Source: Desulfallas thermosapovorans DSM 6562 (lineage in GTDB: Bacteria > Bacillota > Desulfotomaculia > Desulfotomaculales > Desulfallaceae). Taken from it: 64,000 bases of DNA. The notes below the pieces were generated by a model. That model ran no database searches, was not told the DNA's origin, and saw only the letters and a program-made list of their open reading frames with translations. Location of the stretch: contig NZ_VNHM01000005.1 in assembly GCF_008124625.1 (NCBI RefSeq), forward strand, positions 1 to 64,000. Reading direction: 5' to 3'. The position numbers were made by a program, and so were the translations under genes. Positions 1 to 64,000 of the stretch are shown in pieces. Each line of letters starts with the position of its first letter. The stretch's first letter is position 1.

Positions 1-493
1 GTTTAGCAAATTTTAGCGGTATTAAAATAGAGGCAATCTGTTCTAATGTGCAAATAAGCGCCTGCTTCATGCGGAAATAATGCGCTTATTTACACCAATT
101 ACCCAAAAATGTAAATCCTTATCGCTAAAAGGTAATCCCAGTTGCCTGCTTAGTGCCCAAATCAAATCATGTAAGTCGTTTACTTTGTTAGCTAACTGAC
201 CAAGAAATTCAACCATAATTAATACCAACCTCTTTTTATAATTTTGTAAAAAAATACTTTTTCAATATAATTATGAAAAAACTAACATCCAGGCAGAAAA
301 ACCTACCTGACAGGTAATTTATAGTCAGTTAATTACATGAAATAATTACTATATTACCATAAATGTATCTTGCTGGATATCTAGAGTTCAGGTCATGCTT
401 GATGATGGGGATTGACAATACAAGTGTATGTCTTAAATACTAAAGCACGCCAGGTAAGTTTAAAAAAACCTTGCTTTTTATAAAATTTTTACT
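1..493. other. AT-rich intergenic region at window edge
   Basis: AT-rich stretch before the tRNA pair. Apart from the 49-codon reading frame at 67-216, the only structure I see is a perfect 13-bp palindrome TACCTGACAGGTA at 304-316, which could be an operator or chance. No known RNA or mobile element is recognised. Confidence 0.5.
67..216 (-). CDS. small hypothetical protein, possibly truncated
   Basis: A 49-codon frame with ATG at 216 and an AGAGG-type ribosome site about 10 nt upstream. The product has a soluble, mildly amphipathic N-terminal half and then a KDLHFWVIGV segment that reads like the start of a membrane helix, followed at once by basic residues and a TGA. That abrupt end suggests the 5' remnant of a small membrane protein whose 3' part has decayed or shifted frame. 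No family is recognised. It could also be a chance frame, since neighbouring sequence is AT-rich. Confidence 0.35.
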   Translation of the reverse strand: MVEFLGQLANKVNDLHDLIWALSRQLGLPFSDKDLHFWVIGVNKRIISA

Positions 494-522
494 TTGACTC
501 TATGAGAATTTTTCTGTATAAT
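494..522 (+). promoter_or_regulatory. sigma-A promoter for the tRNA pair
   Basis: TTGACT (494-499) and TATAAT (517-522) are separated by exactly 17 bp. The tRNA-Gly gene begins about 50 bp downstream, so both tRNA genes are likely transcribed from here. Confidence 0.8.
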
Positions 523-574
523 AATATTGTTCGCTTCGGAAAAGTGATTAATCTAAATATCCTTTCGTTACCGG

Positions 575-648
575 GCGGGTGTAGCTCAATGGTAGAGCCC
601 TGGCCTTCCAAGCCAGTCGCGTGGGTTCGATTCCCATCACCCGCTCCA
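575..648 (+). tRNA. tRNA-Gly (TCC)
   Basis: Cloverleaf with acceptor GCGGGTG pairing CACCCGC (638-644), discriminator T at 645 and an encoded CCA at 646-648. The anticodon stem CTGGC/GCCAG encloses loop CTTCCAA, giving anticodon TCC (glycine, GGA/GGG). It is followed 7 bp later by tRNA-Arg in the same transcript. Confidence 0.95.
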
Positions 649-655
649 ATTTTAT

Positions 656-732
<77 letters not shown>

Positions 733-774
733 AAAAGCCAGTATACGCAAAGGTTTGCGGGTGCTGGCTTTTTC
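733..774 (+). terminator. rho-independent terminator after tRNA-Arg
   Basis: Inverted repeat AAAAAGCCAG (733-742) / CTGGCTTTTT (764-773), ending in a T run directly after the tRNA CCA. Confidence 0.8.
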
Positions 775-836
775 TAAGTATCACCTAACGGGAGCAAAGT
801 GACAGTAAAGTGACATGTGAATATTTGGATGTTAAC

Positions 837-900
837 AAAGCCAGGGTAATAAATAACCCTGGCTTTCGGCATTTACCCCGCCAATATGCGGGGCTTTATT
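837..900. terminator. two adjacent terminator hairpins
   Basis: First hairpin AAAGCCAGGG (837-846) / CCCTGGCTTT (857-866), second CCCCGC (876-881) / GCGGGG (888-893) followed by CTTTATT. They sit between the tRNA transcript and the 3' end of the convergent phosphodiesterase gene, so they probably act in both directions. Confidence 0.65.
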
Positions 901-905
901 ACTAA

Positions 906-1382
906 CTATGACATCGAGATAATCTGTCCTTTTACCCCGTTATCACTAATATCCAGTATGCCAAAACCGGCTTTTATGCCGTTCGGGGGCCGTGATGTGC
1001 TGCCGGGGTTAAATAACAGCAGGTTATTTTCCCAGGTATTGATCGGTACATGGGTATGACCGAATACCACCAATTGAGCACCTAACTCCTGGGCACGGTA
1101 ATGCAACATTTGTAGGGTGCTTTTGACCCGGTAAAGGTGGCCGTGGGTTATAAAAATTTTAACTCCATTTAGGGTAATTAGTAGTTCTTCCGGCCCCTGG
1201 CCTGGCATATCGCAATTACCCGGTACCGCATAAACCGGTACTTTGATGATAGAACCTATATGTAATGCATCACTATATAAATCACCGGCGTGAATTAAAG
1301 CATCTATCTGTCCCATTCTAATGATTGCTTGTCTGGTCGCCTGTAATGAACCGTGTGTGTCACTTATAACACCAATGCGCAT
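906..1382 (-). CDS. YfcE/MJ0936-type metallophosphodiesterase
   Basis: A 158-residue cytosolic calcineurin-like phosphoesterase of the small YfcE/YsnB class. The di-metal motifs are visible in order: DTH near residue 10, GDLY near 37, GNCD near 58, THGH near 80 and GHTH near 108. The family hydrolyses phosphodiester bonds using two metal ions; the physiological substrate is not known. The ATG at 1382 is preferred because AAGGAGG lies 8 nt upstream; a GTG six bases earlier sits too close to it. It follows rdgB on the same strand, the order found in Bacillus (rph-ysnA-ysnB), so it is likely the YsnB orthologue. Confidence 0.88.
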   Translation of the reverse strand: MRIGVISDTHGSLQATRQAIIRMGQIDALIHAGDLYSDALHIGSIIKVPVYAVPGNCDMPGQGPEELLITLNGVKIFITHGHLYRVKSTLQMLHYRAQELGAQLVVFGHTHVPINTWENNLLLFNPGSTSRPPNGIKAGFGILDISDNGVKGQIISMS

Positions 1383-1476
1383 AACCACAACCTCCTTTTT
1401 GGTTAACCAAACCGCACCAACATTTGACCTGCTGTTTTACATCAAGTTTGGATGGTGTGGTTAACGGTTTATATAT

Positions 1477-2133
1477 TTACCCTTGTGCCGCAGCAGCCAA
1501 AATTGCTTTAACCTTTTGCAGTGCGCGGCCCCGGTGGCTAATGGCATTTTTGGTGCTACTGTCCAACTCGGCAAATGTCCTGTTATACTCCGGCACTAAA
1601 AACAACGGATCATACCCGAACCCATTCTCTCCCCGGGGTGTCTCAATAATAACCCCTTCACAGGTACCTTGAGTGGTGGCCACTTGGCCGTCGGGGGTAG
1701 CCAGGGCCACTACACAGCAAAAGCGTGCTGTGCGTTTTTGTCGCGGCACGCCGTCCAGCAGTTGTAGGAGTTTAAGGTTATTGGCTGTATCATCATGTTC
1801 CTGTCCCGCAAAACGGGCCGAGTGTACTCCGGGAGCCCCGTCCAGGTAATCCACCACTAACCCGGAATCGTCGGCCAAGGTAATTCTTCCTACGGCAACG
1901 GCCACCTCTCTGGCTTTTTTTACTGCATTGGCCTCGAATGTATCGCCGTCCTCTACTACTTCAGGTACATTAGGGTGGCAAGCCAATGATACTACAGCAA
2001 AACCCGTTCCCGTCAGCAGTTGCTGTAATTCCCGCACTTTCCCCTCGTTACGGGTAGCTAAGACTATAGGATCGGACTTAAACTTTCTTATACTAACAAT
2101 AATATCATGGTAGTCTGAAGTGTATATACTCAT
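1477..2133 (-). CDS. rdgB: XTP/dITP diphosphatase (RdgB/HAM1 family)
   Basis: House-cleaning enzyme that hydrolyses non-canonical purine nucleoside triphosphates (XTP, dITP, ITP) to monophosphate and pyrophosphate, keeping deaminated purines out of DNA and RNA. The N-terminal signature LATRNEGKVREL and the later DDSGL and GFGYDPLF motifs of the family are intact. At 218 residues it is slightly longer than the usual ~200 because of an N-terminal extension of about 20 residues. The ATG start at 2133 has AGGGAG 8 nt upstream. It lies downstream of rph, as in many Firmicutes. Confidence 0.93.
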   Translation of the reverse strand: MSIYTSDYHDIIVSIRKFKSDPIVLATRNEGKVRELQQLLTGTGFAVVSLACHPNVPEVVEDGDTFEANAVKKAREVAVAVGRITLADDSGLVVDYLDGAPGVHSARFAGQEHDDTANNLKLLQLLDGVPRQKRTARFCCVVALATPDGQVATTQGTCEGVIIETPRGENGFGYDPLFLVPEYNRTFAELDSSTKNAISHRGRALQKVKAILAAAAQG

Positions 2134-2244
2134 GTTATAATCTCCCTCAATGCTTTATCTTATGGAAGCAAGGCATAATGTCCTCCAACTCGGCTTTATA
2201 GGAGGTCTCTTTAGATATATTGAATAGCCGGCTTTCTATTATGT

Positions 2245-2988
2245 TTATGTACCTATTGTATCGGCTATTGCGCCTAGAATTTTCTTTTGATATTCCACCA
2301 ATTGCTTGATTCCTTGCTCTGCCAAATCTAGAAGTTGACTGGTTTCTTCTCTGCTAAAGGCGGCTTCTTCCCCGGTGCCCTGGATTTCCACAAACTGGCC
2401 ATTGCCAGTCATTACAATATTCATATCTACCTCGGCGGCAGAATCTTCGCTATAGCAGAGATCCAGCATCAGCTCACCGTTGACTCTACCTACACTGGTG
2501 GCAGCCACAAAATCCCGTAGCGGTATTTTTTCCAGTTGGCCTTTTTGTACCAAATAGTACAGGGCATCCGCCAGAGCCACAAATGCGCCGGTAATGGATG
2601 CCGTGCGGGTGCCCCCGTCGGCCTGTATTACATCACAGTCCACGGTGATCATATGTTCGCCAAGCGCTTCAAGGTCGGTAACTGACCGTAGCGCCCGGCC
2701 GATTAAACGTTGTATTTCCAGGCTCCGCCCGTTTTGTTTACCCCTAACGGCATCTCTGATCATGCGCTGGCTTGTGCTTCTGGGCAGCATGCCATATTCG
2801 GCGGTAACCCATCCTCCTTTACCCTCCAGTTTGCGCCAACTGGGCAGGCGCTCCTCCACCGTAGCAGTGCAAATTACTTTAGTGTCACCAACCTCAATTA
2901 AAACTGATCCTTCGGCGTACTTATTATAGTTGCGGGTGATTTTCACTGGTCTCAGGGTGTTATTTTTTCTACCGTCTATTCTATGCAT
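2245..2988 (-). CDS. rph: ribonuclease PH
   Basis: Phosphorolytic 3'-5' exoribonuclease that trims tRNA 3' ends using inorganic phosphate. The 247-residue product starts [15 protein letters not shown], the canonical N-terminus, and carries [20 protein letters not shown] and the phosphate-site region [20 protein letters not shown]. An upstream in-frame ATG at 3078 would add 30 hydrophobic residues unlike the family and would overlap the preceding gene, so the ATG at 2988 is preferred even though its GGGAGG is about 15 nt away. It sits between an MBL hydrolase and rdgB on the same strand. Confidence 0.93.
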
Positions 2989-3068
2989 ATAAATTTGCTT
3001 AAACCTCCCTGTGATGGTGTTGAAAATAAAGAGACGGAAGATAAATATAAATATAAATCTTAGTTTGG

Positions 3069-3896
3069 CTAGTAACACTTAAAAACTGCATCCTGTTTGG
3101 CGGCTAATACCGGTCCATCAAAGGACTCCCGGGCTTCGGTCAACAATTCATCGATATCGTATTCCGGCCAAAAATGTGTAAGCACTAGCTTTTTTACCCC
3201 GGTTTGCCGGGCTAACTCTCCGGCCTGCCGGGCTGTCATGTGTTCACCGGCCAGAAATTCTGAGTCTTTATCCATTCCGCTGGCCTCGCAAAGTAAAAGA
3301 CCTGCGTTGCGGGCCGCATTTATTATGCTACTTGTGGGGGCGGTGTCACCGGAATAAAAGACTGACTTTTCCCCATGCCGGATCAACACTGCATAGCCGG
3401 GCATTCCGTGCATTGTTGATACGAAATGCAAGGTAATTTTATTAAGCCGGGCTACCCTGGCCGAAATGCTGAATAAATCACAGGTAGAAGGTGGCGGCCC
3501 GGGTATGTTATCGATTTTTGCTCCGGGTAATTCCACGGATGGCAGTTCTGCAATATTTACCACACTGAAAGCATCGGTATAACCGGCAAGCTGCCGGTAT
3601 ATTTCCACTGGTTCCGGTGGAACAAAAAGTTTGATGGAGCTATTCATACGACCATCACGCCTGGCCCCTGAAATGGCGTGACGCAGGCAGTGTATGTCAG
3701 CGTAATGGTCAGGGTGGTAATGGGTGACCACTAATCCGGTCAACTGACGGTAATCAATATGTTTTGCCAACCGGGCAAAGCTACCATGACCGGAATCCAA
3801 CATCAGTGCAACTGATCCTGCTTGCAGCAAATAACCCGAGCAGGCCTCTTCCGGGCGGGGATAGGGTGCCCAGCACCCCAGTACGGTTAATTGCAT
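3069..3896 (-). CDS. MBL-fold metal-dependent hydrolase (YhfI/RNase Z-like)
   Basis: A 275-residue metallo-beta-lactamase-fold hydrolase. The metal motif [10 protein letters not shown] (HxHxDH) lies near residue 58, a second histidine occurs in STMHGMPGY, a metal-binding aspartate in YSGDTAP and a late histidine in LTHFWPEY. This layout matches the ElaC/RNase Z-like subgroup that includes Bacillus YhfI, whose substrate is unknown. The ATG at 3896 has GGAGG 5 nt upstream. It precedes rph with only 80 bp between, so they may be co-transcribed. Confidence 0.82.
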
Positions 3897-4124
3897 ACAG
3901 TCCTCCGAATGTTCCTAATAATTGTCATCATTAGTGGTTTGCAATAAAAAAACCGGATATACGCATTGGGCTAGCCAAAATTGTTCAAATCCTGAAAACC
4001 GGGGTACAGCGCATAAATAAAAATGTACTTTAATCACCACCATATTGTACCACTTTTTTATTAAAAACGCGTCTTTTTGATTAATAAACTTTTAACCGCA
4101 AATAACATTAATAAGATAACATTT

Positions 4125-4168
4125 GAAAATAAGAAAGAAGCCGCTGCTTGCTTTTGCAAACAACGGCT
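4125..4168 (-). terminator. terminator of the amidase gene
   Basis: On the minus strand AGCCGTTGTTTGC pairs with GCAAGCAGCGGCT around a short A loop, followed by a T-rich tract. It lies 26 bp past the amidase stop. The rest of the 3897-4194 gap is AT-rich and shows nothing further. Confidence 0.75.
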
Positions 4169-4194
4169 ATTATTGATATATTTTATATATTTTA

Positions 4195-6297
4195 TTAATT
4201 ATTTGGTGCAAAATAGTTGTTTAGTGCTATGGCCAGAGCCTCGGCTACTTTGGCCCGTACTATTTCCTGCCGTAACATTTGTTCCTCCTCGGGGTTGGAC
4301 ACAAAGGCTACTTCCGCCAGCGCTGCCGGTACGGGAGAAGTACGCAATACTACAAAGTTCGATTGCAGTACACCCAAACTACGCCTGCCCAAGGCCCGAA
4401 GCAATTCCGATTGAACAGCTCCGGCCAGGCGCCGGTTGTCCGCTTGATCCACCCCTGGGGGAAAGTCTCCGGTATCTCTTCGGTAATAAGTGCTGGTACC
4501 ATTTTTATCCCTGCTGACATTGGCATTGATATGTATGCTTAAAAACACATCGGCACCTTCACGCTGAGCTATGGCAGTGCGCTGATATAAATCAACAGAC
4601 CGATCATCGCTTCTGGTCAGTACCACCCGGGCTCCGTTTTCATTCAGTAATTGCGCTAGCTTTAAAGCAATGTCCAAGGTTACATCCTTTTCCTGCAGTC
4701 CAGTGGGCCCGATGGCACCAGGATCGCTTCCGCCGTGCCCCGGATCTATGGCAATGACGCGTCCCTGCAAAAATTCCCCTACTTTCGGTACGTAAATATC
4801 CAGGTCCAGTTGTCTGCGATCTTCGGAAAGCTTGTCCACACTAACCACTGCTTGGTTTAAATCAAATACAACCCGTACTACCGGTGGGTCTTCCGCGAAC
4901 AATCCGATACGCATTTGGTTTACCGCTTTGGTATTAACCAGTGACTTGTCAGGTAAATCACCAATATTGGTATTTTTCAAATCAATAACCAGCCGTTGGG
5001 GATTGGCCAGCAAAAACATATCGTAGTTCAGTTCTCCGGCAGCCTTGATGGACACAAGGGTGTGATCATTTTTTTGGTTGATTTCAATTCTTTTTAGGTT
5101 AACCGGCGCGCCCGGATTATTAGCATCACTTTGGTCGGTATCCTCGGTTTCCACAGGTGGATCTCCCGGCGATGGAGAAGCCTCGGCCTGTTCTATATCA
5201 ACCAGCCAACCGGCGATCCAGCCAACCACGCCTCCCTCCAAACTGACTTTATACCAGTCACCGGTACGATCCAAAACTCCTAAACGCTGACCACGGCTCA
5301 CTTGGCCCACTACATTGTGCTGGATGCCCGGGCCACCTCGTACATTAATGTTCACATTGCTATTGTTAATAACCAGCTGCACGTTACTGTTATTGCCTGT
5401 ACCGGTACCACCAGCATCAATACTGTTACCATTGCCATTGTCTGCATCCTTTATGGATACATCACCATTGCCGTCCTGTGTAGGGATAACAGGCGAGGAC
5501 TTTGGAACTTCACTTACGGAAGCTAGCCAACCCGCAATCCACCCGGATTTGCCGTCAGTCAAGTTTATTTTTAACCACTGGCCGTTAACTTCATCGACGG
5601 TATATTTAGAACCTTTATTTACCTTGGCTACAATATCATTTGAAGTACCCGGTCCTGATCGAACATTAACAATATCGCCGGTTACCGTGGCCTGCTTTAC
5701 TTTGGCTATTCCAGTTTGGTTTTCAGAGGGACCGCTTGTCTGGTTATTGCTCTGTCCCTTTGCCGGCGTTTGTTGAGATGCCGCTTGCTGTTCAGCGGAT
5801 TGTTGCACTTGTACCAACCAACCGGCAATCCACCCTGTGCCGCCGTCAGGTAATTGTACTTTTAACCAATCGCCGGAAACTTTCAGTACCGGCAATTTAG
5901 TACCTGTATTAACCCGGTTTAAAACCTTGTGGCTTGTCCCGGGACCATTTCGGACATTTACTGAATTAGATTTAACCACGGCATAGCCTGTGGGTGTGTC
6001 AGCTTCCGTTTTAGCCTGCACCAGCCAACCGGCAATCCAGCCCTCCAAGCCGCCCACCTTGATCTTGTACCAGTCACCGCGCTTATCAATGGCTGTGAAT
6101 TGTTCTCCCTTATGAACACTGCTTATAATATTTGTACTGGTGTCCGGACCGCCGCGTACATTGACGGTGCTGCCGGTCACCGTCAGTTTGGTGGCCGCAG
6201 AAGCCCCTGATAATAATAAAAACATTCCTGCCGTAAACAGGCATGACAAAACTAAACCCTTTTTAACTTTTTGTTTCCAGTTCCATCGTTTTCCCAT
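4195..6297 (-). CDS. secreted N-acetylmuramoyl-L-alanine amidase with four SH3b domains
   Basis: A cell-wall hydrolase cutting the bond between N-acetylmuramic acid and the peptide stem. From the ATG at 6297 (GAGG about 9 nt upstream) the 700-residue protein has a signal peptide ending near SGASA, four bacterial SH3 domains (about residues 36-94, 104-164, 204-262, 305-366), each ending GWIAGWL, an AMIN domain (about 400-500) and an Amidase_3 catalytic domain (about 515-695). Zinc ligands are visible in DPGHGG, LQEKD and SIHINAN, with the catalytic glutamate in ALAEVAFVSN. Linkers rich in Asn, Gly, Ser and Gln separate the SH3b units. It may serve in growth, sporulation or germination; the sequence does not say which. 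Confidence 0.92.
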   Translation of the reverse strand: MGKRWNWKQKVKKGLVLSCLFTAGMFLLLSGASAATKLTVTGSTVNVRGGPDTSTNIISSVHKGEQFTAIDKRGDWYKIKVGGLEGWIAGWLVQAKTEADTPTGYAVVKSNSVNVRNGPGTSHKVLNRVNTGTKLPVLKVSGDWLKVQLPDGGTGWIAGWLVQVQQSAEQQAASQQTPAKGQSNNQTSGPSENQTGIAKVKQATVTGDIVNVRSGPGTSNDIVAKVNKGSKYTVDEVNGQWLKINLTDGKSGWIAGWLASVSEVPKSSPVIPTQDGNGDVSIKDADNGNGNSIDAGGTGTGNNSNVQLVINNSNVNINVRGGPGIQHNVVGQVSRGQRLGVLDRTGDWYKVSLEGGVVGWIAGWLVDIEQAEASPSPGDPPVETEDTDQSDANNPGAPVNLKRIEINQKNDHTLVSIKAAGELNYDMFLLANPQRLVIDLKNTNIGDLPDKSLVNTKAVNQMRIGLFAEDPPVVRVVFDLNQAVVSVDKLSEDRRQLDLDIYVPKVGEFLQGRVIAIDPGHGGSDPGAIGPTGLQEKDVTLDIALKLAQLLNENGARVVLTRSDDRSVDLYQRTAIAQREGADVFLSIHINANVSRDKNGTSTYYRRDTGDFPPGVDQADNRRLAGAVQSELLRALGRRSLGVLQSNFVVLRTSPVPAALAEVAFVSNPEEEQMLRQEIVRAKVAEALAIALNNYFAPNN

Positions 6298-6525
6298 GAT
6301 ATATTTCCTCATTTCCCAAAGATTCTCTGACATGCCTATTATTCTACAAAAAATTCAAAATACCTGTCTGATATGTTATTGGTAAAAAATATTAGAAAAA
6401 GCATAATTAGATAAATTAATGACGTTTTTAAATAACAAAATGTTCCCTTTTCAGTGGGGAAAATGGATAGTTTGTCTAATTCGGCTCATAATAAAAAATA
6501 ATCTTTGAAACTGGAGGAATATACT

Positions 6526-7641
6526 ATGGATAAGCTGAAAGTGGGGATTATTGGCACTGGCCTGGCTTTTTCGCGATTACATTATCCAGCTTACCAGGAG
6601 CTGTCCGATAAATATGAAATTGTGGCTCTTTGCGACCCCGAGCCTGATAAGACCCGCCCATGGGCAGAGCGACTGGGATTAAGCGGCGGTAGTGTTTATA
6701 CCGACTATCGCCCCATGCTTTGGAGGGGCGACATCAATGTATTTGATATTATGGTGCCCATTGAACATAATTTTCGGGTTACCGAGGATGTAGCCCGGGC
6801 GATAGCCCGCCAGCCCGGCCGGGCCATCATTTGCGAAAAACCACTGGCCGCTAATTACGAACAGGCCAGAGCCCATGCGGAACTGCCCAGTCGCTACGGT
6901 GTACCCATTATGATTGCGGAGAACTACCGGTATAGTGAGGAAATTAACATTATCCGGGATTTGGTTAGACAGAAAAAAGTAGGTGAAATTGTTTATTTTA
7001 TATATAACCGTGTGGTATGTTTTCCGGAGGAAATGCTAAAGAATCAATTTGCCCGGGAGGAGTGGCGCCAACATCCGGTATTTGCCGGGGGGGTAATCAT
7101 GGACAGCGGAGTGCATGATGTTGCTGCTTTGCGCCATATATTCGGAGGTATTGATAAGCTGCATGCTTTTGGGGTGCCCCAGCGCGATGATTTCGCACCC
7201 TATGCGGTGGTTACTGTGAATATGTATTTTAAAAACGGTATAATAGGGAATTTCAGCTTTTACAGCGCGGGCAAGGAAATGCAGCGCCCCCTCATCGGCT
7301 TGCGCATATTTGGCACAGCCGGGATGATTTACCTTGAGGAAAGTGACTGTGGAACCATTAATGTAGCGTATAATGACGGCCGGGCGGAGCAAATCCATTA
7401 CAGGCCGGGGCGTGGTTATTATAATGAATTGCTAAATCTTTACAATGCCATGAAAGGCCTGGAAACCATTTCCGTCACTCCGGAAATAGAATACGGGGAC
7501 GCCAAGACGATTCTGGATATTCTGCGTTCCATTAAAAACGGAGGGGTTGTAGCAGTGGACAATACAGGTGACTATATTCCCCACTACCGCTCGTTTCAAC
7601 AACCGGCTCAGTTTGAATATCATCAACTGAAATGGCACTAA
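6526..7641 (+). CDS. Gfo/Idh/MocA-family NAD(P)-dependent oxidoreductase
   Basis: A 371-residue predicted sugar or sugar-alcohol dehydrogenase. The N-terminal Rossmann fold shows GIIGTGLAFSRLHY, and the family signature EKPLA occurs at about residue 105. The C-terminal half has the typical alpha/beta domain with a GGVIMDSGVHDV segment that carries the usual catalytic-loop histidine. The ATG at 6526 has GGAGG 8 nt upstream, better than a TTG 21 bases earlier. The gene is alone on the plus strand between two minus-strand cell-wall/sporulation genes, so no substrate can be read from context. Confidence 0.85.
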   Translation: MDKLKVGIIGTGLAFSRLHYPAYQELSDKYEIVALCDPEPDKTRPWAERLGLSGGSVYTDYRPMLWRGDINVFDIMVPIEHNFRVTEDVARAIARQPGRAIICEKPLAANYEQARAHAELPSRYGVPIMIAENYRYSEEINIIRDLVRQKKVGEIVYFIYNRVVCFPEEMLKNQFAREEWRQHPVFAGGVIMDSGVHDVAALRHIFGGIDKLHAFGVPQRDDFAPYAVVTVNMYFKNGIIGNFSFYSAGKEMQRPLIGLRIFGTAGMIYLEESDCGTINVAYNDGRAEQIHYRPGRGYYNELLNLYNAMKGLETISVTPEIEYGDAKTILDILRSIKNGGVVAVDNTGDYIPHYRSFQQPAQFEYHQLKWH

Positions 7642-7696
7642 AGCTATTGAATTATAAATGCGCCTTTGAATTATGCGGCGATCACCTATCAATATT

Positions 7697-8389
7697 TTAT
7701 TGTACCGGGGTGCCGGCCCTGATGATTTCATCGTCTCTTGTTATGGGAACACTGACATCCAGGTGCCCGGCAATGGAATCAACCACTTGACCCTCGACTA
7801 ATATTTGTACCCGGTTAATGCTGCTAAATTGGGTTAAGGTATTTACTATTGAATACACTGTGGCGTTTTCCGCCCCTGACCCTCCGCTGTGCTTGGCAAC
7901 AAGTTCCCGGCTGAAATTTACTATACAGAGTCCATCTTTGATATTGATGTCCAGCAGGCGAGTACCGTCGGGTATTGTGGCCGCCAAGGATTGGCTTTGT
8001 GGCCCACGGCATAATTCATAAATAGCCTGCCGGGCAATACCAGGTATCTTTTTAACAGTTCGTTGCTCGGCCTGTAAATAACCATTATTATTGGCAAAAT
8101 ACAACACTATGGTGGTATTTGCCTCCTGGGTCAGCGCAGCAGGTGCAGCATGGTTTCCCGTAGTGGATGCGGGTGTTGCGCTACTTCCGGTGCCCTGACT
8201 GTCAGTAGCCGGCATGTGGTCTGAATCTGCTGTGGCTAAATTATCGCCTGAAGGGTCCTGTAATTCTTGTCCTTGCACCTGCTTTTCGTTATCATCTTGG
8301 ATATTGTTCGCTTGACCGGCACAGCCTGACGAATACATGACCACCATGATCAGTGCCATGTAAATGAAAAATTTAATTGCCGCCTTCAT
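7697..8389 (-). CDS. gerM: GerM-like sporulation/germination lipoprotein
   Basis: A 230-residue membrane-anchored lipoprotein. The start at 8389 gives a signal peptide with lipobox YSSGC, then a low-complexity Thr/Ser/Ala linker, then one GerMN domain (about residues 95-220). GerM of Bacillus is needed for sporulation and germination and helps link the engulfment apparatus to peptidoglycan synthesis; it has two GerMN domains, while this one has one. An in-frame ATG 135 bases upstream would hide the signal peptide and is rejected. Its position upstream of the rph-rdgB block supports the assignment. Confidence 0.8.
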   Translation of the reverse strand: MKAAIKFFIYMALIMVVMYSSGCAGQANNIQDDNEKQVQGQELQDPSGDNLATADSDHMPATDSQGTGSSATPASTTGNHAAPAALTQEANTTIVLYFANNNGYLQAEQRTVKKIPGIARQAIYELCRGPQSQSLAATIPDGTRLLDINIKDGLCIVNFSRELVAKHSGGSGAENATVYSIVNTLTQFSSINRVQILVEGQVVDSIAGHLDVSVPITRDDEIIRAGTPVQ

Positions 8390-8637
8390 CTTAAACCGTC
8401 CCCCTCCCAAAAGAGTTTGTCCATTTAATCTTATGGACCGAAATGCCGGTTTATGACAAAAATACATTGGAATATGTTTGGTATGGCAGGGGGAAAATAA
8501 ATTCAAGTTTGACTTGTAAATCAAATAGGAAGCAAGAGATAGGACATATAAGTTAAGGCTTGAAATCGTCCATTAGCTTCTGCAGGTTGAAGCGGGAGCA
8601 GTGGAACCGTCCCCCTGCTTCCGTCTTGGAGGAGAAA

Positions 8638-9642
8638 ATGGCAAGTATGATCAACATTGATTATTTTGCTTCTATGGGCAGGTTTAGCGTTATAAGTTTA
8701 ATAATTATTATTATTGGGGCACTGATTATAGCCATAGCTTTGGGCACCGGTCAGGCCTGGGCTGCTTTGGGTACAGCGCCCGGTTGCCCTTATTACTCCC
8801 CGGAGCTGGAAATGCAGCGCGTTTTAAGGGCTATGGAACCGGTTCCCGCTGGTAGGGATGTGGCTCTATTGCAACAACGTTTAAAGGAATTGCAATATTA
8901 TCGGGGACCCATTGACGGTGAGTATAAAGCAGCTACAGTGGAAGCAGTGAAAAAATTTCAATTGTCACGGGGGCTAGATCCCGATGGTGTGGTGGAGGAA
9001 TTTGTCTGGCGGGAGTTGGATGAAGCACAGTCCGTAATAGGGACACAAAGTAAGACACCGCCACCCCCCGGTGAAGTAAGTATAGTTGTGGATACTTACC
9101 GGCGCAAGTTGACAGTGATGTCAGACGGTGAACCATATAAACAATACCCAGTGGCAACGGGTAAGTATGAAACCCCTACGCCCATAGGTAAGTTTAAAGT
9201 TTTGCGCAAGGCTATGAATTGGGGTACGGGGTTTGGCACCCGCTGGATCGGGCTGACGGTGCCCTGGGGTGTATATGGTATCCATGGCACCAATAAGCCT
9301 CACGCCATTGGCAGCTATGCCAGCCACGGCTGTATCCGGATGAACAATCATAACGTGGAGGAAATATACCCCTGGGTAAAGCCAGGTACTATGGTGACTA
9401 TAATAGGAAACCCATTCAAGTATCAACCTAGCCAATACCGGACTATGCGCCGGGATGAGCGGGGCAGCGACGTTATGGAGGTGCAACTGCGTTTACAGAA
9501 ACTGGGCTTTTATACCGGTCCCATCGATGGTATATGGGGTGGTGGTATGGAAAAGGCAGTGCTTGATTTTCGCCAAAGCCGTGGATTGTCCAAAGATAAT
9601 TCGGTCAATGCCGAGGTATATCATCTATTAGGTCTGCAATAA
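8638..9642 (+). CDS. L,D-transpeptidase with two peptidoglycan-binding domains
   Basis: A cell-wall cross-linking or cross-link-modifying enzyme of the YkuD family. From the ATG at 8638 (GGAGG 5 nt upstream) the 334-residue protein has an N-terminal membrane segment rich in Ile, a PG_binding_1 domain (about 70-125), a YkuD domain (about 140-255) with the catalytic HGTN...SHGCIRM motif, and a second PG_binding_1 domain at the C-terminus. The domain order is typical of spore-former enzymes that act during cortex or wall maturation. It is divergent from gerM with a short shared upstream region and convergent with the permease gene, only 6 bp away. Confidence 0.9.
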   Translation: MASMINIDYFASMGRFSVISLIIIIIGALIIAIALGTGQAWAALGTAPGCPYYSPELEMQRVLRAMEPVPAGRDVALLQQRLKELQYYRGPIDGEYKAATVEAVKKFQLSRGLDPDGVVEEFVWRELDEAQSVIGTQSKTPPPPGEVSIVVDTYRRKLTVMSDGEPYKQYPVATGKYETPTPIGKFKVLRKAMNWGTGFGTRWIGLTVPWGVYGIHGTNKPHAIGSYASHGCIRMNNHNVEEIYPWVKPGTMVTIIGNPFKYQPSQYRTMRRDERGSDVMEVQLRLQKLGFYTGPIDGIWGGGMEKAVLDFRQSRGLSKDNSVNAEVYHLLGLQ

Positions 9643-9648
9643 GCGACA

Positions 9649-11019
9649 CTAATCCCCATTTTGGTCTGTTTTGCGGACCGCGGGGCGCCTGCGCTTGCGG
9701 ATGGTTGCTTTTTGGGCTTGGTACCTGCGCTTAAGCTCGGGGACCACTACGTTTACATACCAGGTGCAAAACAACAGGCCCAATCCGATATATAACAATA
9801 CCAGGGGCGAGATGGCAAATATAGCCATAGCCAGGCCGGTGAACACTACAACACATGTACCTGGTATAATATAGCCGGCTGGAATACGATAGGGGCGGTC
9901 AGCGGCCGGGTTCTTTTTGCGCAGCATAATTACCGCCATCGCCGCCAGAACATAGATAACACACTCCATAGCTGCGGCCATGTTCACCAGTATCAAGTAA
10001 CGATGCGTTACCAGAACTACAACGGAAATAGTCAGGCCAATGACGAATATAGTGAGTATAGCCACCCAAGGTGTTACAAAGCGTATACTTACCTTGCTGA
10101 ATACCTTCGGTAGCGCATGCTCCCGGGCCGTGGCATAAATAAATCGGGATACGCTAATTAAACCGGCGTTAAAAGTGGTAATGGAAGCCGTTAGAGTGAG
10201 AGCCACCATCCAGGCCACCCCGGCATCACCCAATATACTGCGGGCAAAAATTAATTGGGGTATAGGCGAACCGTCAAGCACATCACGGGGTACCACTGCG
10301 GTCATGGCCACAGTAAAAAGGGAGTAAATAACGCTTAATAAACCTATGGCCAGGAGCATTCCCCTGGAAATCAACCTGTGGTGGGTAACTTCCTCGGCTA
10401 ATGGAGTTACCCACTCAAACCCTATAAACAAAAAAACACCCACTGCCACAGCGTTAACCAGCCCGACCACGCCGCCTGTAGCCAGGGGGGTGTCGAGATG
10501 AAAATCTACTTTTACCAGGGCGATAAATGCCAATGCCACCAAAGATAGTATCAAGCCATAAGTAAGTATATCCTGAAAGCCTCCGGCGATTTTAATGCCG
10601 ACCACATTTAGTGTGGTGACAACGGAAAACATGGCCAGTATCCAAACCAATGCGGGCACGGCCGGCCAGATTTCGCTTAATACCTGAGCCAGCACGTAAC
10701 TTTCGGCTCCAATTACTCCCATAATGACTACCATATAAAGCATGGACACGGTAAGTGCCAGCCGGTCATTAAAAGCCTTGCTGAAATAAAGGCGGATACC
10801 TGCCGCTGAAGGGGTCATGCCATTTAATTCACTAAAACAAAGAGCCGCTGTCATACACAGCAGCCCACCGGTGAGGATAGCCAACCAAGCGGCATTGCCT
10901 GCCAGAAAGCTGGCCACTTGCACCGCCGCCACAAAAGTAGAGCTGGACAGCGTAAGGCCGGCGCTGGTGGCCACTATGGTACGCAGGGTAAGTACTTTTT
11001 TTAGCTGCAAATCACTCAC
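9649..11019 (-). CDS. APC-superfamily amino acid permease
   Basis: A 456-residue integral membrane protein with about 12 hydrophobic helices, an early GLTLSSSTFVAAVQV stretch in the position of the APC substrate-binding loop, and a basic C-terminal tail. It would import an amino acid or amine by proton or sodium symport, or exchange; the substrate cannot be inferred. The start is GTG at 11019, overlapping the stop of the SCP2 gene by 8 bp (GTGAGTGA), which points to translational coupling in a three-gene operon. Confidence 0.85.
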   Translation of the reverse strand: MSDLQLKKVLTLRTIVATSAGLTLSSSTFVAAVQVASFLAGNAAWLAILTGGLLCMTAALCFSELNGMTPSAAGIRLYFSKAFNDRLALTVSMLYMVVIMGVIGAESYVLAQVLSEIWPAVPALVWILAMFSVVTTLNVVGIKIAGGFQDILTYGLILSLVALAFIALVKVDFHLDTPLATGGVVGLVNAVAVGVFLFIGFEWVTPLAEEVTHHRLISRGMLLAIGLLSVIYSLFTVAMTAVVPRDVLDGSPIPQLIFARSILGDAGVAWMVALTLTASITTFNAGLISVSRFIYATAREHALPKVFSKVSIRFVTPWVAILTIFVIGLTISVVVLVTHRYLILVNMAAAMECVIYVLAAMAVIMLRKKNPAADRPYRIPAGYIIPGTCVVVFTGLAMAIFAISPLVLLYIGLGLLFCTWYVNVVVPELKRRYQAQKATIRKRRRPAVRKTDQNGD

Positions 11020-11371
11020 CCCAGATCATTAATGAAATAAAATCCAGGCGTACAATATCATCCTCACTGCCCTTAATGACCAGGGTGCCGTTCATGTAAG
11101 GTTCAGTTGGAGTGATATCACCATAAAACAAATCGGCCAAAGTTTCGCTGTCCGATGTTACGACCAGATCGGCGTTTTGATTTTTCGGCCCGCCCTCGGT
11201 GATTGACAGCTCACCGTTTTGCAAAGTAAGGGTATGTTGAGACTTAATATCACTGGCTTCAATTAAAATGACCCGGTTCCAATCTTTGTTCATAATTTTA
11301 AGTTTTTTGTTTTTTTGGTACCCTTCGTTAAATGCCTGCAAACTGGCTGTAATTTCAGCGTGTGTAGCCAT
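11012..11371 (-). CDS. SCP2 sterol-carrier-domain protein
   Basis: A 119-residue stand-alone SCP2 domain, a fold that binds lipids or other hydrophobic ligands. Recognisable features are the DLVVTSDSETLADLFYGD segment and the following MNGTLVIKGS strand. The ATG at 11371 has GGAGG 5 nt upstream; an ATG 12 bases earlier overlaps that site. It lies between an unknown gene and an amino acid permease, whose start overlaps its stop. Function in the cell is unknown. Confidence 0.75.
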   Translation of the reverse strand: MATHAEITASLQAFNEGYQKNKKLKIMNKDWNRVILIEASDIKSQHTLTLQNGELSITEGGPKNQNADLVVTSDSETLADLFYGDITPTEPYMNGTLVIKGSEDDIVRLDFISLMIWGE

Positions 11372-11405
11372 AATAACCTCCATAGCGTAAATAGGTTCAG
11401 GTTAA

Positions 11406-12323
11406 TTAATTTGCCATTTCGATAATTCGGGGTTTAAAGTTCAATTTATTAATAATATCGCGGTATTCATCAGGGGTGATTTCTTCCCAAGATTTACCCA
11501 AAAGGGCCACCAGTACACCCTCGATTACATTAGTGCCGAAGGAACGGCCCTCGAACACTGGGGTAGTGGTCACCAAACAACTGGCACCGCTTTGCCGCAA
11601 AAGGTCAATATCTGCAGCGGTGGTGGTGTTGGTAATGATAATCTGCCCGTTAAGCTTGTCCGGTAAATAACGCTTGATAAAATGGAAATCGCCCGCGATT
11701 ATCTCGGCATCATGGTAGTACTGTGCAAATTTCTGGGCTTTCTCTTCATCTCGTGATTCCTGTTTTTTACCGGTGGGATAAAGCATGTGAAAAGGTAATT
11801 TGGTCATTTCAGGCAGCAGCCTGGCGGCGGTTTCCTCCAGTTCCTGCACAGTTTTAATGGGATATGGAATACCCGCGGCAAAAATTAAATCACCAAAGGT
11901 AACATCACATTGAGCTTCTGCAAAGGCTTCAGCCATTCCGAACCGGTCTACTGCGCTGACCATGAGTACCCGGGTACCCTTTTTTATAAAGTTAGTGTTT
12001 TGTAGCAAATACGTAACAACTTCTCGCTCCAAAGTATTTTTCAAGCCGCTGCCGTCTACTACCGGGGTGATTTTTACGGCCTCCATTAGTTTTAAACCGT
12101 CTTTAAAGGCATATCTTTTATTGCCGGCGTAGACATATATATCAATTCCGCCCAGGCCGATGGCATCCACTTGTCCATCCAGTTGCTGCAATTTAGCCAT
12201 AGCTTGCTCAAAGTTGCCGTCCATGCCCAAGCGGCTGATCTCAAACTGTTCGCCCAGCAATTCCACCTGCACCTGGTGATCCCGCCTGGATGAACCCAGG
12301 CTGACACTGACCACGCGTTTCAA
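11406..12323 (-). CDS. conserved protein of unknown function, first gene of the permease operon
   Basis: A 305-residue soluble protein starting with TTG at 12323, with GGAGG 9 nt upstream. It begins with a glycine/serine-rich strand (VVSVSLGSSRRDH) and contains GLGGIDIYVYAG and a central VLMVSAVDRFGMAE segment suggesting an alpha/beta fold. I recall similar Firmicute proteins being labelled quinate 5-dehydrogenase, but no NAD-binding glycine motif is obvious, so I do not assign that function. It heads a probable operon with the SCP2 and permease genes, 34 bp and -8 bp apart. Confidence 0.6.
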   Translation of the reverse strand: MKRVVSVSLGSSRRDHQVQVELLGEQFEISRLGMDGNFEQAMAKLQQLDGQVDAIGLGGIDIYVYAGNKRYAFKDGLKLMEAVKITPVVDGSGLKNTLEREVVTYLLQNTNFIKKGTRVLMVSAVDRFGMAEAFAEAQCDVTFGDLIFAAGIPYPIKTVQELEETAARLLPEMTKLPFHMLYPTGKKQESRDEEKAQKFAQYYHDAEIIAGDFHFIKRYLPDKLNGQIIITNTTTAADIDLLRQSGASCLVTTTPVFEGRSFGTNVIEGVLVALLGKSWEEITPDEYRDIINKLNFKPRIIEMAN

Positions 12324-12469
12324 ACCCCAAGACCTCCAATCATCACTTTAATGTTTATTTTCCTTAGTTACCTTTATTTTTCTTTTAGTACCTTACCATT
12401 GTAACCAAAAAAATGAAAAAAAACAAGTTAAGCTGTTTTTGCTGACATATAATGCGCTATAAACAAGAT

Positions 12470-12499
12470 ACCCCCGGTTAGAGTAAATAACCGGGGGGG
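12470..12499. terminator. bidirectional GC-rich terminator hairpin
   Basis: ACCCCCGGTTA (12470-12480) pairs with TAACCGGGGGGG (12488-12499). T-rich sequence follows in both directions. It closes the small minus-strand gene at 12526. Confidence 0.7.
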
Positions 12500-12525
12500 T
12501 TAATAATTTATACAAAGTTTTTATC

Positions 12526-12744
12526 TTACATGGAGTTATTGCCGAGAATATCGTTAGCATTTACCTGCTGAGCGTCCTCGAGCACATCCAGGGCATCATC
12601 AAGGGTGTTGATGTATCCGGATTCCAGCACATTTAACCACCTGGGCGTAAGTATGGGAACTTCTTGGTCACCGCGTATTTGGTTCACGGTTTGGGAAAAG
12701 TTATTTTGTTCAATCCAGGACAAATTATTTTGGTTATCCGACAT
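12526..12744 (-). CDS. small acidic hypothetical protein
   Basis: A 72-residue acidic, Asn/Gln-rich protein with an ATG at 12744 and GGGGG about 10 nt upstream. The C-terminal half (TLDDALDVLEDAQQVNAND) is predicted helical. No signal peptide, membrane segment or known domain is visible. A terminator hairpin immediately downstream and a usable ribosome site support a real gene, perhaps expressed in the spore or under stress like its neighbour, but that is inference. Confidence 0.55.
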   Translation of the reverse strand: MSDNQNNLSWIEQNNFSQTVNQIRGDQEVPILTPRWLNVLESGYINTLDDALDVLEDAQQVNANDILGNNSM

Positions 12745-12821
12745 TTCTACTAAACCCCCGTTTTGTATGTTGTTCGATTGGCAGCAAAATGTTCGGTAAT
12801 ATACAAAGCGTTCATTATTGT

Positions 12822-13217
12822 TTATATTTTGCCCCCGTTACTTTTAATTATTTCCTCTGCTTGCCCGGCGTAATCACCGGTGGTTACAACGGTAACCATA
12901 AAAACGCTCCCCCCCGCTACACCGTAATCGTGGTTGCCGTATCCACTAACTGAAGGGTCGGCGCCCAATAGTACTCTGGTATCGTTATCCACAAAACTAT
13001 CGGTGCCGGCGGAATAAAGGGTGAGCCCGGTAATGGTTTCCGCCCGCCCCATCAGGGCATTATTTATTTCTTTATCATTGGTTGCACCGAACCGGCTTAC
13101 CCGGTCCACCTGTACATTATTGTAGCCACTTTCCCTTAACTCTTTTGCCGCCAACTCGGCTGCGTCGCTATTAGGGAAATAAGCCAATAGCGCCCGTTCA
13201 CTAGGTGCTAGTTGCAT
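12822..13217 (-). CDS. hypothetical protein with a GS17M/YflT-like N-terminal fold
   Basis: A 131-residue soluble protein. The N-terminal part (LLAYFPNSDAAELAAKEL followed by a GYNNVQVDRVSRFG strand) looks like the beta-alpha-beta unit of general-stress 17M/YflT-like proteins, and the last third (GGSVFMVTVVTTGDYAGQAEEIIKSNGG) repeats a similar beta-alpha unit, suggesting an internal duplication. A TATGC start at 13217 has GGAGG 7 nt upstream. No catalytic motif is evident. It forms a pair with the small gene at 12526. Confidence 0.55.
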   Translation of the reverse strand: MQLAPSERALLAYFPNSDAAELAAKELRESGYNNVQVDRVSRFGATNDKEINNALMGRAETITGLTLYSAGTDSFVDNDTRVLLGADPSVSGYGNHDYGVAGGSVFMVTVVTTGDYAGQAEEIIKSNGGKI

Positions 13218-13341
13218 ACTTGGCCCTCCTTTATTTAATCAACTTTGTTATCGAAATTAAGCATAGTTTTTGTGCACCGGGGGCCAGTAATTCTTTTTAT
13301 TAGATATTTTCTAACGGTAAAAAGCGGCAACAAGTAATGTC

Positions 13342-13365
13342 AAAAAAAACGCTGCGTATCGCAGC
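13342..13365 (-). terminator. terminator of the acetyltransferase gene
   Basis: Minus-strand hairpin GCTGCG/CGCAGC with a three-base loop followed by GTTTTTTTT, 49 bp past the stop at 13414. Confidence 0.8.
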
Positions 13366-13413
13366 TGCCATTGTGATTTTCTTTATTCAATTTATAAAAA
13401 AGCTTAACGCTTA

Positions 13414-14040
13414 TTAAAGCATTATTTTGCTAAATGCCAGTTGTTCAAAAAGCATTAGATCATCACTTGTAACCTTCGAACCATAGCGGGCCATCAATAC
13501 ATTAGCCGGGTGTTCTAAAATATCGGGGTCGTCAGTCGGTTTGGCAACAAAGCCGACTTTTCCGAACAATCGATCTAGCATTTTCCGGTATTCCCAAATA
13601 TCCAACTGGTTGCCTTGAATGTCCCAGTGCCGAAAATATTCGGTGGTTATCACAATGTTTTTTTCCATTAATCCGCTTCCGAAAGCAAATTTCAGCAATT
13701 CAGAAGCCACCCTTTGTTGTCTAAAACTATTGGCCACTTCAATGCCGCCCAGTTCCAGCACTGCGGGGTGTTTACGCCATCGGCTGTACTCATCGGGATA
13801 GTGGAAGGTGACATAGCCGATTATTGTTTGGTTAATACGAGTGATAAATACCATGCCCTCGGGTGAATCCGCAATAAAACCAAGGGCAATTTTTTGTTTT
13901 TCGGGCTGTCGAAAATTGTTTAATTCGTGGTGCATGGAATAACCAGTTAACTGTTCCTTAGCCAGTTTTTCAAACACCAGTGTGCCAAACATTGTTTCAA
14001 CAGCTAAGGGTAAAACTATTTTAGACAAGTTAATCTTCAC
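13414..14040 (-). CDS. acuA: AcuA-type GNAT protein acetyltransferase
   Basis: A 208-residue GNAT enzyme. It shares with Bacillus AcuA the GYVTFHYPDE strand, an ELGGIEVANSFRQQRVASELL acetyl-CoA loop, TTEYFRHWDIQGN and the DDPDILEHPANVLM segment. AcuA acetylates a lysine of acetyl-CoA synthetase and turns it off, so this enzyme may tune acyl-CoA synthetase activity; no acetyl-CoA synthetase gene is nearby, though a long-chain acyl-CoA synthetase lies 25 kb away. It starts with GTG overlapping the stop of the MinD-like ATPase gene by 11 bp, which implies coupled translation. Confidence 0.8.
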   Translation of the reverse strand: MKINLSKIVLPLAVETMFGTLVFEKLAKEQLTGYSMHHELNNFRQPEKQKIALGFIADSPEGMVFITRINQTIIGYVTFHYPDEYSRWRKHPAVLELGGIEVANSFRQQRVASELLKFAFGSGLMEKNIVITTEYFRHWDIQGNQLDIWEYRKMLDRLFGKVGFVAKPTDDPDILEHPANVLMARYGSKVTSDDLMLFEQLAFSKIML

Positions 14041-14785
14041 TCCATATTTTTTGGGCTATATTACCTATTTCCTCCGTAAAACGATTGCTGCGATCCATGG
14101 TAAAAATTCTGGCGTGACCTTTTTTCCCTGATAAATCCGGGTAATTTGGAAGTACTCCGTAAAGGGATATCCCCAGTGCACGGCTTATTTCCAGAGGATC
14201 CTCTTCCGCATAGGTGGGATAACGGTTCAGCACCAACCCGAACTGATCCGGATTGAATCCTTCATCCTGCAGCAGGCGTATAAAAGCCTCTGCATTGGGC
14301 AAAGAAAAACCAAAAGGTTCGGCCACCAAAAGTACCTTATTCATTCTGAGCAGTGCGTTAAACGTATAATCACGTACTTTTCCATTGGTATCAAATACCA
14401 GCACATCATAAGGTGTTGCCAGCAGACTGCGCATTATGACATCTATACCGTATAACAACAATGGGGAACTGTCTAAATTGTCCGCCGTGTTACTGGCCAG
14501 CACTGATAAACCATCAAATTTTTGTACATATGGCTCTATTTCATCCCGGGTATAATTAATGTTCCAGAAAGGTAAACTATCAAGCTTTTTGAATATATCC
14601 GTCAGCCATGTACCAATGTTCGGTGAACTGTTAAGGCCCAACTTTTCGGTAAGCTGTCCCTTTGTCAGATCTAAATCCACCAGCATTGTGCTGCGGCCCT
14701 GCAGATGAAAAAAACCGGCCAATTCTTTAGCTACGGAGGTTTTACCCGTACTGGCGGTACAACCATAAACTGCCACCGCTTTCAT
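14030..14785 (-). CDS. MinD/ParA-like P-loop ATPase
   Basis: A 251-residue cytosolic ATPase of the SIMIBI class. The P-loop GCTASTGKTS at residue 8 keeps GKT/S but lacks the early signature lysine of true deviant Walker A motifs. A DLDLTKGQL segment (residues ~37-45) and a FDTNGKVRD Walker B-like segment follow. Such proteins position other proteins or regulate them by ATP-driven dimerisation. The ATG at 14785 has GGGAGG 6 nt upstream. It overlaps acuA, which suggests that the two products work together; I know of no described ATPase partner for AcuA. Confidence 0.7.
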   Translation of the reverse strand: MKAVAVYGCTASTGKTSVAKELAGFFHLQGRSTMLVDLDLTKGQLTEKLGLNSSPNIGTWLTDIFKKLDSLPFWNINYTRDEIEPYVQKFDGLSVLASNTADNLDSSPLLLYGIDVIMRSLLATPYDVLVFDTNGKVRDYTFNALLRMNKVLLVAEPFGFSLPNAEAFIRLLQDEGFNPDQFGLVLNRYPTYAEEDPLEISRALGISLYGVLPNYPDLSGKKGHARIFTMDRSNRFTEEIGNIAQKIWSED

Positions 14786-14893
14786 ACTACCCCTCCCTTA
14801 CACTAAAATTCACCGGATACCTACCTTTTTCCTTTAAAAATAACCTGGTTTTAAAAATATTTATTAATACTGTAGGGACAAGTTTTATTGGTC

Positions 14894-14915
14894 GTTGCGA
14901 TTAAGTTGCGATTAA
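14894..14915 (+). repeat. tandem 11-bp repeat upstream of hcp
   Basis: GTTGCGATTAA occurs twice in direct, perfect tandem (14894-14904 and 14905-14915). The one-helical-turn spacing places both copies on the same DNA face, as expected for a regulator binding site. Confidence 0.6.
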
Positions 14916-14950
14916 ATTAATTGCTCTTGTGATAAATTTAAATTCCCGGG

Positions 14951-14966
14951 TGTGATCTAGCTCATA
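14951..14966 (+). promoter_or_regulatory. CRP/FNR-type palindrome upstream of hcp
   Basis: TGTGA-TCTAGC-TCATA matches the TGTGA-N6-TCACA form recognised by CRP/FNR-family regulators with one mismatch. It ends about 83 bp before the hcp start. In many anaerobes hcp is controlled by such a regulator responding to nitric oxide or nitrite (HcpR, Fnr), which fits but is not shown here. Confidence 0.55.
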
Positions 14967-15048
14967 TTGGAGGGCAGCGAAATTAGGTAAATTATTAATA
15001 GCAAACAACAGCAACGAAAAAAATTAAATCCAAGGGAGGAATATTTAT

Positions 15049-16332
15049 ATGTTTTGTTACCAATGTGAACAAACGGCAGGTGGAACCGGTTGCACCAAAG
15101 TGGGGGTTTGCGGTAAGAATGAGGATATCGCCAGTTTACAGGACGCCCTGATAATCGGGCTAAAAGGTGTGGCCGCTTATGCATACCACGCCAGGGAACT
15201 GGGCCTGCGCGATGAAAAGGTGGATGCCTTTATGCATAAAGCGCTGTTTACCACTCTTACCAACGTCAACTTTGATCTGGATGACCACGTAGCAAAAGTG
15301 CTTGAATTGGGAGAAATAAATCTGATGGCCATGGAAATGCTGGATAAGGCCAATGTGGGGCGATTTGGTTCCCCGGAACCCACCCAGGTGTTCACCGGCT
15401 TTAAACCCGGCCCGGCCGTTTTAATCACCGGCCATGACTTGTTAGATATGTATGAACTACTGGTGCAGGCGGAAGCGGCCGGGGTTAACGTATACACCCA
15501 CGGCGAAATGCTGCCGGGACATGCTTATCCGGAACTGAAAAAGTTCAAAAATCTAGTAGGGCATTATGGCACCGCATGGCAAAATCAAAAGAAAGAATTT
15601 GAGGAGTTTCCGGGTGCTATTCTGGGCACCACCAACTGTGTGTTGCTGCCCAAGGAGTCCTACAAGGACCGCATGTTCACCTGCGGTGTTGCTAAACTGC
15701 CGGGAGTTACCCATATTGAAAACCGGGATTTCACTGCAGTAATTGAAAAGGCCAAATCCCTGGGTGCGCTGCCGGAAAAAGAAGGTGGCACACTGACAAC
15801 CGGCTTCCACCACAATTTTGTGCTGTCCATTGCCGACAAAGTAGTGGAGGCTGTCAAAGCCGGTAAAATTCGCCACGTTTTCCTGGTGGGCGGCTGTGAA
15901 GGTGCCAAGGCTTCCCGTAGCTACTATACCGAATTGGTGAAACAAATACCCCAGGACTGCATAATAATTACCTTGGGTTGTGGCAAGTATCGTTTCAATT
16001 ATCTGGATCTGGGTGACATTGACGGCATTCCGCGCCTGCTGGATATGGGTCAGTGCAACAATGCTTACTCGGCTATCCAGGTGGCGGTGGCGCTGGCCAA
16101 GGTATTTAACTGCGGTGTCAATGACCTGCCTCTGAGTCTGGTGCTGTCCTGGTTCGAGCAAAAAGCGGTATCCATATTGTTTACCCTGCTGCACCTGGGT
16201 ATCAAGAATATCCGCATCGGCCCGTCGGCCCCGGCATTTTTGACACCTAATGTACTGGCCGTTATTCAGGAGAACTACAACCTTCAACTCATCACCACAC
16301 CGGAGAACGATTTGGAAAAAATGCTTGCGTAA
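15049..16332 (+). CDS. hcp: hydroxylamine reductase / hybrid-cluster protein, short form
   Basis: Cytosolic iron-sulfur enzyme that carries a 4Fe-4S cluster and a hybrid 4Fe-2S-2O cluster; family members reduce hydroxylamine and nitric oxide and protect against nitrosative stress. The N-terminal cysteines follow CX2C-X8-CX5C (residues 3, 6, 15, 21). Hybrid-cluster ligand regions TTNCVLLP, MFTCGV, GGCEGAK and GCGKYRFN are present. At 427 residues it is about 110-120 shorter than common Hcp proteins, missing part of the second helical domain, as in class III Hcp. The ATG has GGGAGG upstream. No adjacent Hcr reductase gene is present, so the electron donor is unknown. Confidence 0.92.
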   Translation: MFCYQCEQTAGGTGCTKVGVCGKNEDIASLQDALIIGLKGVAAYAYHARELGLRDEKVDAFMHKALFTTLTNVNFDLDDHVAKVLELGEINLMAMEMLDKANVGRFGSPEPTQVFTGFKPGPAVLITGHDLLDMYELLVQAEAAGVNVYTHGEMLPGHAYPELKKFKNLVGHYGTAWQNQKKEFEEFPGAILGTTNCVLLPKESYKDRMFTCGVAKLPGVTHIENRDFTAVIEKAKSLGALPEKEGGTLTTGFHHNFVLSIADKVVEAVKAGKIRHVFLVGGCEGAKASRSYYTELVKQIPQDCIIITLGCGKYRFNYLDLGDIDGIPRLLDMGQCNNAYSAIQVAVALAKVFNCGVNDLPLSLVLSWFEQKAVSILFTLLHLGIKNIRIGPSAPAFLTPNVLAVIQENYNLQLITTPENDLEKMLA

Positions 16333-16453
16333 GAGTGTAAGTTAATTAAATAGTTAGTAACCTCAGAAAGTAAAATGGCCCAAAGGGGCTTATGTAAGAA
16401 TCTCTAAATGAGGTGACTTTACAGGTGCAATATAATAAAAACATTTTGCGTCA

Positions 16454-16489
16454 GTAAGGGATGGCAGCTTGCCATTCCTTACTTTTTTT
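16454..16489 (+). terminator. terminator of hcp
   Basis: GTAAGGGATGGCA pairs with TGCCATTCCTTAC (one mismatch) and is followed by seven T. It lies about 120 bp past the hcp stop. Confidence 0.85.
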
Positions 16490-16633
16490 GTGCTTATTTT
16501 AGTATAATGATTGTTTTAATAATTTAAGTTAGTTAACTGTTTTAAATATTAGTATGTAACACATATGGCGGCTCCGGCATAATTTGGTTTTAAAGTACAT
16601 TGCTTCCGAAAAAGTTACTTGGAGGTATACGCG

Positions 16634-17065
16634 TTGAAAAACAGAGAAGAAAAAAAACCGGATCAAGTAAAAACCGGGGCTAAAGAAAAAATCGATGCGG
16701 TAACATCAACTGGATTGGGCCCGAGCCCCGGGGGGCCTGGCGCTGCTGTCCCGCATGAACCGCTGCAGTCTGTTGACCCGATGTATGCACCCTTTGACCC
16801 TGTTCAGACCGGTGGCTTACCGCCTTATTCCGGCCAACCGGGCTTTAGTTCAGGTTATCATCCAGGTTATCCTCCTCACCCCGGTTACCCGGGTCACCCT
16901 GGTTGTCCTGATTGCCCGGGTAAGCCCGGTGCCCCAAGTTGCCCGGACATGGAACTGGCCAGGGCTTACTTTTGCATTCAAAGGTGGGGGAAAGTTAACA
17001 CCCCTGCCCGGGCATTGGAAACGGGCACATTGTTTCCTGAATTATATAGACCCTATCCCCGCTAA
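16634..17065 (+). CDS. cotJA: spore coat protein CotJA with a Pro/Gly-rich extension
   Basis: Component of the inner spore coat made by the mother cell. The last ~37 residues (ELARAYFCIQRWG...ALETGTLFPELYRPY) are the CotJA domain. Upstream of it is a ~100-residue extension: a Lys/Glu-rich start, then a segment of HPGYP, PGHPGCPDCPGKPGAP-type repeats with three cysteines, giving 143 residues against about 80 for Bacillus CotJA. The start is TTG at 16634 with GGAGG 8 nt upstream. The start is the first gene of a cotJA-cotJB-cotJC operon with gaps of 38 and 21 bp. Confidence 0.88.
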   Translation: MKNREEKKPDQVKTGAKEKIDAVTSTGLGPSPGGPGAAVPHEPLQSVDPMYAPFDPVQTGGLPPYSGQPGFSSGYHPGYPPHPGYPGHPGCPDCPGKPGAPSCPDMELARAYFCIQRWGKVNTPARALETGTLFPELYRPYPR

Positions 17066-17103
17066 TAGAATTTAAAACATTTAAGTGGTGGAGGTGAATT
17101 ATT

Positions 17104-17367
17104 ATGGAGCAACGCAATCAGGTGAAGATGCTGTTGCAAATACAACAATTATCATTTGTAGCTACCGAACTGAATCTGTTTTTAGATACTCATCCCGATG
17201 ACCAACAGGCGCTGGCCATGTTTAATCAAGTGCATAAAGATTTATTGCAAGCCGTACGTAACTATGAGCAAGTCTACGGTCCCTTGCTTAGCTTTGGGTA
17301 TTCTCCGAACGTGCAAAATTACTGGAAATGGGTGGATAGCCCGTGGCCCTGGGAAATTAAGTATTAA
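17104..17367 (+). CDS. cotJB: spore coat protein CotJB
   Basis: An 87-residue coat protein of the CotJB family, made in the mother cell and assembled with CotJC. Helical N-terminal half (MLLQIQQLSFVATELNLFLD), the typical PDDQQALAMF turn, and a C-terminal aromatic patch ending WKWVDSPWPWEIKY. The ATG has GGAGG upstream. Its position between cotJA and cotJC is diagnostic. Confidence 0.92.
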   Translation: MEQRNQVKMLLQIQQLSFVATELNLFLDTHPDDQQALAMFNQVHKDLLQAVRNYEQVYGPLLSFGYSPNVQNYWKWVDSPWPWEIKY

Positions 17368-17388
17368 ATATAGAAAGGATATGTGAAT

Positions 17389-17961
17389 ATGTGGGTGTAT
17401 GAAAAGAAATTACAAATACCCGTCCGGGTGAGTGCCCCTGATCCCCGGATGGCTAAATATATCATAACTCAATATGGCGGGCCGGAAGGGGAACTTTCCG
17501 CTTCCCTGCGCTACCTGAACATGCGCTACACCATGCCCACCGCCATGGCCAAGGGGGTACTTACCGACATAGGCACTGAAGAGCTGGCACATATGGAGAT
17601 AGTTGCCACGCTGGTATATAAGCTCATTGAAGGTGCTCCCATCGAAGCCATAAAAGCTGCTGATTTAGGCAGTCATTACGCGGATCACGGGCGTGCTCTA
17701 TACTGGGAAAATGCCGCCGGGGTCCCCTGGGTGGCTGCATATGTTTCCGCTACCGGTGACCCGGTGGCAGATTTGCATGAAAACCTGGCCGCCGAACAAA
17801 AGGCCAGGGCCGTGTATGAAAACCTGCTTCATTTAACCGACGACCCGCAGGTAAAAGACGTACTGCGCTGGTTGCGGGAGCGGGAAGTTGTACACTTCCA
17901 GCGTTTTGGCGAAACATTGATGCACGTTGAGGATTATATGAAGAAAAAGAAGGTTTTTTAA
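17389..17961 (+). CDS. cotJC: spore coat manganese catalase CotJC
   Basis: A 190-residue ferritin-like protein of the manganese catalase family, packaged in the spore coat. The di-metal carboxylate and histidine motifs are visible: GPEGELSASL (Glu), GTEELAHMEI (ExxH), NLAAEQKARAVYE and REREVVHFQRF (ExxxH). It probably removes hydrogen peroxide or cross-links coat proteins. ATG at 17389 is preferred, with AAAGGA about 9 nt upstream; a GTG six bases earlier is closer to that site. Last gene of the cotJ operon, followed by two terminator hairpins. Confidence 0.93.
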   Translation: MWVYEKKLQIPVRVSAPDPRMAKYIITQYGGPEGELSASLRYLNMRYTMPTAMAKGVLTDIGTEELAHMEIVATLVYKLIEGAPIEAIKAADLGSHYADHGRALYWENAAGVPWVAAYVSATGDPVADLHENLAAEQKARAVYENLLHLTDDPQVKDVLRWLREREVVHFQRFGETLMHVEDYMKKKKVF

Positions 17962-17962
17962 C

Positions 17963-18051
17963 AAAGCAGTGGTTCGGTTCTCCTGCTTTTTCATACTTGA
18001 TAAACTTTAGCGTACAGGGGTTGGTAGAGGAACCAGCCCCTAATTCTTTTT
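17963..18051 (+). terminator. two terminators after the cotJ operon
   Basis: First hairpin AAAGCAG/CTGCTTT with T run (17963-17992). Second hairpin AGGGGTTGG/CCAGCCCCT followed by AATTCTTTTT (18016-18051). Confidence 0.7.
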
Positions 18052-18062
18052 AAAACTTGCGC

Positions 18063-18131
18063 CTATTCTCCGTAATCAAACCCTCTATCACCTGCTCCTA
18101 ATACTGCAACCGTAATATTTGTTACTTTCAT
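18063..18131 (-). pseudogene. 5' remnant of a Gfo/Idh/MocA oxidoreductase gene
   Basis: Reading the minus strand from the ATG at 18131, with GAGG 7 nt upstream, gives 22 codons before a TAG. The peptide MKVTNITVAVLGAGDRGFDYGE is the start of a Rossmann-fold oxidoreductase (VAVLGAGDRG, close to Gfo/Idh/MocA proteins). The dinucleotide-binding loop is reached and the frame then stops; no homologous sequence follows before the cotJ terminators. I read this as the stump of a deleted gene. It could instead be a chance match, since the segment is short. Confidence 0.5.
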
Positions 18132-18330
18132 AATAAGTCCTCTTCCATAGCGATTATTATATTTTTGATTTTAATCCAGTGATATTGGTCAGTCCGTTTT
18201 TATATGAATGTTCTGTCAGTAATTGGCTCTAATTTATTACTATATTTAAATTATAGAATAAATAGTCAAATATAATATATAGTGTTAAAATATATATAAT
18301 TCAATGGATACTAATTCGAGGTAGCGAATC
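18132..18330. other. AT-rich intergenic spacer
   Basis: Very AT-rich sequence between the oxidoreductase stump and the transporter gene. It probably holds the transporter promoter, but no clear -35/-10 pair stands out. Confidence 0.4.
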
Positions 18331-18756
18331 ATGTTTATGTATGTCTTTTCAATTGTGCTTATAGTAACCTCAAATGTTATTTATAATGTATGTCAAAAAT
18401 CCACGCCGGCAAATGCCAATCCGTTTTCAGCGTTGTTTGTTACATACTTGACTGCAACTTTTTTTACCATCTTATTGTTTATATTTAACAAAACTGATAA
18501 GTCATTTTATGAATCCTTTTCCAACTTAAACTGGACAAGTATTGCCCTTGGCGTTTCGATAGTTGGTCTGGAATTTGGATATTTAATGGCGTATAGAGCA
18601 GGTTGGCAAATAAGCCTGGGTTCGTTAGTTGCAAATATAGCTCTTGCCCTGGCCCTTATTCCAATAGGGGTATTTTTTTATAAAGAGGGCTTTGATATTA
18701 ACAAAATCATAGGAGCTGCATTTTGTGTTATTGGACTAATACTTATTAATAAGTAG
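18331..18756 (+). CDS. half-size DMT/EamA-like membrane transporter
   Basis: A 141-residue membrane protein with about four or five hydrophobic helices, half the length of a typical EamA exporter and close to SMR-type proteins. It would work as a homodimer or with a partner, exporting a small metabolite or drug; substrate unknown. The ATG has GAGG about 9 nt upstream. Base composition is clearly more AT-rich than the cotJ and hcp genes, which may reflect recent acquisition. Confidence 0.7.
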   Translation: MFMYVFSIVLIVTSNVIYNVCQKSTPANANPFSALFVTYLTATFFTILLFIFNKTDKSFYESFSNLNWTSIALGVSIVGLEFGYLMAYRAGWQISLGSLVANIALALALIPIGVFFYKEGFDINKIIGAAFCVIGLILINK

Positions 18757-19003
18757 GGCTGTAGATTTGTTACCAAAAGTTGGATTGGTTTTTCGGGATA
18801 CTAAAAGAAAATGGATATCGAAAGCATAGTTTTGTCGGCACAAAAATGTTAAATTTTATTATTTTGATTGAGCTAAGTGCGTTGTATTAAACTTGAATTA
18901 ATATATAATATTGGTTAAAGGCGGTAATAAAGCTTTTAGGTCAATTATATAAAGATGCTGAATAGTCAAGATTGGGAATTATATTGGCAGGAGGTAAAAT
19001 AAA

Positions 19004-19609
19004 ATGATGATAGAGGAGCGTTACAAGAAAAGATATAAGGTTGGCGATACTCCTTGGGATATAGGCAAACCTGATTTTAACCTGATACAAACTGTAACTA
19101 CGGCGGCCATAGGGCCTTGTAAAGCACTGGATATTGGTTGCGGAACTGGCTATAACTCTATATGGCTGGCCCAAAACAACTTTGATGTAGTAGGTGTTGA
19201 CACTTCAGATATTGCAATACAGGTGGCCACAAAGGAAGCATCAAAAGCTAATGTTAAATGTACATTTATTGAAATTGACTTTTTTACTAACAGAATTGAA
19301 GGGATGCCATTTGGTTTTGCTTTCGATCGGGGCTGTTTCCATTCATTTCAATCCGATGAAGAAAGGAAGAAATTTGCGGAAAATGTAGCTAACCATTTAG
19401 ACAAAGATGGACTGTGGTTAAGTCTTATAGGTAATGCTGATGAACGTCGTAATGTCCCTGGTCCACCACAGCGCACTGCCAGAGATATTGTTAATGCAGT
19501 AGAGCCGTATTTTGAAATACTGTCTCTTGTTTCCGGTCAATTTGGATCGAATCACCCAAAACCGCCCAGGGCCTGGGTTTGCTTAATGAGAAAAAGGTTT
19601 ATTGCATAG
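19004..19609 (+). CDS. class I SAM-dependent methyltransferase
   Basis: A 201-residue methyltransferase. Motif I ALDIGCGTGYNSIWLA lies near residue 43, the acidic motif II in VVGVDTSDIAI, and the FDRGCFHSF segment corresponds to the post-motif II region. The N-terminal YKVGDTPWDIGKPDF resembles thiopurine/TehB-like methyltransferases that act on small or thiol compounds. The start has GGAGG about 8 nt upstream. Like its upstream neighbour it is AT-rich. Target molecule unknown. Confidence 0.8.
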   Translation: MMIEERYKKRYKVGDTPWDIGKPDFNLIQTVTTAAIGPCKALDIGCGTGYNSIWLAQNNFDVVGVDTSDIAIQVATKEASKANVKCTFIEIDFFTNRIEGMPFGFAFDRGCFHSFQSDEERKKFAENVANHLDKDGLWLSLIGNADERRNVPGPPQRTARDIVNAVEPYFEILSLVSGQFGSNHPKPPRAWVCLMRKRFIA

Positions 19610-19614
19610 ATCCG

Positions 19615-19741
19615 ACCGGCAACGGTTGTTGCCGGTTGGGTATAACACGTGTTTTCAAATTTGCAGATTTGTTTACTAAAAATAAATGTTGCCGTGACAC
19701 AAAATACCCCCCCACGTATACTCAAATACACGTGGGGGGTA
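19615..19741. terminator. hairpins between the methyltransferase and the tRNA genes
   Basis: ACCGGCAAC/GTTGCCGGT at 19615-19636 lies just after the methyltransferase stop but lacks a T run. A stronger repeat, TACCCCCCCACGT/ACGTGGGGGGTA at 19705-19741, can serve both directions and closes the minus-strand tRNA transcript. Confidence 0.6.
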
Positions 19742-19839
19742 TATGGTACTAGCTGATATTAGTTGCCTGGGTTTCAATTAGGGTGCCCTAATAAAAATAC
19801 AATAAATAAGGTGTCCTGAACAAATTATAAAAAATAAAA

Positions 19840-19914
19840 TGGAGCGGAAGACGGGATTCGAACCCGCGACCCTCGCCTTGGCAAGGCGATGCTCTACCAC
19901 TGAGCTACTTCCGC
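19840..19914 (-). tRNA. tRNA-Gly (GCC)
   Basis: Minus-strand cloverleaf with acceptor GCGGAAG/CTTCCGC, discriminator T and encoded CCA (complement at 19840-19842). The anticodon stem TCGCC/GGCGA holds loop TTGCCAA, so the anticodon is GCC. It follows tRNA-Asp in the same transcript. Confidence 0.95.
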
Positions 19915-19937
19915 ATGTTAACTATTTATTAATTTAT

Positions 19938-20014
19938 TGGCGGAGCTGACGGGAATCGAACCCGCGATCTTCGGCGTGACAGGCCGACATGTTAGACCGC
20001 TACACCACAGCTCC
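19938..20014 (-). tRNA. tRNA-Asp (GTC)
   Basis: Minus-strand cloverleaf beginning GGAGCTG at 20014, pairing CAGCTCC, discriminator G and encoded CCA (complement at 19938-19940). The anticodon stem TCGGC/GCCGA holds loop CTGTCAC, anticodon GTC. Confidence 0.95.
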
Positions 20015-20210
20015 GCAATCGTTATTTAAGATACACCGCATCAGCGACAATTGACATTATACCTGCTTGTCTGTAATTTGTCAAGATTTCTTGAAAAAAT
20101 TTTAACAAACAATTGGTATATTTATTAATATTGAAATTAGTATATAATTTGTAGGTGAGGTGGCATTCCAATAGTATTTCCTTAATATTACAAGTTTTGA
20201 GAAAGGATTG

Positions 20211-20252
20211 AAAAACCTGCTGCCCCAATGTATTTAAAGGGGAACAGGTTTT
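20211..20252 (-). terminator. terminator of cadA
   Basis: Minus-strand AAAACCTGTTCCCC pairs with GGGGCAGCAGGTTTTT and ends in a T run, 20 bp past the cadA stop. Confidence 0.8.
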
Positions 20253-20271
20253 CCTAGTTTATACTGTTTTT

Positions 20272-22533
20272 TTACACCGCCATCTTATCTTCTCGCACTC
20301 GCATCAGACGCATGCCATTGGCAATTACGAGCATGGCTGCGCCGGTATCGGCGAAAACCGCCATCCACAGGTTGGTAAAACCCAAGAATGTGCCCGCTAT
20401 AAACAATGCTTTCACCATCAGGGCAAAGGTGATATTCTGCTTAATTATCCCCAGGGTCCGGCGACCCAGTTTGATGGTGTAAGACAGATTGCTTAGATCA
20501 TCTGCCATAAGGGCGATATCCGCCGTTTCCAGCGCAGTGTCGGTGCCCACACCACCCATGGCAATGCCAATATCGGCAGCGGCCAGTGCCGGGGTGTCGT
20601 TAACCCCGTCTCCCACCATAGCCACCCTGCCGTAACGAGACTGAAGTTCCTTGATGGTGGATAGTTTCTCCTGGGGCAGCAATTCCGCCTTGTACTCTAA
20701 TCCACCCAGGTATTCAGCAATGGCGCTGGCGGTAGCAGTATTATCTCCGGTAAGCATGACCAGTTTTTTAATTCCGGTTGAACGTAAACCCTGCAGCGCA
20801 ATCATGCTATCAGGGCGGACCCGGTCGGCAACAGCAATAATACCTATCAGTTGATCGGCAGTGCCCACCAGCATGGCTGTTTTACCCTGTCTTTGCAATG
20901 TGGCCAGTCGTTCCTGCACACCGGTTAAATCGGTTCCCAAAGACATGAATAATCTCGTATTACCAATATAATATTTTGTTCCATTAATCAAGGCTATGGC
21001 CCCCTGACCGGGAATAGATTGAAACTGTTCGCTTTGGTAGGCCTTTATTCTCTCTCTTTTAGCATAGCCAAGAATGGCTCGTGCTACGGGATGTTGGGAA
21101 CGGTGTTCCACTGCTACGGCTATACCCAGCAAAAACTGTTTCTGATGGCCTGGCAATGCGATTACATCGGTAACCTCGGGGCAGCCCTTGGTAAGGGTAC
21201 CTGTTTTATCAAAGGCCACGGCCTTTAAACCCCCCGCTCCTTCCAGATAAGCACCACCCTTAATTAGTACTCCCCGCCGTGCAGCGCTGCCGATGGCCGA
21301 TATAATGGCCACCGGGGTGGATATTACCAGAGCGCAGGGGCAAGCGATCACAAGCATAATCAGTGCCCTTTCCAGCCACGGCAAGAAAGGCTGCCCCAGG
21401 AAAAGGGTGGGAATGGTAGCAATGGCCACCGCTGTAGCGATTACGGAAGGTGTGTAATATTTGGCGAATATATCCACAAATTGTTGAGAAGGGGCGCGTT
21501 GGGCCTGGGCTTCCTCCACCAGGTCGATTATCTTAGCCAGGGTAGTATCCTGTATCTTTTTGGTAACCTGTATTTCCAGTGTTCCCTCTTGATTAATGGT
21601 ACCGGCATAAACATCCGCTCCGGGGGCCTTTTCCACAGGTAGCGATTCTCCGGTAATGGGAGCCTGGTTAACCTGGGAATTGCCCTTGATAACAGTCCCA
21701 TCCATCGCAATGCGTTCCCCGGGCTTGACAATAATAATATCGCCCACAGCGATTTGTTCCACGGACAGCATGATTTCTCTTCCGTTACGCAAAACAAGCG
21801 CCTCCCGGGGAGAAAGTTTCATCAAATCACGTATGGATGACCGTGTTTTAGCCATGCTGTACGCCTGCAAAGTATTACCCAGGGAAAAGAGGAATACCAC
21901 TGTAGCACCCTCAAACCACTCTCCTATAGCAACTGCCCCTATAACAGCCACACTCATCAGCACGTTCATGTCCATGCTTAACGCTTTGATAGAGTAAAAG
22001 GCGTTTTTAATTACAAAGTATCCGCCCGACAACATTGCTGCCAACAGTAACCCCGCGATCAGGCGGTCCGCCAGGTTAAATAGCGAGGCCGCCATTCCCC
22101 CGGCTAAAAACAAGCCGGATAACAATGTCAATAATAGTTTGGGATCATACCGGAGTTGTTGGTTAGTGGCCATTACTGCGTCATCAACAACGGGCTCCGC
22201 TGTGTAACCTGCCTCCTTGATGGCACGTATTATTTTCGGCACACTGGCGGTGTGGCGCACGTTTATTTTGGAAGCACCAAAATTAATCTCGGCCTCCTCT
22301 ACCCCTGGCAAACCGGCAACTCTTTTTTCCAGTTTAGCGGCACAGTCGGCACAGTCCAAACCATAAAGAACAAAGACAGTCTTTTGTACATCATTTATAT
22401 TTGACTTTGGATCATGTTTTGGCATATCATCCGGCTTGATCACTTTCATTGCTTGCTGCAATCCTTCCGGTGTCAGTTCTTCCATGATAGAGTCTTTTAT
22501 ACAACTGCAATTATGTCCGGGACATTGTGTCAT
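20272..22533 (-). CDS. cadA: Cd2+/Zn2+-exporting P1B-type ATPase
   Basis: A 753-residue inner-membrane heavy-metal efflux pump. In order: a Cys/His-rich N-terminus (CPGHNCSC), one HMA domain with GLDCADC (about residues 50-110), eight membrane helices, actuator motif TGES, the CPC transport site in IACPCALVISTP, phosphorylation motif DKTGTLTKG, TGDN and GDGVNDTPALAAADIGIAMG. The MDMNVLM segment and CPC site fit the Zn/Cd/Pb subgroup rather than copper pumps. The ATG has GGAGG 8 nt upstream. It follows the CadC-like repressor gene by 68 bp and is probably co-transcribed and metal-induced. Confidence 0.93.
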   Translation of the reverse strand: MTQCPGHNCSCIKDSIMEELTPEGLQQAMKVIKPDDMPKHDPKSNINDVQKTVFVLYGLDCADCAAKLEKRVAGLPGVEEAEINFGASKINVRHTASVPKIIRAIKEAGYTAEPVVDDAVMATNQQLRYDPKLLLTLLSGLFLAGGMAASLFNLADRLIAGLLLAAMLSGGYFVIKNAFYSIKALSMDMNVLMSVAVIGAVAIGEWFEGATVVFLFSLGNTLQAYSMAKTRSSIRDLMKLSPREALVLRNGREIMLSVEQIAVGDIIIVKPGERIAMDGTVIKGNSQVNQAPITGESLPVEKAPGADVYAGTINQEGTLEIQVTKKIQDTTLAKIIDLVEEAQAQRAPSQQFVDIFAKYYTPSVIATAVAIATIPTLFLGQPFLPWLERALIMLVIACPCALVISTPVAIISAIGSAARRGVLIKGGAYLEGAGGLKAVAFDKTGTLTKGCPEVTDVIALPGHQKQFLLGIAVAVEHRSQHPVARAILGYAKRERIKAYQSEQFQSIPGQGAIALINGTKYYIGNTRLFMSLGTDLTGVQERLATLQRQGKTAMLVGTADQLIGIIAVADRVRPDSMIALQGLRSTGIKKLVMLTGDNTATASAIAEYLGGLEYKAELLPQEKLSTIKELQSRYGRVAMVGDGVNDTPALAAADIGIAMGGVGTDTALETADIALMADDLSNLSYTIKLGRRTLGIIKQNITFALMVKALFIAGTFLGFTNLWMAVFADTGAAMLVIANGMRLMRVREDKMAV

Positions 22534-22601
22534 ATCTTAAACCTCCAGTTGCGTTAAAGGTATTTTATGTCATCTTGGCTGCATTTATTGGTATTGTGCT
22601 T

Positions 22602-22964
22602 TTACGCCGGGTAGTGATTGTGGTGTTTTAGCGCTACGTCGATAATAGTTTTCACGCATGAATCAGTTAAGTAATAAAACATCATTTTGCCCTGTTTTCT
22701 GCTCCTGGCCAGACCCATATTTTTGAGCAGCCGTAAGTGGTGGGAAGCAGCAGCTACACTGGAATCAATTATCTGGGCGATATCACAAACGCATAGTTCT
22801 TCCCGGGCTAAAGCATAGACTATTTTTATCCTGGTTTCATCAGCCAGCGCTTTAAATATTTGACTTAGCCCCTCAATGTTTGAAACTTCCTGCTTCATGC
22901 GGTGCACTTTTTCCTCGTCGTAACAAAATATGTCGCAAACCTGGTTTTGTTCTCCTTTGCCCAT
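22602..22964 (-). CDS. cadC: CadC/ArsR-family metal-responsive repressor
   Basis: A 120-residue winged-helix repressor that releases DNA on binding Cd, Pb or Zn. The N-terminal VCDIFCYDEEKVHRM and the ELCVCDIA motif in the alpha-4 region match the four-thiolate sensor site of staphylococcal CadC. The recognition helix is SSVAAASHHLRLLKNMGL, and the C-terminal VALKHHNHYPA supplies candidate alpha-5 ligands. ATG at 22964 is preferred over a GTG at 22976, because GAGGTGAT lies 7 nt before it. It is the first gene of a cadC-cadA operon. Confidence 0.9.
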   Translation of the reverse strand: MGKGEQNQVCDIFCYDEEKVHRMKQEVSNIEGLSQIFKALADETRIKIVYALAREELCVCDIAQIIDSSVAAASHHLRLLKNMGLARSRKQGKMMFYYLTDSCVKTIIDVALKHHNHYPA

Positions 22965-22993
22965 AATGTTTATCACCTCTGAAAATATAACTC

Positions 22994-23013
22994 ATTAAAA
23001 TAATTGTTTTAAT
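22994..23013 (-). promoter_or_regulatory. candidate CadC operator
   Basis: An AT-rich inverted repeat, ATTAAAA-TAATTG-TTTTAAT, lies 30 bp before the cadC start. Size and position suit autorepression by an ArsR-family dimer, but the sequence is not identical to known cad operators. Confidence 0.4.
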
Positions 23014-23249
23014 ATTATAATAAAGTAGCCGGTTGGGTTTGTAAAGGCAAAAATACAGCTACCGCTTGCCCAATTTAATAGAAAGAAGCACATTGTCAAA
23101 TATATAGTATACTAAGGATAAGAATTATTTAACAACGCCAAACCCTAAACCTGGCTAGCCGGTCAAGATTGTTATAAAGACTTGCCCTTAATATGGTTTG
23201 AACCGAGGTTGACAAAGATATTAAGAAGAAAATAAGGAAGGATTATAAG

Positions 23250-23732
23250 ATGGCTAAAAATAAAGTTTCCATGACACCCGCTATGCGCTTACTGCTTAAG
23301 GAAAAGGTAGAGTTCGAGGATTTCACTTATGCCTATGAAGACAAGGGCGGGACAGCCGTTTCTTCCCGAGAGTTAGGTGTTGATGAACATTACATAATTA
23401 AAACACTGGTTATGGAAGATGAGCATAAAAAACCACTGATTGTTTTAATGCACGGAGACCGGCAGGTTTCCACAAAAAAACTGGCCCGGCTGATTGGTGT
23501 TAAAAGTATATCACCCTGCTCGCCTGAAACAGCCAACAAACACACGGGGTACCTGGTAGGAGGGACTTCCCCGTTTGCCACTCGCCGGGCCATGCCTGTG
23601 TATATGGAACAAACCATTGCGGAACTGTCCAGGATTTATATCAACGGAGGGAAACGTGGTTATGTGGTTAGCCTTGATCCCCGGGAAGTAATGCGCATTT
23701 TAAAGCCAACCCTTGTGCAAGTAGGTATATAG
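23250..23732 (+). CDS. ybaK: Cys-tRNA(Pro)/Cys-tRNA(Cys) deacylase (YbaK/EbsC)
   Basis: A 160-residue editing enzyme that removes cysteine mischarged on tRNA-Pro. The YbaK fold is recognised by the IIKTLVMED strand, the conserved lysine in STKKLARLIG, and GYLVGGTSPFATRRAMPVYME, which includes the family GGxSPxG-like loop. The ATG has AAGGA about 9 nt upstream. It is a single gene convergent with the histidine kinase gene, 3 bp apart. Confidence 0.88.
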   Translation: MAKNKVSMTPAMRLLLKEKVEFEDFTYAYEDKGGTAVSSRELGVDEHYIIKTLVMEDEHKKPLIVLMHGDRQVSTKKLARLIGVKSISPCSPETANKHTGYLVGGTSPFATRRAMPVYMEQTIAELSRIYINGGKRGYVVSLDPREVMRILKPTLVQVGI

Positions 23733-23735
23733 GCT

Positions 23736-25274
23736 TTAATCACCAGGATGGGAAGACCGTTCATCCTTTTCGCCAAAATAAAGGGGCAGCAGCACAGTAA
23801 AAACACTACCTCCTTCCGGTCTGTTGGCGGCACTGATATGACCACCGTGCCAGTCAACGATCCAGCGGGCAATGGATAATCCCAACCCGGAACCTTCCTG
23901 TCCCCGGGTGCTTTCCCCGCGGAAAAAACGGTCGAAAATGCGGTTCTCTTCACCCGGTGCAAGGCCCGGTCCCTGGTCTGTAACAGCTATCTCCACCCAA
24001 CCTTGTTGGATGTTGGAGGTAGCGAACTGTTCCGGGTGCCGCCGGGTGTGGTCGGAGTACCCGGACTTGATCCCGCTACCTAGTACTACCGGACCCTGCG
24101 GCAGTAAATTAACCGTTAGCCCCACTGTACTGCCGGGAGGCGAATATTTGAAGGCATTATCAAGTAAAATAAACATTAATTGACTGAAGTGGTCGCGGTT
24201 TGCCAATAGCCATGCTCCGGACGGGTATTGTTCTTCAAATACAAACTCTCTGTCACCGGCCAAAAAACGGGCTTTCCTAACCACTCCCTGCAGCAGTTCC
24301 ATCAGACCGGCCGGTTCTTTTTCCGGCATAAAACCTGCATCGGCCCGGGCCAGTATCAACAGATCTTCCACCAGCCGGCTCAAGCGGCGGGCTTCATCGG
24401 TAATATCATTTAATGCTTCCGATACCAGGACCGGATCGGCATCCTGCATCTTGAGCAGCAGCTCGGCATTGCCACGGATAGTGGTCAGCGGAGTGCGCAG
24501 TTCGTGAGAGGCGTCCGAGACAAACCGGCGCTGCAGATCATAACTTTGTTGCAGGCGGTGGTACATGCTTTCCAATCGTTCAAACATGGCGTTCAGTGTC
24601 GCCACTAGACGACCCAGTTCGTCCGCCGGGCCGGCGTACTCGATGCGCCTGCCCAAGTCACTGTTACTCTCTATGGAAGCGGCAATGCCAGTAATTTTAT
24701 CCAGTGGCCTTAAGGCTGTTCGAGCCAACAACCACCCCAGTAGTGCAGCCAGCAATATTGATGCCGTACCAACCAGAGCAATAAAAAAGCGCAACTGGTT
24801 CAGCAGTGCGTGTACTGTGGAAAGCGCTCTTCCAACCTGCAACAGTCCCACTAACTGCCCATCAATTACCAGCGGCACATTATACACTCGTATTTGCTGA
24901 CCACCGGCCTGTACTGTTTCATAAAAACCCTCTCCCTGCAATGCGTTTTGCAGCGTATATTCACCCAGGGGCAGGTATTGTCCCCCCAGATTACCGGAGC
25001 GGGATACCACTCGCCCCCGGGTATCCACTATTTGCAGATAGGTATCAGGCGCTGCAAAAACATCTACATCGGGCAGCACCACTTCACGCAGTGAAAAGGG
25101 ATTACCGGTAACTCTAATTGATTTGACAAGGGAAGCAGCTTTGGCGAAAATGCTCTCATCCACTTCTTTATATAAAGTATGTGAAGTGGCTAAAAGTAGT
25201 ACCGTGGTTAATATGAAAAGGGCCAGCCCGAGAACCCCGGTATACAGTAGAGTGAGCTTGGTACGCAAATGCAT
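23736..25274 (-). CDS. membrane sensor histidine kinase (OmpR-partner class)
   Basis: A 512-residue kinase with an N-terminal helix (LLYTGVLGLALFILTTVLLLA), an extracytoplasmic sensor of about 130 residues, a second helix (FIALVGTASILLAALLGWLLA), a HAMP linker, the phospho-acceptor H-box SDASHELRTPLTTIRGN, and an ATPase domain with DNAFKYSPPGS, DQGPGL and GSGLGLSIARWIV. It would phosphorylate the response regulator encoded 6 bp upstream. The htrA gene in the same operon suggests that it senses envelope or protein-folding stress, by analogy with CssS; this is inference. Confidence 0.9.
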   Translation of the reverse strand: MHLRTKLTLLYTGVLGLALFILTTVLLLATSHTLYKEVDESIFAKAASLVKSIRVTGNPFSLREVVLPDVDVFAAPDTYLQIVDTRGRVVSRSGNLGGQYLPLGEYTLQNALQGEGFYETVQAGGQQIRVYNVPLVIDGQLVGLLQVGRALSTVHALLNQLRFFIALVGTASILLAALLGWLLARTALRPLDKITGIAASIESNSDLGRRIEYAGPADELGRLVATLNAMFERLESMYHRLQQSYDLQRRFVSDASHELRTPLTTIRGNAELLLKMQDADPVLVSEALNDITDEARRLSRLVEDLLILARADAGFMPEKEPAGLMELLQGVVRKARFLAGDREFVFEEQYPSGAWLLANRDHFSQLMFILLDNAFKYSPPGSTVGLTVNLLPQGPVVLGSGIKSGYSDHTRRHPEQFATSNIQQGWVEIAVTDQGPGLAPGEENRIFDRFFRGESTRGQEGSGLGLSIARWIVDWHGGHISAANRPEGGSVFTVLLPLYFGEKDERSSHPGD

Positions 25275-25280
25275 CTGTAA

Positions 25281-25958
25281 TCACTGCTCCCTTAAAGTAT
25301 AACCCACACCCCGCACGGTATGAAGCAACTTGGGTGCTTGCGGTTGCTCCAGTTTTTGACGCAGGTTACCAATATAGACCTCCAACACATTGGATTCGCC
25401 GGAAAAATCATATCCCCAGATCTGTTCCATGATCTGGTCCCGTGTTAGTACCTGGCGGGGATGTTGCATAAAAAGTTTAAGTAGCTCAAACTCCCTGGTG
25501 GTCAGGGAAATCACCGTGTCACCCCGCCGGGCTTCCCTTTTCTCCAAATCCAAAGTTAAATCGGCAAAGCTAAGCACAAGCTCATTACCATGGCCTAGCC
25601 GGCGTACCCTGCGAAACAATGCCCGGACCCGGGCCAGCAACTCTTCCAATGCAAAGGGTTTCACCAGGTAATCATCGGCACCCACGTCCAACCCCCTCAC
25701 ACGGTCCGCCACTTCGTCCCGGGCGGTAAGCATTAAAATTGGCACATCGCTTTGCATCCGCAGTTTTCTGCATACCTCCCAGCCATCCAACCTGGGCATC
25801 ATAATGTCCAGTATAACCAGGTCGGGTTTATATTGCTCGGCTTTATGCAGTCCTTCCTCGCCGTTATATGCAATAAATGTTTCATGTCCTTCAAAGGTAA
25901 GTACCCTTTGCATCATGCTGGTAATTTTTTTGTCATCATCTATAACCAGTATTTTCAA
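25281..25958 (-). CDS. OmpR/PhoB-family response regulator
   Basis: A 225-residue DNA-binding regulator. The receiver domain has the acidic pair VIDDDKK, phospho-acceptor aspartate in LVILDIMMPRLDGW, switch threonine in MLTARDE and lysine in LVKPFALEE. The C-terminal winged helix contains LTTREFELLKLFMQHPRQVLTR and ends VRGVGYTLRE. A TTG start at 25958 has AGGAG 8 nt upstream; the GTG at 25967 overlaps that site and is less likely. It sits between htrA and its partner kinase. Confidence 0.9.
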   Translation of the reverse strand: MKILVIDDDKKITSMMQRVLTFEGHETFIAYNGEEGLHKAEQYKPDLVILDIMMPRLDGWEVCRKLRMQSDVPILMLTARDEVADRVRGLDVGADDYLVKPFALEELLARVRALFRRVRRLGHGNELVLSFADLTLDLEKREARRGDTVISLTTREFELLKLFMQHPRQVLTRDQIMEQIWGYDFSGESNVLEVYIGNLRQKLEQPQAPKLLHTVRGVGYTLREQ

Positions 25959-25979
25959 AACACCCACTCCTGTGCCATT

Positions 25980-27128
25980 TTACTTTTCCGCCAGGGTAAC
26001 GGTAATGTTATGCCGGGAACCGTTTCTTTCCACAAGCAAAGTAACTTTATCTCCCACTTTGCATTTTTCAATAAATTTGGTTATGTCAGCAGCGTCAGTA
26101 ATTTTTTGCTGGTTTATAGCTAAAACAACATCACCTTGTTTAAGTCCAGCTTTATCAGCCGGGGATCCGGCCACCACCCCGGACAGCAAGGCGCCCTGGG
26201 TGCTTTGCAATCCTAACCGTTCCGCCAGTTCAGCGTTTAAAGTCTGGATATACACCCCCATCCAGGGGCGGGAAACCTTACCATTTTCAATTAATGTGTT
26301 CAGCACTGATTTTACTGTATTGGCCGGGATGGCAAAACCAATCCCCTGGGCACTGGCGTTTACCGCAGTGTTAATGCCTATTACCTTTCCTTCCAGATTT
26401 AAAAGTGGCCCTCCGCTGTTGCCCGGGTTGATGGAGGCGTCGGTTTGCAGCAGATTTTTGTACTGCCTGCCCTCTACCTGCACTGGCCTGCCTTTGGCGC
26501 TGATGACACCTGCGGTAACGGTGTGATCTAGCCCGTATGGATTACCGATGGCGATAACCCATTCGCCTACCCGGGTATTGTCATCGTTACCCAGTTCCAA
26601 ATAAGGAAGTTTACTATTCGCATTTATTTTGAGCACTGCCAAATCAAGTTGGGCATCTTCACCGACCAATTTCGCTGTTAGCGGTTTATCCCGACCGGAG
26701 AGATAAACGTTAATTTCAGTAGCCCCGCTGACCACATGCTCATTGGTTAGTATATAACCATCGTTACTGATAATAAAACCTGAGCCCATTCCCTGGCGAA
26801 CATCCGGTTCCATTCTGTAAGGCCCTGGTGTGCCAAAAAATTCACGGAAGAAAGGATCGTTAAAAAAAGGATCAATCCTGGTATTGCTTTTTCTTACGGT
26901 TTCAATTTTTACTACCGCCGGGCTGGTTTTAGCCACTGTGTTTGCTATTATGTTTGTGCCCACCGGTGCCGCGGTGTTTATAGAATTTGTCGTGCCCGTA
27001 GCGGCCAGTGCAGAATTAAAACTATCCCTGGGTAAAGAAAAAAATAATCCTCCCAGCAGGGCAACCTCTAACACCAGAGCTGACAGAATGCCGATAACAG
27101 TAATCCGCAAAGATTTTTCTTTGATCAT
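25980..27128 (-). CDS. htrA: HtrA-type membrane-anchored serine protease with PDZ domain
   Basis: A 382-residue envelope quality-control protease. One N-terminal membrane helix (IGILSALVLEVALLGGLFF) anchors a trypsin-like domain with the catalytic triad in LTNEHVV (His), DLAVLKI (Asp) and INPGNSGGPL (Ser), followed by a single PDZ domain (about residues 285-380). It degrades or refolds damaged exported proteins. The ATG has GAGGGGG upstream. It is the first gene of an htrA-regulator-kinase operon, which suggests that the two-component system regulates its own protease. Confidence 0.92.
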   Translation of the reverse strand: MIKEKSLRITVIGILSALVLEVALLGGLFFSLPRDSFNSALAATGTTNSINTAAPVGTNIIANTVAKTSPAVVKIETVRKSNTRIDPFFNDPFFREFFGTPGPYRMEPDVRQGMGSGFIISNDGYILTNEHVVSGATEINVYLSGRDKPLTAKLVGEDAQLDLAVLKINANSKLPYLELGNDDNTRVGEWVIAIGNPYGLDHTVTAGVISAKGRPVQVEGRQYKNLLQTDASINPGNSGGPLLNLEGKVIGINTAVNASAQGIGFAIPANTVKSVLNTLIENGKVSRPWMGVYIQTLNAELAERLGLQSTQGALLSGVVAGSPADKAGLKQGDVVLAINQQKITDAADITKFIEKCKVGDKVTLLVERNGSRHNITVTLAEK

Positions 27129-27304
27129 GATTTTCGCCCCCTCAAGTTGTTTTTGCTATTTTAATAATGACAGCCCTATATTAAATACACCTGAAGGGAA
27201 GATTAAAAATTTTTAATTTAAACATAGTTGCTACTTTATAAAAGCACCATAGCCATTGGACAATATCCTTTTCTATTGTATCAGTGAACCTTTATTTTAT
27301 CTAC

Positions 27305-27345
27305 AAAAAACAAAAACTGCCGGCGTTGGTATACCAGCAGTTTTG
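27305..27345 (-). terminator. terminator of the perR-rubrerythrin unit
   Basis: Minus-strand AAAACTGCTGG pairs with a CCGGCAGTTTT arm and a T run follows, 23 bp past the rubrerythrin stop. Confidence 0.75.
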
Positions 27346-27367
27346 GTTTACTTATACAATTTATAAC

Positions 27368-27871
27368 TTAATATGCTTTAAAGGATTTGGCCGGAGCATT
27401 ACAGATGGGGCACCGCTCGGGTGGGTGATCTTCAGCAACATAGCCACATACCGGGCAGAGATGGAACGAGGCGGCTTGCATGTCTCCCTTTTCCTCCAAT
27501 TCCTTAATAGCCTTTTGATAAAGTTGGGCATGCGCCTTTTCGGCCTCATTGGCTAAATGAAAGATTTTGGCGGCTGCAGTTTGCTCCTCTTGTTTAGCTG
27601 TTTCAATAAAATCGGGGTACATATTGCTATATTCATAGGTCTCACCTTCAATAGCCGCTTTTAGGTTATCCGATGTGGAACCGACTTTACCGGCTGTTTC
27701 CAGTTGCTTCAAAGCATGGATGGTTTCCGCCTCAGCTATGGCCCGAAATAGCCTGGCAATTTTTTCTTTGCCTTCTTTTTCCGCTTTTTGGGCAAAGGCT
27801 AGATACTTGCGGTTAGCCTGGGATTCCCCGGCAAAGGCCGCCATTAAATTATCCTGGGTTTTTGTAGACAT
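27368..27871 (-). CDS. rbr: rubrerythrin
   Basis: A 167-residue non-haem iron peroxidase that reduces hydrogen peroxide to water in anaerobes. The di-iron ferritin-like domain shows FAGESQANRKYLAF, AIAEAETIHA, AIEGETYEYSNMYP and NEAEKAHAQLY. The C-terminal rubredoxin-like FeS4 domain has CPVCG and CPICNAPA. Length matches the short rubrerythrin class. The ATG has GGAGG 7 nt upstream. It lies 31 bp downstream of perR and is likely co-transcribed with and controlled by it. Confidence 0.95.
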   Translation of the reverse strand: MSTKTQDNLMAAFAGESQANRKYLAFAQKAEKEGKEKIARLFRAIAEAETIHALKQLETAGKVGSTSDNLKAAIEGETYEYSNMYPDFIETAKQEEQTAAAKIFHLANEAEKAHAQLYQKAIKELEEKGDMQAASFHLCPVCGYVAEDHPPERCPICNAPAKSFKAY

Positions 27872-27902
27872 TGGTATCCTCCTTATTTATTTTTATTACG
27901 TC

Positions 27903-28322
27903 TTACAATTCATTGTCATCGTTTTTGTTACTGCCGCATTGATCACATTCCCCGTAAAGATGTAAAGAAAAACTGTTAATCTTAAACGTGGCCACCTGTT
28001 TTGGAACAGGTAAATCCTCCATTGCCAGGGGTAGGTCATAGACCTTTTGGCACCGTTGGCAAAGAAAGTGGCAGTGTGGACGTGGATTGGGATCAAAGCG
28101 GCGCCGTTGCGGATCAATATTTATTTCCTGGATTTCGCCTGCCCTGGCCAATGCCTCCAGGGTATTATATACTGTTGCCGGAGATAGTGATGGATATTCC
28201 GGCTTTAGCTCTTTATATATTTCCTCTGCTGAAGGGTGACTGGTATTACCGTCCAGTAACTGCATAATTGCCATGCGCTGTGGTGTGGCCCTGAGACCAA
28301 GTTTCTTTAGTTTATTAATCAT
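27903..28322 (-). CDS. perR: Fur-family peroxide-stress regulator (PerR type)
   Basis: A 139-residue metal-dependent repressor. The winged helix includes RATPQRMAIMQLL and LSPATVYNTLEALARAGEI. The regulatory-site region RRRFDPNPRPHCHFLC resembles the PerR histidine-rich site more than that of Fur. Structural zinc pairs are CQRC and CDQCG. PerR senses peroxide by metal-catalysed histidine oxidation and derepresses detoxification genes such as the adjacent rubrerythrin. The assignment as PerR rather than Fur or Zur rests on motif similarity and this neighbour. Confidence 0.85.
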   Translation of the reverse strand: MINKLKKLGLRATPQRMAIMQLLDGNTSHPSAEEIYKELKPEYPSLSPATVYNTLEALARAGEIQEINIDPQRRRFDPNPRPHCHFLCQRCQKVYDLPLAMEDLPVPKQVATFKINSFSLHLYGECDQCGSNKNDDNEL

Positions 28323-28700
28323 GGTTATCCCTCAATCATTAAAAGTTATTTGAACATTCAAGCTCTTCAATAAAAGGGTGCCGGTTCCGCTTAAGTATTC
28401 AGCATGCAGTGCTTTATTATACATATTATTTTATAATAAATTTAATATAATCTTTATTGTTTGTCAATAATTTAGCTATAAATTATTCTTATATTAGCAA
28501 CACGCTAGTAAAAATTAAATCGTATTCGTTGCCACTGACAGAATAGATTACCAGTGCACCTAACAAAATTGTTCAATATAAAATAGCGCGGTGAAAGTGA
28601 CTCAAAATTATTAATTAAAATTTAAAATATTCAAAAAAATTAAATTTAGATAGCAGGATTTTACCCCCCGGTGTTTAATCAAATATTAAAAAGTTCACAG
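28323..28700. other. AT-rich intergenic region between perR and an enoyl-CoA hydratase gene
   Basis: The region is divergent and should hold both promoters. It is dominated by A/T tracts with many imperfect palindromes. I could not pick out an unambiguous PerR box or a sigma-54 promoter. Confidence 0.4.
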
Positions 28701-28763
28701 GAGGTGAATAACTGCTTTGCCGGCATTGCCTGTTTGTCAGGCAATATTAGATAATGTTCGGCA
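28698..28763 (+). promoter_or_regulatory. leader with displaced Shine-Dalgarno and hairpin
   Basis: A strong AGGAGGTG lies about 73 nt before the hydratase ATG rather than next to it. Between them is a perfect hairpin ATTGCCTG/CAGGCAAT (28725-28745). The ribosome site fits a TTG at 28717 that opens a 34-codon frame ending at 28821, past the hydratase start. This may be a leader peptide that couples translation. Confidence 0.4.
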
Positions 28764-28778
28764 GAACAGTCAAATATT

Positions 28779-29564
28779 ATGCCATATCAGTATCTCCTTT
28801 TTGAGCAAAAGGGTAAAATAGGTTATATAAGTCTCAATCGTCCTGAAAAGCGTAACGCTCTCTCCAAAGGGTTATTGGAGGAGCTTACTGATTTGTTAAC
28901 TGATATAGGGAACGAAAAAGCGGTGGATAAAAGAGTTAACGCAGTCATCGTCAAGGGCATTGGCAAAATTTTTTCTGCCGGGCATGATTTAAAGGAAGTT
29001 TACGAAAGCGATCCCCAGGAATTGTTGCAGCTTTTTCAAACTTGCTACAAAACCATGCAAGCCATTCGGGATATGCCTCAACCGGTAATTGCCCAGGTGC
29101 ACGGCATAGCTACCGCTGCCGGGTGCCAGTTGGTTGCCGCGTGTGACCTGGCTGTAGCTTCCGAAGATGCCTTATTTGGCACGCCGGGGGTTAAAATTGG
29201 TCTTTTTTGCAGTACCCCGGCTGTTTTTTTAAGTAGGAATATTGGTCGCAAGAAAGCTATGGAAATGCTTTTAACGGGCGATTTAATGCCGGCCCGGGAC
29301 GCTTTGATTTACGGGTTGGTGAATAAAGTGGTGCCACCAGGTGAGTTGGAAAGCGCCACTGAACAAATGGCGGCCACCATTGCCGGTTATAGCGCTTCTG
29401 CAGTGGCCGTTGGTAAAAAAGCCTTTTACCGGCAAATTAACATGGAGGACTTTGAAGCATTAAATTACGCCAGCGAAGTGATTACGTTAAACAGTACCAC
29501 GAAGGACGCTCGGGAGGGCATTGGCGCTTTTATTGAAAAAAGACAACCTAAATGGGTGGATTAA
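28779..29564 (+). CDS. enoyl-CoA hydratase/isomerase family protein
   Basis: A 261-residue crotonase-fold protein, closest in look to the ECHDC3-like subgroup. The oxyanion-hole segments are IFSAGHDLKEV and GIATAAGCQLVAACDLAVAS. The second acidic catalytic residue of true hydratases is not evident in GTPGVKIGLFCSTPAV (where hydratases have Glu in the PEV motif), so hydratase activity is doubtful. The ATG at 28779 lacks an adjacent ribosome site. It is transcribed alone, facing the eight-gene beta-oxidation operon across a terminator. Confidence 0.82.
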   Translation: MPYQYLLFEQKGKIGYISLNRPEKRNALSKGLLEELTDLLTDIGNEKAVDKRVNAVIVKGIGKIFSAGHDLKEVYESDPQELLQLFQTCYKTMQAIRDMPQPVIAQVHGIATAAGCQLVAACDLAVASEDALFGTPGVKIGLFCSTPAVFLSRNIGRKKAMEMLLTGDLMPARDALIYGLVNKVVPPGELESATEQMAATIAGYSASAVAVGKKAFYRQINMEDFEALNYASEVITLNSTTKDAREGIGAFIEKRQPKWVD

Positions 29565-29591
29565 GATAAATTGAATTGATTGATTAGCATT

Positions 29592-29630
29592 AAAAAAGCC
29601 CACGGTTTTTTACACCGTGGGTTTCTTACA
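29592..29630. terminator. bidirectional terminator between convergent units
   Basis: AGCCCACGGT pairs with ACCGTGGGTT around a T/A loop, flanked by A and T runs on both sides. It separates the hydratase gene from the 3' end of the minus-strand beta-oxidation operon. Confidence 0.85.
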
Positions 29631-29640
29631 TAGCAAGTTA

Positions 29641-30057
29641 CTATGCGGGGCTAAATTTAAAACCGTATCTAGTTACCCCTTCTTCTTCATATATTTTTCT
29701 AAATACAGCTCTAACCGGCATGCCAATGGTAATTCCCTCTTCGGGTGGATTAACCACCTGGGCTATTACCCGTGGGCCTTCTTCCAATTGGATAATGGCC
29801 ACAGGATAACTGCCCTTGCAGCGGGCCTCTGCCGCAAATTCAGGCGGGGCACCGCCACCGGCGATTATAGTATATGAATATATTGTGCCTTTGCCGCTAA
29901 GCTGGACATTTTCAAAGGTTGTTCCTTGGAGACAGTATTTGCAGACTGCTTTGGGAGGAAAATTAATCCTACCACATGATTGGCAGCGCTGCCCGATTAA
30001 CCTGTAGCGTTGAGGAACCGCCCTTTGGTACATGGGAATGGATATATGTGCGCCCAT
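29641..30057 (-). CDS. DUF35 OB-fold/zinc-ribbon acyl-CoA-binding protein
   Basis: A 138-residue protein with an N-terminal rubredoxin-like zinc ribbon (CQSCG and CKYC at about residues 25-42) and a C-terminal OB fold. In archaea a DUF35 protein bridges acetoacetyl-CoA thiolase and HMG-CoA synthase and channels CoA intermediates; in toluene degraders BbsA does a similar job for the thiolase BbsB. Here it directly follows an HMG-CoA-synthase-like gene and an SCP-x-type thiolase, so the three products likely form one complex. Last gene of the eight-gene operon. Confidence 0.88.
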   Translation of the reverse strand: MGAHISIPMYQRAVPQRYRLIGQRCQSCGRINFPPKAVCKYCLQGTTFENVQLSGKGTIYSYTIIAGGGAPPEFAAEARCKGSYPVAIIQLEEGPRVIAQVVNPPEEGITIGMPVRAVFRKIYEEEGVTRYGFKFSPA

Positions 30058-30066
30058 TTAATCACC

Positions 30067-31077
30067 TCAAATACTTCTTTTCAGTTTCAGGTATTGAACG
30101 TAGCTGATATATTTCTTATATTCCAGCGCTGCTTGCATGGGTTTGTTGGTTTGTGCCACCAAGGATTTTTCCAGTTTGAAACTAAGCGCTTGACTGCCTG
30201 AACCGGAACCATAGGAACAAACCAGTATATGATCACCGTTTGCGGCTACATCCAATACCCGGCATAAAGCCAGTAAAGGTGCACCGGCGCCGGTATCACC
30301 CAACTGGGCAAACACTTGTCCCCCTTTGGTTTGCTCTTCGGTGCAACCCATTTTTTTGGCCAGGGCGGCAGCAGTTTTAGCATCGCTTTGATGTAATATT
30401 ACGTGGTTATAATCAGCCAGTTTTCGTCCTGTTTTTTCCATTAAACCGCTCACCGCGGCCTTGACCGTTTCATTATAATCTTGGGTAGCATAAGCTTTTA
30501 CGCCAATATCCCGCATATCGGTCTCACCCGGTAAACGGTAGCGCAGTCCCATAGCTTCGGTAGAGTAACCGAATACCCCTTCATAGGCCAGGCCGGGTTC
30601 ATCTTTAGCCAGCACAAAGGCACATGCACCGGCACCAAACCCGTTTTCCAAATCCACATGGGCTGCGGAGGTTGGTGCATCTGACACCACCACCAGCGCA
30701 TATGGCTGATCGTTCTGATCCATAAGACCCAGTGCGGAAAGGATGGCCTGTGTGCCGGACATAGTGGAATTTGCATGCTGAGCAGATAAAACATTGTTAG
30801 ATAATCCCAACGCCTCCACCATTGTACCCGCCATCTCTTTTTCTTGATATGGGAAATTAGTGGATGCCAGCGTTAAAACACCTACCCGGGAAATATCCAG
30901 ACCGGCCAGCGCGTTGCGGGCTGCTTCCACAGCCATGGTGGTGACGTCTTCATCTATGTCCATGACTGTTTTTTCCTTCATGGCTGCAGAACAGCTGCCC
31001 AGGGCACTCAAAAATTCATCTCTTTTAATGCGCAAATACGGTAAGTAAACTCCGTAGGATATTATACTCTTACTCAT
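30067..31077 (-). CDS. HMG-CoA synthase-like thiolase-fold protein lacking the usual catalytic cysteine
   Basis: A 336-residue protein of the KAS III/HMG-CoA synthase branch, like the archaeal type in length and in ending. The catalytic cysteine of the family sits in an ACxxGT motif; the matching position here is HANSTMSGTQA, with Thr in place of Cys. The upstream acidic position also seems lost (ASTNFPYQEKE). A histidine remains in VILHQSDAKT. It may be a structural or decarboxylating partner rather than a condensing enzyme. Its ATG overlaps the thiolase stop by one base (TGATG), and it is 9 bp from the DUF35 gene. Confidence 0.75.
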   Translation of the reverse strand: MSKSIISYGVYLPYLRIKRDEFLSALGSCSAAMKEKTVMDIDEDVTTMAVEAARNALAGLDISRVGVLTLASTNFPYQEKEMAGTMVEALGLSNNVLSAQHANSTMSGTQAILSALGLMDQNDQPYALVVVSDAPTSAAHVDLENGFGAGACAFVLAKDEPGLAYEGVFGYSTEAMGLRYRLPGETDMRDIGVKAYATQDYNETVKAAVSGLMEKTGRKLADYNHVILHQSDAKTAAALAKKMGCTEEQTKGGQVFAQLGDTGAGAPLLALCRVLDVAANGDHILVCSYGSGSGSQALSFKLEKSLVAQTNKPMQAALEYKKYISYVQYLKLKRSI

Positions 31078-32255
31078 CAGGCATCCCCCCTCTGGTAGAT
31101 GAATACCGCGGCCGTTCCGCCGGAACCACCTACATTGTGGGATAAAGCGTACCTGGCATTTTTAATTTGCCTGCTGGGCTCTTTAGCTTCGTCACGAAGC
31201 TGCTTAAAAATCTCGCATGCCATGCCGCAGCCGGTAGCACCAATGGGGTGACCTTTGGCCTTCAGTCCACCGCTGGCGTTCACCGGCAGCTTGCCGTCAA
31301 TCTGTGTATACCCTTCTTCCAACAGGTACTGGGCTTTTCCTTCTTCGGCAAAACCTAAATCCCCGTAAGCTAATATTTCCGCAATGGTAAAACAATCGTG
31401 CACCTCTGCAAAATCTATATCTTTGGGGCCGATACCTGCTTGCTTGTAGGCCTCTGCTGCAGCCTTACGTGTAGCCAGCAGTCTGGTCATACTATCCCTG
31501 TCATGAATGGCCAGGTAATCGCTGGCGGCCCCGAAGCCCTTGAGATAAACAGGTTTATCAGTAAATTCCCGGGCTATCTTGGCGTTGCATAACAGTACCA
31601 CCGCAGCACCGTCGGTGGTGGGGCTGCAATCCCATACGTTGAATGGATAAGCTACGGGCACACCTTTCTTGGCTTGCTCTAAGGTAATTTCCTTGCGGAA
31701 TTGTGCCTTGGGGTTGGCTACTGCGTTACGGTGGTTTTTCACTGCCACCATTGACAGGTGCTCCCTTTTAAGACCGTACTCGTGCATATACCTGGCAGCC
31801 ATCAAGGCGTAAATCCCGGCAAATGTTGACCCGGCCAGGCGCTCAAATTCCGTATCCCCGGATACACCCAGCCAGTAACGGCCTTTGCTGGAAGAAACAT
31901 CTCTCATTTTTTCCACGCCCCCCGCAATGGCTATATCAACCTTGCCCGAGGCCACCGCACACGCAGCATTAAATAGAGCATACCCGCCGGATCCACAGGC
32001 ATTCTCAATTCTGACGGCGTTTACACGAGGCAAGCCAACGTGTCCCATGAGGAGTGGCGCCAGTTGCCCCAGTTGAAAACCGCTGCCTGAACTCAGACTG
32101 CCTATAAAAGCTGCGCCTATGCGCTGCTGGTCAATTCCCCGGTCCACACTTTGCAACATTTCCAGGTAAGCTTCAGCAAACAGTTCTTTAACACCCTTGT
32201 TGGGGAAATCACCATACCGGGTTTGCCCGGCGCCAATAATTGCTACACTTTCCAC
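31077..32255 (-). CDS. SCP-x/archaeal-type thiolase
   Basis: A 392-residue thiolase. The nucleophilic cysteine lies in NACGSGGYAL, with EVHDCFT and ASGGLKAKGHPIGATG carrying the two histidine regions, and HNVGGSGG at the C-terminus in place of the second cysteine motif of bacterial thiolases. This class pairs with DUF35 proteins and cleaves or forms 3-oxoacyl-CoA. Start GTG at 32255 with AAAGGTG upstream. It is translationally linked to the HMG-CoA-synthase-like gene. Confidence 0.85.
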   Translation of the reverse strand: MESVAIIGAGQTRYGDFPNKGVKELFAEAYLEMLQSVDRGIDQQRIGAAFIGSLSSGSGFQLGQLAPLLMGHVGLPRVNAVRIENACGSGGYALFNAACAVASGKVDIAIAGGVEKMRDVSSSKGRYWLGVSGDTEFERLAGSTFAGIYALMAARYMHEYGLKREHLSMVAVKNHRNAVANPKAQFRKEITLEQAKKGVPVAYPFNVWDCSPTTDGAAVVLLCNAKIAREFTDKPVYLKGFGAASDYLAIHDRDSMTRLLATRKAAAEAYKQAGIGPKDIDFAEVHDCFTIAEILAYGDLGFAEEGKAQYLLEEGYTQIDGKLPVNASGGLKAKGHPIGATGCGMACEIFKQLRDEAKEPSRQIKNARYALSHNVGGSGGTAAVFIYQRGDA

Positions 32256-32290
32256 CCGGTTTCACCTTCTTTCTAACTAAAACAGCTTAT

Positions 32291-33445
32291 TTATATTTCC
32301 ATTTCTTTGAGCAGTCTGCCGGCTATAACCATGCGCTGGATTTCATTGGTACCTTCGTAGATACGGGTAAGCCTGGCATCCCGGTAAAAACGTTCCACTG
32401 GGAATTCTTTCATGTAGCCCATGCCGCCGTGTATTTGAACTGCTTTGTCCACTACCCTTCCCAAAGCTTCCGAGGCAAACAATTTTACCATGGGGCCTTC
32501 TTTGAATACCGGCATATTCTGGTCCACCATCCAGGCTACCTTGTAGGTCAGCGCACGGGCAGCTTCGGTATCAGTGGCCATTTCCGCCAGCATCCACTGG
32601 ATAGCCTGGAAACTGGCAATAGGTTTGCCGAACTGCATCCTTTGCTGCGCATACTTAGCTGATAATTCAATTAGTTTGTCACAAGCCCCCACGCAGCGGG
32701 CACCCAGTGCCACCCGGCCTTTGCTTAAAATCCTCAGCGCACTTGAATAACCTTTGCCTATTGTTCCCAACACATTCTCTTTGGGTACTTTGCAGTCTTC
32801 AAAAATTACTTCCGAAGTATGTGAACCTCGGAGGCCCATTTTTCTCTCAATGGTGCCGATGGAAAAACCAGGTGCATCCCTATCTACAATAAAAGCCGTG
32901 TAGCCGCCCCGGGCTCCCTTTTCCTTGTCTGTTACGGCAATTACAGTAAATACCTGGGCTTCAGGAGCATTGGTTATAAAGTGTTTCATACCGTTCAGTA
33001 TCCATTTGTCACCTTTTAATACAGCGGTGGTTTTCATATTGGACGCGTCCGACCCGGCGTCAGGCTCGGTGAGGCAAAAGGCTCCTATTTTATCACCGCT
33101 GGCCAAATCCGGCAGGTATTTTTTCTTCAATTCTTCACTGGCCAGTTCCACAATACCGGTGGTGCCAATGCCTGTGTGGGCTCCGATAAGGGTGGTGAAA
33201 CTCATATTGGCCCGGCCCAACTCTTCCAGCAGCAGGCATTTATCCAGCATGGAAAGCCCAAGCCCGCCGTATTCTTCCGGTATACTCATTCCAAACAGCC
33301 CCATCTCTTTGGCCTGGTCGATCAGGTGTTGGGGAATACGATCTTCCTCCTCAATTTGCTGGGCACAGGGCTCAACTTCATTATCCACAAATTCGCGGAT
33401 CGTGCGTTTCATATCTCTTATTTCATCAGACAGGCTAAAATCCAC
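32291..33445 (-). CDS. short-chain acyl-CoA dehydrogenase
   Basis: A 384-residue FAD enzyme that oxidises acyl-CoA to trans-2-enoyl-CoA, passing electrons to electron-transferring flavoprotein. Signatures: GAFCLTEPDAGSD, the WILNGMKHFITNA FAD-binding segment, and the catalytic glutamate in TRIYEGTNEIQ near the C-terminus, as in butyryl/short-chain dehydrogenases. Start GTG at 33445 with GAGGTGGC upstream. Fifth gene in an operon; no ETF genes are in the window. Confidence 0.92.
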   Translation of the reverse strand: MDFSLSDEIRDMKRTIREFVDNEVEPCAQQIEEEDRIPQHLIDQAKEMGLFGMSIPEEYGGLGLSMLDKCLLLEELGRANMSFTTLIGAHTGIGTTGIVELASEELKKKYLPDLASGDKIGAFCLTEPDAGSDASNMKTTAVLKGDKWILNGMKHFITNAPEAQVFTVIAVTDKEKGARGGYTAFIVDRDAPGFSIGTIERKMGLRGSHTSEVIFEDCKVPKENVLGTIGKGYSSALRILSKGRVALGARCVGACDKLIELSAKYAQQRMQFGKPIASFQAIQWMLAEMATDTEAARALTYKVAWMVDQNMPVFKEGPMVKLFASEALGRVVDKAVQIHGGMGYMKEFPVERFYRDARLTRIYEGTNEIQRMVIAGRLLKEMEI

Positions 33446-33484
33446 AGCCAGCCACCTCGCTTTCTATTAGTTAGTTCGTTAGAA

Positions 33485-34264
33485 TTATCTTCCTTTGAAT
33501 TCGGGCTTGCGTTTTTCTAAGAATGCTGAAGTTCCCTCAATACGATCCTCGGTAGAAAAGGCGATGGTCTGGGCAAACTTTTCAAACAACATACCCGAAT
33601 GTATATCGGTGTTAGCACCTACGTTAATGGCTACTTTAGCCAGGCTGACTGCCATCGGCCCTTTGGCGATAATTTTTTGGGCCATTTCCTTGGCTACCGG
33701 CATTAAATCTTCGGGTTGCTCCACCACTTTGTTCACCAGACCGATTTCCTTGGCCTCCTGGGCGCTAATGATGTCACCGGTAAAAATTAATTCTTTGGCC
33801 TTGCCCATACCCACAATTCTTTGCAGGCGCTGGGTGCCGCCGGCTCCCGGGATAATGCCCAGATTAACCTCGGGCTGACCCAACTTGGAGCGACTGGTGG
33901 CAATTCTGATATCACAGGCCAGAGCCAGTTCGCACCCGCCCCCCAGAGCAAAACCGTCAATGGCGGCTATCACCGGCTTATCAAGACTTTCCACATCAAG
34001 TAAAGTCTCCTGGGCTTCGCTGGTTAAAACCTCCAATGTGTCGCGCTCTTTTAATGTGCGTATATCCGCTCCGGACGCAAATGCTTTACCTCCGGCACCG
34101 GTAATAATAATTACCCGCACGTCTTTATCAAAACGGCATTGTCGCGCGGCCTGGCGGATTTCCGCCCAGGTTTTGGGGTCAAGGGCATTGCGCACCTCCG
34201 GGCGGTTCAATGTCACTATGGCAATATGGCCGTCTTTCTCAACCAACAGGTTTTGATATTCCAT
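33485..34264 (-). CDS. enoyl-CoA hydratase (crotonase)
   Basis: A 259-residue hydratase that adds water to 2-enoyl-CoA to give 3-hydroxyacyl-CoA. Oxyanion-hole segments FASGADIRTL and DGFALGGGCELALACD are intact, and both catalytic glutamates are present (GGCELAL and GQPEVNLGIIPGAGG). It follows the thiolase gene by 15 bp in the operon. Confidence 0.93.
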   Translation of the reverse strand: MEYQNLLVEKDGHIAIVTLNRPEVRNALDPKTWAEIRQAARQCRFDKDVRVIIITGAGGKAFASGADIRTLKERDTLEVLTSEAQETLLDVESLDKPVIAAIDGFALGGGCELALACDIRIATSRSKLGQPEVNLGIIPGAGGTQRLQRIVGMGKAKELIFTGDIISAQEAKEIGLVNKVVEQPEDLMPVAKEMAQKIIAKGPMAVSLAKVAINVGANTDIHSGMLFEKFAQTIAFSTEDRIEGTSAFLEKRKPEFKGR

Positions 34265-34279
34265 ATATTCCCTTCCTTT

Positions 34280-35473
34280 CTAACCAACCCATTCCCAGAT
34301 GGCTGCGGCACCCTGGCCGTGTCCGACGCACATGCTTTCCACGGCATACTTGGCGTTATAATAGGGCATTTCATGCATTATGGTGGTGGCTATACGGGCA
34401 CCGGTACATCCCAGGGGGTGACCCAGTGCAATGCCGCTTCCCCTTGGGTTAAGCAGCGGGTGGTTTCTGATACCCAGCTTTTCCACACAATATACTGCTT
34501 GAGAGGCAAAAGCTTCATTTATTTCCCACAGGTCAATTTGATCTATGGTCATACCGGCCTGCTTCAGTACCTTGGGAATGGCCACCGCCGGGCCTATGCC
34601 CATGATTTGCGGGTCAACTCCCACAACCGTATAGTTGACCAGTTTCATTTTCGGTTTTAAGCCCAGCTCTTTTATTTTTTCTTTGCTGGCCACCAGTACC
34701 GCAGCCGCGGCATCGTTGGTTTGGCTGGAGTTACCGGCGGTTACGGTAGCCTTTTCATCCTGTAAAAATACGGGCTTTAGCTTCGCTAAAGTTTCCAGGT
34801 TGGTATCCGGTCTGATACCCTGATCCCGGTCAACCACCATTTTTTGGGTACCTCCGTCATCAGTAGGCACATCGGCTTCTATGGGCAAAATTTCATCTTT
34901 AAATAATCCCTCTACAGTAGCTTTATGGGCTTTGGCGTGACTTTCCACGGCAAACTGGTCTTGTTTTTCTCTGCTGATATTGAACTTGCGAGCCACCATC
35001 TCAGCGGTATAGCCCATGGAACTCATATTAGGGTCTGTAAATTCACCCAGGCGGGGGTTGGGATCAGCACCCGTGCCCATGGGAACATGGGTCATGTGCT
35101 GCACACCACCGGCAATAATCAAATCAGCCCATCCCATGGCGATGTTGGAAACTGCAAAGGCTATAGACTGTAATCCTGAAGCACAAAAACGGTCTATTGT
35201 GCAGCCCGGCACACTATAGGGCATACCGGCCATGATGGTTGCGTAACGACCTATATTAGCGCCCATATCCTTCATGAGAGCAGTACCACCGAAAAAAACA
35301 TCATCCACTTGCTCTCTTTTTTTACCTGTTATCCCCGCCCGTTCCAGCACGGCATTAATAACTTTGGCCGCTAAGTCATCGGCCCTTATATTGAAAAACC
35401 ATGATTTTTTGCCCGCCTTAGCTATAGCTGTGCGCACTCCTTCAACAATATAAACCTCTCTCACTGCATTCAT
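34280..35473 (-). CDS. acetyl-CoA C-acyltransferase (thiolase)
   Basis: A 397-residue classical thiolase that cleaves 3-oxoacyl-CoA with CoA. Catalytic residues are visible: Cys in DRFCASGLQS, His in IALGHPLGCTG, and the second Cys in SMCVGHGQGAA, along with EINEAFASQ. It complements the atypical thiolase at 31077 in the same operon. Start ATG at 35473. Confidence 0.93.
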   Translation of the reverse strand: MNAVREVYIVEGVRTAIAKAGKKSWFFNIRADDLAAKVINAVLERAGITGKKREQVDDVFFGGTALMKDMGANIGRYATIMAGMPYSVPGCTIDRFCASGLQSIAFAVSNIAMGWADLIIAGGVQHMTHVPMGTGADPNPRLGEFTDPNMSSMGYTAEMVARKFNISREKQDQFAVESHAKAHKATVEGLFKDEILPIEADVPTDDGGTQKMVVDRDQGIRPDTNLETLAKLKPVFLQDEKATVTAGNSSQTNDAAAAVLVASKEKIKELGLKPKMKLVNYTVVGVDPQIMGIGPAVAIPKVLKQAGMTIDQIDLWEINEAFASQAVYCVEKLGIRNHPLLNPRGSGIALGHPLGCTGARIATTIMHEMPYYNAKYAVESMCVGHGQGAAAIWEWVG

Positions 35474-35529
35474 CCCTTCCTGGCAGGTAGTCAGTTGTTG
35501 GTTTAAACAAAAGATTTACAGCCACGATA

Positions 35530-36399
35530 TTATTTGCAATACTCGTAAAATCCCTTTCCAGTTTTGCGGCCCCACTCTTTCTTGACAAACTTCTCCACTA
35601 TAATCGGAGATGGTTTATATTTGGGATCACCGGTTTCTTGATAACGCTCCATACTGACATAATAAGATAAATCTATGCCGGTGAGGTCAAGAAGTCTGAA
35701 GGGTCCCATCGGGTGACCAAGGGCATTTACCACTGCGGTATCAATGTCCTCGGGACTGGCCACTCCCATGTCGTGAATATACAGAGCTTCGGTTCTGATA
35801 GCCTGAAGAATCCGGTTGACCAAAAAGCCGTAAATTTCTTTATGCAGCAGAACAGGAATTTTACCCATCTTCTTACATACACCCATGACGATTTCCACTG
35901 TATCGTCGGAGACATGTGCCCCCTTGACCACTTCCACAAGTTTCATAACCAGAGCCGGATTGAAAAAGTGCATATTGCAAACTTTATCAGGACGGCCGGT
36001 GGCATCACAAATTTTGGAACTGACGATGTAAGAGCTGTTGGTAGCTAAAATAGTATGGGCGGGGCAAATTCTATCCAGGTCGGCAAATATTTGGCGTTTT
36101 ATCGCCAATTTTTCAATGGCAGCCTCGATAACCAGATCCGCATCCTTGGCTGCTTCGGTTAAATCGGTGGTAAAGGATATTCTTGCCCTGGCTGCTTTAG
36201 CCGCATCTTCAGTAAGCTTGCCCTTGGCTACTCGCTCCGGGAGGTAAGTATCAGCAAAGTTTTCCGCCTTTTGTAATATTTCTGCATTAATATCGGTACA
36301 TACCACTTTATATCCGGCCATAGCCGCGGAGAGGGATATTTGGTGTCCCATATTTCCTGCTCCGATTACGCAAATGTTCTTAACATCAAAACTTGCCAT
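35530..36399 (-). CDS. 3-hydroxyacyl-CoA dehydrogenase (3-hydroxybutyryl-CoA type)
   Basis: A 289-residue NAD-dependent enzyme that oxidises 3-hydroxyacyl-CoA. N-terminal Rossmann motif GAGNMGHQISLSAAMAGY, catalytic His-Glu region MHFFNPALVMKLVEVV, and the C-terminal helical domain with GHPMGPFRLLDLTGID. It is closely similar along its length to the second copy at 41707, so the two are recent-looking paralogues. Second gene in the operon. Confidence 0.93.
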   Translation of the reverse strand: MASFDVKNICVIGAGNMGHQISLSAAMAGYKVVCTDINAEILQKAENFADTYLPERVAKGKLTEDAAKAARARISFTTDLTEAAKDADLVIEAAIEKLAIKRQIFADLDRICPAHTILATNSSYIVSSKICDATGRPDKVCNMHFFNPALVMKLVEVVKGAHVSDDTVEIVMGVCKKMGKIPVLLHKEIYGFLVNRILQAIRTEALYIHDMGVASPEDIDTAVVNALGHPMGPFRLLDLTGIDLSYYVSMERYQETGDPKYKPSPIIVEKFVKKEWGRKTGKGFYEYCK

Positions 36400-36450
36400 T
36401 TTTGTACACCCCTTTATGATTTAATTCTATATGTGGTAATGAATTTTTAT

Positions 36451-38289
36451 TTAACTAATATACAGCGCCTCTTCAGGACATACAATGGGTGATTGGTCAG
36501 CATTCCTAATAAGTTGGGCTTGCATTACCACATTGGGCAGAATGTTATTGGCAAAATACCTGGCGGCAGCAATTTTCCCGGCATAATAATTATAATCGTG
36601 GTGTTCGGTGCCCAATTCAGTTATCTTGCGTGCTGCAACCAATGCTTGTTCCAAAATGGCTTCCCCGGAGAATAATTGGGCGCAGCAAGTAAGTACTTTA
36701 GGCGCATAAAGGGGTATCAATGCTCCCTTTTCATCTTTATTGGCATAGTAAGAAGCATATATCTCTTTGATTGTAGCTACACTTTGATATGCCTTTTCCA
36801 GATTGTTAAATTCAGTTGAAAAACCTTCGGTGCCTTTATGCTTTTCAATAAAATCTTTCCGGTCCTGCAACCAGTTCTCAAAGGGTTGGCCGTCCTGCAT
36901 GCGCATCTTTCTGCCCACCAGGTCCATGGCATGGATAAATGAGGTGCCTTCCCAGATGGAAAGTATCTTCACGTCCCGGGCGTACTGAGATACCGGGTAT
37001 TCTTCCGTATAGCCAACTCCACCGTAGACTTGAATAGCCTGCCCCACCATGGCCCAGGCGGTCTCGCTGGAGTATGTCTTGATCAGCGGGGTAAGGATTT
37101 CGGCTAATCCCTTGCACCTGGCGGCTTTTTCTTTATCGCTGCTGTGTTCGGCAATATCTAAATAGTAAAACCCTTTGAATATCATGGCCCGGATTGCCTC
37201 TACCTGGGCCTTCATTTCCAACAGCATTCTTTTTACATCTTCATGTTTGATAATCGGAACCCGGCCTATCTTGGGATTAGTAAAGGGGCGACCCTGAATC
37301 CGTTCGGTGGCATAACGCCCGGCAAAATAAAATGCAGCGGCCATTTGGGCTAAAGCGTTGTGTCCCGTACCGATACGTGATTCATTCATCATATTGAACA
37401 TCATAGCCAGACCTTTGGATACCCCATTGCTGTCCGGCGGGCTGCCCACCAGTATGCCCCGGCAATTATCATTCTCACCAAAGCTAAGCATGGTAGTGGC
37501 TGATGCTTTGAGTCCCATTTTATGCTCCACCGCTATGCAGGTAACATCATTGGGTTCCCCCAGGCTGCCGTCATCGTTAACCCAAATTTTGGGCACAATG
37601 TAAAGACCCAGGCCTTTGGAACCGGGTGCACCACCTTCGGGACGGGCCAGTACCATGTGAATAATATTATCGCTTAAATCAACCTCGCCGCCGGTGATAA
37701 ACATTTTGGTGCCTTTAATTTTATATATCCTGGGATCATCAGTGGGATAAGCCCTGGTAGTGGAATCACCTACATCAGAACCGGCGTTGGGTTCGGTTAG
37801 GCACATGGTACCACTCCACTCACCACTCAGCATTTTATCAATAAATAATTCCCGGTCCTTGTCTGTACCGAACCGGTGAATTAAGTTAGCCGCACCAGTG
37901 GTTAGTTTAATATAGGAAGCCAGGGCCGGAGAAGCGGCCATAATCATTTCATTATAAGCCCGGTACAAGGTTAAAGGCATAATGGTATCCGAAGCCAATG
38001 ATTCATTGGCAGTGCCCCAGCCATTTTCCTGCAAGAATTTATATGCTTCAACATAGGATGGGGGGACACTGACTTTACCGTTATCAAACTTGACGCCAAT
38101 TTCGTCTCCTTCCTTATTAATGGGAAAAACAACTTCTTTGGCGATTTTGTAGACTTCATTTAAAATAAAGTCCACATCGTCCGACTCATAGTTATCCTTA
38201 AACCTGTCCAGATTAAATACTTCTTCCATGTCCAGCCATTCATTTAAAATGAATTTCAGATCCCGGACATCGTATACAAACTCTGCCAT
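36451..38289 (-). CDS. large acyl-CoA dehydrogenase (DmdC-like, ~610 residues)
   Basis: A 612-residue FAD-dependent acyl-CoA dehydrogenase. Besides the core (MCLTEPNAGSDVGD, FITGGEVDL, and catalytic-region ILSIWEGTSFIHA) it has an extra N-terminal segment of ~80 residues and a C-terminal helical domain of ~130, the layout of DmdC and of long-chain dehydrogenases in many anaerobes. It is paralogous to the 607-residue protein at 43416. First gene of the operon, directly behind a sigma-54 promoter. The ATG has GGAGG 6 nt upstream. Confidence 0.9.
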   Translation of the reverse strand: MAEFVYDVRDLKFILNEWLDMEEVFNLDRFKDNYESDDVDFILNEVYKIAKEVVFPINKEGDEIGVKFDNGKVSVPPSYVEAYKFLQENGWGTANESLASDTIMPLTLYRAYNEMIMAASPALASYIKLTTGAANLIHRFGTDKDRELFIDKMLSGEWSGTMCLTEPNAGSDVGDSTTRAYPTDDPRIYKIKGTKMFITGGEVDLSDNIIHMVLARPEGGAPGSKGLGLYIVPKIWVNDDGSLGEPNDVTCIAVEHKMGLKASATTMLSFGENDNCRGILVGSPPDSNGVSKGLAMMFNMMNESRIGTGHNALAQMAAAFYFAGRYATERIQGRPFTNPKIGRVPIIKHEDVKRMLLEMKAQVEAIRAMIFKGFYYLDIAEHSSDKEKAARCKGLAEILTPLIKTYSSETAWAMVGQAIQVYGGVGYTEEYPVSQYARDVKILSIWEGTSFIHAMDLVGRKMRMQDGQPFENWLQDRKDFIEKHKGTEGFSTEFNNLEKAYQSVATIKEIYASYYANKDEKGALIPLYAPKVLTCCAQLFSGEAILEQALVAARKITELGTEHHDYNYYAGKIAAARYFANNILPNVVMQAQLIRNADQSPIVCPEEALYIS

Positions 38290-38347
38290 AAATACCCTCC
38301 TATTTAAAAACAGGTTATAAAAAACAATGGTAGTATTAACTTATCAG

Positions 38348-38363
38348 AGCAAAAAGTGTGCCA
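38348..38363 (-). promoter_or_regulatory. sigma-54 promoter of the eight-gene beta-oxidation operon
   Basis: On the minus strand TGGCAC-ACTTT-TTGCT matches the -24/-12 consensus TGGCAC-N5-TTGCW exactly. Transcription would start about 12 nt downstream, giving a leader of roughly 45 nt before the acyl-CoA dehydrogenase start at 38289. Confidence 0.85.
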
Positions 38364-38436
38364 ATATTTCGAACTTCAATATATTCAGTAATTGGGAAGT
38401 ATCCTTAATATTTTCAATTTAATTGAGCGCTCCAAG

Positions 38437-38472
38437 GTTTCAATATGTTACGCAACAGTTGCTTAATAAAAC
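38437..38472 (-). promoter_or_regulatory. paired activator-binding sites (UAS) for the beta-oxidation operon
   Basis: GTTTCAATATGTTAC (38437-38451) matches the motif shared by five sigma-54 promoters in this window. A degenerate copy, GTTGCTTAATAAAAC (38458-38472), starts exactly 21 bp away, two helical turns. The pair is about 80-110 bp upstream of the -24 element. Confidence 0.65.
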
Positions 38473-38479
38473 ATCCTAC

Positions 38480-38510
38480 CCAATAAAAAGAAACCACCGC
38501 TTAGCGGTGG
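38480..38510 (-). terminator. terminator of the acyl-CoA synthetase gene
   Basis: Minus-strand CCACCGC/GCGGTGG hairpin followed by TTTCTTTTT, 55 bp past the stop at 38565 and just before the activator sites of the next operon. Confidence 0.85.
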
Positions 38511-38564
38511 GATACCCGGAGAAATGTCAATGACATTGTGAAATTTTAATTAAATAATCATTAT

Positions 38565-40205
38565 TTATATTTTACCTAACTTCTGGTGTTCCTCTTCCAC
38601 TAACTTTCGTTTAAGCATTTTCCCTACAGTGGATTTGGGTAACTCTTTTCTGAACTCAATGAGCTTGGGTACTTTATAAGGAGCTAATCTTTCTTTGCAG
38701 AAGGCAATTATTTCTTCCTCTGTGGCACTTTGCCCATCTTTTAGTACTATATATGCTTTAACTGTTTCGCCACGGTACTCATGTGGAACACCGGCCACAA
38801 CTACCTCCAGAATCTTCTGGTTTTGATAGAGTACTTCTTCAACTTCACGGGGGTAAATGTTATAGCCGCCGGCTATGATTACATCCTTTTTCCTGTCCAC
38901 GATATAAAAATAACCGTCTTCATCCATCCTGGCCATATCGCCGGTATACAACCATCCATTCCTCAGTGCATTTGCTGTATCGTCGGGGCGGTTCCAGTAG
39001 CCTTTCATTACTTGTGGACCTTTGACAATCAGTTCACCGACTTCACCGATGGGGAGCACCTTGGTACCAGTTTCTACGTCTACCACCGCAGCATGGGTAC
39101 CGGGATAAGGGATGCCGATACTGCCTTTTCTGTACTTCAAATCAAAGGGGGGACAACTGATAACTGTCGGCGAGGCTTCGGAAAGCCCGTAACCATCATT
39201 GATGATTGAACCTGTACCCTCAAGTTTGGATCTCATAATCGCCATTATTTCATCGGGAATAGGAGCCGCTCCATTTTTATATAACTTGACTTTGCCATAT
39301 TCATTAAAATCTTTGGTCTCGGGGCTATTTAACAAAGCGGTGTACATGGTTGGCACAGCATTGAAAAAGGTGGGCTCATATTCACTGATTATTTTAACTA
39401 CCTCAGCGGGCACAAATTTGGCCACCGGAATCATTGTAGTTCCCGCTGCTATACAAATATTCATACAGGAAGTCATGCCGGCAACATGGAAGAAAGGTAA
39501 AAGACCGATGATTCTTTCTTTCCATGAACCACCGGAAAAAAAGTGGTCGGACTGTGAGATGTTTGCATAAAGGTTGTAATGAGTTAACATAGCCGCCTTA
39601 GGCGCACCGGTGGTACCACCGGTATACTGGAACAAAGCCACATCCTCTACGGGATCGATTTCCACCTTGGGCGGCTCGGGGCGTTCCACGGCATATAAAT
39701 CGGGTAACCATGCGGTATCTTTGGGAACTGTGTCCGGTTTACCACCAAGGCTGGTGAGAATAACCTTTTCCAGACAGGTATCGCCTATGATGCTTCTAAT
39801 CTTGGGATAATGGTCGGCCAGTGCAATGATCATTTTTGATCCCGAGTCGTTGACCTGGTGTTCTATTTCCCTTTCCACATACATGGGGTTGGTGTTCACA
39901 ACAATGCCGCCTAAAGTTAATATGGCGTAATAAGAAGTCACAAAATCCGGGCTGTTGGGCAGCATCAATGAAACCCGGTCTCCTTTACGCAGGCCCATAT
40001 CATGCAATGCGGAAGCAACTCTTTTTACACGTTGTCCCAATTCGGCGTAAGTAATTTTTTTACCATAAAAAATAATTGCAACATTATTCGGGTAATTTTT
40101 TACGGAATTATCGAGCGCTTCAGGTAGCGATTTGGCCTCTATCTTAATTTCCCAGTTTACTCCCCCGGCTTCATAGATCTTTAAATATGGCTTTGGAAAA
40201 TCCAA
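38565..40205 (-). CDS. fadD: long-chain acyl-CoA synthetase (AMP-forming)
   Basis: A 546-residue enzyme that activates fatty acids to acyl-CoA via acyl-AMP. The AMP-binding motif FQYTGGTTGAPKAAMLTHYN, the NDGYGLSEASP segment, the hinge GWLYTGDMARMDEDGYFYIVDRKKD and the C-terminal lysine in LPKSTVGKMLKR are all intact. Start TTG at 40205 with GGAGG 9 nt upstream. It is a single-gene unit with its own sigma-54 promoter, and feeds the two neighbouring beta-oxidation operons. Confidence 0.92.
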   Translation of the reverse strand: MDFPKPYLKIYEAGGVNWEIKIEAKSLPEALDNSVKNYPNNVAIIFYGKKITYAELGQRVKRVASALHDMGLRKGDRVSLMLPNSPDFVTSYYAILTLGGIVVNTNPMYVEREIEHQVNDSGSKMIIALADHYPKIRSIIGDTCLEKVILTSLGGKPDTVPKDTAWLPDLYAVERPEPPKVEIDPVEDVALFQYTGGTTGAPKAAMLTHYNLYANISQSDHFFSGGSWKERIIGLLPFFHVAGMTSCMNICIAAGTTMIPVAKFVPAEVVKIISEYEPTFFNAVPTMYTALLNSPETKDFNEYGKVKLYKNGAAPIPDEIMAIMRSKLEGTGSIINDGYGLSEASPTVISCPPFDLKYRKGSIGIPYPGTHAAVVDVETGTKVLPIGEVGELIVKGPQVMKGYWNRPDDTANALRNGWLYTGDMARMDEDGYFYIVDRKKDVIIAGGYNIYPREVEEVLYQNQKILEVVVAGVPHEYRGETVKAYIVLKDGQSATEEEIIAFCKERLAPYKVPKLIEFRKELPKSTVGKMLKRKLVEEEHQKLGKI

Positions 40206-40266
40206 AATTCGTTTCCTCCTCTCAATAAAAACAATTATATCTTAATTTATGACAATTTAAAATTTT

Positions 40267-40282
40267 TGCAAATCCTATGCCA
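40267..40282 (-). promoter_or_regulatory. sigma-54 promoter of the acyl-CoA synthetase gene
   Basis: On the minus strand TGGCAT-AGGAT-TTGCA, the invariant GG/GC pair with correct 10-bp spacing, about 60 nt before the TTG start at 40205. Confidence 0.85.
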
Positions 40283-40336
40283 TTTAGATGAAAATAATAT
40301 TTTAACATAAATTTGCCCGAATTTATTATTCAACCT

Positions 40337-40373
40337 GTTTCTTATATAAACAAACAATGTTTCAATTATTAAC
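40337..40373. promoter_or_regulatory. paired activator-binding sites between acyl-CoA synthetase and chemoreceptor genes
   Basis: GTTTCAATTATTAAC (40359-40373) and GTTTCTTATATAAAC (40337-40351) are spaced 22 bp apart. They lie about 55-90 bp upstream of the synthetase -24 element and could also serve the divergent chemoreceptor gene. Confidence 0.6.
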
Positions 40374-40463
40374 TTTAATACTCGGAAGCTTTTGCATATA
40401 TTATTAAACTCCAAAAACATGCTAAACTATTCCAAGACTTGCATTAATAATAATAAAATATTC

Positions 40464-40479
40464 TTGCTTGCTTTTTGCA
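40464..40479 (+). promoter_or_regulatory. weak sigma-54-like promoter for the chemoreceptor gene
   Basis: TTGCTT-GCTTT-TTGCA keeps a perfect -12 element but has T for the first G of the -24 GG. Located about 58 nt before the start at 40537. Confidence 0.35.
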
Positions 40480-40536
40480 TGTTTTTATATATAAATAGAC
40501 TTTATGAATTATAATATATGCGAGGTGTTATCACTT

Positions 40537-41388
40537 ATGAAAGATAATGAATGCAAAATGACGGATGAACAACTACTGGAGCTGGTGGCGGAAATATCAT
40601 CTTTATTTCATCAACTTATACCAGTGAGTAATACCATCACATTAACTGACAGGGAAAAATTTACTCACCAGTTTATGGGCGAAGAAGCGAAAAAGCATAC
40701 AGTCTATTTGGTGGGAAAACCTTTTCCCAGTCACGGCTTTATACCCAAAGCAATCAAGTCGGGCATGTTACAAAGAGGAATTGTGGCTAAAGGTGAATAC
40801 GGGGTAGCTTTTAAAAATCAAACCATACCGGTTAAAAATCACGATGGTAACATAATCGGAACGGTAACCCTGGCGCTAAGTCTAAAAAATCAAAATGATC
40901 TAAAGGAAGCAACCGATAGCATATCATCATCAGCCGAACAGCTTGCAGCCGCAACGGAAGAGATAGCATCCGCAGCCAATTCTTTGTCAAGCAGTGTTTC
41001 AGAGGTATTGGGGCAAACCGGGGAGATAATGAAACTAATTGAACAGACAAATAGTATTTTGGATTTTGTTAACAACGTAGCAACAAATTCCAAGCTTTTA
41101 GGGTTGAATGCCGCCATAGAGGCGGCAAGGGCCGGTGATTCCGGAAGGGGTTTTGCGGTTGTAGCCGATGAAATTCGAAAGATGGCTGAAAACAGTGCTA
41201 AATCAGTCAACGAAACAAAAAAAATCATTTCTTCCATTAATGAAAAGATCAATCATCTTTTTCACGTAACTCAAGAGTTATCAGGGATAGCTCAAACACA
41301 GGCAGCAACCACCGAAGAAATTTCCGCTTCCATTCAAAATTTGGCTCAGGTTTCTCAAACCGTACGGAAAATCTCTGATATTATATAG
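40537..41388 (+). CDS. soluble methyl-accepting chemotaxis-type signalling protein
   Basis: A 283-residue cytosolic chemoreceptor with no membrane helix. An N-terminal ~110-residue sensor contains VGKPFPSHGFIPKAIKSG, GEYGVAFKNQTIPVKN and GNIIGTVTLAL, a small PAS-like ligand fold. The signalling domain shows the hairpin core LLGLNAAIEAARAGDSGRGFAVVADEIRKMAENSA but a short helical arm. The start at 40537 has GAGGTG 9 nt upstream; an ATG 33 bases earlier has none. Being divergent from the acyl-CoA synthetase gene and sharing its activator sites, it may sense fatty-acid-related signals. Confidence 0.8.
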   Translation: MKDNECKMTDEQLLELVAEISSLFHQLIPVSNTITLTDREKFTHQFMGEEAKKHTVYLVGKPFPSHGFIPKAIKSGMLQRGIVAKGEYGVAFKNQTIPVKNHDGNIIGTVTLALSLKNQNDLKEATDSISSSAEQLAAATEEIASAANSLSSSVSEVLGQTGEIMKLIEQTNSILDFVNNVATNSKLLGLNAAIEAARAGDSGRGFAVVADEIRKMAENSAKSVNETKKIISSINEKINHLFHVTQELSGIAQTQAATTEEISASIQNLAQVSQTVRKISDII

Positions 41389-41491
41389 CAGCTTTTTAAC
41401 CGCACTGCCTTGTGTCATACGAATAGATTCTTGCTAGAATATGGATAGCTCTCGTATGTATTTTAGAAAAAATCAAATTACAACATTGTGT

Positions 41492-41506
41492 GTTTCACAA
41501 TGCAAC
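41492..41506 (+). promoter_or_regulatory. activator-binding site (UAS) for the second beta-oxidation operon
   Basis: GTTTCACAATGCAAC matches the shared UAS motif and is part of a larger inverted repeat, CATTGTG-N5-CACAATG (41484-41502). It lies about 120 bp upstream of the -24 element. A degenerate copy may lie at 41470-41484. Confidence 0.6.
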
Positions 41507-41617
41507 CATATACCATCGATACAAGCCATACGTTTTGCCTCAAGATTTTTAAGTAATGAGCATTAAAGGGCTAAATAGGTTATCCTGAAAGAAGTATAAA
41601 AACTATGAATGGATTAT

Positions 41618-41633
41618 TGGCATTAATCTTGCA
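41618..41633 (+). promoter_or_regulatory. sigma-54 promoter of the second beta-oxidation operon
   Basis: TGGCAT-TAATC-TTGCA, a near-perfect -24/-12 element 74 nt before the ATG at 41707. Confidence 0.87.
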
Positions 41634-41706
41634 ATATTGTGAAAATTAGCAGTTCTATTCGAATATCTATAAATAAATGATCAATAGAGTAAAGGAGAGT
41701 GTAAAA

Positions 41707-42579
41707 ATGACAGTAGCAGGAATTAATAAAATTTGCGTGGTTGGCGCGGGAAACATGGGACACCAGATTGCACTTTGCTGTGCCGTAGCCGGTTATCAAG
41801 TAAAATGTACCGATATTAATGATGAAATTTTAAAAAAGGCTGAAAATTTTGCCGATACTTACCTGCCACAGCGGGTAGCCAAGGGTAAGATGACCGAGGA
41901 AGTTGCCAAGCAAGCCCGGGCCAATATTTCCTTTACCAATGATATTAAAGAAGCGGCAAAAGATGCTGATGTGGTGATAGAAGCCGTTATTGAAAATCTG
42001 GAGCTAAAATTAAAAATTTTTGCCCAACTGGATGAAATCTGCCCGCCGCACACCATCTTAGCCACCAACAGTTCATTTATTGTCAGTTCTAAAATTGCTC
42101 CGGCCACCAAGCGCCCGGATAAAGTTTGCAATATGCACTTCTTTAACCCTGCTATGGTTATGAAACTGGTGGAAGTGGTTAAAGGCCCCCATACATCGGA
42201 AGAAACAGCTCAGAAAATTTTTGATTTAGCTAAAGACATCGGTAAAATCCCTGTAATGTTGAAAAAAGAAATCTATGGATTCTTGGTCAACCGCATTGTG
42301 CAAGCTATCAACCGGGAAGCTATGTATCTCTATGATATGGGCATTGCCTCTTACCAGGATATTGATACTGCCGTGGTAAACGCGCTGGGACACCCCATGG
42401 GCCCGTTCCGCATGATGGACCTTACCGGTATCGACCTGGCCTACTATATTGGTATGGAGCGCTATCAAGAAAGCGGAGACCCGGCTGCCAAACCGTCCCC
42501 CATCATTGTTGAAAAATTTATCAAAAAAGAATGGGGACAAAAGACCGGTAAAGGGTTCTATGATTATACCAAGAAATAA
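41707..42579 (+). CDS. 3-hydroxyacyl-CoA dehydrogenase (second copy)
   Basis: A 290-residue NAD-dependent 3-hydroxyacyl-CoA dehydrogenase. GAGNMGHQIALCCAVAGY forms the dinucleotide fold; MHFFNPAMVMKLVEVV and GHPMGPFRMMDLTGID mark the catalytic and C-terminal regions. It is a paralogue of the protein at 35530. The ATG at 41707 has AGGAGA about 9 nt upstream; an ATG 30 bases earlier has no ribosome site. First gene of a HAD-hydratase-dehydrogenase-thiolase unit. Confidence 0.93.
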   Translation: MTVAGINKICVVGAGNMGHQIALCCAVAGYQVKCTDINDEILKKAENFADTYLPQRVAKGKMTEEVAKQARANISFTNDIKEAAKDADVVIEAVIENLELKLKIFAQLDEICPPHTILATNSSFIVSSKIAPATKRPDKVCNMHFFNPAMVMKLVEVVKGPHTSEETAQKIFDLAKDIGKIPVMLKKEIYGFLVNRIVQAINREAMYLYDMGIASYQDIDTAVVNALGHPMGPFRMMDLTGIDLAYYIGMERYQESGDPAAKPSPIIVEKFIKKEWGQKTGKGFYDYTKK

Positions 42580-42606
42580 AGTAGCCTGTCTTAAGGAGGA
42601 GTATAC

Positions 42607-43377
42607 GTGGAATACACCAAACTTAATGTGACCAGGGAAGATGGCTATGTTGTAGCTGCAATAAACAACCCCCCTGCCAACGCTTTGGGACAACCTGTGT
42701 TGCATGATATCAACGATTTACTGGATGCTTGTCTGAACGAAGCTGGTGTTAGAGCCATTGTTATTACCGGCACAGGCAAATTGTTCTCCGCCGGTGCTGA
42801 TATTAAAGAATTCAGTGGTATTCAGTCGGGTGACAGACCCAAGATTAGCGGGCATGACGTATTCCTCAAAATAGAGAATTATCCCAAGCCTGTTATTGCC
42901 GCTATGCAAGGAAGCGCCTTCGGCGGCGGTAACGAACTGGCCATGAGCTGCCACTTGAGAATTTTGGCTGATTCGGCCAAAGTAGGTTTGCCCGAAGTGA
43001 ACTTGGGTATTATTCCCGGTTGGGGTGGAACCCAGCGTTTACCAAGGCTGATTGGCAAAACCAGAGCATTGGAAGTAATGTTAACCGGCACCCCCTTGAC
43101 CGCCGAGCAGGCATTAAATTACGGGTTGGTGAACAAGGTAGTACCCGCTGAACAAGTACTGGATGAAGCTAAAAAGCTAGCTGCTAAATTGGCCAAAGGA
43201 GCACCCCTGGCCATTAGAGAAATATTAAAGGCAGTAACCCAGGGTTTAAATACCACCATCGAAGAGGGGATAAAAATAGAACAAGCCGGTTCCAAAGTGG
43301 TATTTGCCAGTGAAGATGCCAAAGAAGGCGGCAAGGCTTTCTTTGAAAAGAGACCGCCCAATTTTAAAGGTAAATAA
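42607..43377 (+). CDS. enoyl-CoA hydratase
   Basis: A 256-residue crotonase. Oxyanion-hole segments FSAGADIKEFS and GSAFGGGNELAMSC are present, with the two acid/base glutamates in GGNELAM and GLPEVNLGIIPGWGG. The N-terminus INNPPANALGQPVL has the NPPxNAL form common in hydratases acting on medium or long chains. Start GTG at 42607 with GGAGGAG upstream. It follows the dehydrogenase by 27 bp. Confidence 0.92.
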   Translation: MEYTKLNVTREDGYVVAAINNPPANALGQPVLHDINDLLDACLNEAGVRAIVITGTGKLFSAGADIKEFSGIQSGDRPKISGHDVFLKIENYPKPVIAAMQGSAFGGGNELAMSCHLRILADSAKVGLPEVNLGIIPGWGGTQRLPRLIGKTRALEVMLTGTPLTAEQALNYGLVNKVVPAEQVLDEAKKLAAKLAKGAPLAIREILKAVTQGLNTTIEEGIKIEQAGSKVVFASEDAKEGGKAFFEKRPPNFKGK

Positions 43378-43415
43378 ACCAATCCAATATTAACCTTAAT
43401 AAAGGAGAGCTATAT

Positions 43416-45239
43416 ATGTCCAGTAACTTTATTTATTCAAACCGCGAGCATAAATTTCTCTTGAAGGAATGGCTTGATACTAAAAAAATATTAAACTTGG
43501 AAGCCTTCAAGGAATTCTACGAGATGGATGACATCGATATGATATTGGACGAGGCCCTGAAGGTAGCCAAGGAAGTAGTTGCCCCTACCAATATTGATGG
43601 AGACAGAATTGGAGCCAAACTGGAAAACGGCAAAGTGACTACACCCCCTTCATACCATAAGTTGTACCAGTTCATGCAAGAAAACGGCTATGGCAATACC
43701 AGATACGACCCTGAGGAAGAAGGTAAATTACCACAAGTTCTGCAAACTGTATTGGATGAGTTCTTTAATGCGGCAAACCCGTCCTTCCATCCTTATATAG
43801 GTTTGGCCGGTGGATCTTCCAACTTGATTAATACCTTTGGCACAGAAGAAGACAAGAAACGGTTTTTACCCAAAATGTTTACCGGTGAGTGGACTGGTAC
43901 CATGTGCTTAACCGAGCCTTGCTGTGGTTCCGACGTGGGCGATATTACCACCAAGGCATATGCCACTGATGACCCCCGGGTATATAAAATTAAAGGTACC
44001 AAGTGTTTTATTACCGCTGGCGACCATGATCTCACCGAAAATATTATTCACTTGCTGCTGGCCAAATGTGAAGGTGCGGCACCCGGTACCAAAGGCATCT
44101 CCCTGTTTATTGTGCCCAAAATTTGGGTTAATGAAGACGGCAGCCTGGGAGAACCCAACGACGTTACCACTGTAGCACTGGAGCACAAAATGGGTATTAA
44201 AGGTTCCGCAACAGCTATGCTCAGTTTCGGTGATGAAGGTAATTGCCGTGGTATTTTGCTGGGTAACCCGCCGGATGAGAACGGTAAAGCTCAAGGAATG
44301 GCCCAAATGTTTATAATGATGAATGGCGCCAGACAAAGTACCGGTCTCACAGCCATGTCCATTGCACAAGCAGCTTATAACTATTCACTGCAGTATGCCA
44401 AAGAACGGATTCAAGGTAAAGCCATAAGCAACCCCAAGGCCGGGCGCACAAGAATTATCGATCATGAAGACGTTCGGAGAATGCTGTTATTCCAAAAATC
44501 AGTAACAGAAGCTTGCCGGGCCATGATTATGAAGACGGCTTATTATCTGGACCTTGAACGTAATGGAGACATCCCGGAAGATAAGGAAAAGGCTAAGAGA
44601 AGAATTGAAGTTAATACCCCGCTGGTTAAGGCTTATGCATCCGACATGGTATGGCAAACCACTGCCGAGGCCATTCAGATACACGGCGGTTACGGATTCA
44701 CCGAGGAATACCCGGTGGCACAGTGCGCCAGGGATTCAAAAATACTCTCCATTTGGGAAGGCACCAACTTTATCCAATCGCTGGACCTGGTCTTTAGAAA
44801 ATGGACCTTGGATAAAGGAAAGATATTTGCCGAGTGGTTTAATGATGTAGTGGAATCCATTGAAAACAATAAAGAGCTTAACGGATTTAACAGAGAATAT
44901 GAAATAATGAATAAAGCAGCGGGTGTTTATAGGGAAATCCAGGGCACCATTGCCTCCTATATGAACACAAATTTAAGGGCCATCCCTTTGTTTACCACCA
45001 GAATTCTCCACGCCACCTCCATGCTGTGGGGTGGGGCATTGCTACTTGAACAAGCTGCAATAGCTTCTAAGAGAATGGAGGAACTCGGGGCGGATCATTT
45101 TGATTACCCGTTCTACCAGGGCAAAGTACAAACGGCTAAGTTCTATATCAGAAATATCGTACCTGAAATATTTAAGATTGCTGAAATTATTAAAGACTGT
45201 GATACATCCGCCATCGACATCCTGGAAGAAGGTCTGTAG
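43416..45239 (+). CDS. large acyl-CoA dehydrogenase (second copy, ~607 residues)
   Basis: Paralogue of the 612-residue protein at 36451, with the same N- and C-terminal extensions. Signatures MCLTEPCCGSDVGD, GTKCFITAGDHDL and catalytic ILSIWEGTNFIQSLDL. The two adjacent cysteines replacing NA in the TEPNAGSD motif are unusual and lie by the flavin. Oxidises an acyl-CoA, probably of different chain length from its paralogue. Third gene of the operon; a terminator-like hairpin follows it. Confidence 0.9.
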   Translation: MSSNFIYSNREHKFLLKEWLDTKKILNLEAFKEFYEMDDIDMILDEALKVAKEVVAPTNIDGDRIGAKLENGKVTTPPSYHKLYQFMQENGYGNTRYDPEEEGKLPQVLQTVLDEFFNAANPSFHPYIGLAGGSSNLINTFGTEEDKKRFLPKMFTGEWTGTMCLTEPCCGSDVGDITTKAYATDDPRVYKIKGTKCFITAGDHDLTENIIHLLLAKCEGAAPGTKGISLFIVPKIWVNEDGSLGEPNDVTTVALEHKMGIKGSATAMLSFGDEGNCRGILLGNPPDENGKAQGMAQMFIMMNGARQSTGLTAMSIAQAAYNYSLQYAKERIQGKAISNPKAGRTRIIDHEDVRRMLLFQKSVTEACRAMIMKTAYYLDLERNGDIPEDKEKAKRRIEVNTPLVKAYASDMVWQTTAEAIQIHGGYGFTEEYPVAQCARDSKILSIWEGTNFIQSLDLVFRKWTLDKGKIFAEWFNDVVESIENNKELNGFNREYEIMNKAAGVYREIQGTIASYMNTNLRAIPLFTTRILHATSMLWGGALLLEQAAIASKRMEELGADHFDYPFYQGKVQTAKFYIRNIVPEIFKIAEIIKDCDTSAIDILEEGL

Positions 45240-45264
45240 AAACATAGCCGGGTTCTAAATTAAG

Positions 45265-45311
45265 GGGGAACTGTTTCTTGGAGACTTGGATTCAGTTCCC
45301 CAAATTTTATT
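45265..45311 (+). terminator. terminator-like hairpin inside the second operon
   Basis: GGGGAACTG (45265-45273) pairs with CAGTTCCCC (45293-45301), followed by AAATTTTATT. It may reduce readthrough into the thiolase gene, which has a TATAAT at about 45334 that could be its own sigma-A -10 element. Confidence 0.6.
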
Positions 45312-45368
45312 GGCTATTAAGAAATGAGAATATAATAGATAATTGTATTTATTATGGAGGGTCTTTTA

Positions 45369-46547
45369 ATGAGAGAATGTGTAATCATTGATGGATTAAG
45401 AACAGCAAACGCCAGAGCGCATAAGGATAAAGGCTGGTTCAGAAATAAAACACCGGATGAATTGCTCACTGCTGTTTATGATGCGTTATTTGCCAGAAAT
45501 CCCCAAGTGAAGCCGGAAGACGTGGAAGCAGTTTTTGTAGGTTCAGCTGCCCAGGTCGGCATGCAAAATGATATCGGCAGAACCTCCTGGCTGGCCGGCG
45601 GATTTCCTGAATCCGTACCAACGAACACTATTTGCCAACAATGCCCCTCCGGTATGGCGGCCATTGAACATGCCGCCAGGGCTATCATGTGCGGTGAAGG
45701 TGACATATATATTGCCGCCGGTGTTGAGGACATGTATCATGTACCAATGGGATATGCCATGGAATTCCCGCCTCGGATGCTGCAAAGGTACAAGCGTTCC
45801 GATATCCCCATGGGCGTTACGGCAGAAAAGGTAGCTGAACTTTGGAATATATCCAAGGAAGATATGATGCAAATGGCATACTACAGCCATAAAAACGCCG
45901 CCGCTGCCAGAGATTCCGGCAAATTCAGCCGCGAGATTGTTCCTGTAGAAGGTGAAAAGGAAGACGGAACCAAATTTATGGTGGACCGGGATCAGTGGAT
46001 AAGAGATAATATCTCCATTGAAGCCATGGCAGCTATGAAATCTCCCTTTAAAGAAAATGGCGTTATATCTGCAGCTTTATCATCGCCCCTGACAGCTGGC
46101 GCCTGCGCTCTTATTCTCATGGAACGTCAAAAGGCCGATGAACTGGGCCTGGACTACCATCTCAAATATAAAGCGGGGGCAATGGCTGGCTGTGACCCCA
46201 CTGTAATGGGTATTGGACCTATCTACGCTGTAAGAAAAATTTTTGAACGCACCGGTTTAACTGCTGATGATATAGATGTAGTGGAAATCAATGAAGCCTT
46301 TGCCAGCCAGTCTTTGGCTTGCCTCAGGGATTTGGGGCTTGAACAAAACGCACCCTTTAAAAAGACTAATCTTTGGGGTGGCGCACTGGCATTGGGACAC
46401 CCCCTGGGAGAGTCCGGAGCCAGGATCGTTATTACATTAAATAATATTATGAAGTATGAAAAACCCGATGCCAAGTATGGTTTGGCTACCCTGTGCGGTG
46501 GATTTGGCAATGCCAATGCTTCGCTCTGGGAAAGGGTCGAGAAATAG
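45369..46547 (+). CDS. acetyl-CoA C-acyltransferase (thiolase)
   Basis: A 392-residue degradative thiolase. Cys nucleophile in TICQQCPSGMAAIE, EINEAFASQSL, His in ALALGHPLGESG and second Cys in ATLCGGFGNANA. It cleaves 3-oxoacyl-CoA in beta-oxidation. The ATG at 45369 has GGAGG 8 nt upstream; an ATG 15 bases earlier overlaps that site. It completes the second four-step beta-oxidation set. Confidence 0.93.
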   Translation: MRECVIIDGLRTANARAHKDKGWFRNKTPDELLTAVYDALFARNPQVKPEDVEAVFVGSAAQVGMQNDIGRTSWLAGGFPESVPTNTICQQCPSGMAAIEHAARAIMCGEGDIYIAAGVEDMYHVPMGYAMEFPPRMLQRYKRSDIPMGVTAEKVAELWNISKEDMMQMAYYSHKNAAAARDSGKFSREIVPVEGEKEDGTKFMVDRDQWIRDNISIEAMAAMKSPFKENGVISAALSSPLTAGACALILMERQKADELGLDYHLKYKAGAMAGCDPTVMGIGPIYAVRKIFERTGLTADDIDVVEINEAFASQSLACLRDLGLEQNAPFKKTNLWGGALALGHPLGESGARIVITLNNIMKYEKPDAKYGLATLCGGFGNANASLWERVEK

Positions 46548-46584
46548 ATAATATTATAATTTGATTTAGCAAGATTGGTTAACT

Positions 46585-46627
46585 AAAAAACGCGTGCTAA
46601 AAACAATTTTTTCAGCACGCGTTTTTT
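46585..46627. terminator. bidirectional terminator
   Basis: Perfect 14-bp inverted repeat AAAAAACGCGTGCT/AGCACGCGTTTTTT between the convergent thiolase and DUF362 genes. Confidence 0.92.
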
Positions 46628-46645
46628 AATTTTTGATAAAAGTGG

Positions 46646-47941
46646 TTATTGCTTAACAAACAACCCCATATCAAACTCTTTTTTGTCCATGTAGCGATTA
46701 TATATATAGTGGCGATATTTAATATAATTATCGTAATCGCATTCTATTCCCTCTTCCTTTAACAACCGTTGAAACTCGTTTAAATCCGGAGGGCAACCCT
46801 TGATTACAATGGCTTTGTTGATATTGGGGTTATCTTTATTGCGCTGGTACGCACAATGGCCAAATAAAATTGTTTTATCAAAACCAGGAGCAGCCACTTG
46901 TCTTTTACCACTGATGAATTCAACGTTGGGAAAAGGTTCGCCCTTAAATGCTGATTGGAATAAAATTAATACCGGGTTAAATGTTTTAGAACAGGCAGTG
47001 CACAGAGAACTGTCGTACTTTCTAATGGCCAAACCCGAAAAACCACGCTTCTTAAAGCCAATGGGCATGGTATCGTCCTCTGTCCATTCCCAACTGTAAT
47101 CCAAAAATTCAGCATGGTCTGCTACTGATTCTCCACGGGTTTCAATGCTATCTAAATCAAGGGTGCCCCCGTTGCGCCGGGCATAAAACTTGAGATGCTC
47201 CACGTCAAAAGCATTATAACCAAGCAGGGCGGCGCCAACTACATCGCATGCCAGTATATCCTTCGAGGCTACTAAAATATCCCTGCGAAATGCCTTACCG
47301 GAGTGCCCCGGCCCTTTTTCCAGGGCGAATATGCCATCTATAAGCGTAAGGGCCACCGGCAGCTTTTCCACAATCCGCGGAAACATGTGCTCCAGTTCCT
47401 CATCCCGGGCATGGCATTTTTTCTTTGACTTCCTGTCAACGCATCCTTTAAGGTTTTTTATACCCAGGGAAATTTTACACTGGTTATGTGTTTTGAGCAC
47501 GGGCACGTTAATAATCTTGTCTGCTTCTAAAGCGCTGCGGGCAATGGAAAGTTTAACCCCGTCCAAATCCACCTCTTCAAATTTATCCTTATTCAGATCA
47601 ACCAGCTTTACTCCATATTTTTGCTGCAGTTCTTCGTAACCAAGCACATCATATATTTTTTCCGTCATTGACCCGGTAACCGCAAGAGAACCTTCTCCTA
47701 TGGTTAAATTGGTATACCCTTTCTCATATAGTATTTTTACCAGGGCAGACATAACCGCGGTTGTAGTAACCACCCCGAAGGGTGGATAGGGCAGATCAAA
47801 ATCCCAGGCCACTAAATTAGGCTTGATCAAAATTTTATCATTTTTGTTGAAATCTTTCAGCCCGTCACATAGTTCAAGCGCTTCTTTGACTGATTTGTAA
47901 GTATCATCATGTTTGACTATAGAAACCACCGGTTTGCTCAT
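46646..47941 (-). CDS. DUF362 domain protein
   Basis: A 431-residue protein of the DUF362 family. The N-terminal part VSIVKHDDTYKSVKEALEL, KILIKPNLVAWD and the NVPVLKTHNQCKISLGIKNLKGC segment are typical. A CTACSKTF and a GHCAYQRN cysteine pair occur in the C-terminal half, but no complete ferredoxin-type CX2CX2CX3C cluster. DUF362 proteins are often iron-sulfur linked and of unknown activity. It ends an operon with two MaoC-type hydratases under a sigma-54 promoter, so a role in acyl-CoA metabolism is inferred. Confidence 0.75.
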   Translation of the reverse strand: MSKPVVSIVKHDDTYKSVKEALELCDGLKDFNKNDKILIKPNLVAWDFDLPYPPFGVVTTTAVMSALVKILYEKGYTNLTIGEGSLAVTGSMTEKIYDVLGYEELQQKYGVKLVDLNKDKFEEVDLDGVKLSIARSALEADKIINVPVLKTHNQCKISLGIKNLKGCVDRKSKKKCHARDEELEHMFPRIVEKLPVALTLIDGIFALEKGPGHSGKAFRRDILVASKDILACDVVGAALLGYNAFDVEHLKFYARRNGGTLDLDSIETRGESVADHAEFLDYSWEWTEDDTMPIGFKKRGFSGLAIRKYDSSLCTACSKTFNPVLILFQSAFKGEPFPNVEFISGKRQVAAPGFDKTILFGHCAYQRNKDNPNINKAIVIKGCPPDLNEFQRLLKEEGIECDYDNYIKYRHYIYNRYMDKKEFDMGLFVKQ

Positions 47942-47971
47942 CTTATCTCTCTCCCTTAATTCATGATATAA

Positions 47972-48391
47972 TTAACAATTTTTTGATGGCAACACTGCTT
48001 CAAAAAGCCCGGTAACCTTAACCTGACCGTTTTGATCACAGGCTTGTACTTCACCGGCGATCAAATTATGCTCTTTTTTAGCCGTAACTTTACCCGTTAT
48101 TGTAATGATATCACCAGGTTTGGTGGGTTTAACAAAACGAACTTTAAACCTTTTTAAATACCTGTTGGGAAGCCAGTCAGTTATGGCCTGGCCAACAAAA
48201 CCCATGATTAGCATGCCGTGAGCAATTACACCACCCAGTCCCGCCTTTTTTCCAACAGCATCAACATAATGAAGAGGGTTGAAATCACCGGAGGCTCCGG
48301 CATATTTAACCAGTTGAATTTCATCTACTGTTTTAGACAAACCGGGCATTTCATCACCTATATTGATATCTTCAAAAAAAGGAGCTGTCAT
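47972..48391 (-). CDS. MaoC-like (R)-specific hydratase/dehydratase subunit
   Basis: A 139-residue hot-dog-fold protein. The catalytic motif GDFNPLHYVDAVGKKAGLGGVIAHGML holds the Asp and His of the family's hydratase 2 site. It would hydrate 2-enoyl-CoA or dehydrate 3-hydroxyacyl-CoA with R stereochemistry. The ATG at 48391 has AAAGG about 9 nt upstream and begins one base after the stop of the preceding MaoC gene. The two probably form a heterodimer, as in actinobacterial and haloarchaeal two-gene dehydratases. Confidence 0.85.
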   Translation of the reverse strand: MTAPFFEDINIGDEMPGLSKTVDEIQLVKYAGASGDFNPLHYVDAVGKKAGLGGVIAHGMLIMGFVGQAITDWLPNRYLKRFKVRFVKPTKPGDIITITGKVTAKKEHNLIAGEVQACDQNGQVKVTGLFEAVLPSKNC

Positions 48392-48392
48392 T

Positions 48393-48839
48393 TTAACCAG
48401 CCTTTCTCTCAATAATGGTTTTGCGACATTTCAGGACTAAATCGCCATTTTGGTTAACATAGTTTGTAACCAGTATAAAAAGATTCATATTCTTCTTTTT
48501 ATGATAGCTGGCCAATGATGTGGTTCCGACAATTTCATCACCCGGATTAATTTCTCCGAAATACTCGTATTCTTGTTCCCCATGAAGCACCATAACCGGG
48601 TTGATATTAAGTAAAGAGCACATTTTATGAAAATCACAACCGCCCCAGAGATCAATAACAGTCCCGAATGTAGGGGGCGTTATTACATCCCGGTATCCTT
48701 GCCTTTGAGCTTCAACCGGATCATAATAAATGGGGTTTTCATCCCCTATGGCTTTGGCAAACTCCTTTATTTTTCCCCTTTCCACTGTCAAAGAAAAGGG
48801 GGGAAACTGTATGCCCACCATCTTGTTCCCATCACTCAT
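48393..48839 (-). CDS. MaoC-like hydratase, N-terminal type partner
   Basis: A 148-residue hot-dog protein of the FAS1-dehydratase/MaoC N-terminal type. It contains AIGDENPIYYDPVEAQRQGYRDVITPPTFG, in which the hydratase residues are altered, as in non-catalytic partners. VLHGEQEYEYFGEINPGDEI follows. The ATG at 48839 has GAGG about 9 nt upstream; an ATG 54 bases earlier has only weak pairing. It is directly linked to the catalytic MaoC gene. Confidence 0.8.
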   Translation of the reverse strand: MSDGNKMVGIQFPPFSLTVERGKIKEFAKAIGDENPIYYDPVEAQRQGYRDVITPPTFGTVIDLWGGCDFHKMCSLLNINPVMVLHGEQEYEYFGEINPGDEIVGTTSLASYHKKKNMNLFILVTNYVNQNGDLVLKCRKTIIERKAG

Positions 48840-48947
48840 TGGCCTTTTCCTCACTTTCAGTTTCAGACGATATAAACCAACTGAATATTTCATAATTTAT
48901 CTCAATAAGTTTATTAAAATTTATGACAACTCACCATAGTTAAAAAC

Positions 48948-48963
48948 TGCAAACTTTATGCCA
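48948..48963 (-). promoter_or_regulatory. sigma-54 promoter of the MaoC-DUF362 operon
   Basis: On the minus strand TGGCAT-AAAGT-TTGCA, a near-perfect -24/-12 element about 110 nt before the start at 48839. Confidence 0.85.
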
Positions 48964-49004
48964 TTTATAAAACAAAAAGATTTTTACAATATTATATTTT
49001 TTAG

Positions 49005-49040
49005 GTTTCTAATATGAACAAAACTGTTTCAAATATTAAC
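49005..49040 (-). promoter_or_regulatory. paired activator-binding sites for the MaoC-DUF362 operon
   Basis: GTTTCAAATATTAAC (49026-49040) and GTTTCTAATATGAAC (49005-49019) match the shared UAS motif and are spaced exactly 21 bp apart. They begin about 43 bp upstream of the -24 element. Confidence 0.62.
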
Positions 49041-49102
49041 CAGGCTGATTACCAGCAGAACGCAGTTGCTTTTTTCACGACTAATCCGTTTATTGGTAAT
49101 CA

Positions 49103-49136
49103 TAAAAAATGCACGACAAACATGAAGTTCGCGTGC
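49103..49136 (-). terminator. terminator of the sigma-54 activator gene
   Basis: Minus-strand GCACGCGAAC/GTTTGTCGTGC hairpin followed by ATTTTTTATG, about 30 bp past the stop. Confidence 0.75.
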
Positions 49137-49166
49137 GTAATGAATATATTTTATAGGATGGGATTA

Positions 49167-51101
49167 TCATTTACTGCCGCCAAAAATAGCTCCATCCACA
49201 TCCTTTAGTTTTCTCCATAAAGTTGTGCGGCTTGTACCGGTAATTTGAGAAATCTCCTTAATACTGGCGCCGGTGGATAGTAGATATTCGATAATTTCCC
49301 TTTCCATATCTTCCATTTTTCCTATCTTTATGTTAATGGTGTTTTCATCGCCTGAGGGAGCAGCATAAGATTTTTTGATCTTTTCGTTAATCAACTTGGT
49401 TATTAACTCTGCCACATCTCGGTCCTTTTCAATTAAGAGGACATATTTCTGCATCACGTTTTGTAATTCTCTGATGTTACCCGGCCAGTCATATTTTTTT
49501 AATTTTTCTAAAGCTGCTGGAGTTAAAGGTGGTACAATTTTTTTCTCCTGCAAGCTAAACTCATTTATCATATGTTTAGCTAGTATTTCTATATCCTCTT
49601 TTCTCTTGCGCAAAGGGGGTATATCAAGGTTAAGCACTTCCAGGCGATGATATAGGTCACTGCGGAACTTGCCTTCTTTAACGGCTACGATCAGTTCATG
49701 GTTAGTGGCCGCAATTATCCTGACATCTACCGGGAGTACCCTGTCGCTGCCCAACCTCATAATCTCCCTTTCCTGTATAACACGCAATAATCGTGCTTGT
49801 ACAGGCAGGGTCATCTCACCAATTTCATCTAAGAAAATGGTACCACCATGTGCCATTTCAAATAATCCAATCTTGCCGCCTTTCTTGGCACCGGTAAAAG
49901 CCCCTTCCTCATAACCAAACAATTCACTCTCCAGCAGGTTTTCCGGTAATGCGGCGCAGTTCACTGCTACAAAGGGCCCTTTTTGTCGTTCGCTTTCATT
50001 ATGTATGCTCTGAGCAAATAATTCCTTACCGGTGCCGCTTTCCCCGCAAATTAGCACGGTAGCATTTGCCGCGGCATACTTTTTGGCCCTGTTGATAGTA
50101 TCCATGATAGCGTCGCTGGTGCCAATAATATCGTCAAAGGTATGCTTGGCAAAAAGACCCTTCTTAAACAACTGACGCCTTAAGTTTTGTTCCAATACTT
50201 GAATCTTATCGGAGTCCTGAAACATTGTTACAATGCCTTTTCTTTTGCTACCCAGGTAAATGGGCATACTGATAATGGAAAAATGTTTACGCCCTACCTC
50301 TTTAAAAATCTCTTTATCACCTATATCTCCATTGGATATTACTCCCAGAACTGCGGGTTCTCTTATATTACTTACGTGCCGTCCTAAGATAGTACGGGCA
50401 TTCACATCCAACAGATTTTCTGCTGCCTTATTGATAAAGGTAAGACGTTTATGTTCATCAACAATTAAAATGCCGTCATTTGATGTTTCCAATACCGCCT
50501 GATATCTTTTTAAGCGCTCCTGTTCCCGGCGAATTCCTTGTACCAACTCTGCAGCCTGTTTGATAGAGCCATAGATGGCATCATAACCCGATTGGACCAG
50601 TACCGCATTGGCACCGGATTTTTTGGCCATATCATAAACACATAAACCGGTGCTTACAACGGCGTCATAATCTAAACCCAATATTTTATTGACCTGTTCA
50701 TCCATTTCATTTATATTGGTATACGGGTAACAATCAACTTCTATACCCAGTATCTCTACAATGGTCTTAAATTTCAGGCTAAAATCTTTGGTCTTATGGC
50801 CTAAAAATGCAATTTTTCGCCCCATGCCCTTGGCTACGTACAATGCTTCCAATATGTCGAAAGATGTTACTTCTATTAATACAACGGGCAAAGAAACAGC
50901 TTTTCTAATTTTTTTACCTGTTACCCCCCGACTGATGATTACCTCTACCCCTTCTTGTTCAAATTGGTGGGCCAGGGATACCCCTTCCTCCAAAACACCT
51001 TCCCTGACCTCCAAATCAAGGTTCATTTCTTTGGCAATTGCAGTCATCAGTTCGGACATTTCCGGGTAAGTTGAAACCACCCCTATCTTGATTTCTTTCA
51101 T
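49167..51101 (-). CDS. sigma-54-dependent activator with PrpR_N and PAS sensor domains
   Basis: A 644-residue enhancer-binding protein. An N-terminal PrpR_N domain (about residues 1-190), the domain that in PrpR senses a propionate metabolite, is followed by a PAS domain (about 200-310), a AAA+ domain (about 325-555) with Walker A GESGTGKE, the sigma-54 contact loop GAFTGA and [12 protein letters not shown], and a C-terminal Fis-type helix-turn-helix ([18 protein letters not shown]). It lies amid five units with sigma-54 promoters, so it probably activates them in response to an acyl-CoA or fatty-acid signal. Its own upstream region shows no such promoter. Confidence 0.92.
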
Positions 51102-51344
51102 TGTTTAAAATATACCTCCCCTATTTGTGCAAATAGGCTAATCATGATCAATAAAAAAGTTTAATTGAATTTATTATTATATATTTTCGAAACATACTTA
51201 CTATTTAGTTTATCATTGCTTAGCTATTTAAACAACATCCAACAATTTATCATGCCGGGTAAAAGCTTGTTAGCTTACACTCATGAAAAGGAACGCAGTG
51301 ACCCTTGACGGTGATGTCGCCTTTCGTTAATCTCATTTGTACTA
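51102..51344. other. intergenic region upstream of the activator gene
   Basis: AT-rich, with one GC-richer patch at about 51285-51335. No sigma-54 promoter or shared activator site was found, so the activator is probably made from a conventional promoter. Confidence 0.4.
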
Positions 51345-51386
51345 TATAAAAAATAAGGAGTTATTGTTTAATAACAACAACTCCTA
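51345..51386 (-). terminator. terminator of the membrane-protein gene
   Basis: Minus-strand AGGAGTTGTTGTTATT pairs with AATAACTCCT-type arm and runs into TTATTTTTTATA, about 45 bp past the stop at 51429. Confidence 0.7.
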
Positions 51387-51428
51387 TCATCTATTAGAAC
51401 ATTTAAAAATAGAACATCTAAAAAATAA

Positions 51429-51968
51429 TTAATGAGAGCTGTGCTGTGTACTGCTTGCAGACGCGCCCATGAAGATTTGAACGACTTTCGGAATAGCAGC
51501 TACCCCTAGTACTAGTGCGGTACCGCCAATCAATTGGATAGCAACCCACTCCGTAATTTGGGGTCCCGGAGGGACTTTAGCTGCAACAGCTGTAATAATA
51601 AAAAGCATAAAAGCATGTGAGTTAAATACCCAGGGCAGAACATCCATTAATAAGACGATTAAAAATACAAATATTAAAATATAGATTAACTGCGCCGTAA
51701 AAAGACCAATTACGGGACCTAATGCTTTTATAAAGGCCACGATCAAAGGATATTGCAAGATACCAAAACAAGAGCCGATAATAACATTGGGTATTTGCTT
51801 ATTGTCCCTATGAACAAGGAAAAAAAGTACCATACAAGCAAATGCGGGCCAAGTTGCTAAATGATTCAGGTGCAAAGCCAATTCTCCAATGGCTATTATA
51901 ACAAGAAGTGTGATACTAAAAATAACCTTGGTTTTTGGAAAAAAAGGAGCTTTTTGTTGAGTCACAGT
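51429..51968 (-). CDS. multi-pass membrane protein of unknown family
   Basis: About 179 residues with five or six hydrophobic helices, including VIFSITLLVIIAIGELALHL, LIYILIFVFLIVLLMDVLPW and a glycine-rich IQLIGGTALVLGVAAIP near the end. A conserved-looking VHRDNKQIPNVIIGSCFG loop separates helices 2 and 3. A GTG start at 51968 has GGGG 8 nt upstream; a GTG at 52031 has no ribosome site. It lies behind a sigma-54 promoter of the fatty-acid set, so it could be a carrier for a substrate or product; that is inference. Confidence 0.65.
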   Translation of the reverse strand, partial: TVTQQKAPFFPKTKVIFSITLLVIIAIGELALHLNHLATWPAFACMVLFFLVHRDNKQIPNVIIGSCFGILQYPLIVAFIKALGPVIGLFTAQLIYILIFVFLIVLLMDVLPWVFNSHAFMLFIITAVAAKVPPGPQITEWVAIQLIGGTALVLGVAAIPKVVQIFMGASASSTQHSSH

Positions 51969-52131
51969 TTTTTCCCCTTTCGAAATTATTATTAGTTCAT
52001 AATAAAATAATTGAGAGTTGTTAAGTTCCACGAGTAGAATGATTTAGACTTTCTTTAATATATACCACCTGCCTTATTTGTTTTTTCATTGCCACAATTT
52101 AAAATTTTTCAAAAATATAATTTTAAAATTA

Positions 52132-52147
52132 TGCAAAACTTATGCCA
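52132..52147 (-). promoter_or_regulatory. sigma-54 promoter of the membrane-protein gene
   Basis: On the minus strand TGGCAT-AAGTT-TTGCA, a near-perfect -24/-12 element about 160 nt before the preferred GTG start (100 nt before the longer one). Confidence 0.83.
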
Positions 52148-52282
52148 TTAACCCATGTTGCTATTTTGCCTAAAAAATAAAGTTATACTTCATAAAATGG
52201 CCCCTTTGGAGAGTTTGTGCCAATTGTTTGATAGAGCGTTACTGTATCACTTCCATTAAAGTTTATAAAGGGAACAACCAAG

Positions 52283-52297
52283 GTTTCATAATGTAAC
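52283..52297. promoter_or_regulatory. activator-binding site between membrane-protein and ThDP-enzyme genes
   Basis: GTTTCATAATGTAAC, the best palindromic copy of the shared motif (flanked as GG...CC). It is 136 bp upstream of the minus-strand -24 element. A weaker copy may start at 52261, 22 bp away. It could also act on the divergent gene at 52503. Confidence 0.6.
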
Positions 52298-52502
52298 CTT
52301 TAATTTTTGCCCGAAAAGGATAAATAAACAAAAACTGGAATGGGGTAAGCAACTCTTACAAAACAATAAACCGGCAAAACCGGTTATATATTGGTGACTA
52401 TGTTTTGCAATCAGGTGAAATAATAGGTTTGTTATTAAAGGTTTATGTTTGGGGTAAAAAAAGCCATTTATGCTGAATAGATAATCTTTGGAGGTACTAC
52501 AT

Positions 52503-54116
52503 ATGCCAAGAAACGTCGCCGCAACTATACTCGAACAGCTTGCTGCATGGGGCGTGAAAAAAATTTACGGGTTTATTGGAGATAGTATATTTTACCTTTT
52601 CAATGCCCTGGCAAGCCGGTCTGATATTGATTTTTACCAAGTACGTCACGAGGAAACAGCCGCTTTCATGGCTTCGGCTCATGCCAAGCTAACGGGTGAA
52701 TTGGGGGTGTGTATAGCAGATGGTGGTCCCGGTACTTTGCATCTATTAAATGGCCTGGCTGACGCCTATTCGGACCGAGTTCCAGTGCTGGCGATCACCG
52801 GGCAGGTTGCGCGCAAAGACATTGGGACCAACGCCAAACAGTACATAGATCAACAATCATTATTTAGACCCATTAGCTCTTATACCTCACTCTTGTGCGA
52901 CCAAGCTAAAATAACGGATGTATTAGGAAAGGCTTATCGTTGTGCAGTTACCGGTCGATCTGTAGCCCATGTTAGCGTGCCTATGGATGTGTTGCCCTTA
53001 GCCTGTGATGCTCAAATTGTACCTGATGCTCCTTACTTAAATACGCATCCGGTGTCATCAACTCAAGTTATTGACGGCGCCGTGGCTATGATGGAACAGG
53101 CCATCCGCCCGGTGATTCTTATTGGCGAAGGAGGGCGTCCGGCAGGGGCTTTGCTGGCAGAACTGTCCGCACGTTGGGGGGCCGCTGTAATTACTACCCT
53201 GCAAGCCACAGGAGCCGTTGACTGTACACAGCCGTTATATGTTGGCGGGCTGGGGCATGCCGGCAGCCCAGCAGCGGCTAAAATTTTGAGCCAGGCTGAT
53301 GTGTGCCTGATAGCCGGAGCTAACTGGTGGCCTCAAAAGTATGTGTCCCACAATATTTCCATTATACAAATATCCCAAAACCCATCCGATATCGGTGCAA
53401 CCACACCGGTGTCCTATGGCGTCGTTGGCGATATTGAATTGATATTGAAACATATTTTAAAGAAAGCCCATTTAAGCTCCAATCAAGAGTGGATAAAAAA
53501 TATTAGTCAGGAAAATGCAAACTGGCTTGATCGACTTGAACAGGAAGTTAACGCACCTGTTTCCCCGATTCATCCGGCTGCTGTGGTCAGGGCTGTGCAA
53601 AATGCGGTTACGAGTGACACCATAGTATGCCTGGATACCGGTGATCATACTGTATGGTTTGGCCGGATTTTCCGGCCTGATCGGCAGCGTGTTTTACTCT
53701 CCGGTAAATGGCGTTCCATGGGTTTTGGGTTACCCGCAGCTTTGGCAGCTAAGATTAATCATCCTGCTCAAAAGGTAATTGCTCTGGTGGGTGACGGAGG
53801 TCTGGCCATGAATATGGCGGACTTTGTTACCGCTGTTAAATACAATCTGGGGATCACGGTGATTGTTATGAATAACTGTTCCCTTTCAATGGAAAAAAAT
53901 AAAATGTTGGCCGGCGGCCTTAATCCGAAAGGAACATCATTATTGAACCCGGATTTTGCAAAATTTGCTGAGTGCTGTGGTGGGAAAGGTTATAAAGTAG
54001 AACATGCAGATAAATTGAATGACGTACTGCAGGTAGCAATAAATAGTGATATACCGGCTATAGTGGATGTGCAAGTAGCTAGCCTGGCAGTTCCGGGAAC
54101 AGCTTTACCATCATAA
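52503..54116 (+). CDS. thiamine-diphosphate-dependent enzyme, pyruvate oxidase-like
   Basis: A 537-residue ThDP enzyme of the pyruvate oxidase/acetolactate synthase family. The cofactor-activating glutamate is in VRHEETAAFMA, the central FAD/nucleotide-fold domain spans about 190-330, and the ThDP-Mg motif runs from GDGGLAMNMADF to the paired NN about 28 residues later. The layout is closest to PoxB-type enzymes that decarboxylate pyruvate; substrate is not certain. ATG at 52503 has GGAGG 8 nt upstream. It diverges from the membrane-protein gene across a ~470 bp region with regulatory sites. Confidence 0.82.
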   Translation: MPRNVAATILEQLAAWGVKKIYGFIGDSIFYLFNALASRSDIDFYQVRHEETAAFMASAHAKLTGELGVCIADGGPGTLHLLNGLADAYSDRVPVLAITGQVARKDIGTNAKQYIDQQSLFRPISSYTSLLCDQAKITDVLGKAYRCAVTGRSVAHVSVPMDVLPLACDAQIVPDAPYLNTHPVSSTQVIDGAVAMMEQAIRPVILIGEGGRPAGALLAELSARWGAAVITTLQATGAVDCTQPLYVGGLGHAGSPAAAKILSQADVCLIAGANWWPQKYVSHNISIIQISQNPSDIGATTPVSYGVVGDIELILKHILKKAHLSSNQEWIKNISQENANWLDRLEQEVNAPVSPIHPAAVVRAVQNAVTSDTIVCLDTGDHTVWFGRIFRPDRQRVLLSGKWRSMGFGLPAALAAKINHPAQKVIALVGDGGLAMNMADFVTAVKYNLGITVIVMNNCSLSMEKNKMLAGGLNPKGTSLLNPDFAKFAECCGGKGYKVEHADKLNDVLQVAINSDIPAIVDVQVASLAVPGTALPS

Positions 54117-54220
54117 GCACCCAGCTGGTGATCTTTCATATATGGCGCTAACTACCATTGGCTAGATTCAACCACATTGGCTCCTTTTACATATCTGCAG
54201 GTAGCTACCTTGCAATTTCA

Positions 54221-55084
54221 TTATTTCTTTCGAACAGGAATCCAAACTTCACTATATGCGTAATCTTTTTTATGTTCATCCATTTTGGTAAAAGAAAAAG
54301 TAGGGGCATTGATTAATTCGTAATTGGAAGAAGGAAGCCATTCTGAATATATTTTTGCCATTGTTTCTTGTAACGTAGAAGGAAATGGTCCTTCATTTGG
54401 AAATATTGCCCAGGTGCAGGCTTCGACTGGCACTTTTTCTAATAGATTACTTACTTGTCTTTTAGTCGTTAAAACACCTATCAAGTGAGTTAAATATCCT
54501 TCTTCCTTTAAGAAATTAGCGTCGGCATCATAAGAAGCATTGACAATTTCATAAGGCTCTATATTTTGAAGAGAATGCATTTCTTCTTTTTGTTTGTCCG
54601 TTATGCTTTCTGCAAGTTTTACAATCTCGTTATTAATACCTTCAAATTGCATAGGGACACGTCTACTTATACCGGCTAAATTAAACGCTGGTTTGTCTTC
54701 AATTCTAAATTCCATAGCAATTCCCCCCTTGACGGTTATTACGAATGAAAGTTTTGGAAATGATTTACTTATACCTTTTTTTATTACATCTGAGGGTAAA
54801 AAACCACTCCATTTTTTAAATGCTCGTGTGAAGCCGTCTATTGACTGATAACCATATTTATAAGCAACATTCGTTACTTTCTCTCCATTTAATAAATCCT
54901 TGTTTGCTTCCGACAGCTTTCTGTTTTTGATATATTCACTAAGCGTCAACCCTGAAAGATAAAAAAATATCTTTTTAAAGTGATAGTCAGAAACCCCGGT
55001 ATATTCAGAAACTATTTCAAGAGATAGATCGCCGGTTAAATGATCTTCAATATAGTCAATCACACTATTTAATTCGTTTAACAT
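54221..55084 (-). CDS. AraC-family regulator with GyrI-like effector domain
   Basis: A 287-residue transcription regulator. The N-terminal AraC domain has two helix-turn-helix units (LSLEIVSEYTGVSDYHFKKIF and VTNVAYKYGYQSIDGFTRAFKKWSG). The C-terminal domain (about 125-287) is GyrI-like, a fold that binds small hydrophobic molecules or drugs, with the end YAYSEVWIPVRKK. ATG at 55084 has GGGGGA 5 nt upstream. The gene is AT-rich compared with its surroundings and stands alone near a tRNA, so it may have been acquired. Target genes unknown. Confidence 0.85.
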   Translation of the reverse strand: MLNELNSVIDYIEDHLTGDLSLEIVSEYTGVSDYHFKKIFFYLSGLTLSEYIKNRKLSEANKDLLNGEKVTNVAYKYGYQSIDGFTRAFKKWSGFLPSDVIKKGISKSFPKLSFVITVKGGIAMEFRIEDKPAFNLAGISRRVPMQFEGINNEIVKLAESITDKQKEEMHSLQNIEPYEIVNASYDADANFLKEEGYLTHLIGVLTTKRQVSNLLEKVPVEACTWAIFPNEGPFPSTLQETMAKIYSEWLPSSNYELINAPTFSFTKMDEHKKDYAYSEVWIPVRKK

Positions 55085-55174
55085 TATCTTCCCCCTTTTC
55101 ATATTTACATAATACCAAAGCTATTTTAAAGATGCTCGACTTTTTTAACACAAAAAATATCGAATCTTAGAAAT

Positions 55175-55201
55175 AGAAAAAGCCGAAGGTTTAATTCGGC
55201 T
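55175..55201 (-). terminator. second terminator downstream of tRNA-Arg
   Basis: Minus-strand AGCCGAA/TTCGGCT hairpin followed by TTTTTC. Confidence 0.7.
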
Positions 55202-55301
55202 AAATGGAAGTTGGTCTGACAATTGGTTCGGACTTGTCTGACGCTTAAGGAAAATAAAGGGTTTTTCGGGTCATTTTATTATTAGATTTTATTCCGTCCT
55301 G

Positions 55302-55356
55302 ATAAATAAAAACCCCTATAAACCCAGTGTTTTCAAGGGCTACAGGGGTTTTTATT
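55302..55356 (-). terminator. terminator downstream of tRNA-Arg
   Basis: Minus-strand AAAAACCCCT/AGGGGTTTTT with an inner GCCC/GGGT pairing, ending in TTTTTATTTATC. Confidence 0.75.
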
Positions 55357-55368
55357 TAAATCTTTTAC

Positions 55369-55443
55369 TGGTGCGCCTGACAGGAATCGAACCTGTGCTT
55401 TCGGCTCCGGAGGCCGACGCTCTATCCTCTGAGCTACAGGCGC
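55369..55443 (-). tRNA. tRNA-Arg (CCG)
   Basis: Minus-strand cloverleaf with acceptor GCGCCTG/CAGGCGC, discriminator A and encoded CCA (complement at 55369-55371). The anticodon stem TCGGC/GCCGA holds loop CTCCGGA, anticodon CCG. Confidence 0.95.
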
Positions 55444-55631
55444 ATGCCTTAAAATTGCTACGTAGATTATTGTATCACAAATTTTGAATAATGCAAGGTT
55501 AAAAACCGGTATTTAGTATATTTTACGGTAACAACGTTTTTATCCTTTTTTATTATTCACTTTAAAAAGGTTGAAACACATGTACTCATATTCATTGCGG
55601 CACCGGCACAAATACCAGTATACCTTACCCC

Positions 55632-56465
55632 TTATATATCCCTTTTGCCAAACAAATATACCGCCAAACCTATAAAGAATATTACATACAGCACAGCATA
55701 AACCACCATCCACACGCTGGGCTCGGCCATGCTGCCAAAGGGCCCCATCTGTTGAAAAGCCTGCAAGGGGTTGGTGGCCGTGTTTAAGAGTACATGTACT
55801 ATTTTGCGGTATAGCGCATCCACGGGCATAATTAAACTGGCCAGTATACCGGTTTGCTGCAAGGAAGCGTTGTTCATAAACCAACCTATTTGCTCCACCA
55901 TGCCGCCGATGACGGCCAGAGCATATAACATAAACATTACCACACCGTTAACAATGGTGGGCAGAATCGTTGATCCGCAAAAGGTCACAGCCAATAAAAC
56001 TATGGGCTGCAATGTAAAAAGAGCCAGTGCTAACCACTGCCCGTTTAACACAAGACCTGTCTTGAGGTTTATAATTAAGGAAATAATCCCAAAGAACAGC
56101 GCAGCGTACAACGCTAGAAACAAGCCGGTACCCAGAAATTTGCCCAGTGCTATTTCATAGCGCTGCACCGGCTTGGGAATAATGGTCTGGATAATTCCAC
56201 TTTCAATTTCCGATGATATGGTGCCCGCGGCTGAAAAGATGGCTAAAAAGGATACTATGAATCCGCCAAAATAAAGGCCGAAAGACAGCAATTGCGGGTA
56301 AATCATTTGCTCCAGAACGGGACTGGGGTGACTGGTAAAATCTTTGGCGACAAAATGCACCCCGACCCCATACAGTCCCAGGAAAGCGGCAGCTAAAACA
56401 AGCGAGATTAATACTACTTTGCGACCAAGAGCTTCGCGAAATGTTATTTTAATAATGGCCAGCAT
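55632..56465 (-). CDS. ABC-2 type transporter permease
   Basis: A 277-residue membrane protein with six or seven helices, of the ABC-2 exporter class. A large hydrophilic stretch after the first helix and the IIQTIIPKPVQRYEIALGKFLGTGLF motif are typical of this permease type. ATG at 56465 has GAAGGTGAT just upstream and overlaps the ATPase gene by 17 bp. It forms a transporter with the ATPase encoded upstream; the cargo is unknown. Confidence 0.85.
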   Translation of the reverse strand: MLAIIKITFREALGRKVVLISLVLAAAFLGLYGVGVHFVAKDFTSHPSPVLEQMIYPQLLSFGLYFGGFIVSFLAIFSAAGTISSEIESGIIQTIIPKPVQRYEIALGKFLGTGLFLALYAALFFGIISLIINLKTGLVLNGQWLALALFTLQPIVLLAVTFCGSTILPTIVNGVVMFMLYALAVIGGMVEQIGWFMNNASLQQTGILASLIMPVDALYRKIVHVLLNTATNPLQAFQQMGPFGSMAEPSVWMVVYAVLYVIFFIGLAVYLFGKRDI

Positions 56466-57375
56466 TATTATCACCTTCCCGCACCATACTAATAAACATT
56501 TCTTCCAATGAAGAACGTTTGCGGTTTAATTCATACAAACTGCCGCCACATTGGATGACGACTTCGGCCAGTAAAGGTATGTCTTCTTCCCGGCTCACCG
56601 AAGCAATAACAGTATCGCCTTCAATAGTAAAGGAACTGGCAATGCTGGATAGTGCATTCCTAATCTGTTCATTCATCCCCTTAAATCGCATTTCCACAAT
56701 AATCTCAGCCGATCTAAGTTCATCCAAGTTTCCCTGCCGAATAACCGTACCCTTACTAATAAAGGCGACTGTATCGCAAATCATTTCCACCTCACTAAGC
56801 AGGTGGCTGTTTAGAAATATGGTTTTACCGCTTGCCCGCAGATCCACTAATATATTGCGAACATCACGGCGTCCCAGGGGGTCCAGTGCCGATGTGGGCT
56901 CATCTAGAAACAGCAACTCGGGATCGGGCAAAAGCGCACAAGCCAACCCGGCCCTCTGCTGCATGCCTTTGCTATAGGTACATATTTTTTGATTTTCCCG
57001 CCCGGTTAGCCCAACTTTATTAATGACCCGGGGTATGTGGCGCTTTTTATCCGCATTGCTCATACCGTATAGCGAGGCATGGAATTCCAGCAACTGCCTA
57101 CAAGTAAGCCAATCATGGTAGCGAAAGTTTTCAGGTAAAAAGCCTATTTTTCTTCGTATTTTTTTGTCACCCAGAGGCTTGCCCAACAGCCGTGCTTCTC
57201 CTGAAGTGGGGAAAAGTAAACCCATTAAAATTTTAACCAGTGTACTTTTTCCGGCACCGTTAGGGCCTAAAAATCCGAAGATTTGCCCCCGGGAAACCCG
57301 GAGGCAAATATCGGTACAGCCAACTTTTTTTCCATAATGTTTGGTTAATTTGACAGTTTCTATGGCCAGATCCAA
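56449..57375 (-). CDS. ABC transporter ATP-binding protein
   Basis: A 308-residue ATPase that powers the adjacent permease. Walker A GPNGAGKST, Q-loop region, signature YSKGMQQRAGLA, Walker B LLFLDEPTSALDP and H-loop NSHLLSEVE are intact. A C-terminal ~90-residue extension with MRFKGMNEQIRNALSSI follows the nucleotide-binding domain, as in CcmA-type exporters. TTG start at 57375 is weakly supported. It is the third gene of the sigma/anti-sigma operon. Confidence 0.88.
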   Translation of the reverse strand: MDLAIETVKLTKHYGKKVGCTDICLRVSRGQIFGFLGPNGAGKSTLVKILMGLLFPTSGEARLLGKPLGDKKIRRKIGFLPENFRYHDWLTCRQLLEFHASLYGMSNADKKRHIPRVINKVGLTGRENQKICTYSKGMQQRAGLACALLPDPELLFLDEPTSALDPLGRRDVRNILVDLRASGKTIFLNSHLLSEVEMICDTVAFISKGTVIRQGNLDELRSAEIIVEMRFKGMNEQIRNALSSIASSFTIEGDTVIASVSREEDIPLLAEVVIQCGGSLYELNRKRSSLEEMFISMVREGDNNAGHY

Positions 57376-57388
57376 TTACCATCCCACC

Positions 57389-58534
57389 TTATTTCATTTG
57401 CCCAGCCAGTGTTAAAGCAGAATTCTCATCCAAGTCGGTACCCGAAAGGGCATATACTACACCGTTATTCTGCCAAACCAAATAGCTCATGCCCGTCATA
57501 TGCTCGGAGTTATCCGAGCGGTTGCTGCCATCCATGAAAACACCTGGATTTCCATTGACGACAACATCCCTGGAGGTGCCGTCCATATCAGGAATCAATA
57601 CTGTATGCTGCCAATCATCCACCGCCAGTAGTTGTTTGCGCAAATGATCAGGTAAAGCAGGAACATTTAAAAGTGCATCTCTGATGGCCAACACATCCAC
57701 ACCGGATGGCACTTTTATTTCAGGACTTCGGGCCTGTATAACCATCAGCACATCATCTCCCGAGCGATAATTGGCGGCAATGGCAGTAGGTATATGCATA
57801 GTAAAGGTTTGCCCGTCAAGGCTTTCCGGCAGCAATTTTGTACTGCCCATAGCCTGCAACAAGCTGTTTACACTGGCCACATCCAGGGTGAGGCAAGCAG
57901 TACTTCCGGTTATCTTTAGCAGCTCAGGGTCGTCGTAACCCGCCGGACGGGGTAATTTAAGATCGAAGTCGATAGCTTTCGTCGCCTGGTTCAGAGTTAC
58001 CGGTACAGATTCTTGTTTGCCGGTTACTTCAATTTTGCCAAAATTATCAACACTTACCTTGCCGGCTCCTTCCTCAAATGCCATTTCCAGTTGCTCTATA
58101 TCCTTCTGGTTTATGGTGATAGTCTGCACCTTTTCCATTCTAAATACGGTGAGAAATTCAGCGGCCATACTGCGTACAGCGGGAATACTGAAAGCAGTGA
58201 ACAGTATTGCAGCCATTGCAGCAGTGGCTGCAATTTTTTTGTAAAGTTTCATGATATTTAAACCCCTTTCCGTTTGTTTCATTATTTTATACCGCAGACC
58301 TGTGAATAAGCTTGTTTTTTCTAAAAGTTTCCGCTCCCCGGCTGTGTATTCGGCCGGTGGATCAACCAGATAGTTTTGCATACATTGCTGAACAAAAACA
58401 TTATTCCCTTGCAATTCCTTTAAAACATTACGGCATTTAACACATTGTTCGAGATGAGTGGCAATCTCACTCCTTTGTTTCACGCTTAATTCGTCATCCA
58501 GGTAAGCCTGAAGGATGCCCTCTTCATAGCACAT
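57389..58534 (-). CDS. membrane-bound zinc-finger anti-sigma factor
   Basis: A 381-residue regulator that holds the co-encoded ECF sigma factor inactive. The N-terminal zinc-binding anti-sigma domain has HLEQCVKCRN (H-x3-C-x2-C) near residue 28. One membrane helix (IAATAAMAAILFTAFSIPAV, about 115-135) leads to a ~240-residue extracytoplasmic domain, probably the stress sensor. Start at 58534, overlapping the sigma gene by 11 bp. A longer GTG start 9 bases upstream is possible. Confidence 0.82.
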   Translation of the reverse strand: MCYEEGILQAYLDDELSVKQRSEIATHLEQCVKCRNVLKELQGNNVFVQQCMQNYLVDPPAEYTAGERKLLEKTSLFTGLRYKIMKQTERGLNIMKLYKKIAATAAMAAILFTAFSIPAVRSMAAEFLTVFRMEKVQTITINQKDIEQLEMAFEEGAGKVSVDNFGKIEVTGKQESVPVTLNQATKAIDFDLKLPRPAGYDDPELLKITGSTACLTLDVASVNSLLQAMGSTKLLPESLDGQTFTMHIPTAIAANYRSGDDVLMVIQARSPEIKVPSGVDVLAIRDALLNVPALPDHLRKQLLAVDDWQHTVLIPDMDGTSRDVVVNGNPGVFMDGSNRSDNSEHMTGMSYLVWQNNGVVYALSGTDLDENSALTLAGQMK

Positions 58535-59048
58535 CGAGCTCACATCCTTTCCTTTCCAGGTATAGCTTTTTGAATTTGGCCTGTGCCCGGGCAATGATAG
58601 TACCCACCGATGACTTTTTAACTTGAATAGCTTCTGCTATTTCACCATAACTAAATCCGGAATGCTTCATTAATAAGCATAGTCTGTCTCTTTGGGGCAA
58701 GCTTTGTAAAGTAATGCGTACTATCCTTGCCTCTTCATTTTGAAGCACCGTTTCCTCGCTGGAAATCATTGTTAGACCATGTTCATTAATCTTACCCTCT
58801 CTGCGCAGGCGGCTTTTTTCGCTGCGCAGGTAGTTATAAGCCAAATTGGTTGCCACCCGGGAAAGCCACGCTCCGATATTTTGATATTTCTGGGGCGGTG
58901 TACAGTACAGCTTCACAAAAGCCTCCTGGGTAATTTCCTCCGCCACTGCTCGGCTGCCCAGTATATAGGTAAGCTGGCGGCATACAACCGGGTAATAGCG
59001 ATTATATGTTTCTTGATAATACATATAGGATATCGTACCTTTTTCCAT
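58524..59048 (-). CDS. ECF-type RNA polymerase sigma factor
   Basis: A 174-residue sigma-70 family factor with region 2 (EEITQEAFVKLY, GAWLSRVATNLAYNYLRSEKSR) and region 4 (SLPQRDRLCLLMKHSGFSYGEIAEAIQ, SSVGTIIARAQAKFKK). It likely controls the envelope-stress ABC exporter in its own operon. Start is ambiguous: ATG at 59048 has no close ribosome site, though a strong GGGGGAGGTGG lies about 16-25 nt upstream and would suit an in-frame ATT at 59063; ATG at 59024 is a shorter option. Confidence 0.85.
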   Translation of the reverse strand: MEKGTISYMYYQETYNRYYPVVCRQLTYILGSRAVAEEITQEAFVKLYCTPPQKYQNIGAWLSRVATNLAYNYLRSEKSRLRREGKINEHGLTMISSEETVLQNEEARIVRITLQSLPQRDRLCLLMKHSGFSYGEIAEAIQVKKSSVGTIIARAQAKFKKLYLERKGCELDVL

Positions 59049-59183
59049 CTGAGACGGGAAAATGGCCGGCCACCTCCCCCGTTTACTTTCAATTGTATAA
59101 CACCGTCATGCGTAATAAGATGACAATCAAAAAAAAATTTTTATCGTTTTTTATGCTATGTTTTTCATAGTACATGAAAATGC

Positions 59184-59210
59184 AAAAAAAATACCGGGAT
59201 GCGCTCCCGG
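59184..59210 (-). terminator. terminator of the tsaE-tsaB-rimI operon
   Basis: Minus-strand CCGGGA/TCCCGG hairpin with a GCGCA loop followed by eight T. Confidence 0.85.
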
Positions 59211-59286
59211 ATTGGATATTGTTAGTTATTTATAATTCTACCAGGTTTTATGATTAGCCAACCCGCGGCTAAAATTAACAACTCCG

Positions 59287-59430
59287 TCAGGTGGAGCCGG
59301 TGGCAAAAAATAGAATCACTCCGGCAATGCCCATTAGGGTGGGGTATGGCCCGGATAACTCGCCTAACATAGCCACACCGATCAAAGCAATACCTCCAAG
59401 GCGTAGCAGTATTTTAACCGTTCTAGTCAT
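59287..59430 (-). CDS. small membrane protein
   Basis: A 47-residue protein that is almost entirely two membrane helices (LLRLGGIALIGVAML and LMGIAGVILFFA) with a GELSGPYPT turn between them. It resembles DUF2892/YgaP-type small membrane proteins, but I am not sure of the family. ATG at 59430 has AAAGGG 8 nt upstream; earlier in-frame starts would overlap rimI and add a charged N-terminus. It ends the tsaE-tsaB-rimI operon. Confidence 0.6.
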   Translation of the reverse strand: MTRTVKILLRLGGIALIGVAMLGELSGPYPTLMGIAGVILFFATGST

Positions 59431-59458
59431 ATTATGCACCCTTTCACGGTTCATCTTC

Positions 59459-59947
59459 TCAAGGTAAGTCATTTTTCCACATAATAATGGCATCTTCCTT
59501 GGTATCCGAATAATAATTTTTCCGGCGGCCACGCTCTTCAAATCCCAGGCGTTTATATAGCGCCCGGGCAGGGGTATTGGATGGGCGTACCTCCAGGGTT
59601 ATACCCTTTACTCCAAAAAGCACGGCCTTATTTATTAGTTCCCGCATTAATGCCATGCCCAATCCGCGATTCCGGTAGGCTTTATGCACTGCTATATTGG
59701 TTATATGGGCTTCATCCAATACAACCCACATACCAGCATAACCGACCACTCGTTGAGCACCCGTCAAGGCAACAATATAATGGGCAAAATCATTTGTCCG
59801 CAGCTCGTATTCGAATGCACTTTTTGTCCAAGGGGAGGGAAAAGAAACCTTTTCTATTTGTAAAACCTGCTTTAGATGGGATATTTGCATTTGTTCAAAA
59901 ATTATATCATCCAATTCGGACGGATTATTAATTCCTTTTACATTCAC
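59459..59947 (-). CDS. rimI: ribosomal protein bS18 alanine N-acetyltransferase
   Basis: A 162-residue GNAT enzyme that acetylates the N-terminal alanine of ribosomal protein S18. Acetyl-CoA loop VHKAYRNRGLGMALM, and the RimI signature LEVRPSNTPARALYKRLGFEERGRRKNYYSD. GTG start at 59947 overlaps the tsaB stop by 20 bp. The tsaE-tsaB-rimI order is widespread in bacteria and supports the call. Confidence 0.92.
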   Translation of the reverse strand: MNVKGINNPSELDDIIFEQMQISHLKQVLQIEKVSFPSPWTKSAFEYELRTNDFAHYIVALTGAQRVVGYAGMWVVLDEAHITNIAVHKAYRNRGLGMALMRELINKAVLFGVKGITLEVRPSNTPARALYKRLGFEERGRRKNYYSDTKEDAIIMWKNDLP

Positions 59948-60650
59948 CGGTCAGGCACCTTTCACGCCATTTTATTTCTGCCTCCGATTCCCGCACATAT
60001 TGAGGGAGCAAAGTCAATGGATCAGAGGTTGCACCTTCCTGCATCAGCACCAGACCCAACTCCGCCACCGCCGCTCCCCTGGGAAACGTTGCACAGTTCG
60101 GAGCCAAGCGGGCTCGTTTACCCATTTGTGCTTTTAAACTGTCGCCATATTCAGCTACCCCATCCCCTATAAATGTAACCTGCTCAGTATAGCTCGCCAG
60201 TAATTCCAGTAGTTGTGGTATTCCTGCAGCCCGGGCGGGGATTAAGCAGTTCTGCTCGATGCCGTTGTGGTGGTACAGTGCGGTATAGACTTCGTTTTTT
60301 CTGGCATTCAATATTGGACAAACCAACCCGGCCAGGCCGCTGAGCGGGTAAGACAGAGCATCCAATGTAGGTACGCCAACCAGTGGCAGGCGCAACACCT
60401 GAGCCAGCGTACGGGCGGTACTCATACCGATACGTAACCCGGTAAAAGACCCGGGGCCGGAGGAAACAGCAATCCCCGTTAACTGTTCCTTATTTATTCC
60501 CGCGTCAGCCAATGTATCCCTAATCATAGGCAGTAGGTTTACCGAGTGGGTGCGCTGGTTGTTCACAGTTCGCTCGGCCATTACTTTACCAATCGTTACC
60601 ACTGCCACAGAGGCCACCGGAGTGGCAGTTTCAATGCCCAGCACGAACAT
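59928..60650 (-). CDS. tsaB: tRNA threonylcarbamoyladenosine biosynthesis protein TsaB
   Basis: A 240-residue ASKHA-fold protein, the non-catalytic scaffold of the TsaB-TsaD-TsaE complex that makes t6A at position 37 of ANN-decoding tRNAs. N-terminal GIETATPVASVAV, conserved VSSGPGSFTGLRIGMSTA, and LDALSYPLSG follow the family pattern. It overlaps tsaE by 20 bp and rimI by 20 bp. Confidence 0.93.
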   Translation of the reverse strand: MFVLGIETATPVASVAVVTIGKVMAERTVNNQRTHSVNLLPMIRDTLADAGINKEQLTGIAVSSGPGSFTGLRIGMSTARTLAQVLRLPLVGVPTLDALSYPLSGLAGLVCPILNARKNEVYTALYHHNGIEQNCLIPARAAGIPQLLELLASYTEQVTFIGDGVAEYGDSLKAQMGKRARLAPNCATFPRGAAVAELGLVLMQEGATSDPLTLLPQYVRESEAEIKWRERCLTGECKRN

Positions 60651-61110
60651 AATGCATTAACTCCTCTACCAGTTTATTGTGCCGGATACCACGGGGTATT
60701 AACTTTAAAATTCTACCTTCCTCATTAGCTGGTCGTTTTTCAATAAAAATATCCAGCCGCTCACTGGGCAAATAGCGCTCAATCTGTTCCGCCCACTCGA
60801 TAATGGTTACCCCCGAGCCGTAAAAATATTCTTCGTAACCTAAATCTTCCAGTTCTTCAGGACTTGTTAGTCTGTAAACATCCAGGTGGTAAAAAGGTAA
60901 CCTTCCGTTATACTCATTGATCAATGTAAATGTGGGACTGGTGACCCGCCGGTTAATGCCCAATCCCCTGGCTACGCCGCTGGTAAAACAAGTTTTACCG
61001 GCACCCAAGTCTCCATTTAATGTAATTACGTCCCCCGCTTGGAGCAAACCGCCCAGTATGGTCCCTAACCTAACCGTTTCTCCGGCTGAATTTGTTTCCA
61101 AAACTTCCAA
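60631..61110 (-). CDS. tsaE: tRNA threonylcarbamoyladenosine biosynthesis ATPase TsaE
   Basis: A 159-residue P-loop ATPase required for the t6A tRNA modification cycle. Walker A GDLGAGKTCF near residue 36, the switch segment SPTFTLINEY, HLDVYRL and the IIEWAEQIERYLP motif are all characteristic. First gene of the tsaE-tsaB-rimI operon; no ribosome site stronger than AGGTAG is seen before its ATG. Confidence 0.93.
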   Translation of the reverse strand: MEVLETNSAGETVRLGTILGGLLQAGDVITLNGDLGAGKTCFTSGVARGLGINRRVTSPTFTLINEYNGRLPFYHLDVYRLTSPEELEDLGYEEYFYGSGVTIIEWAEQIERYLPSERLDIFIEKRPANEEGRILKLIPRGIRHNKLVEELMHYVRAGH

Positions 61111-61214
61111 AATACTACCTCCAAGAAATTTATATCATATCTATTATAAATTATAACCCCTTTCAACACTGTACAGATATAATTATAACAAATGCGGGCT
61201 CATTAAAAAGAATA

Positions 61215-61248
61215 CATTAAAAAAAAGTGGACCCCTTTGCCCACTTTT
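61215..61248 (-). terminator. terminator of the receiver-domain gene
   Basis: Minus-strand AAAAGTGG/CCACTTTT hairpin followed by a run of T, a few bases past the stop at 61252. Confidence 0.85.
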
Positions 61249-61251
61249 ACA

Positions 61252-61659
61252 CTATATGATATTAGCCCTGCGCTTATTTTTTTTTATTTCCTGACAAGTA
61301 AACTCGTCCAGAAAATCTTTAATACTTTCAACATCAAAAGGTTTTGCCATACAGCGTAAAGCCCCTTGTTTTTGAGCCTGGTAAATAGTATCTTCGGATC
61401 CGTAAGCGGTCATTATAACGACCCGCGTATCTGGAAACATTTTTTTTATTTTACCCAATGCCTCCAAACCATCCATTATGGGCATGCGCACATCCATAAA
61501 AACAAGATCCGGTCGTAAAGCGCGAACCTTTTCCACTGCCTCAAGGCCGTTTTCGGCGGAATGTGCCCGGTGACCAAGCTCCTTGATAACAATGTCGAGC
61601 AAATAACGAACTCCGGGTTGATCATCCACCACCAAAATATCTAAGCAATTTGAGCCCAT
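61252..61659 (-). CDS. spo0F: Spo0F-like single-domain response regulator
   Basis: A 135-residue receiver with no output domain. It keeps the Spo0F-type features VVDDQPGVRYLL, phospho-acceptor LVFMDVRMPIMDG, VVIMTAYGSEDT and AKPFD. Spo0F relays phosphate from sporulation kinases to Spo0B in Bacillus. In this type of anaerobe the relay is often reduced, so the partner is uncertain. ATG at 61659 is preferred, with GGGAG about 11 nt upstream; a GTG at 61671 is an alternative. Confidence 0.75.
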   Translation of the reverse strand: MGSNCLDILVVDDQPGVRYLLDIVIKELGHRAHSAENGLEAVEKVRALRPDLVFMDVRMPIMDGLEALGKIKKMFPDTRVVIMTAYGSEDTIYQAQKQGALRCMAKPFDVESIKDFLDEFTCQEIKKNKRRANII

Positions 61660-61792
61660 AAAGCCCCACACTCCCTTGTTTATGCAAAAAGTGACATATG
61701 ATTGAAATTGAGTATATTTATTACATGTACCTATTTTTTTTCGACAGTGGATATGTAAAACCCTTCCTTTAGCTATGTTTTTTTTACAGATA

Positions 61793-62953
61793 TTAATTAA
61801 TATCGATTATTTTACCACCCACATAAACCCTTTTCACAACGGTGGTGAGATTAAAGGGGTGACCGCTAAGTACCACGATATCTCCATCTTTCCCCGGTGT
61901 AATGCTGCCGATGCGATCCTCCAACCCCAGAATACTGGCAGCGCCACTGGTTATGGCGCGCAGCGCCTGTTTTTCGGATAATCCCCCCCGGGTGGTTAAC
62001 CCGGCGGAAATGGGCAGGTATTGGACAGGTACCACCGGGTGATCGGTCATAATGGCAAAGTTTACGCCATGCCGGGCCAGTGCCGATGCGGTTTTCAACG
62101 TGTGGCCCATAAGCTCTACTTTAGAGCGATTGGTCAGTACCGGGCCGACCACTGCCGGCACTCCTGATGCGGCTAACCTGTCTGCCACCAAATGACCTTC
62201 GGTACAGTGCTCTATTACCATGCGCAGGTTAAATTCGCGGCCAATGCGCAGGGCTGTCATAATATCATCCGCCCGGTGCGCGTGCACCCGTAAAGGTATT
62301 TCCCGGCGCAATACCCGAGCTACGGACTCCATTTTCAGGTCTCGCTCCGGAGGGTCGCCCTTTCCCAGCAGTGCCCGGTTCTGTTTTTCCAAATACTGCT
62401 GGCCGCGTACCAGCGATTCCCTTAACAATGCGGCGGAAGCCATTCTGGTAACCGGCGTTTTTTTGTTGGGCCCGTAGACACGCTTGGGATTTTCCCCCAA
62501 TGCAGCCTTTAAACCCGCAGGACAACAAATCACCATATCGTCCACTATACTGCCGCAGGTCTTCATGGCCACCATTTCCCCACCCAGTATATTGGCACTG
62601 CCAGGGCCTGTGACCACAGTGGTTATTCCGGCTTGCAGCGCGTCTTGAAAGGCTATATCCATGGGATTGATGGCGTCTATAGCCCTTAAATGTGGTGTAA
62701 TGGGATCGGTTATTTCATTTAAGTCGTCCCCTTCTTCAAATACTTCCTCTAATATACCCAGGTGTGTATGAGCATCAATAAAACCTGGCATGACCACCAT
62801 GCCCGTAGCATCGTATATATCTATATCAATATCGCTGGGGATAGTAACATTTTCCCCCACAGCGGCTATTTTGCCATTTTCAATGAGCACAGTGCCTTGT
62901 GGCAGGAACTCTCCATGCATGGTCCAAATTTTACCGTTGATAATAGCCTGCAT
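61793..62953 (-). CDS. amidohydrolase-family enzyme
   Basis: A 386-residue metal-dependent hydrolase with the imidazolonepropionase/dihydroorotase-like barrel. Metal motifs GFIDAHTHLG, RVHAHRADD, VIEHCTEGH and the catalytic aspartate in IMTDHPVVP are visible, and the N- and C-terminal strands form the usual small beta domain. The exact substrate, probably a cyclic amide or a peptide-like compound, cannot be read. It lies 95 bp downstream of a glutamine-amidotransferase-fold peptidase gene on the same strand. Confidence 0.85.
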   Translation of the reverse strand: MQAIINGKIWTMHGEFLPQGTVLIENGKIAAVGENVTIPSDIDIDIYDATGMVVMPGFIDAHTHLGILEEVFEEGDDLNEITDPITPHLRAIDAINPMDIAFQDALQAGITTVVTGPGSANILGGEMVAMKTCGSIVDDMVICCPAGLKAALGENPKRVYGPNKKTPVTRMASAALLRESLVRGQQYLEKQNRALLGKGDPPERDLKMESVARVLRREIPLRVHAHRADDIMTALRIGREFNLRMVIEHCTEGHLVADRLAASGVPAVVGPVLTNRSKVELMGHTLKTASALARHGVNFAIMTDHPVVPVQYLPISAGLTTRGGLSEKQALRAITSGAASILGLEDRIGSITPGKDGDIVVLSGHPFNLTTVVKRVYVGGKIIDIN

Positions 62954-63047
62954 TGCTTCATCTCCAATTACTTCCTCTAATCATTGCTAATACTTTTCGT
63001 TATAGTTGTACTTTCTATAATTACTATTTGTTTTCCTTTATCATCAT

Positions 63048-63770
63048 CTATTTTTTATTTGACAAAAAACGAGTGGATGCCTCAATAAAAGCCATAAATA
63101 TGTTTGAAAGCAAAGGATATTTATCATACATATTCTCGGGATGGAACTGCACTCCTAGAGCAAAAAATTTTTCATTTGCATGTTCAATAGCCTCTACAAC
63201 TCTATCCTCAGCCAGTGCCGATATGACCAAATCTTTCCCTATAACATCCACCATTTGGTGGTGAAAAGAGTTCACTCTTACAACGTCCCTATTCAGGATG
63301 TTGTGTAACTGTGAACCTTTGACCGGTTTAATATTATGGGTGGGATACCAGCGTGGTGCCTGTTGCATGTGCTGTAATGGATTATTTATTAATAAACTCA
63401 AGTCCTGGCAAACGCTACCTCCAGCAGCTACATTAAGTACCTGCATACCCCTGCAGATACCTAAAACCGGCATACCCAGTTCTAGAGCTTTGCGGGTCAT
63501 TGGTATTTCAAAGCTGTCCCGCAAAGGATCAATAAAACCATTTACCGGTAGCGGCTCCTGGCCAAAATAGCAGGGATCAATGTCCCCCCCGCCTGACAGT
63601 AGCAAACCATCCAATCTGGTTAAAAGGGCACCTACCTGATCACTATCGCGGTGAGGTATAAGTACAGGTATTCCGCCTGCTGCTTGAACCGCATGCACAT
63701 AATCCTCACCAATGGTAAACATCCTGACATCTCCGTTATAACTACATGTAATTCCAATTTGCGGGTACAT
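63048..63770 (-). CDS. gamma-glutamyl peptidase of the C26/PuuD class
   Basis: A 240-residue class-I glutamine-amidotransferase-fold hydrolase. The nucleophile is in LGICRGMQVLN, the His-Glu pair in GVQFHPENM, and LLSGGGDIDPCYFG is typical of gamma-glutamyl-GABA hydrolases (PuuD). It would cleave gamma-glutamyl amides of amines. The start at 63770 has GGGG about 11 nt upstream. It may form a small catabolic unit with the amidohydrolase. Confidence 0.88.
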   Translation of the reverse strand: MYPQIGITCSYNGDVRMFTIGEDYVHAVQAAGGIPVLIPHRDSDQVGALLTRLDGLLLSGGGDIDPCYFGQEPLPVNGFIDPLRDSFEIPMTRKALELGMPVLGICRGMQVLNVAAGGSVCQDLSLLINNPLQHMQQAPRWYPTHNIKPVKGSQLHNILNRDVVRVNSFHHQMVDVIGKDLVISALAEDRVVEAIEHANEKFFALGVQFHPENMYDKYPLLSNIFMAFIEASTRFLSNKK

Positions 63771-64000
63771 GAAGTAGAACCCCCTTTCGCTTATAAAAAT
63801 ATATGGTCAATATAATTCATTATGACGTAATATAAAGTACTTCGATATAGGTAATATGACAGTCGGACAGGGCGAGATATTCCAGGTGGTGGGAAACAAA
63901 TAAAGCCGCCACCTTCTATGGCAGCGACTCTATTTTTATGGGTATGTATACTTTATATGCCAAAACAAAAATATGTATGTATTAGATGTCCACGAGGCCC
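63771..64000. other. intergenic region at window end
   Basis: No gene is seen. A minus-strand terminator-like hairpin is at 63893-63926. Confidence 0.4.
63893..63926 (-). terminator. terminator-like hairpin for a gene beyond the window
   Basis: Minus-strand GCTGCCA/TGGCGGC arms around TAGAAGG, followed by TTTATTTG. Confidence 0.55.

Follow-up and report, generated by a model that had tools for sequence, protein, structure and literature searches.

Gene organization of the locus

The window analysed here is a 64,000-nucleotide stretch of the Desulfallas thermosapovorans DSM 6562 genome (contig NZ_VNHM01000005.1, positions 1 to 64,000). It contains a gene for a protein resembling HMG-CoA synthase (HMGS), which lies on the minus strand among genes of beta-oxidation type:

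29641..30057, minus strand: DUF35 protein, 138 aa, CxxC..CxxC zinc ribbon and OB fold (sequence, family matches)
30067..31077, minus strand: HMGS-like protein, 336 aa, without the catalytic Cys (Thr105) and Glu (Thr73) (open reading frame, HMMER alignment, model)
30763..30765, minus strand: codon ACT of Thr105, the nucleophile position (sequence and alignment to 6ESQ)
31077..32255, minus strand: SCP-x-type thiolase, 392 aa, with Cys87, HDCF (His286/Cys288) and GHPIGATG (His336) (sequence, family matches)
32291..33445, minus strand: acyl-CoA dehydrogenase, 384 aa, same operon
33485..34264, minus strand: enoyl-CoA hydratase, 259 aa, same operon
34280..35473, minus strand: classical acetyl-CoA C-acyltransferase (thiolase), 397 aa, same operon
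35530..36399, minus strand: 3-hydroxyacyl-CoA dehydrogenase, 289 aa, same operon
36451..38289, minus strand: large acyl-CoA dehydrogenase, 612 aa
38565..40205, minus strand: fatty-acid-CoA-ligase-like open reading frame, 546 aa, upstream (named from sequence alone, no family-library scan)

The SCP-x-type thiolase, HMGS-like and DUF35 genes (hereafter, the triad) are the last genes of a run that opens with the 612-aa acyl-CoA dehydrogenase. The thiolase stop codon overlaps the start of the HMGS-like gene by one base (TGATG), and the DUF35 gene begins 9 bases past the HMGS-like stop; because of this overlap and this short gap, the three proteins are probably translated together. The thiolase bears all the hallmarks of the SCP-x (SCP2) type, namely the nucleophile Cys87, HDCF and HPxGATG. 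A second beta-oxidation-type run, at 41677-46547 of the window on the plus strand, faces away from the first and is without the triad; its genes, named from sequence, encode a 3-hydroxyacyl-CoA dehydrogenase, an enoyl-CoA hydratase, a 607-aa acyl-CoA dehydrogenase and a thiolase.

We searched 113 genomes of the order, 34 of which had matches with E values of 1e-10 or below, and obtained full-length orthologues (40-100% identity) from 17 genomes, D. thermosapovorans included; a scan of genome contigs for close relatives with the single protein found none. The HMGS-like gene had originally been described as wedged between an SCP-x thiolase and a DUF35 protein, and this order of thiolase, HMGS-like and DUF35 genes is kept at all 17 orthologous loci, as is the CxxC..CxxC zinc ribbon of DUF35. 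Genes for acyl-CoA dehydrogenase and 3-hydroxyacyl-CoA dehydrogenase are likewise found at every locus (16 other genomes and the window), and one for enoyl-CoA hydratase at 16 of the 17. A classical thiolase is encoded in 10 of the 17 operons; in the seven that are without it, the triad supplies the sole thiolase of the operon. Among these seven, locus L128 carries a further thiolase on the opposite strand at a distance of about 5 kb, and locus L125 has a second one of SCP-x type.

Loss of catalytic residues

In the HMGS-like open reading frame, the nucleophile motif reads ...HANSTMSGTQA.... The HMMER alignment places S-T-M-S-G-T on A-C-K-A-G-T of archaeal HMG-CoA synthase (PDB 6ESQ, chain I), so that Thr105 corresponds to Cys114 and Thr73 to Glu82. 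The available part of one report names Cys114 and Glu82 as key residues of the archaeal enzyme, and gives Gly115 and Cys83 at these two positions in PhlA (PMC6392133); PhlA, aligned alongside as a positive control, yielded the same Gly and Cys. The ACT codon of Thr105 is two base changes from a Cys codon, which excludes a one-base error. The original prediction held that STMSGT replaces the ACxxGT of condensing enzymes, with threonine for cysteine, and that the upstream acidic position also differs; the alignment and the codon distance confirm the former, and the change from Glu82 to Thr73 the latter.

The 17 orthologues share the loss and differ in the replacement. Position 105 is Thr in 11, Ala in 3 and Ile in 3, and never Cys; position 73 is Thr in 12, Ala in 4 and Ser in 1, and never Glu. 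Conservation of the threonine, which had been proposed as a check, was thus not observed, and we rejected Thr as a conserved substitute nucleophile because six of the 17 carry Ala or Ile. Position 229, that of the catalytic His, is His in 12 orthologues, including the window copy, Pro in 3 and Gln in 2. Furthermore, Asn270 and Tyr272 of the archaeal enzyme, both invariant in the 42 Cys-bearing rows, are replaced by Asp261 and Gly263 in all 17 orthologues, in which Cys29, Arg179, Arg189 and Asp190 are invariant along with these two replacements. The archaeal-invariant Trp27, which bears on whether the HMGS-side part of the CoA site is still used, is Leu in 13 of the 17 and Trp in 4.

These losses are not those of a decaying gene. 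Three orthologue pairs gave dN/dS values of 0.080, 0.098 and 0.098, rough ratios given a dS of 1.5-1.9 (a fourth pair, with saturated dS, was left out), and the reading frame is intact in all 17 orthologues; we therefore rejected a pseudogene. The gene is under constraint, though apparently not for condensing chemistry.

Predicted fold

An AlphaFold model (window protein with 16 orthologues; pLDDT 87.1, pTM 0.90) was compared with known structures. The Z scores were 42.2 for 6ESQ (rmsd 2.2 over 323 residues), 40.3 for PhlA and 37.1 for MucA (9VBO). A phmmer search of the PDB agreed, with the archaeal HMG-CoA synthase 6ESQ chain I at the top (E 1.9e-44), followed by the A subunits of the three-component acyltransferases 9SKH, PhlA (5M3K) and 9VBO. 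Superposition on the archaeal synthase thus upheld the earlier statement that the fold is kept; its companion, that one histidine is kept, stands for the window copy and fails in five of the 17 orthologues.

The predicted model places Thr105 at the junction of strand 97-102 with helix 107-121, which we take to be where the nucleophile of the HMGS fold sits. Compared with the archaeal enzyme, the window protein has a loop between Mt residues 19 and 50 that is shortened by about six residues; PhlA and MucA keep the loop. A different cysteine in the active site, which would have spoken against the original prediction, was not obtained: Cys29, the sole invariant Cys, is placed outside the nucleophile elbow by the alignment and the predicted secondary structure, in the loop that connects helix 19-26 to strand 35-38. 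The Cys29 codon is at 30991-30993 of the window, and this residue, present in all 17 orthologues, occurs in none of the remaining 90 rows of the tree alignment, which include the 48 other Cys-less rows.

The wider family and its partner thiolases

Scanning public genomes with a profile, we confirmed 525 relatives; the scan showed orthologues in Desulfotruncus alcoholivorax and Desulfofundulus australicus. We used the best 80 of these together with the order's own loci, so that all counts in this section describe a top-scoring sample and are no census. The resulting 111 rows were reduced to 106 by dropping five duplicates (L036-L039, L076). In this sample, Cys, Glu and His occur together in 41 of the 106 homologues, and neither Cys nor Glu occurs in the remaining 65, of which 14 keep the His; L104, which ends before the His column, was scored as having none. 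No homologue has just one of Cys and Glu. At the nucleophile position, the 65 Cys-less members of the sample carry Leu (26), Thr (20), Gln (4), Ala (3), Ile (3), Glu (3), Met (2), Pro (2) or Val (2).

For the tree, L086 and L104 (partial) were also dropped and the three catalytic columns were removed. The unrooted 107-row tree of this best-80-of-525 sample shows a single change of the Cys label (SH-aLRT 98). Closest to the bacterial clade on this tree are Cys-less proteins from Bathyarchaeota, Helarchaeota and a haloarchaeon, the last on a long branch. With FabH of D. thermosapovorans as the outgroup, and the long branches Phl_9vbo and L107 removed, the root falls inside the Cys-less rows with weak support (69-74), on a branch of length 4.9, and gives two changes. 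The single change on the unrooted tree is all that we claim; the Cys may have been lost once or gained once.

We then examined the neighbouring thiolase. Those no longer than 300 aa, or lying beyond 3 kb, were not counted, which left 97 loci of the top-scoring sample. The thiolase nucleophile is Cys at all 61 of those with a Cys-less HMGS-like gene, and the HDCF Cys is kept at 60 of them; the His336 column is lost at the locus end in five of the 61. Where the HMG-CoA synthase is intact (36 loci), on the other hand, the thiolase nucleophile is replaced by Asp, Glu, Ser or Gly in 13 cases, which requires at least five changes on the HMGS tree. At none of the 97 loci are both proteins dead. Because the HMGS label changes just once, this mirror-image pattern has no independent replicates and is only an observation. 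The loci with nucleophile-less thiolases (L049, L055, L056, L064, L069, L070, L074, L075, L080, L084, L088, L090 and L099) are all labelled as archaeal.

Proposed role and alternative explanations

What might such a protein do? We considered that it is a catalytically dead HMGS-fold subunit of a complex with the SCP-x-type thiolase and the DUF35 protein, and that this complex performs thiolysis in a pathway of beta-oxidation type; we give this reading a probability of roughly three in four. As suggested by motif conservation, Cys87 of the thiolase would form the acyl-enzyme, and Cys288 and His286 of HDCF, with His336, would take part in breaking a C-C bond of a 3-oxoacyl-CoA. A dimer of the HMGS-like protein would dock via DUF35, as in 6ESQ and PhlABC, would stabilise the assembly, and would lend part of the wall of a shared cavity or CoA site, performing no condensation itself; a scaffold role of this kind has been proposed for PhlA. 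We infer the physical association, its degradative direction, the class of its substrates and any channelling between its members. The seven operons with no classical thiolase speak for this reading, as do the surroundings of the triad in G065 and at a Bathyarchaeota locus (see below), where beta-keto acids would be made or activated. Family-wide loss of the nucleophile together with the Glu (65 of 65 Cys-less homologues in the top-scoring sample), the triad at 17 of 17 loci and a dN/dS of about 0.08-0.10 in three pairs fit a structural or channel-lining role; together with the precedent of PhlA, to which the original prediction made no reference, they support the structural or non-condensing role that had been suggested from the missing cysteine and the position of the gene.

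Two known complexes serve as models. The archaeal complex 6ESQ (thermolithotrophicus) has the same three components; all three window proteins find their best sequence match in it, and the HMGS-like protein also its best fold match. It differs in that its HMGCS subunit, with Cys114, Glu82 and the His, makes HMG-CoA for the mevalonate pathway, as far as the available text of PMC6392133 goes; the same text places the bound CoA at the interface of all three proteins. In PhlABC of Pseudomonas protegens (PDB 5M3K/5MG5), PhlA has the HMGS fold without the catalytic Cys and Glu (28% identity to the window protein) and stands alongside a thiolase-like C subunit with an active Cys and a DUF35 B subunit. 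According to the accessible portion of that report, the PhlABC dodecamer contains four cavities lined by all three subunits, and only PhlC residues act (PMC6392133). PhlABC is thus a known case of a thiolase/DUF35 complex with a dead HMGS-fold subunit. PhlA differs in having Gly115 and Cys83 where the window protein has two threonines, and in keeping the loop that is shortened in the window family. MucA of Streptococcus macacae (MucABC) is likewise a Cys-less HMGS-like subunit of a three-component acyltransferase, but is very divergent (20-21% identity), and MucABC is held to acetylate tetramic acids.

Several points qualify the proposed thiolytic role. With His229 kept, the window copy may in principle retain some residual chemistry. 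The PhlABC reaction is a CoA-independent acyl transfer, so that this analogy alone is no proof of thiolysis. Because 10 of the 17 operons also carry a classical thiolase, the triad may do something else there. Finally, the benzoylsuccinyl-CoA thiolase BbsAB is also a degradative thiolase with a DUF35 partner and is not known to require a third component, so that the need for an HMGS-like subunit is unexplained. To our knowledge, BbsAB has no HMGS-like subunit, which is consistent with 7PXP; the window proteins score far below the BbsA/BbsB equivalog cut-offs (41 against 250 and 196 against 750).

The old pocket might have acquired another activity, such as decarboxylation, hydrolysis or acyl transfer, perhaps through Cys29, Asp261 or His229. 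The six residues listed above as invariant in all 17 orthologues would accord with this, as the pocket region may be under selection. However, the 65 Cys-less homologues in the top-scoring sample share no common replacement residue, and Cys29, found in none of the 48 other Cys-less rows, is placed in a loop after helix 19-26; we therefore consider such an activity unlikely.

Might the complex instead be biosynthetic, or an acyltransferase like PhlABC and MucABC? The closest published Cys-less A subunits belong to complexes of this type, and thiolases are reversible. PhlABC, however, belongs to secondary metabolism, and the beta-oxidation type of the window operon argues against such a function: acyl-CoA and 3-hydroxyacyl-CoA dehydrogenases accompany the triad in all 17 operons, and we noticed neither a polyketide nor an NRPS gene among the open reading frames of at least 180 aa in the window. 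The partner thiolase, moreover, scores 305.9 bits against archaeal acetoacetyl-CoA thiolase and 101.8 bits against PhlC. A biosynthetic complex thus appears quite improbable.

A working HMG-CoA synthase, using Thr105 or another residue as the nucleophile and feeding a mevalonate/HMG-CoA pathway, has in its favour the full-length fold match to archaeal HMGCS, the presence of His229 and a score of 256.9 against the NCBIfam equivalog PRK04262 (cut-off 244), which all 17 orthologues match at E 1e-3 or better. Against it, position 105 is Ala or Ile in six orthologues, the His is gone from five, and the Glu, Asn270 and Tyr272 are gone from all 17. The window protein also misses the cut-off of TIGR00748 (177.6 against 353.35). 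The genome has Dxr above its cut-off and gave no match to HMG-CoA reductase (48 contigs, 99.99% complete as listed), which five control genomes matched; its only other HMGS-like protein clearly above the FabH range is a fused, Cys-less one on contig C20. We regard a working synthase as very improbable. The score above the PRK04262 cut-off means that pipelines may name the window protein HMG-CoA synthase, a name that is misleading.

Least credible is an aldolase complex with a retro-aldolase of the Ltp2/Sal type as the thiolase-like partner: SCP2-thiolase-like aldolases bound to DUF35 do exist and share the fold, but the steroid aldolases, in the available part of the report, use the Tyr of YDHF/YDCY, with Gly for the nucleophile Cys in Sal (PMC12329534), whereas the window thiolase is without that Tyr and, like those of all 17 orthologues, has Cys87 and His286-Asp-Cys288-Phe.

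Fused proteins and keto-acid clusters

Fused forms of the dead subunit were found elsewhere. In D. thermosapovorans itself, C20:37887-40472 holds a second Cys-less gene, here with HMGS and DUF35 fused in an open frame of 475 aa, that adjoins a 41%-identical thiolase. This and related proteins of Deltaproteobacteria and Dehalococcoidia resemble the triad in their Cys-less HMGS domain, their DUF35 and an adjoining thiolase with its Cys, and differ in forming one chain of about 470-500 aa, or of about 910 aa with SDR and SCP2 parts. Proteins of the latter kind (908-921 aa) occur at six loci among the best 80 of 525 relatives and the order's loci, all from genomes labelled Desulfobacteraceae, Desulfobacterales or Deltaproteobacteria; in all six, the Cys-less HMGS domain is followed by a similar SDR-SCP2 part, and DUF35, SDR and SCP2 were found by Pfam in both of the two proteins scanned. 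Each of the six (L098, L101, L109, L112, L113, L115) lies beside a thiolase, and at five of them an extra open reading frame resembling the SDR-SCP2 part is located directly upstream. The dehydrogenase part is presumably of the peroxisomal MFE-2 type, and the fusion of the dead subunit to such a dehydrogenase supports a role in beta-oxidation.

These proteins may represent a large, mostly mis-named class of bacterial and archaeal HMGS-fold pseudoenzymes, each serving as the non-catalytic half of a thiolase/DUF35 assembly that breaks down fatty acids and keto acids anaerobically, and extending to HMGS-DUF35-dehydrogenase-SCP2 fusions. The platform would keep two condensing folds although a single live one is enough (in the best 80 of 525 plus the order's loci, HMGS dead at 61, thiolase dead at 13, both at 0 of 97); we consider the chances of this generalization to be even. 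CC-licensed PMC papers, a partial literature, yielded no earlier report of degradative, widespread or fused variants, nor of beta-oxidation operons that encode a Cys-less HMGS-like subunit, a weak negative because the subscription literature lies mostly outside this set. The proposed role would extend the dead-subunit architecture of an antibiotic acyltransferase to beta-oxidation operons, and raises the question of what makes an inactive condensing-enzyme partner necessary for a thiolase, given that thiolases of the BbsAB type manage without it. In anaerobic bacteria, the label 'HMG-CoA synthase' can mark a protein without the residues for making HMG-CoA, and such labels would mislead the reconstruction of isoprenoid and acetyl-CoA metabolism.

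In Desulfotomaculum arcticum, acetone induces a DUF35 protein and an acetyl-CoA acetyltransferase, with no HMGS-like gene reported alongside in the available part of the source (PMC8084838), and we did not count this case as support. A search for acetone carboxylase in the D. thermosapovorans genome gave no match, but no control matched either, so that absence is not implied. In genome G065 (L130:419-19322), the triad is clustered with CoA-transferases, acetone/acetophenone-carboxylase-like HyuA, HyuB and gamma subunit, MmgE/PrpD and an IclR regulator, perhaps a ketone-degradation operon. In G063 it occurs with a beta-keto acid cleavage enzyme, and at a Bathyarchaeota locus it directly follows two genes resembling 3-oxoacid CoA-transferase subunits, which score below that model's cut-off. 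The neighbours of the triad in these three cases all make, activate or cleave beta-keto acids.
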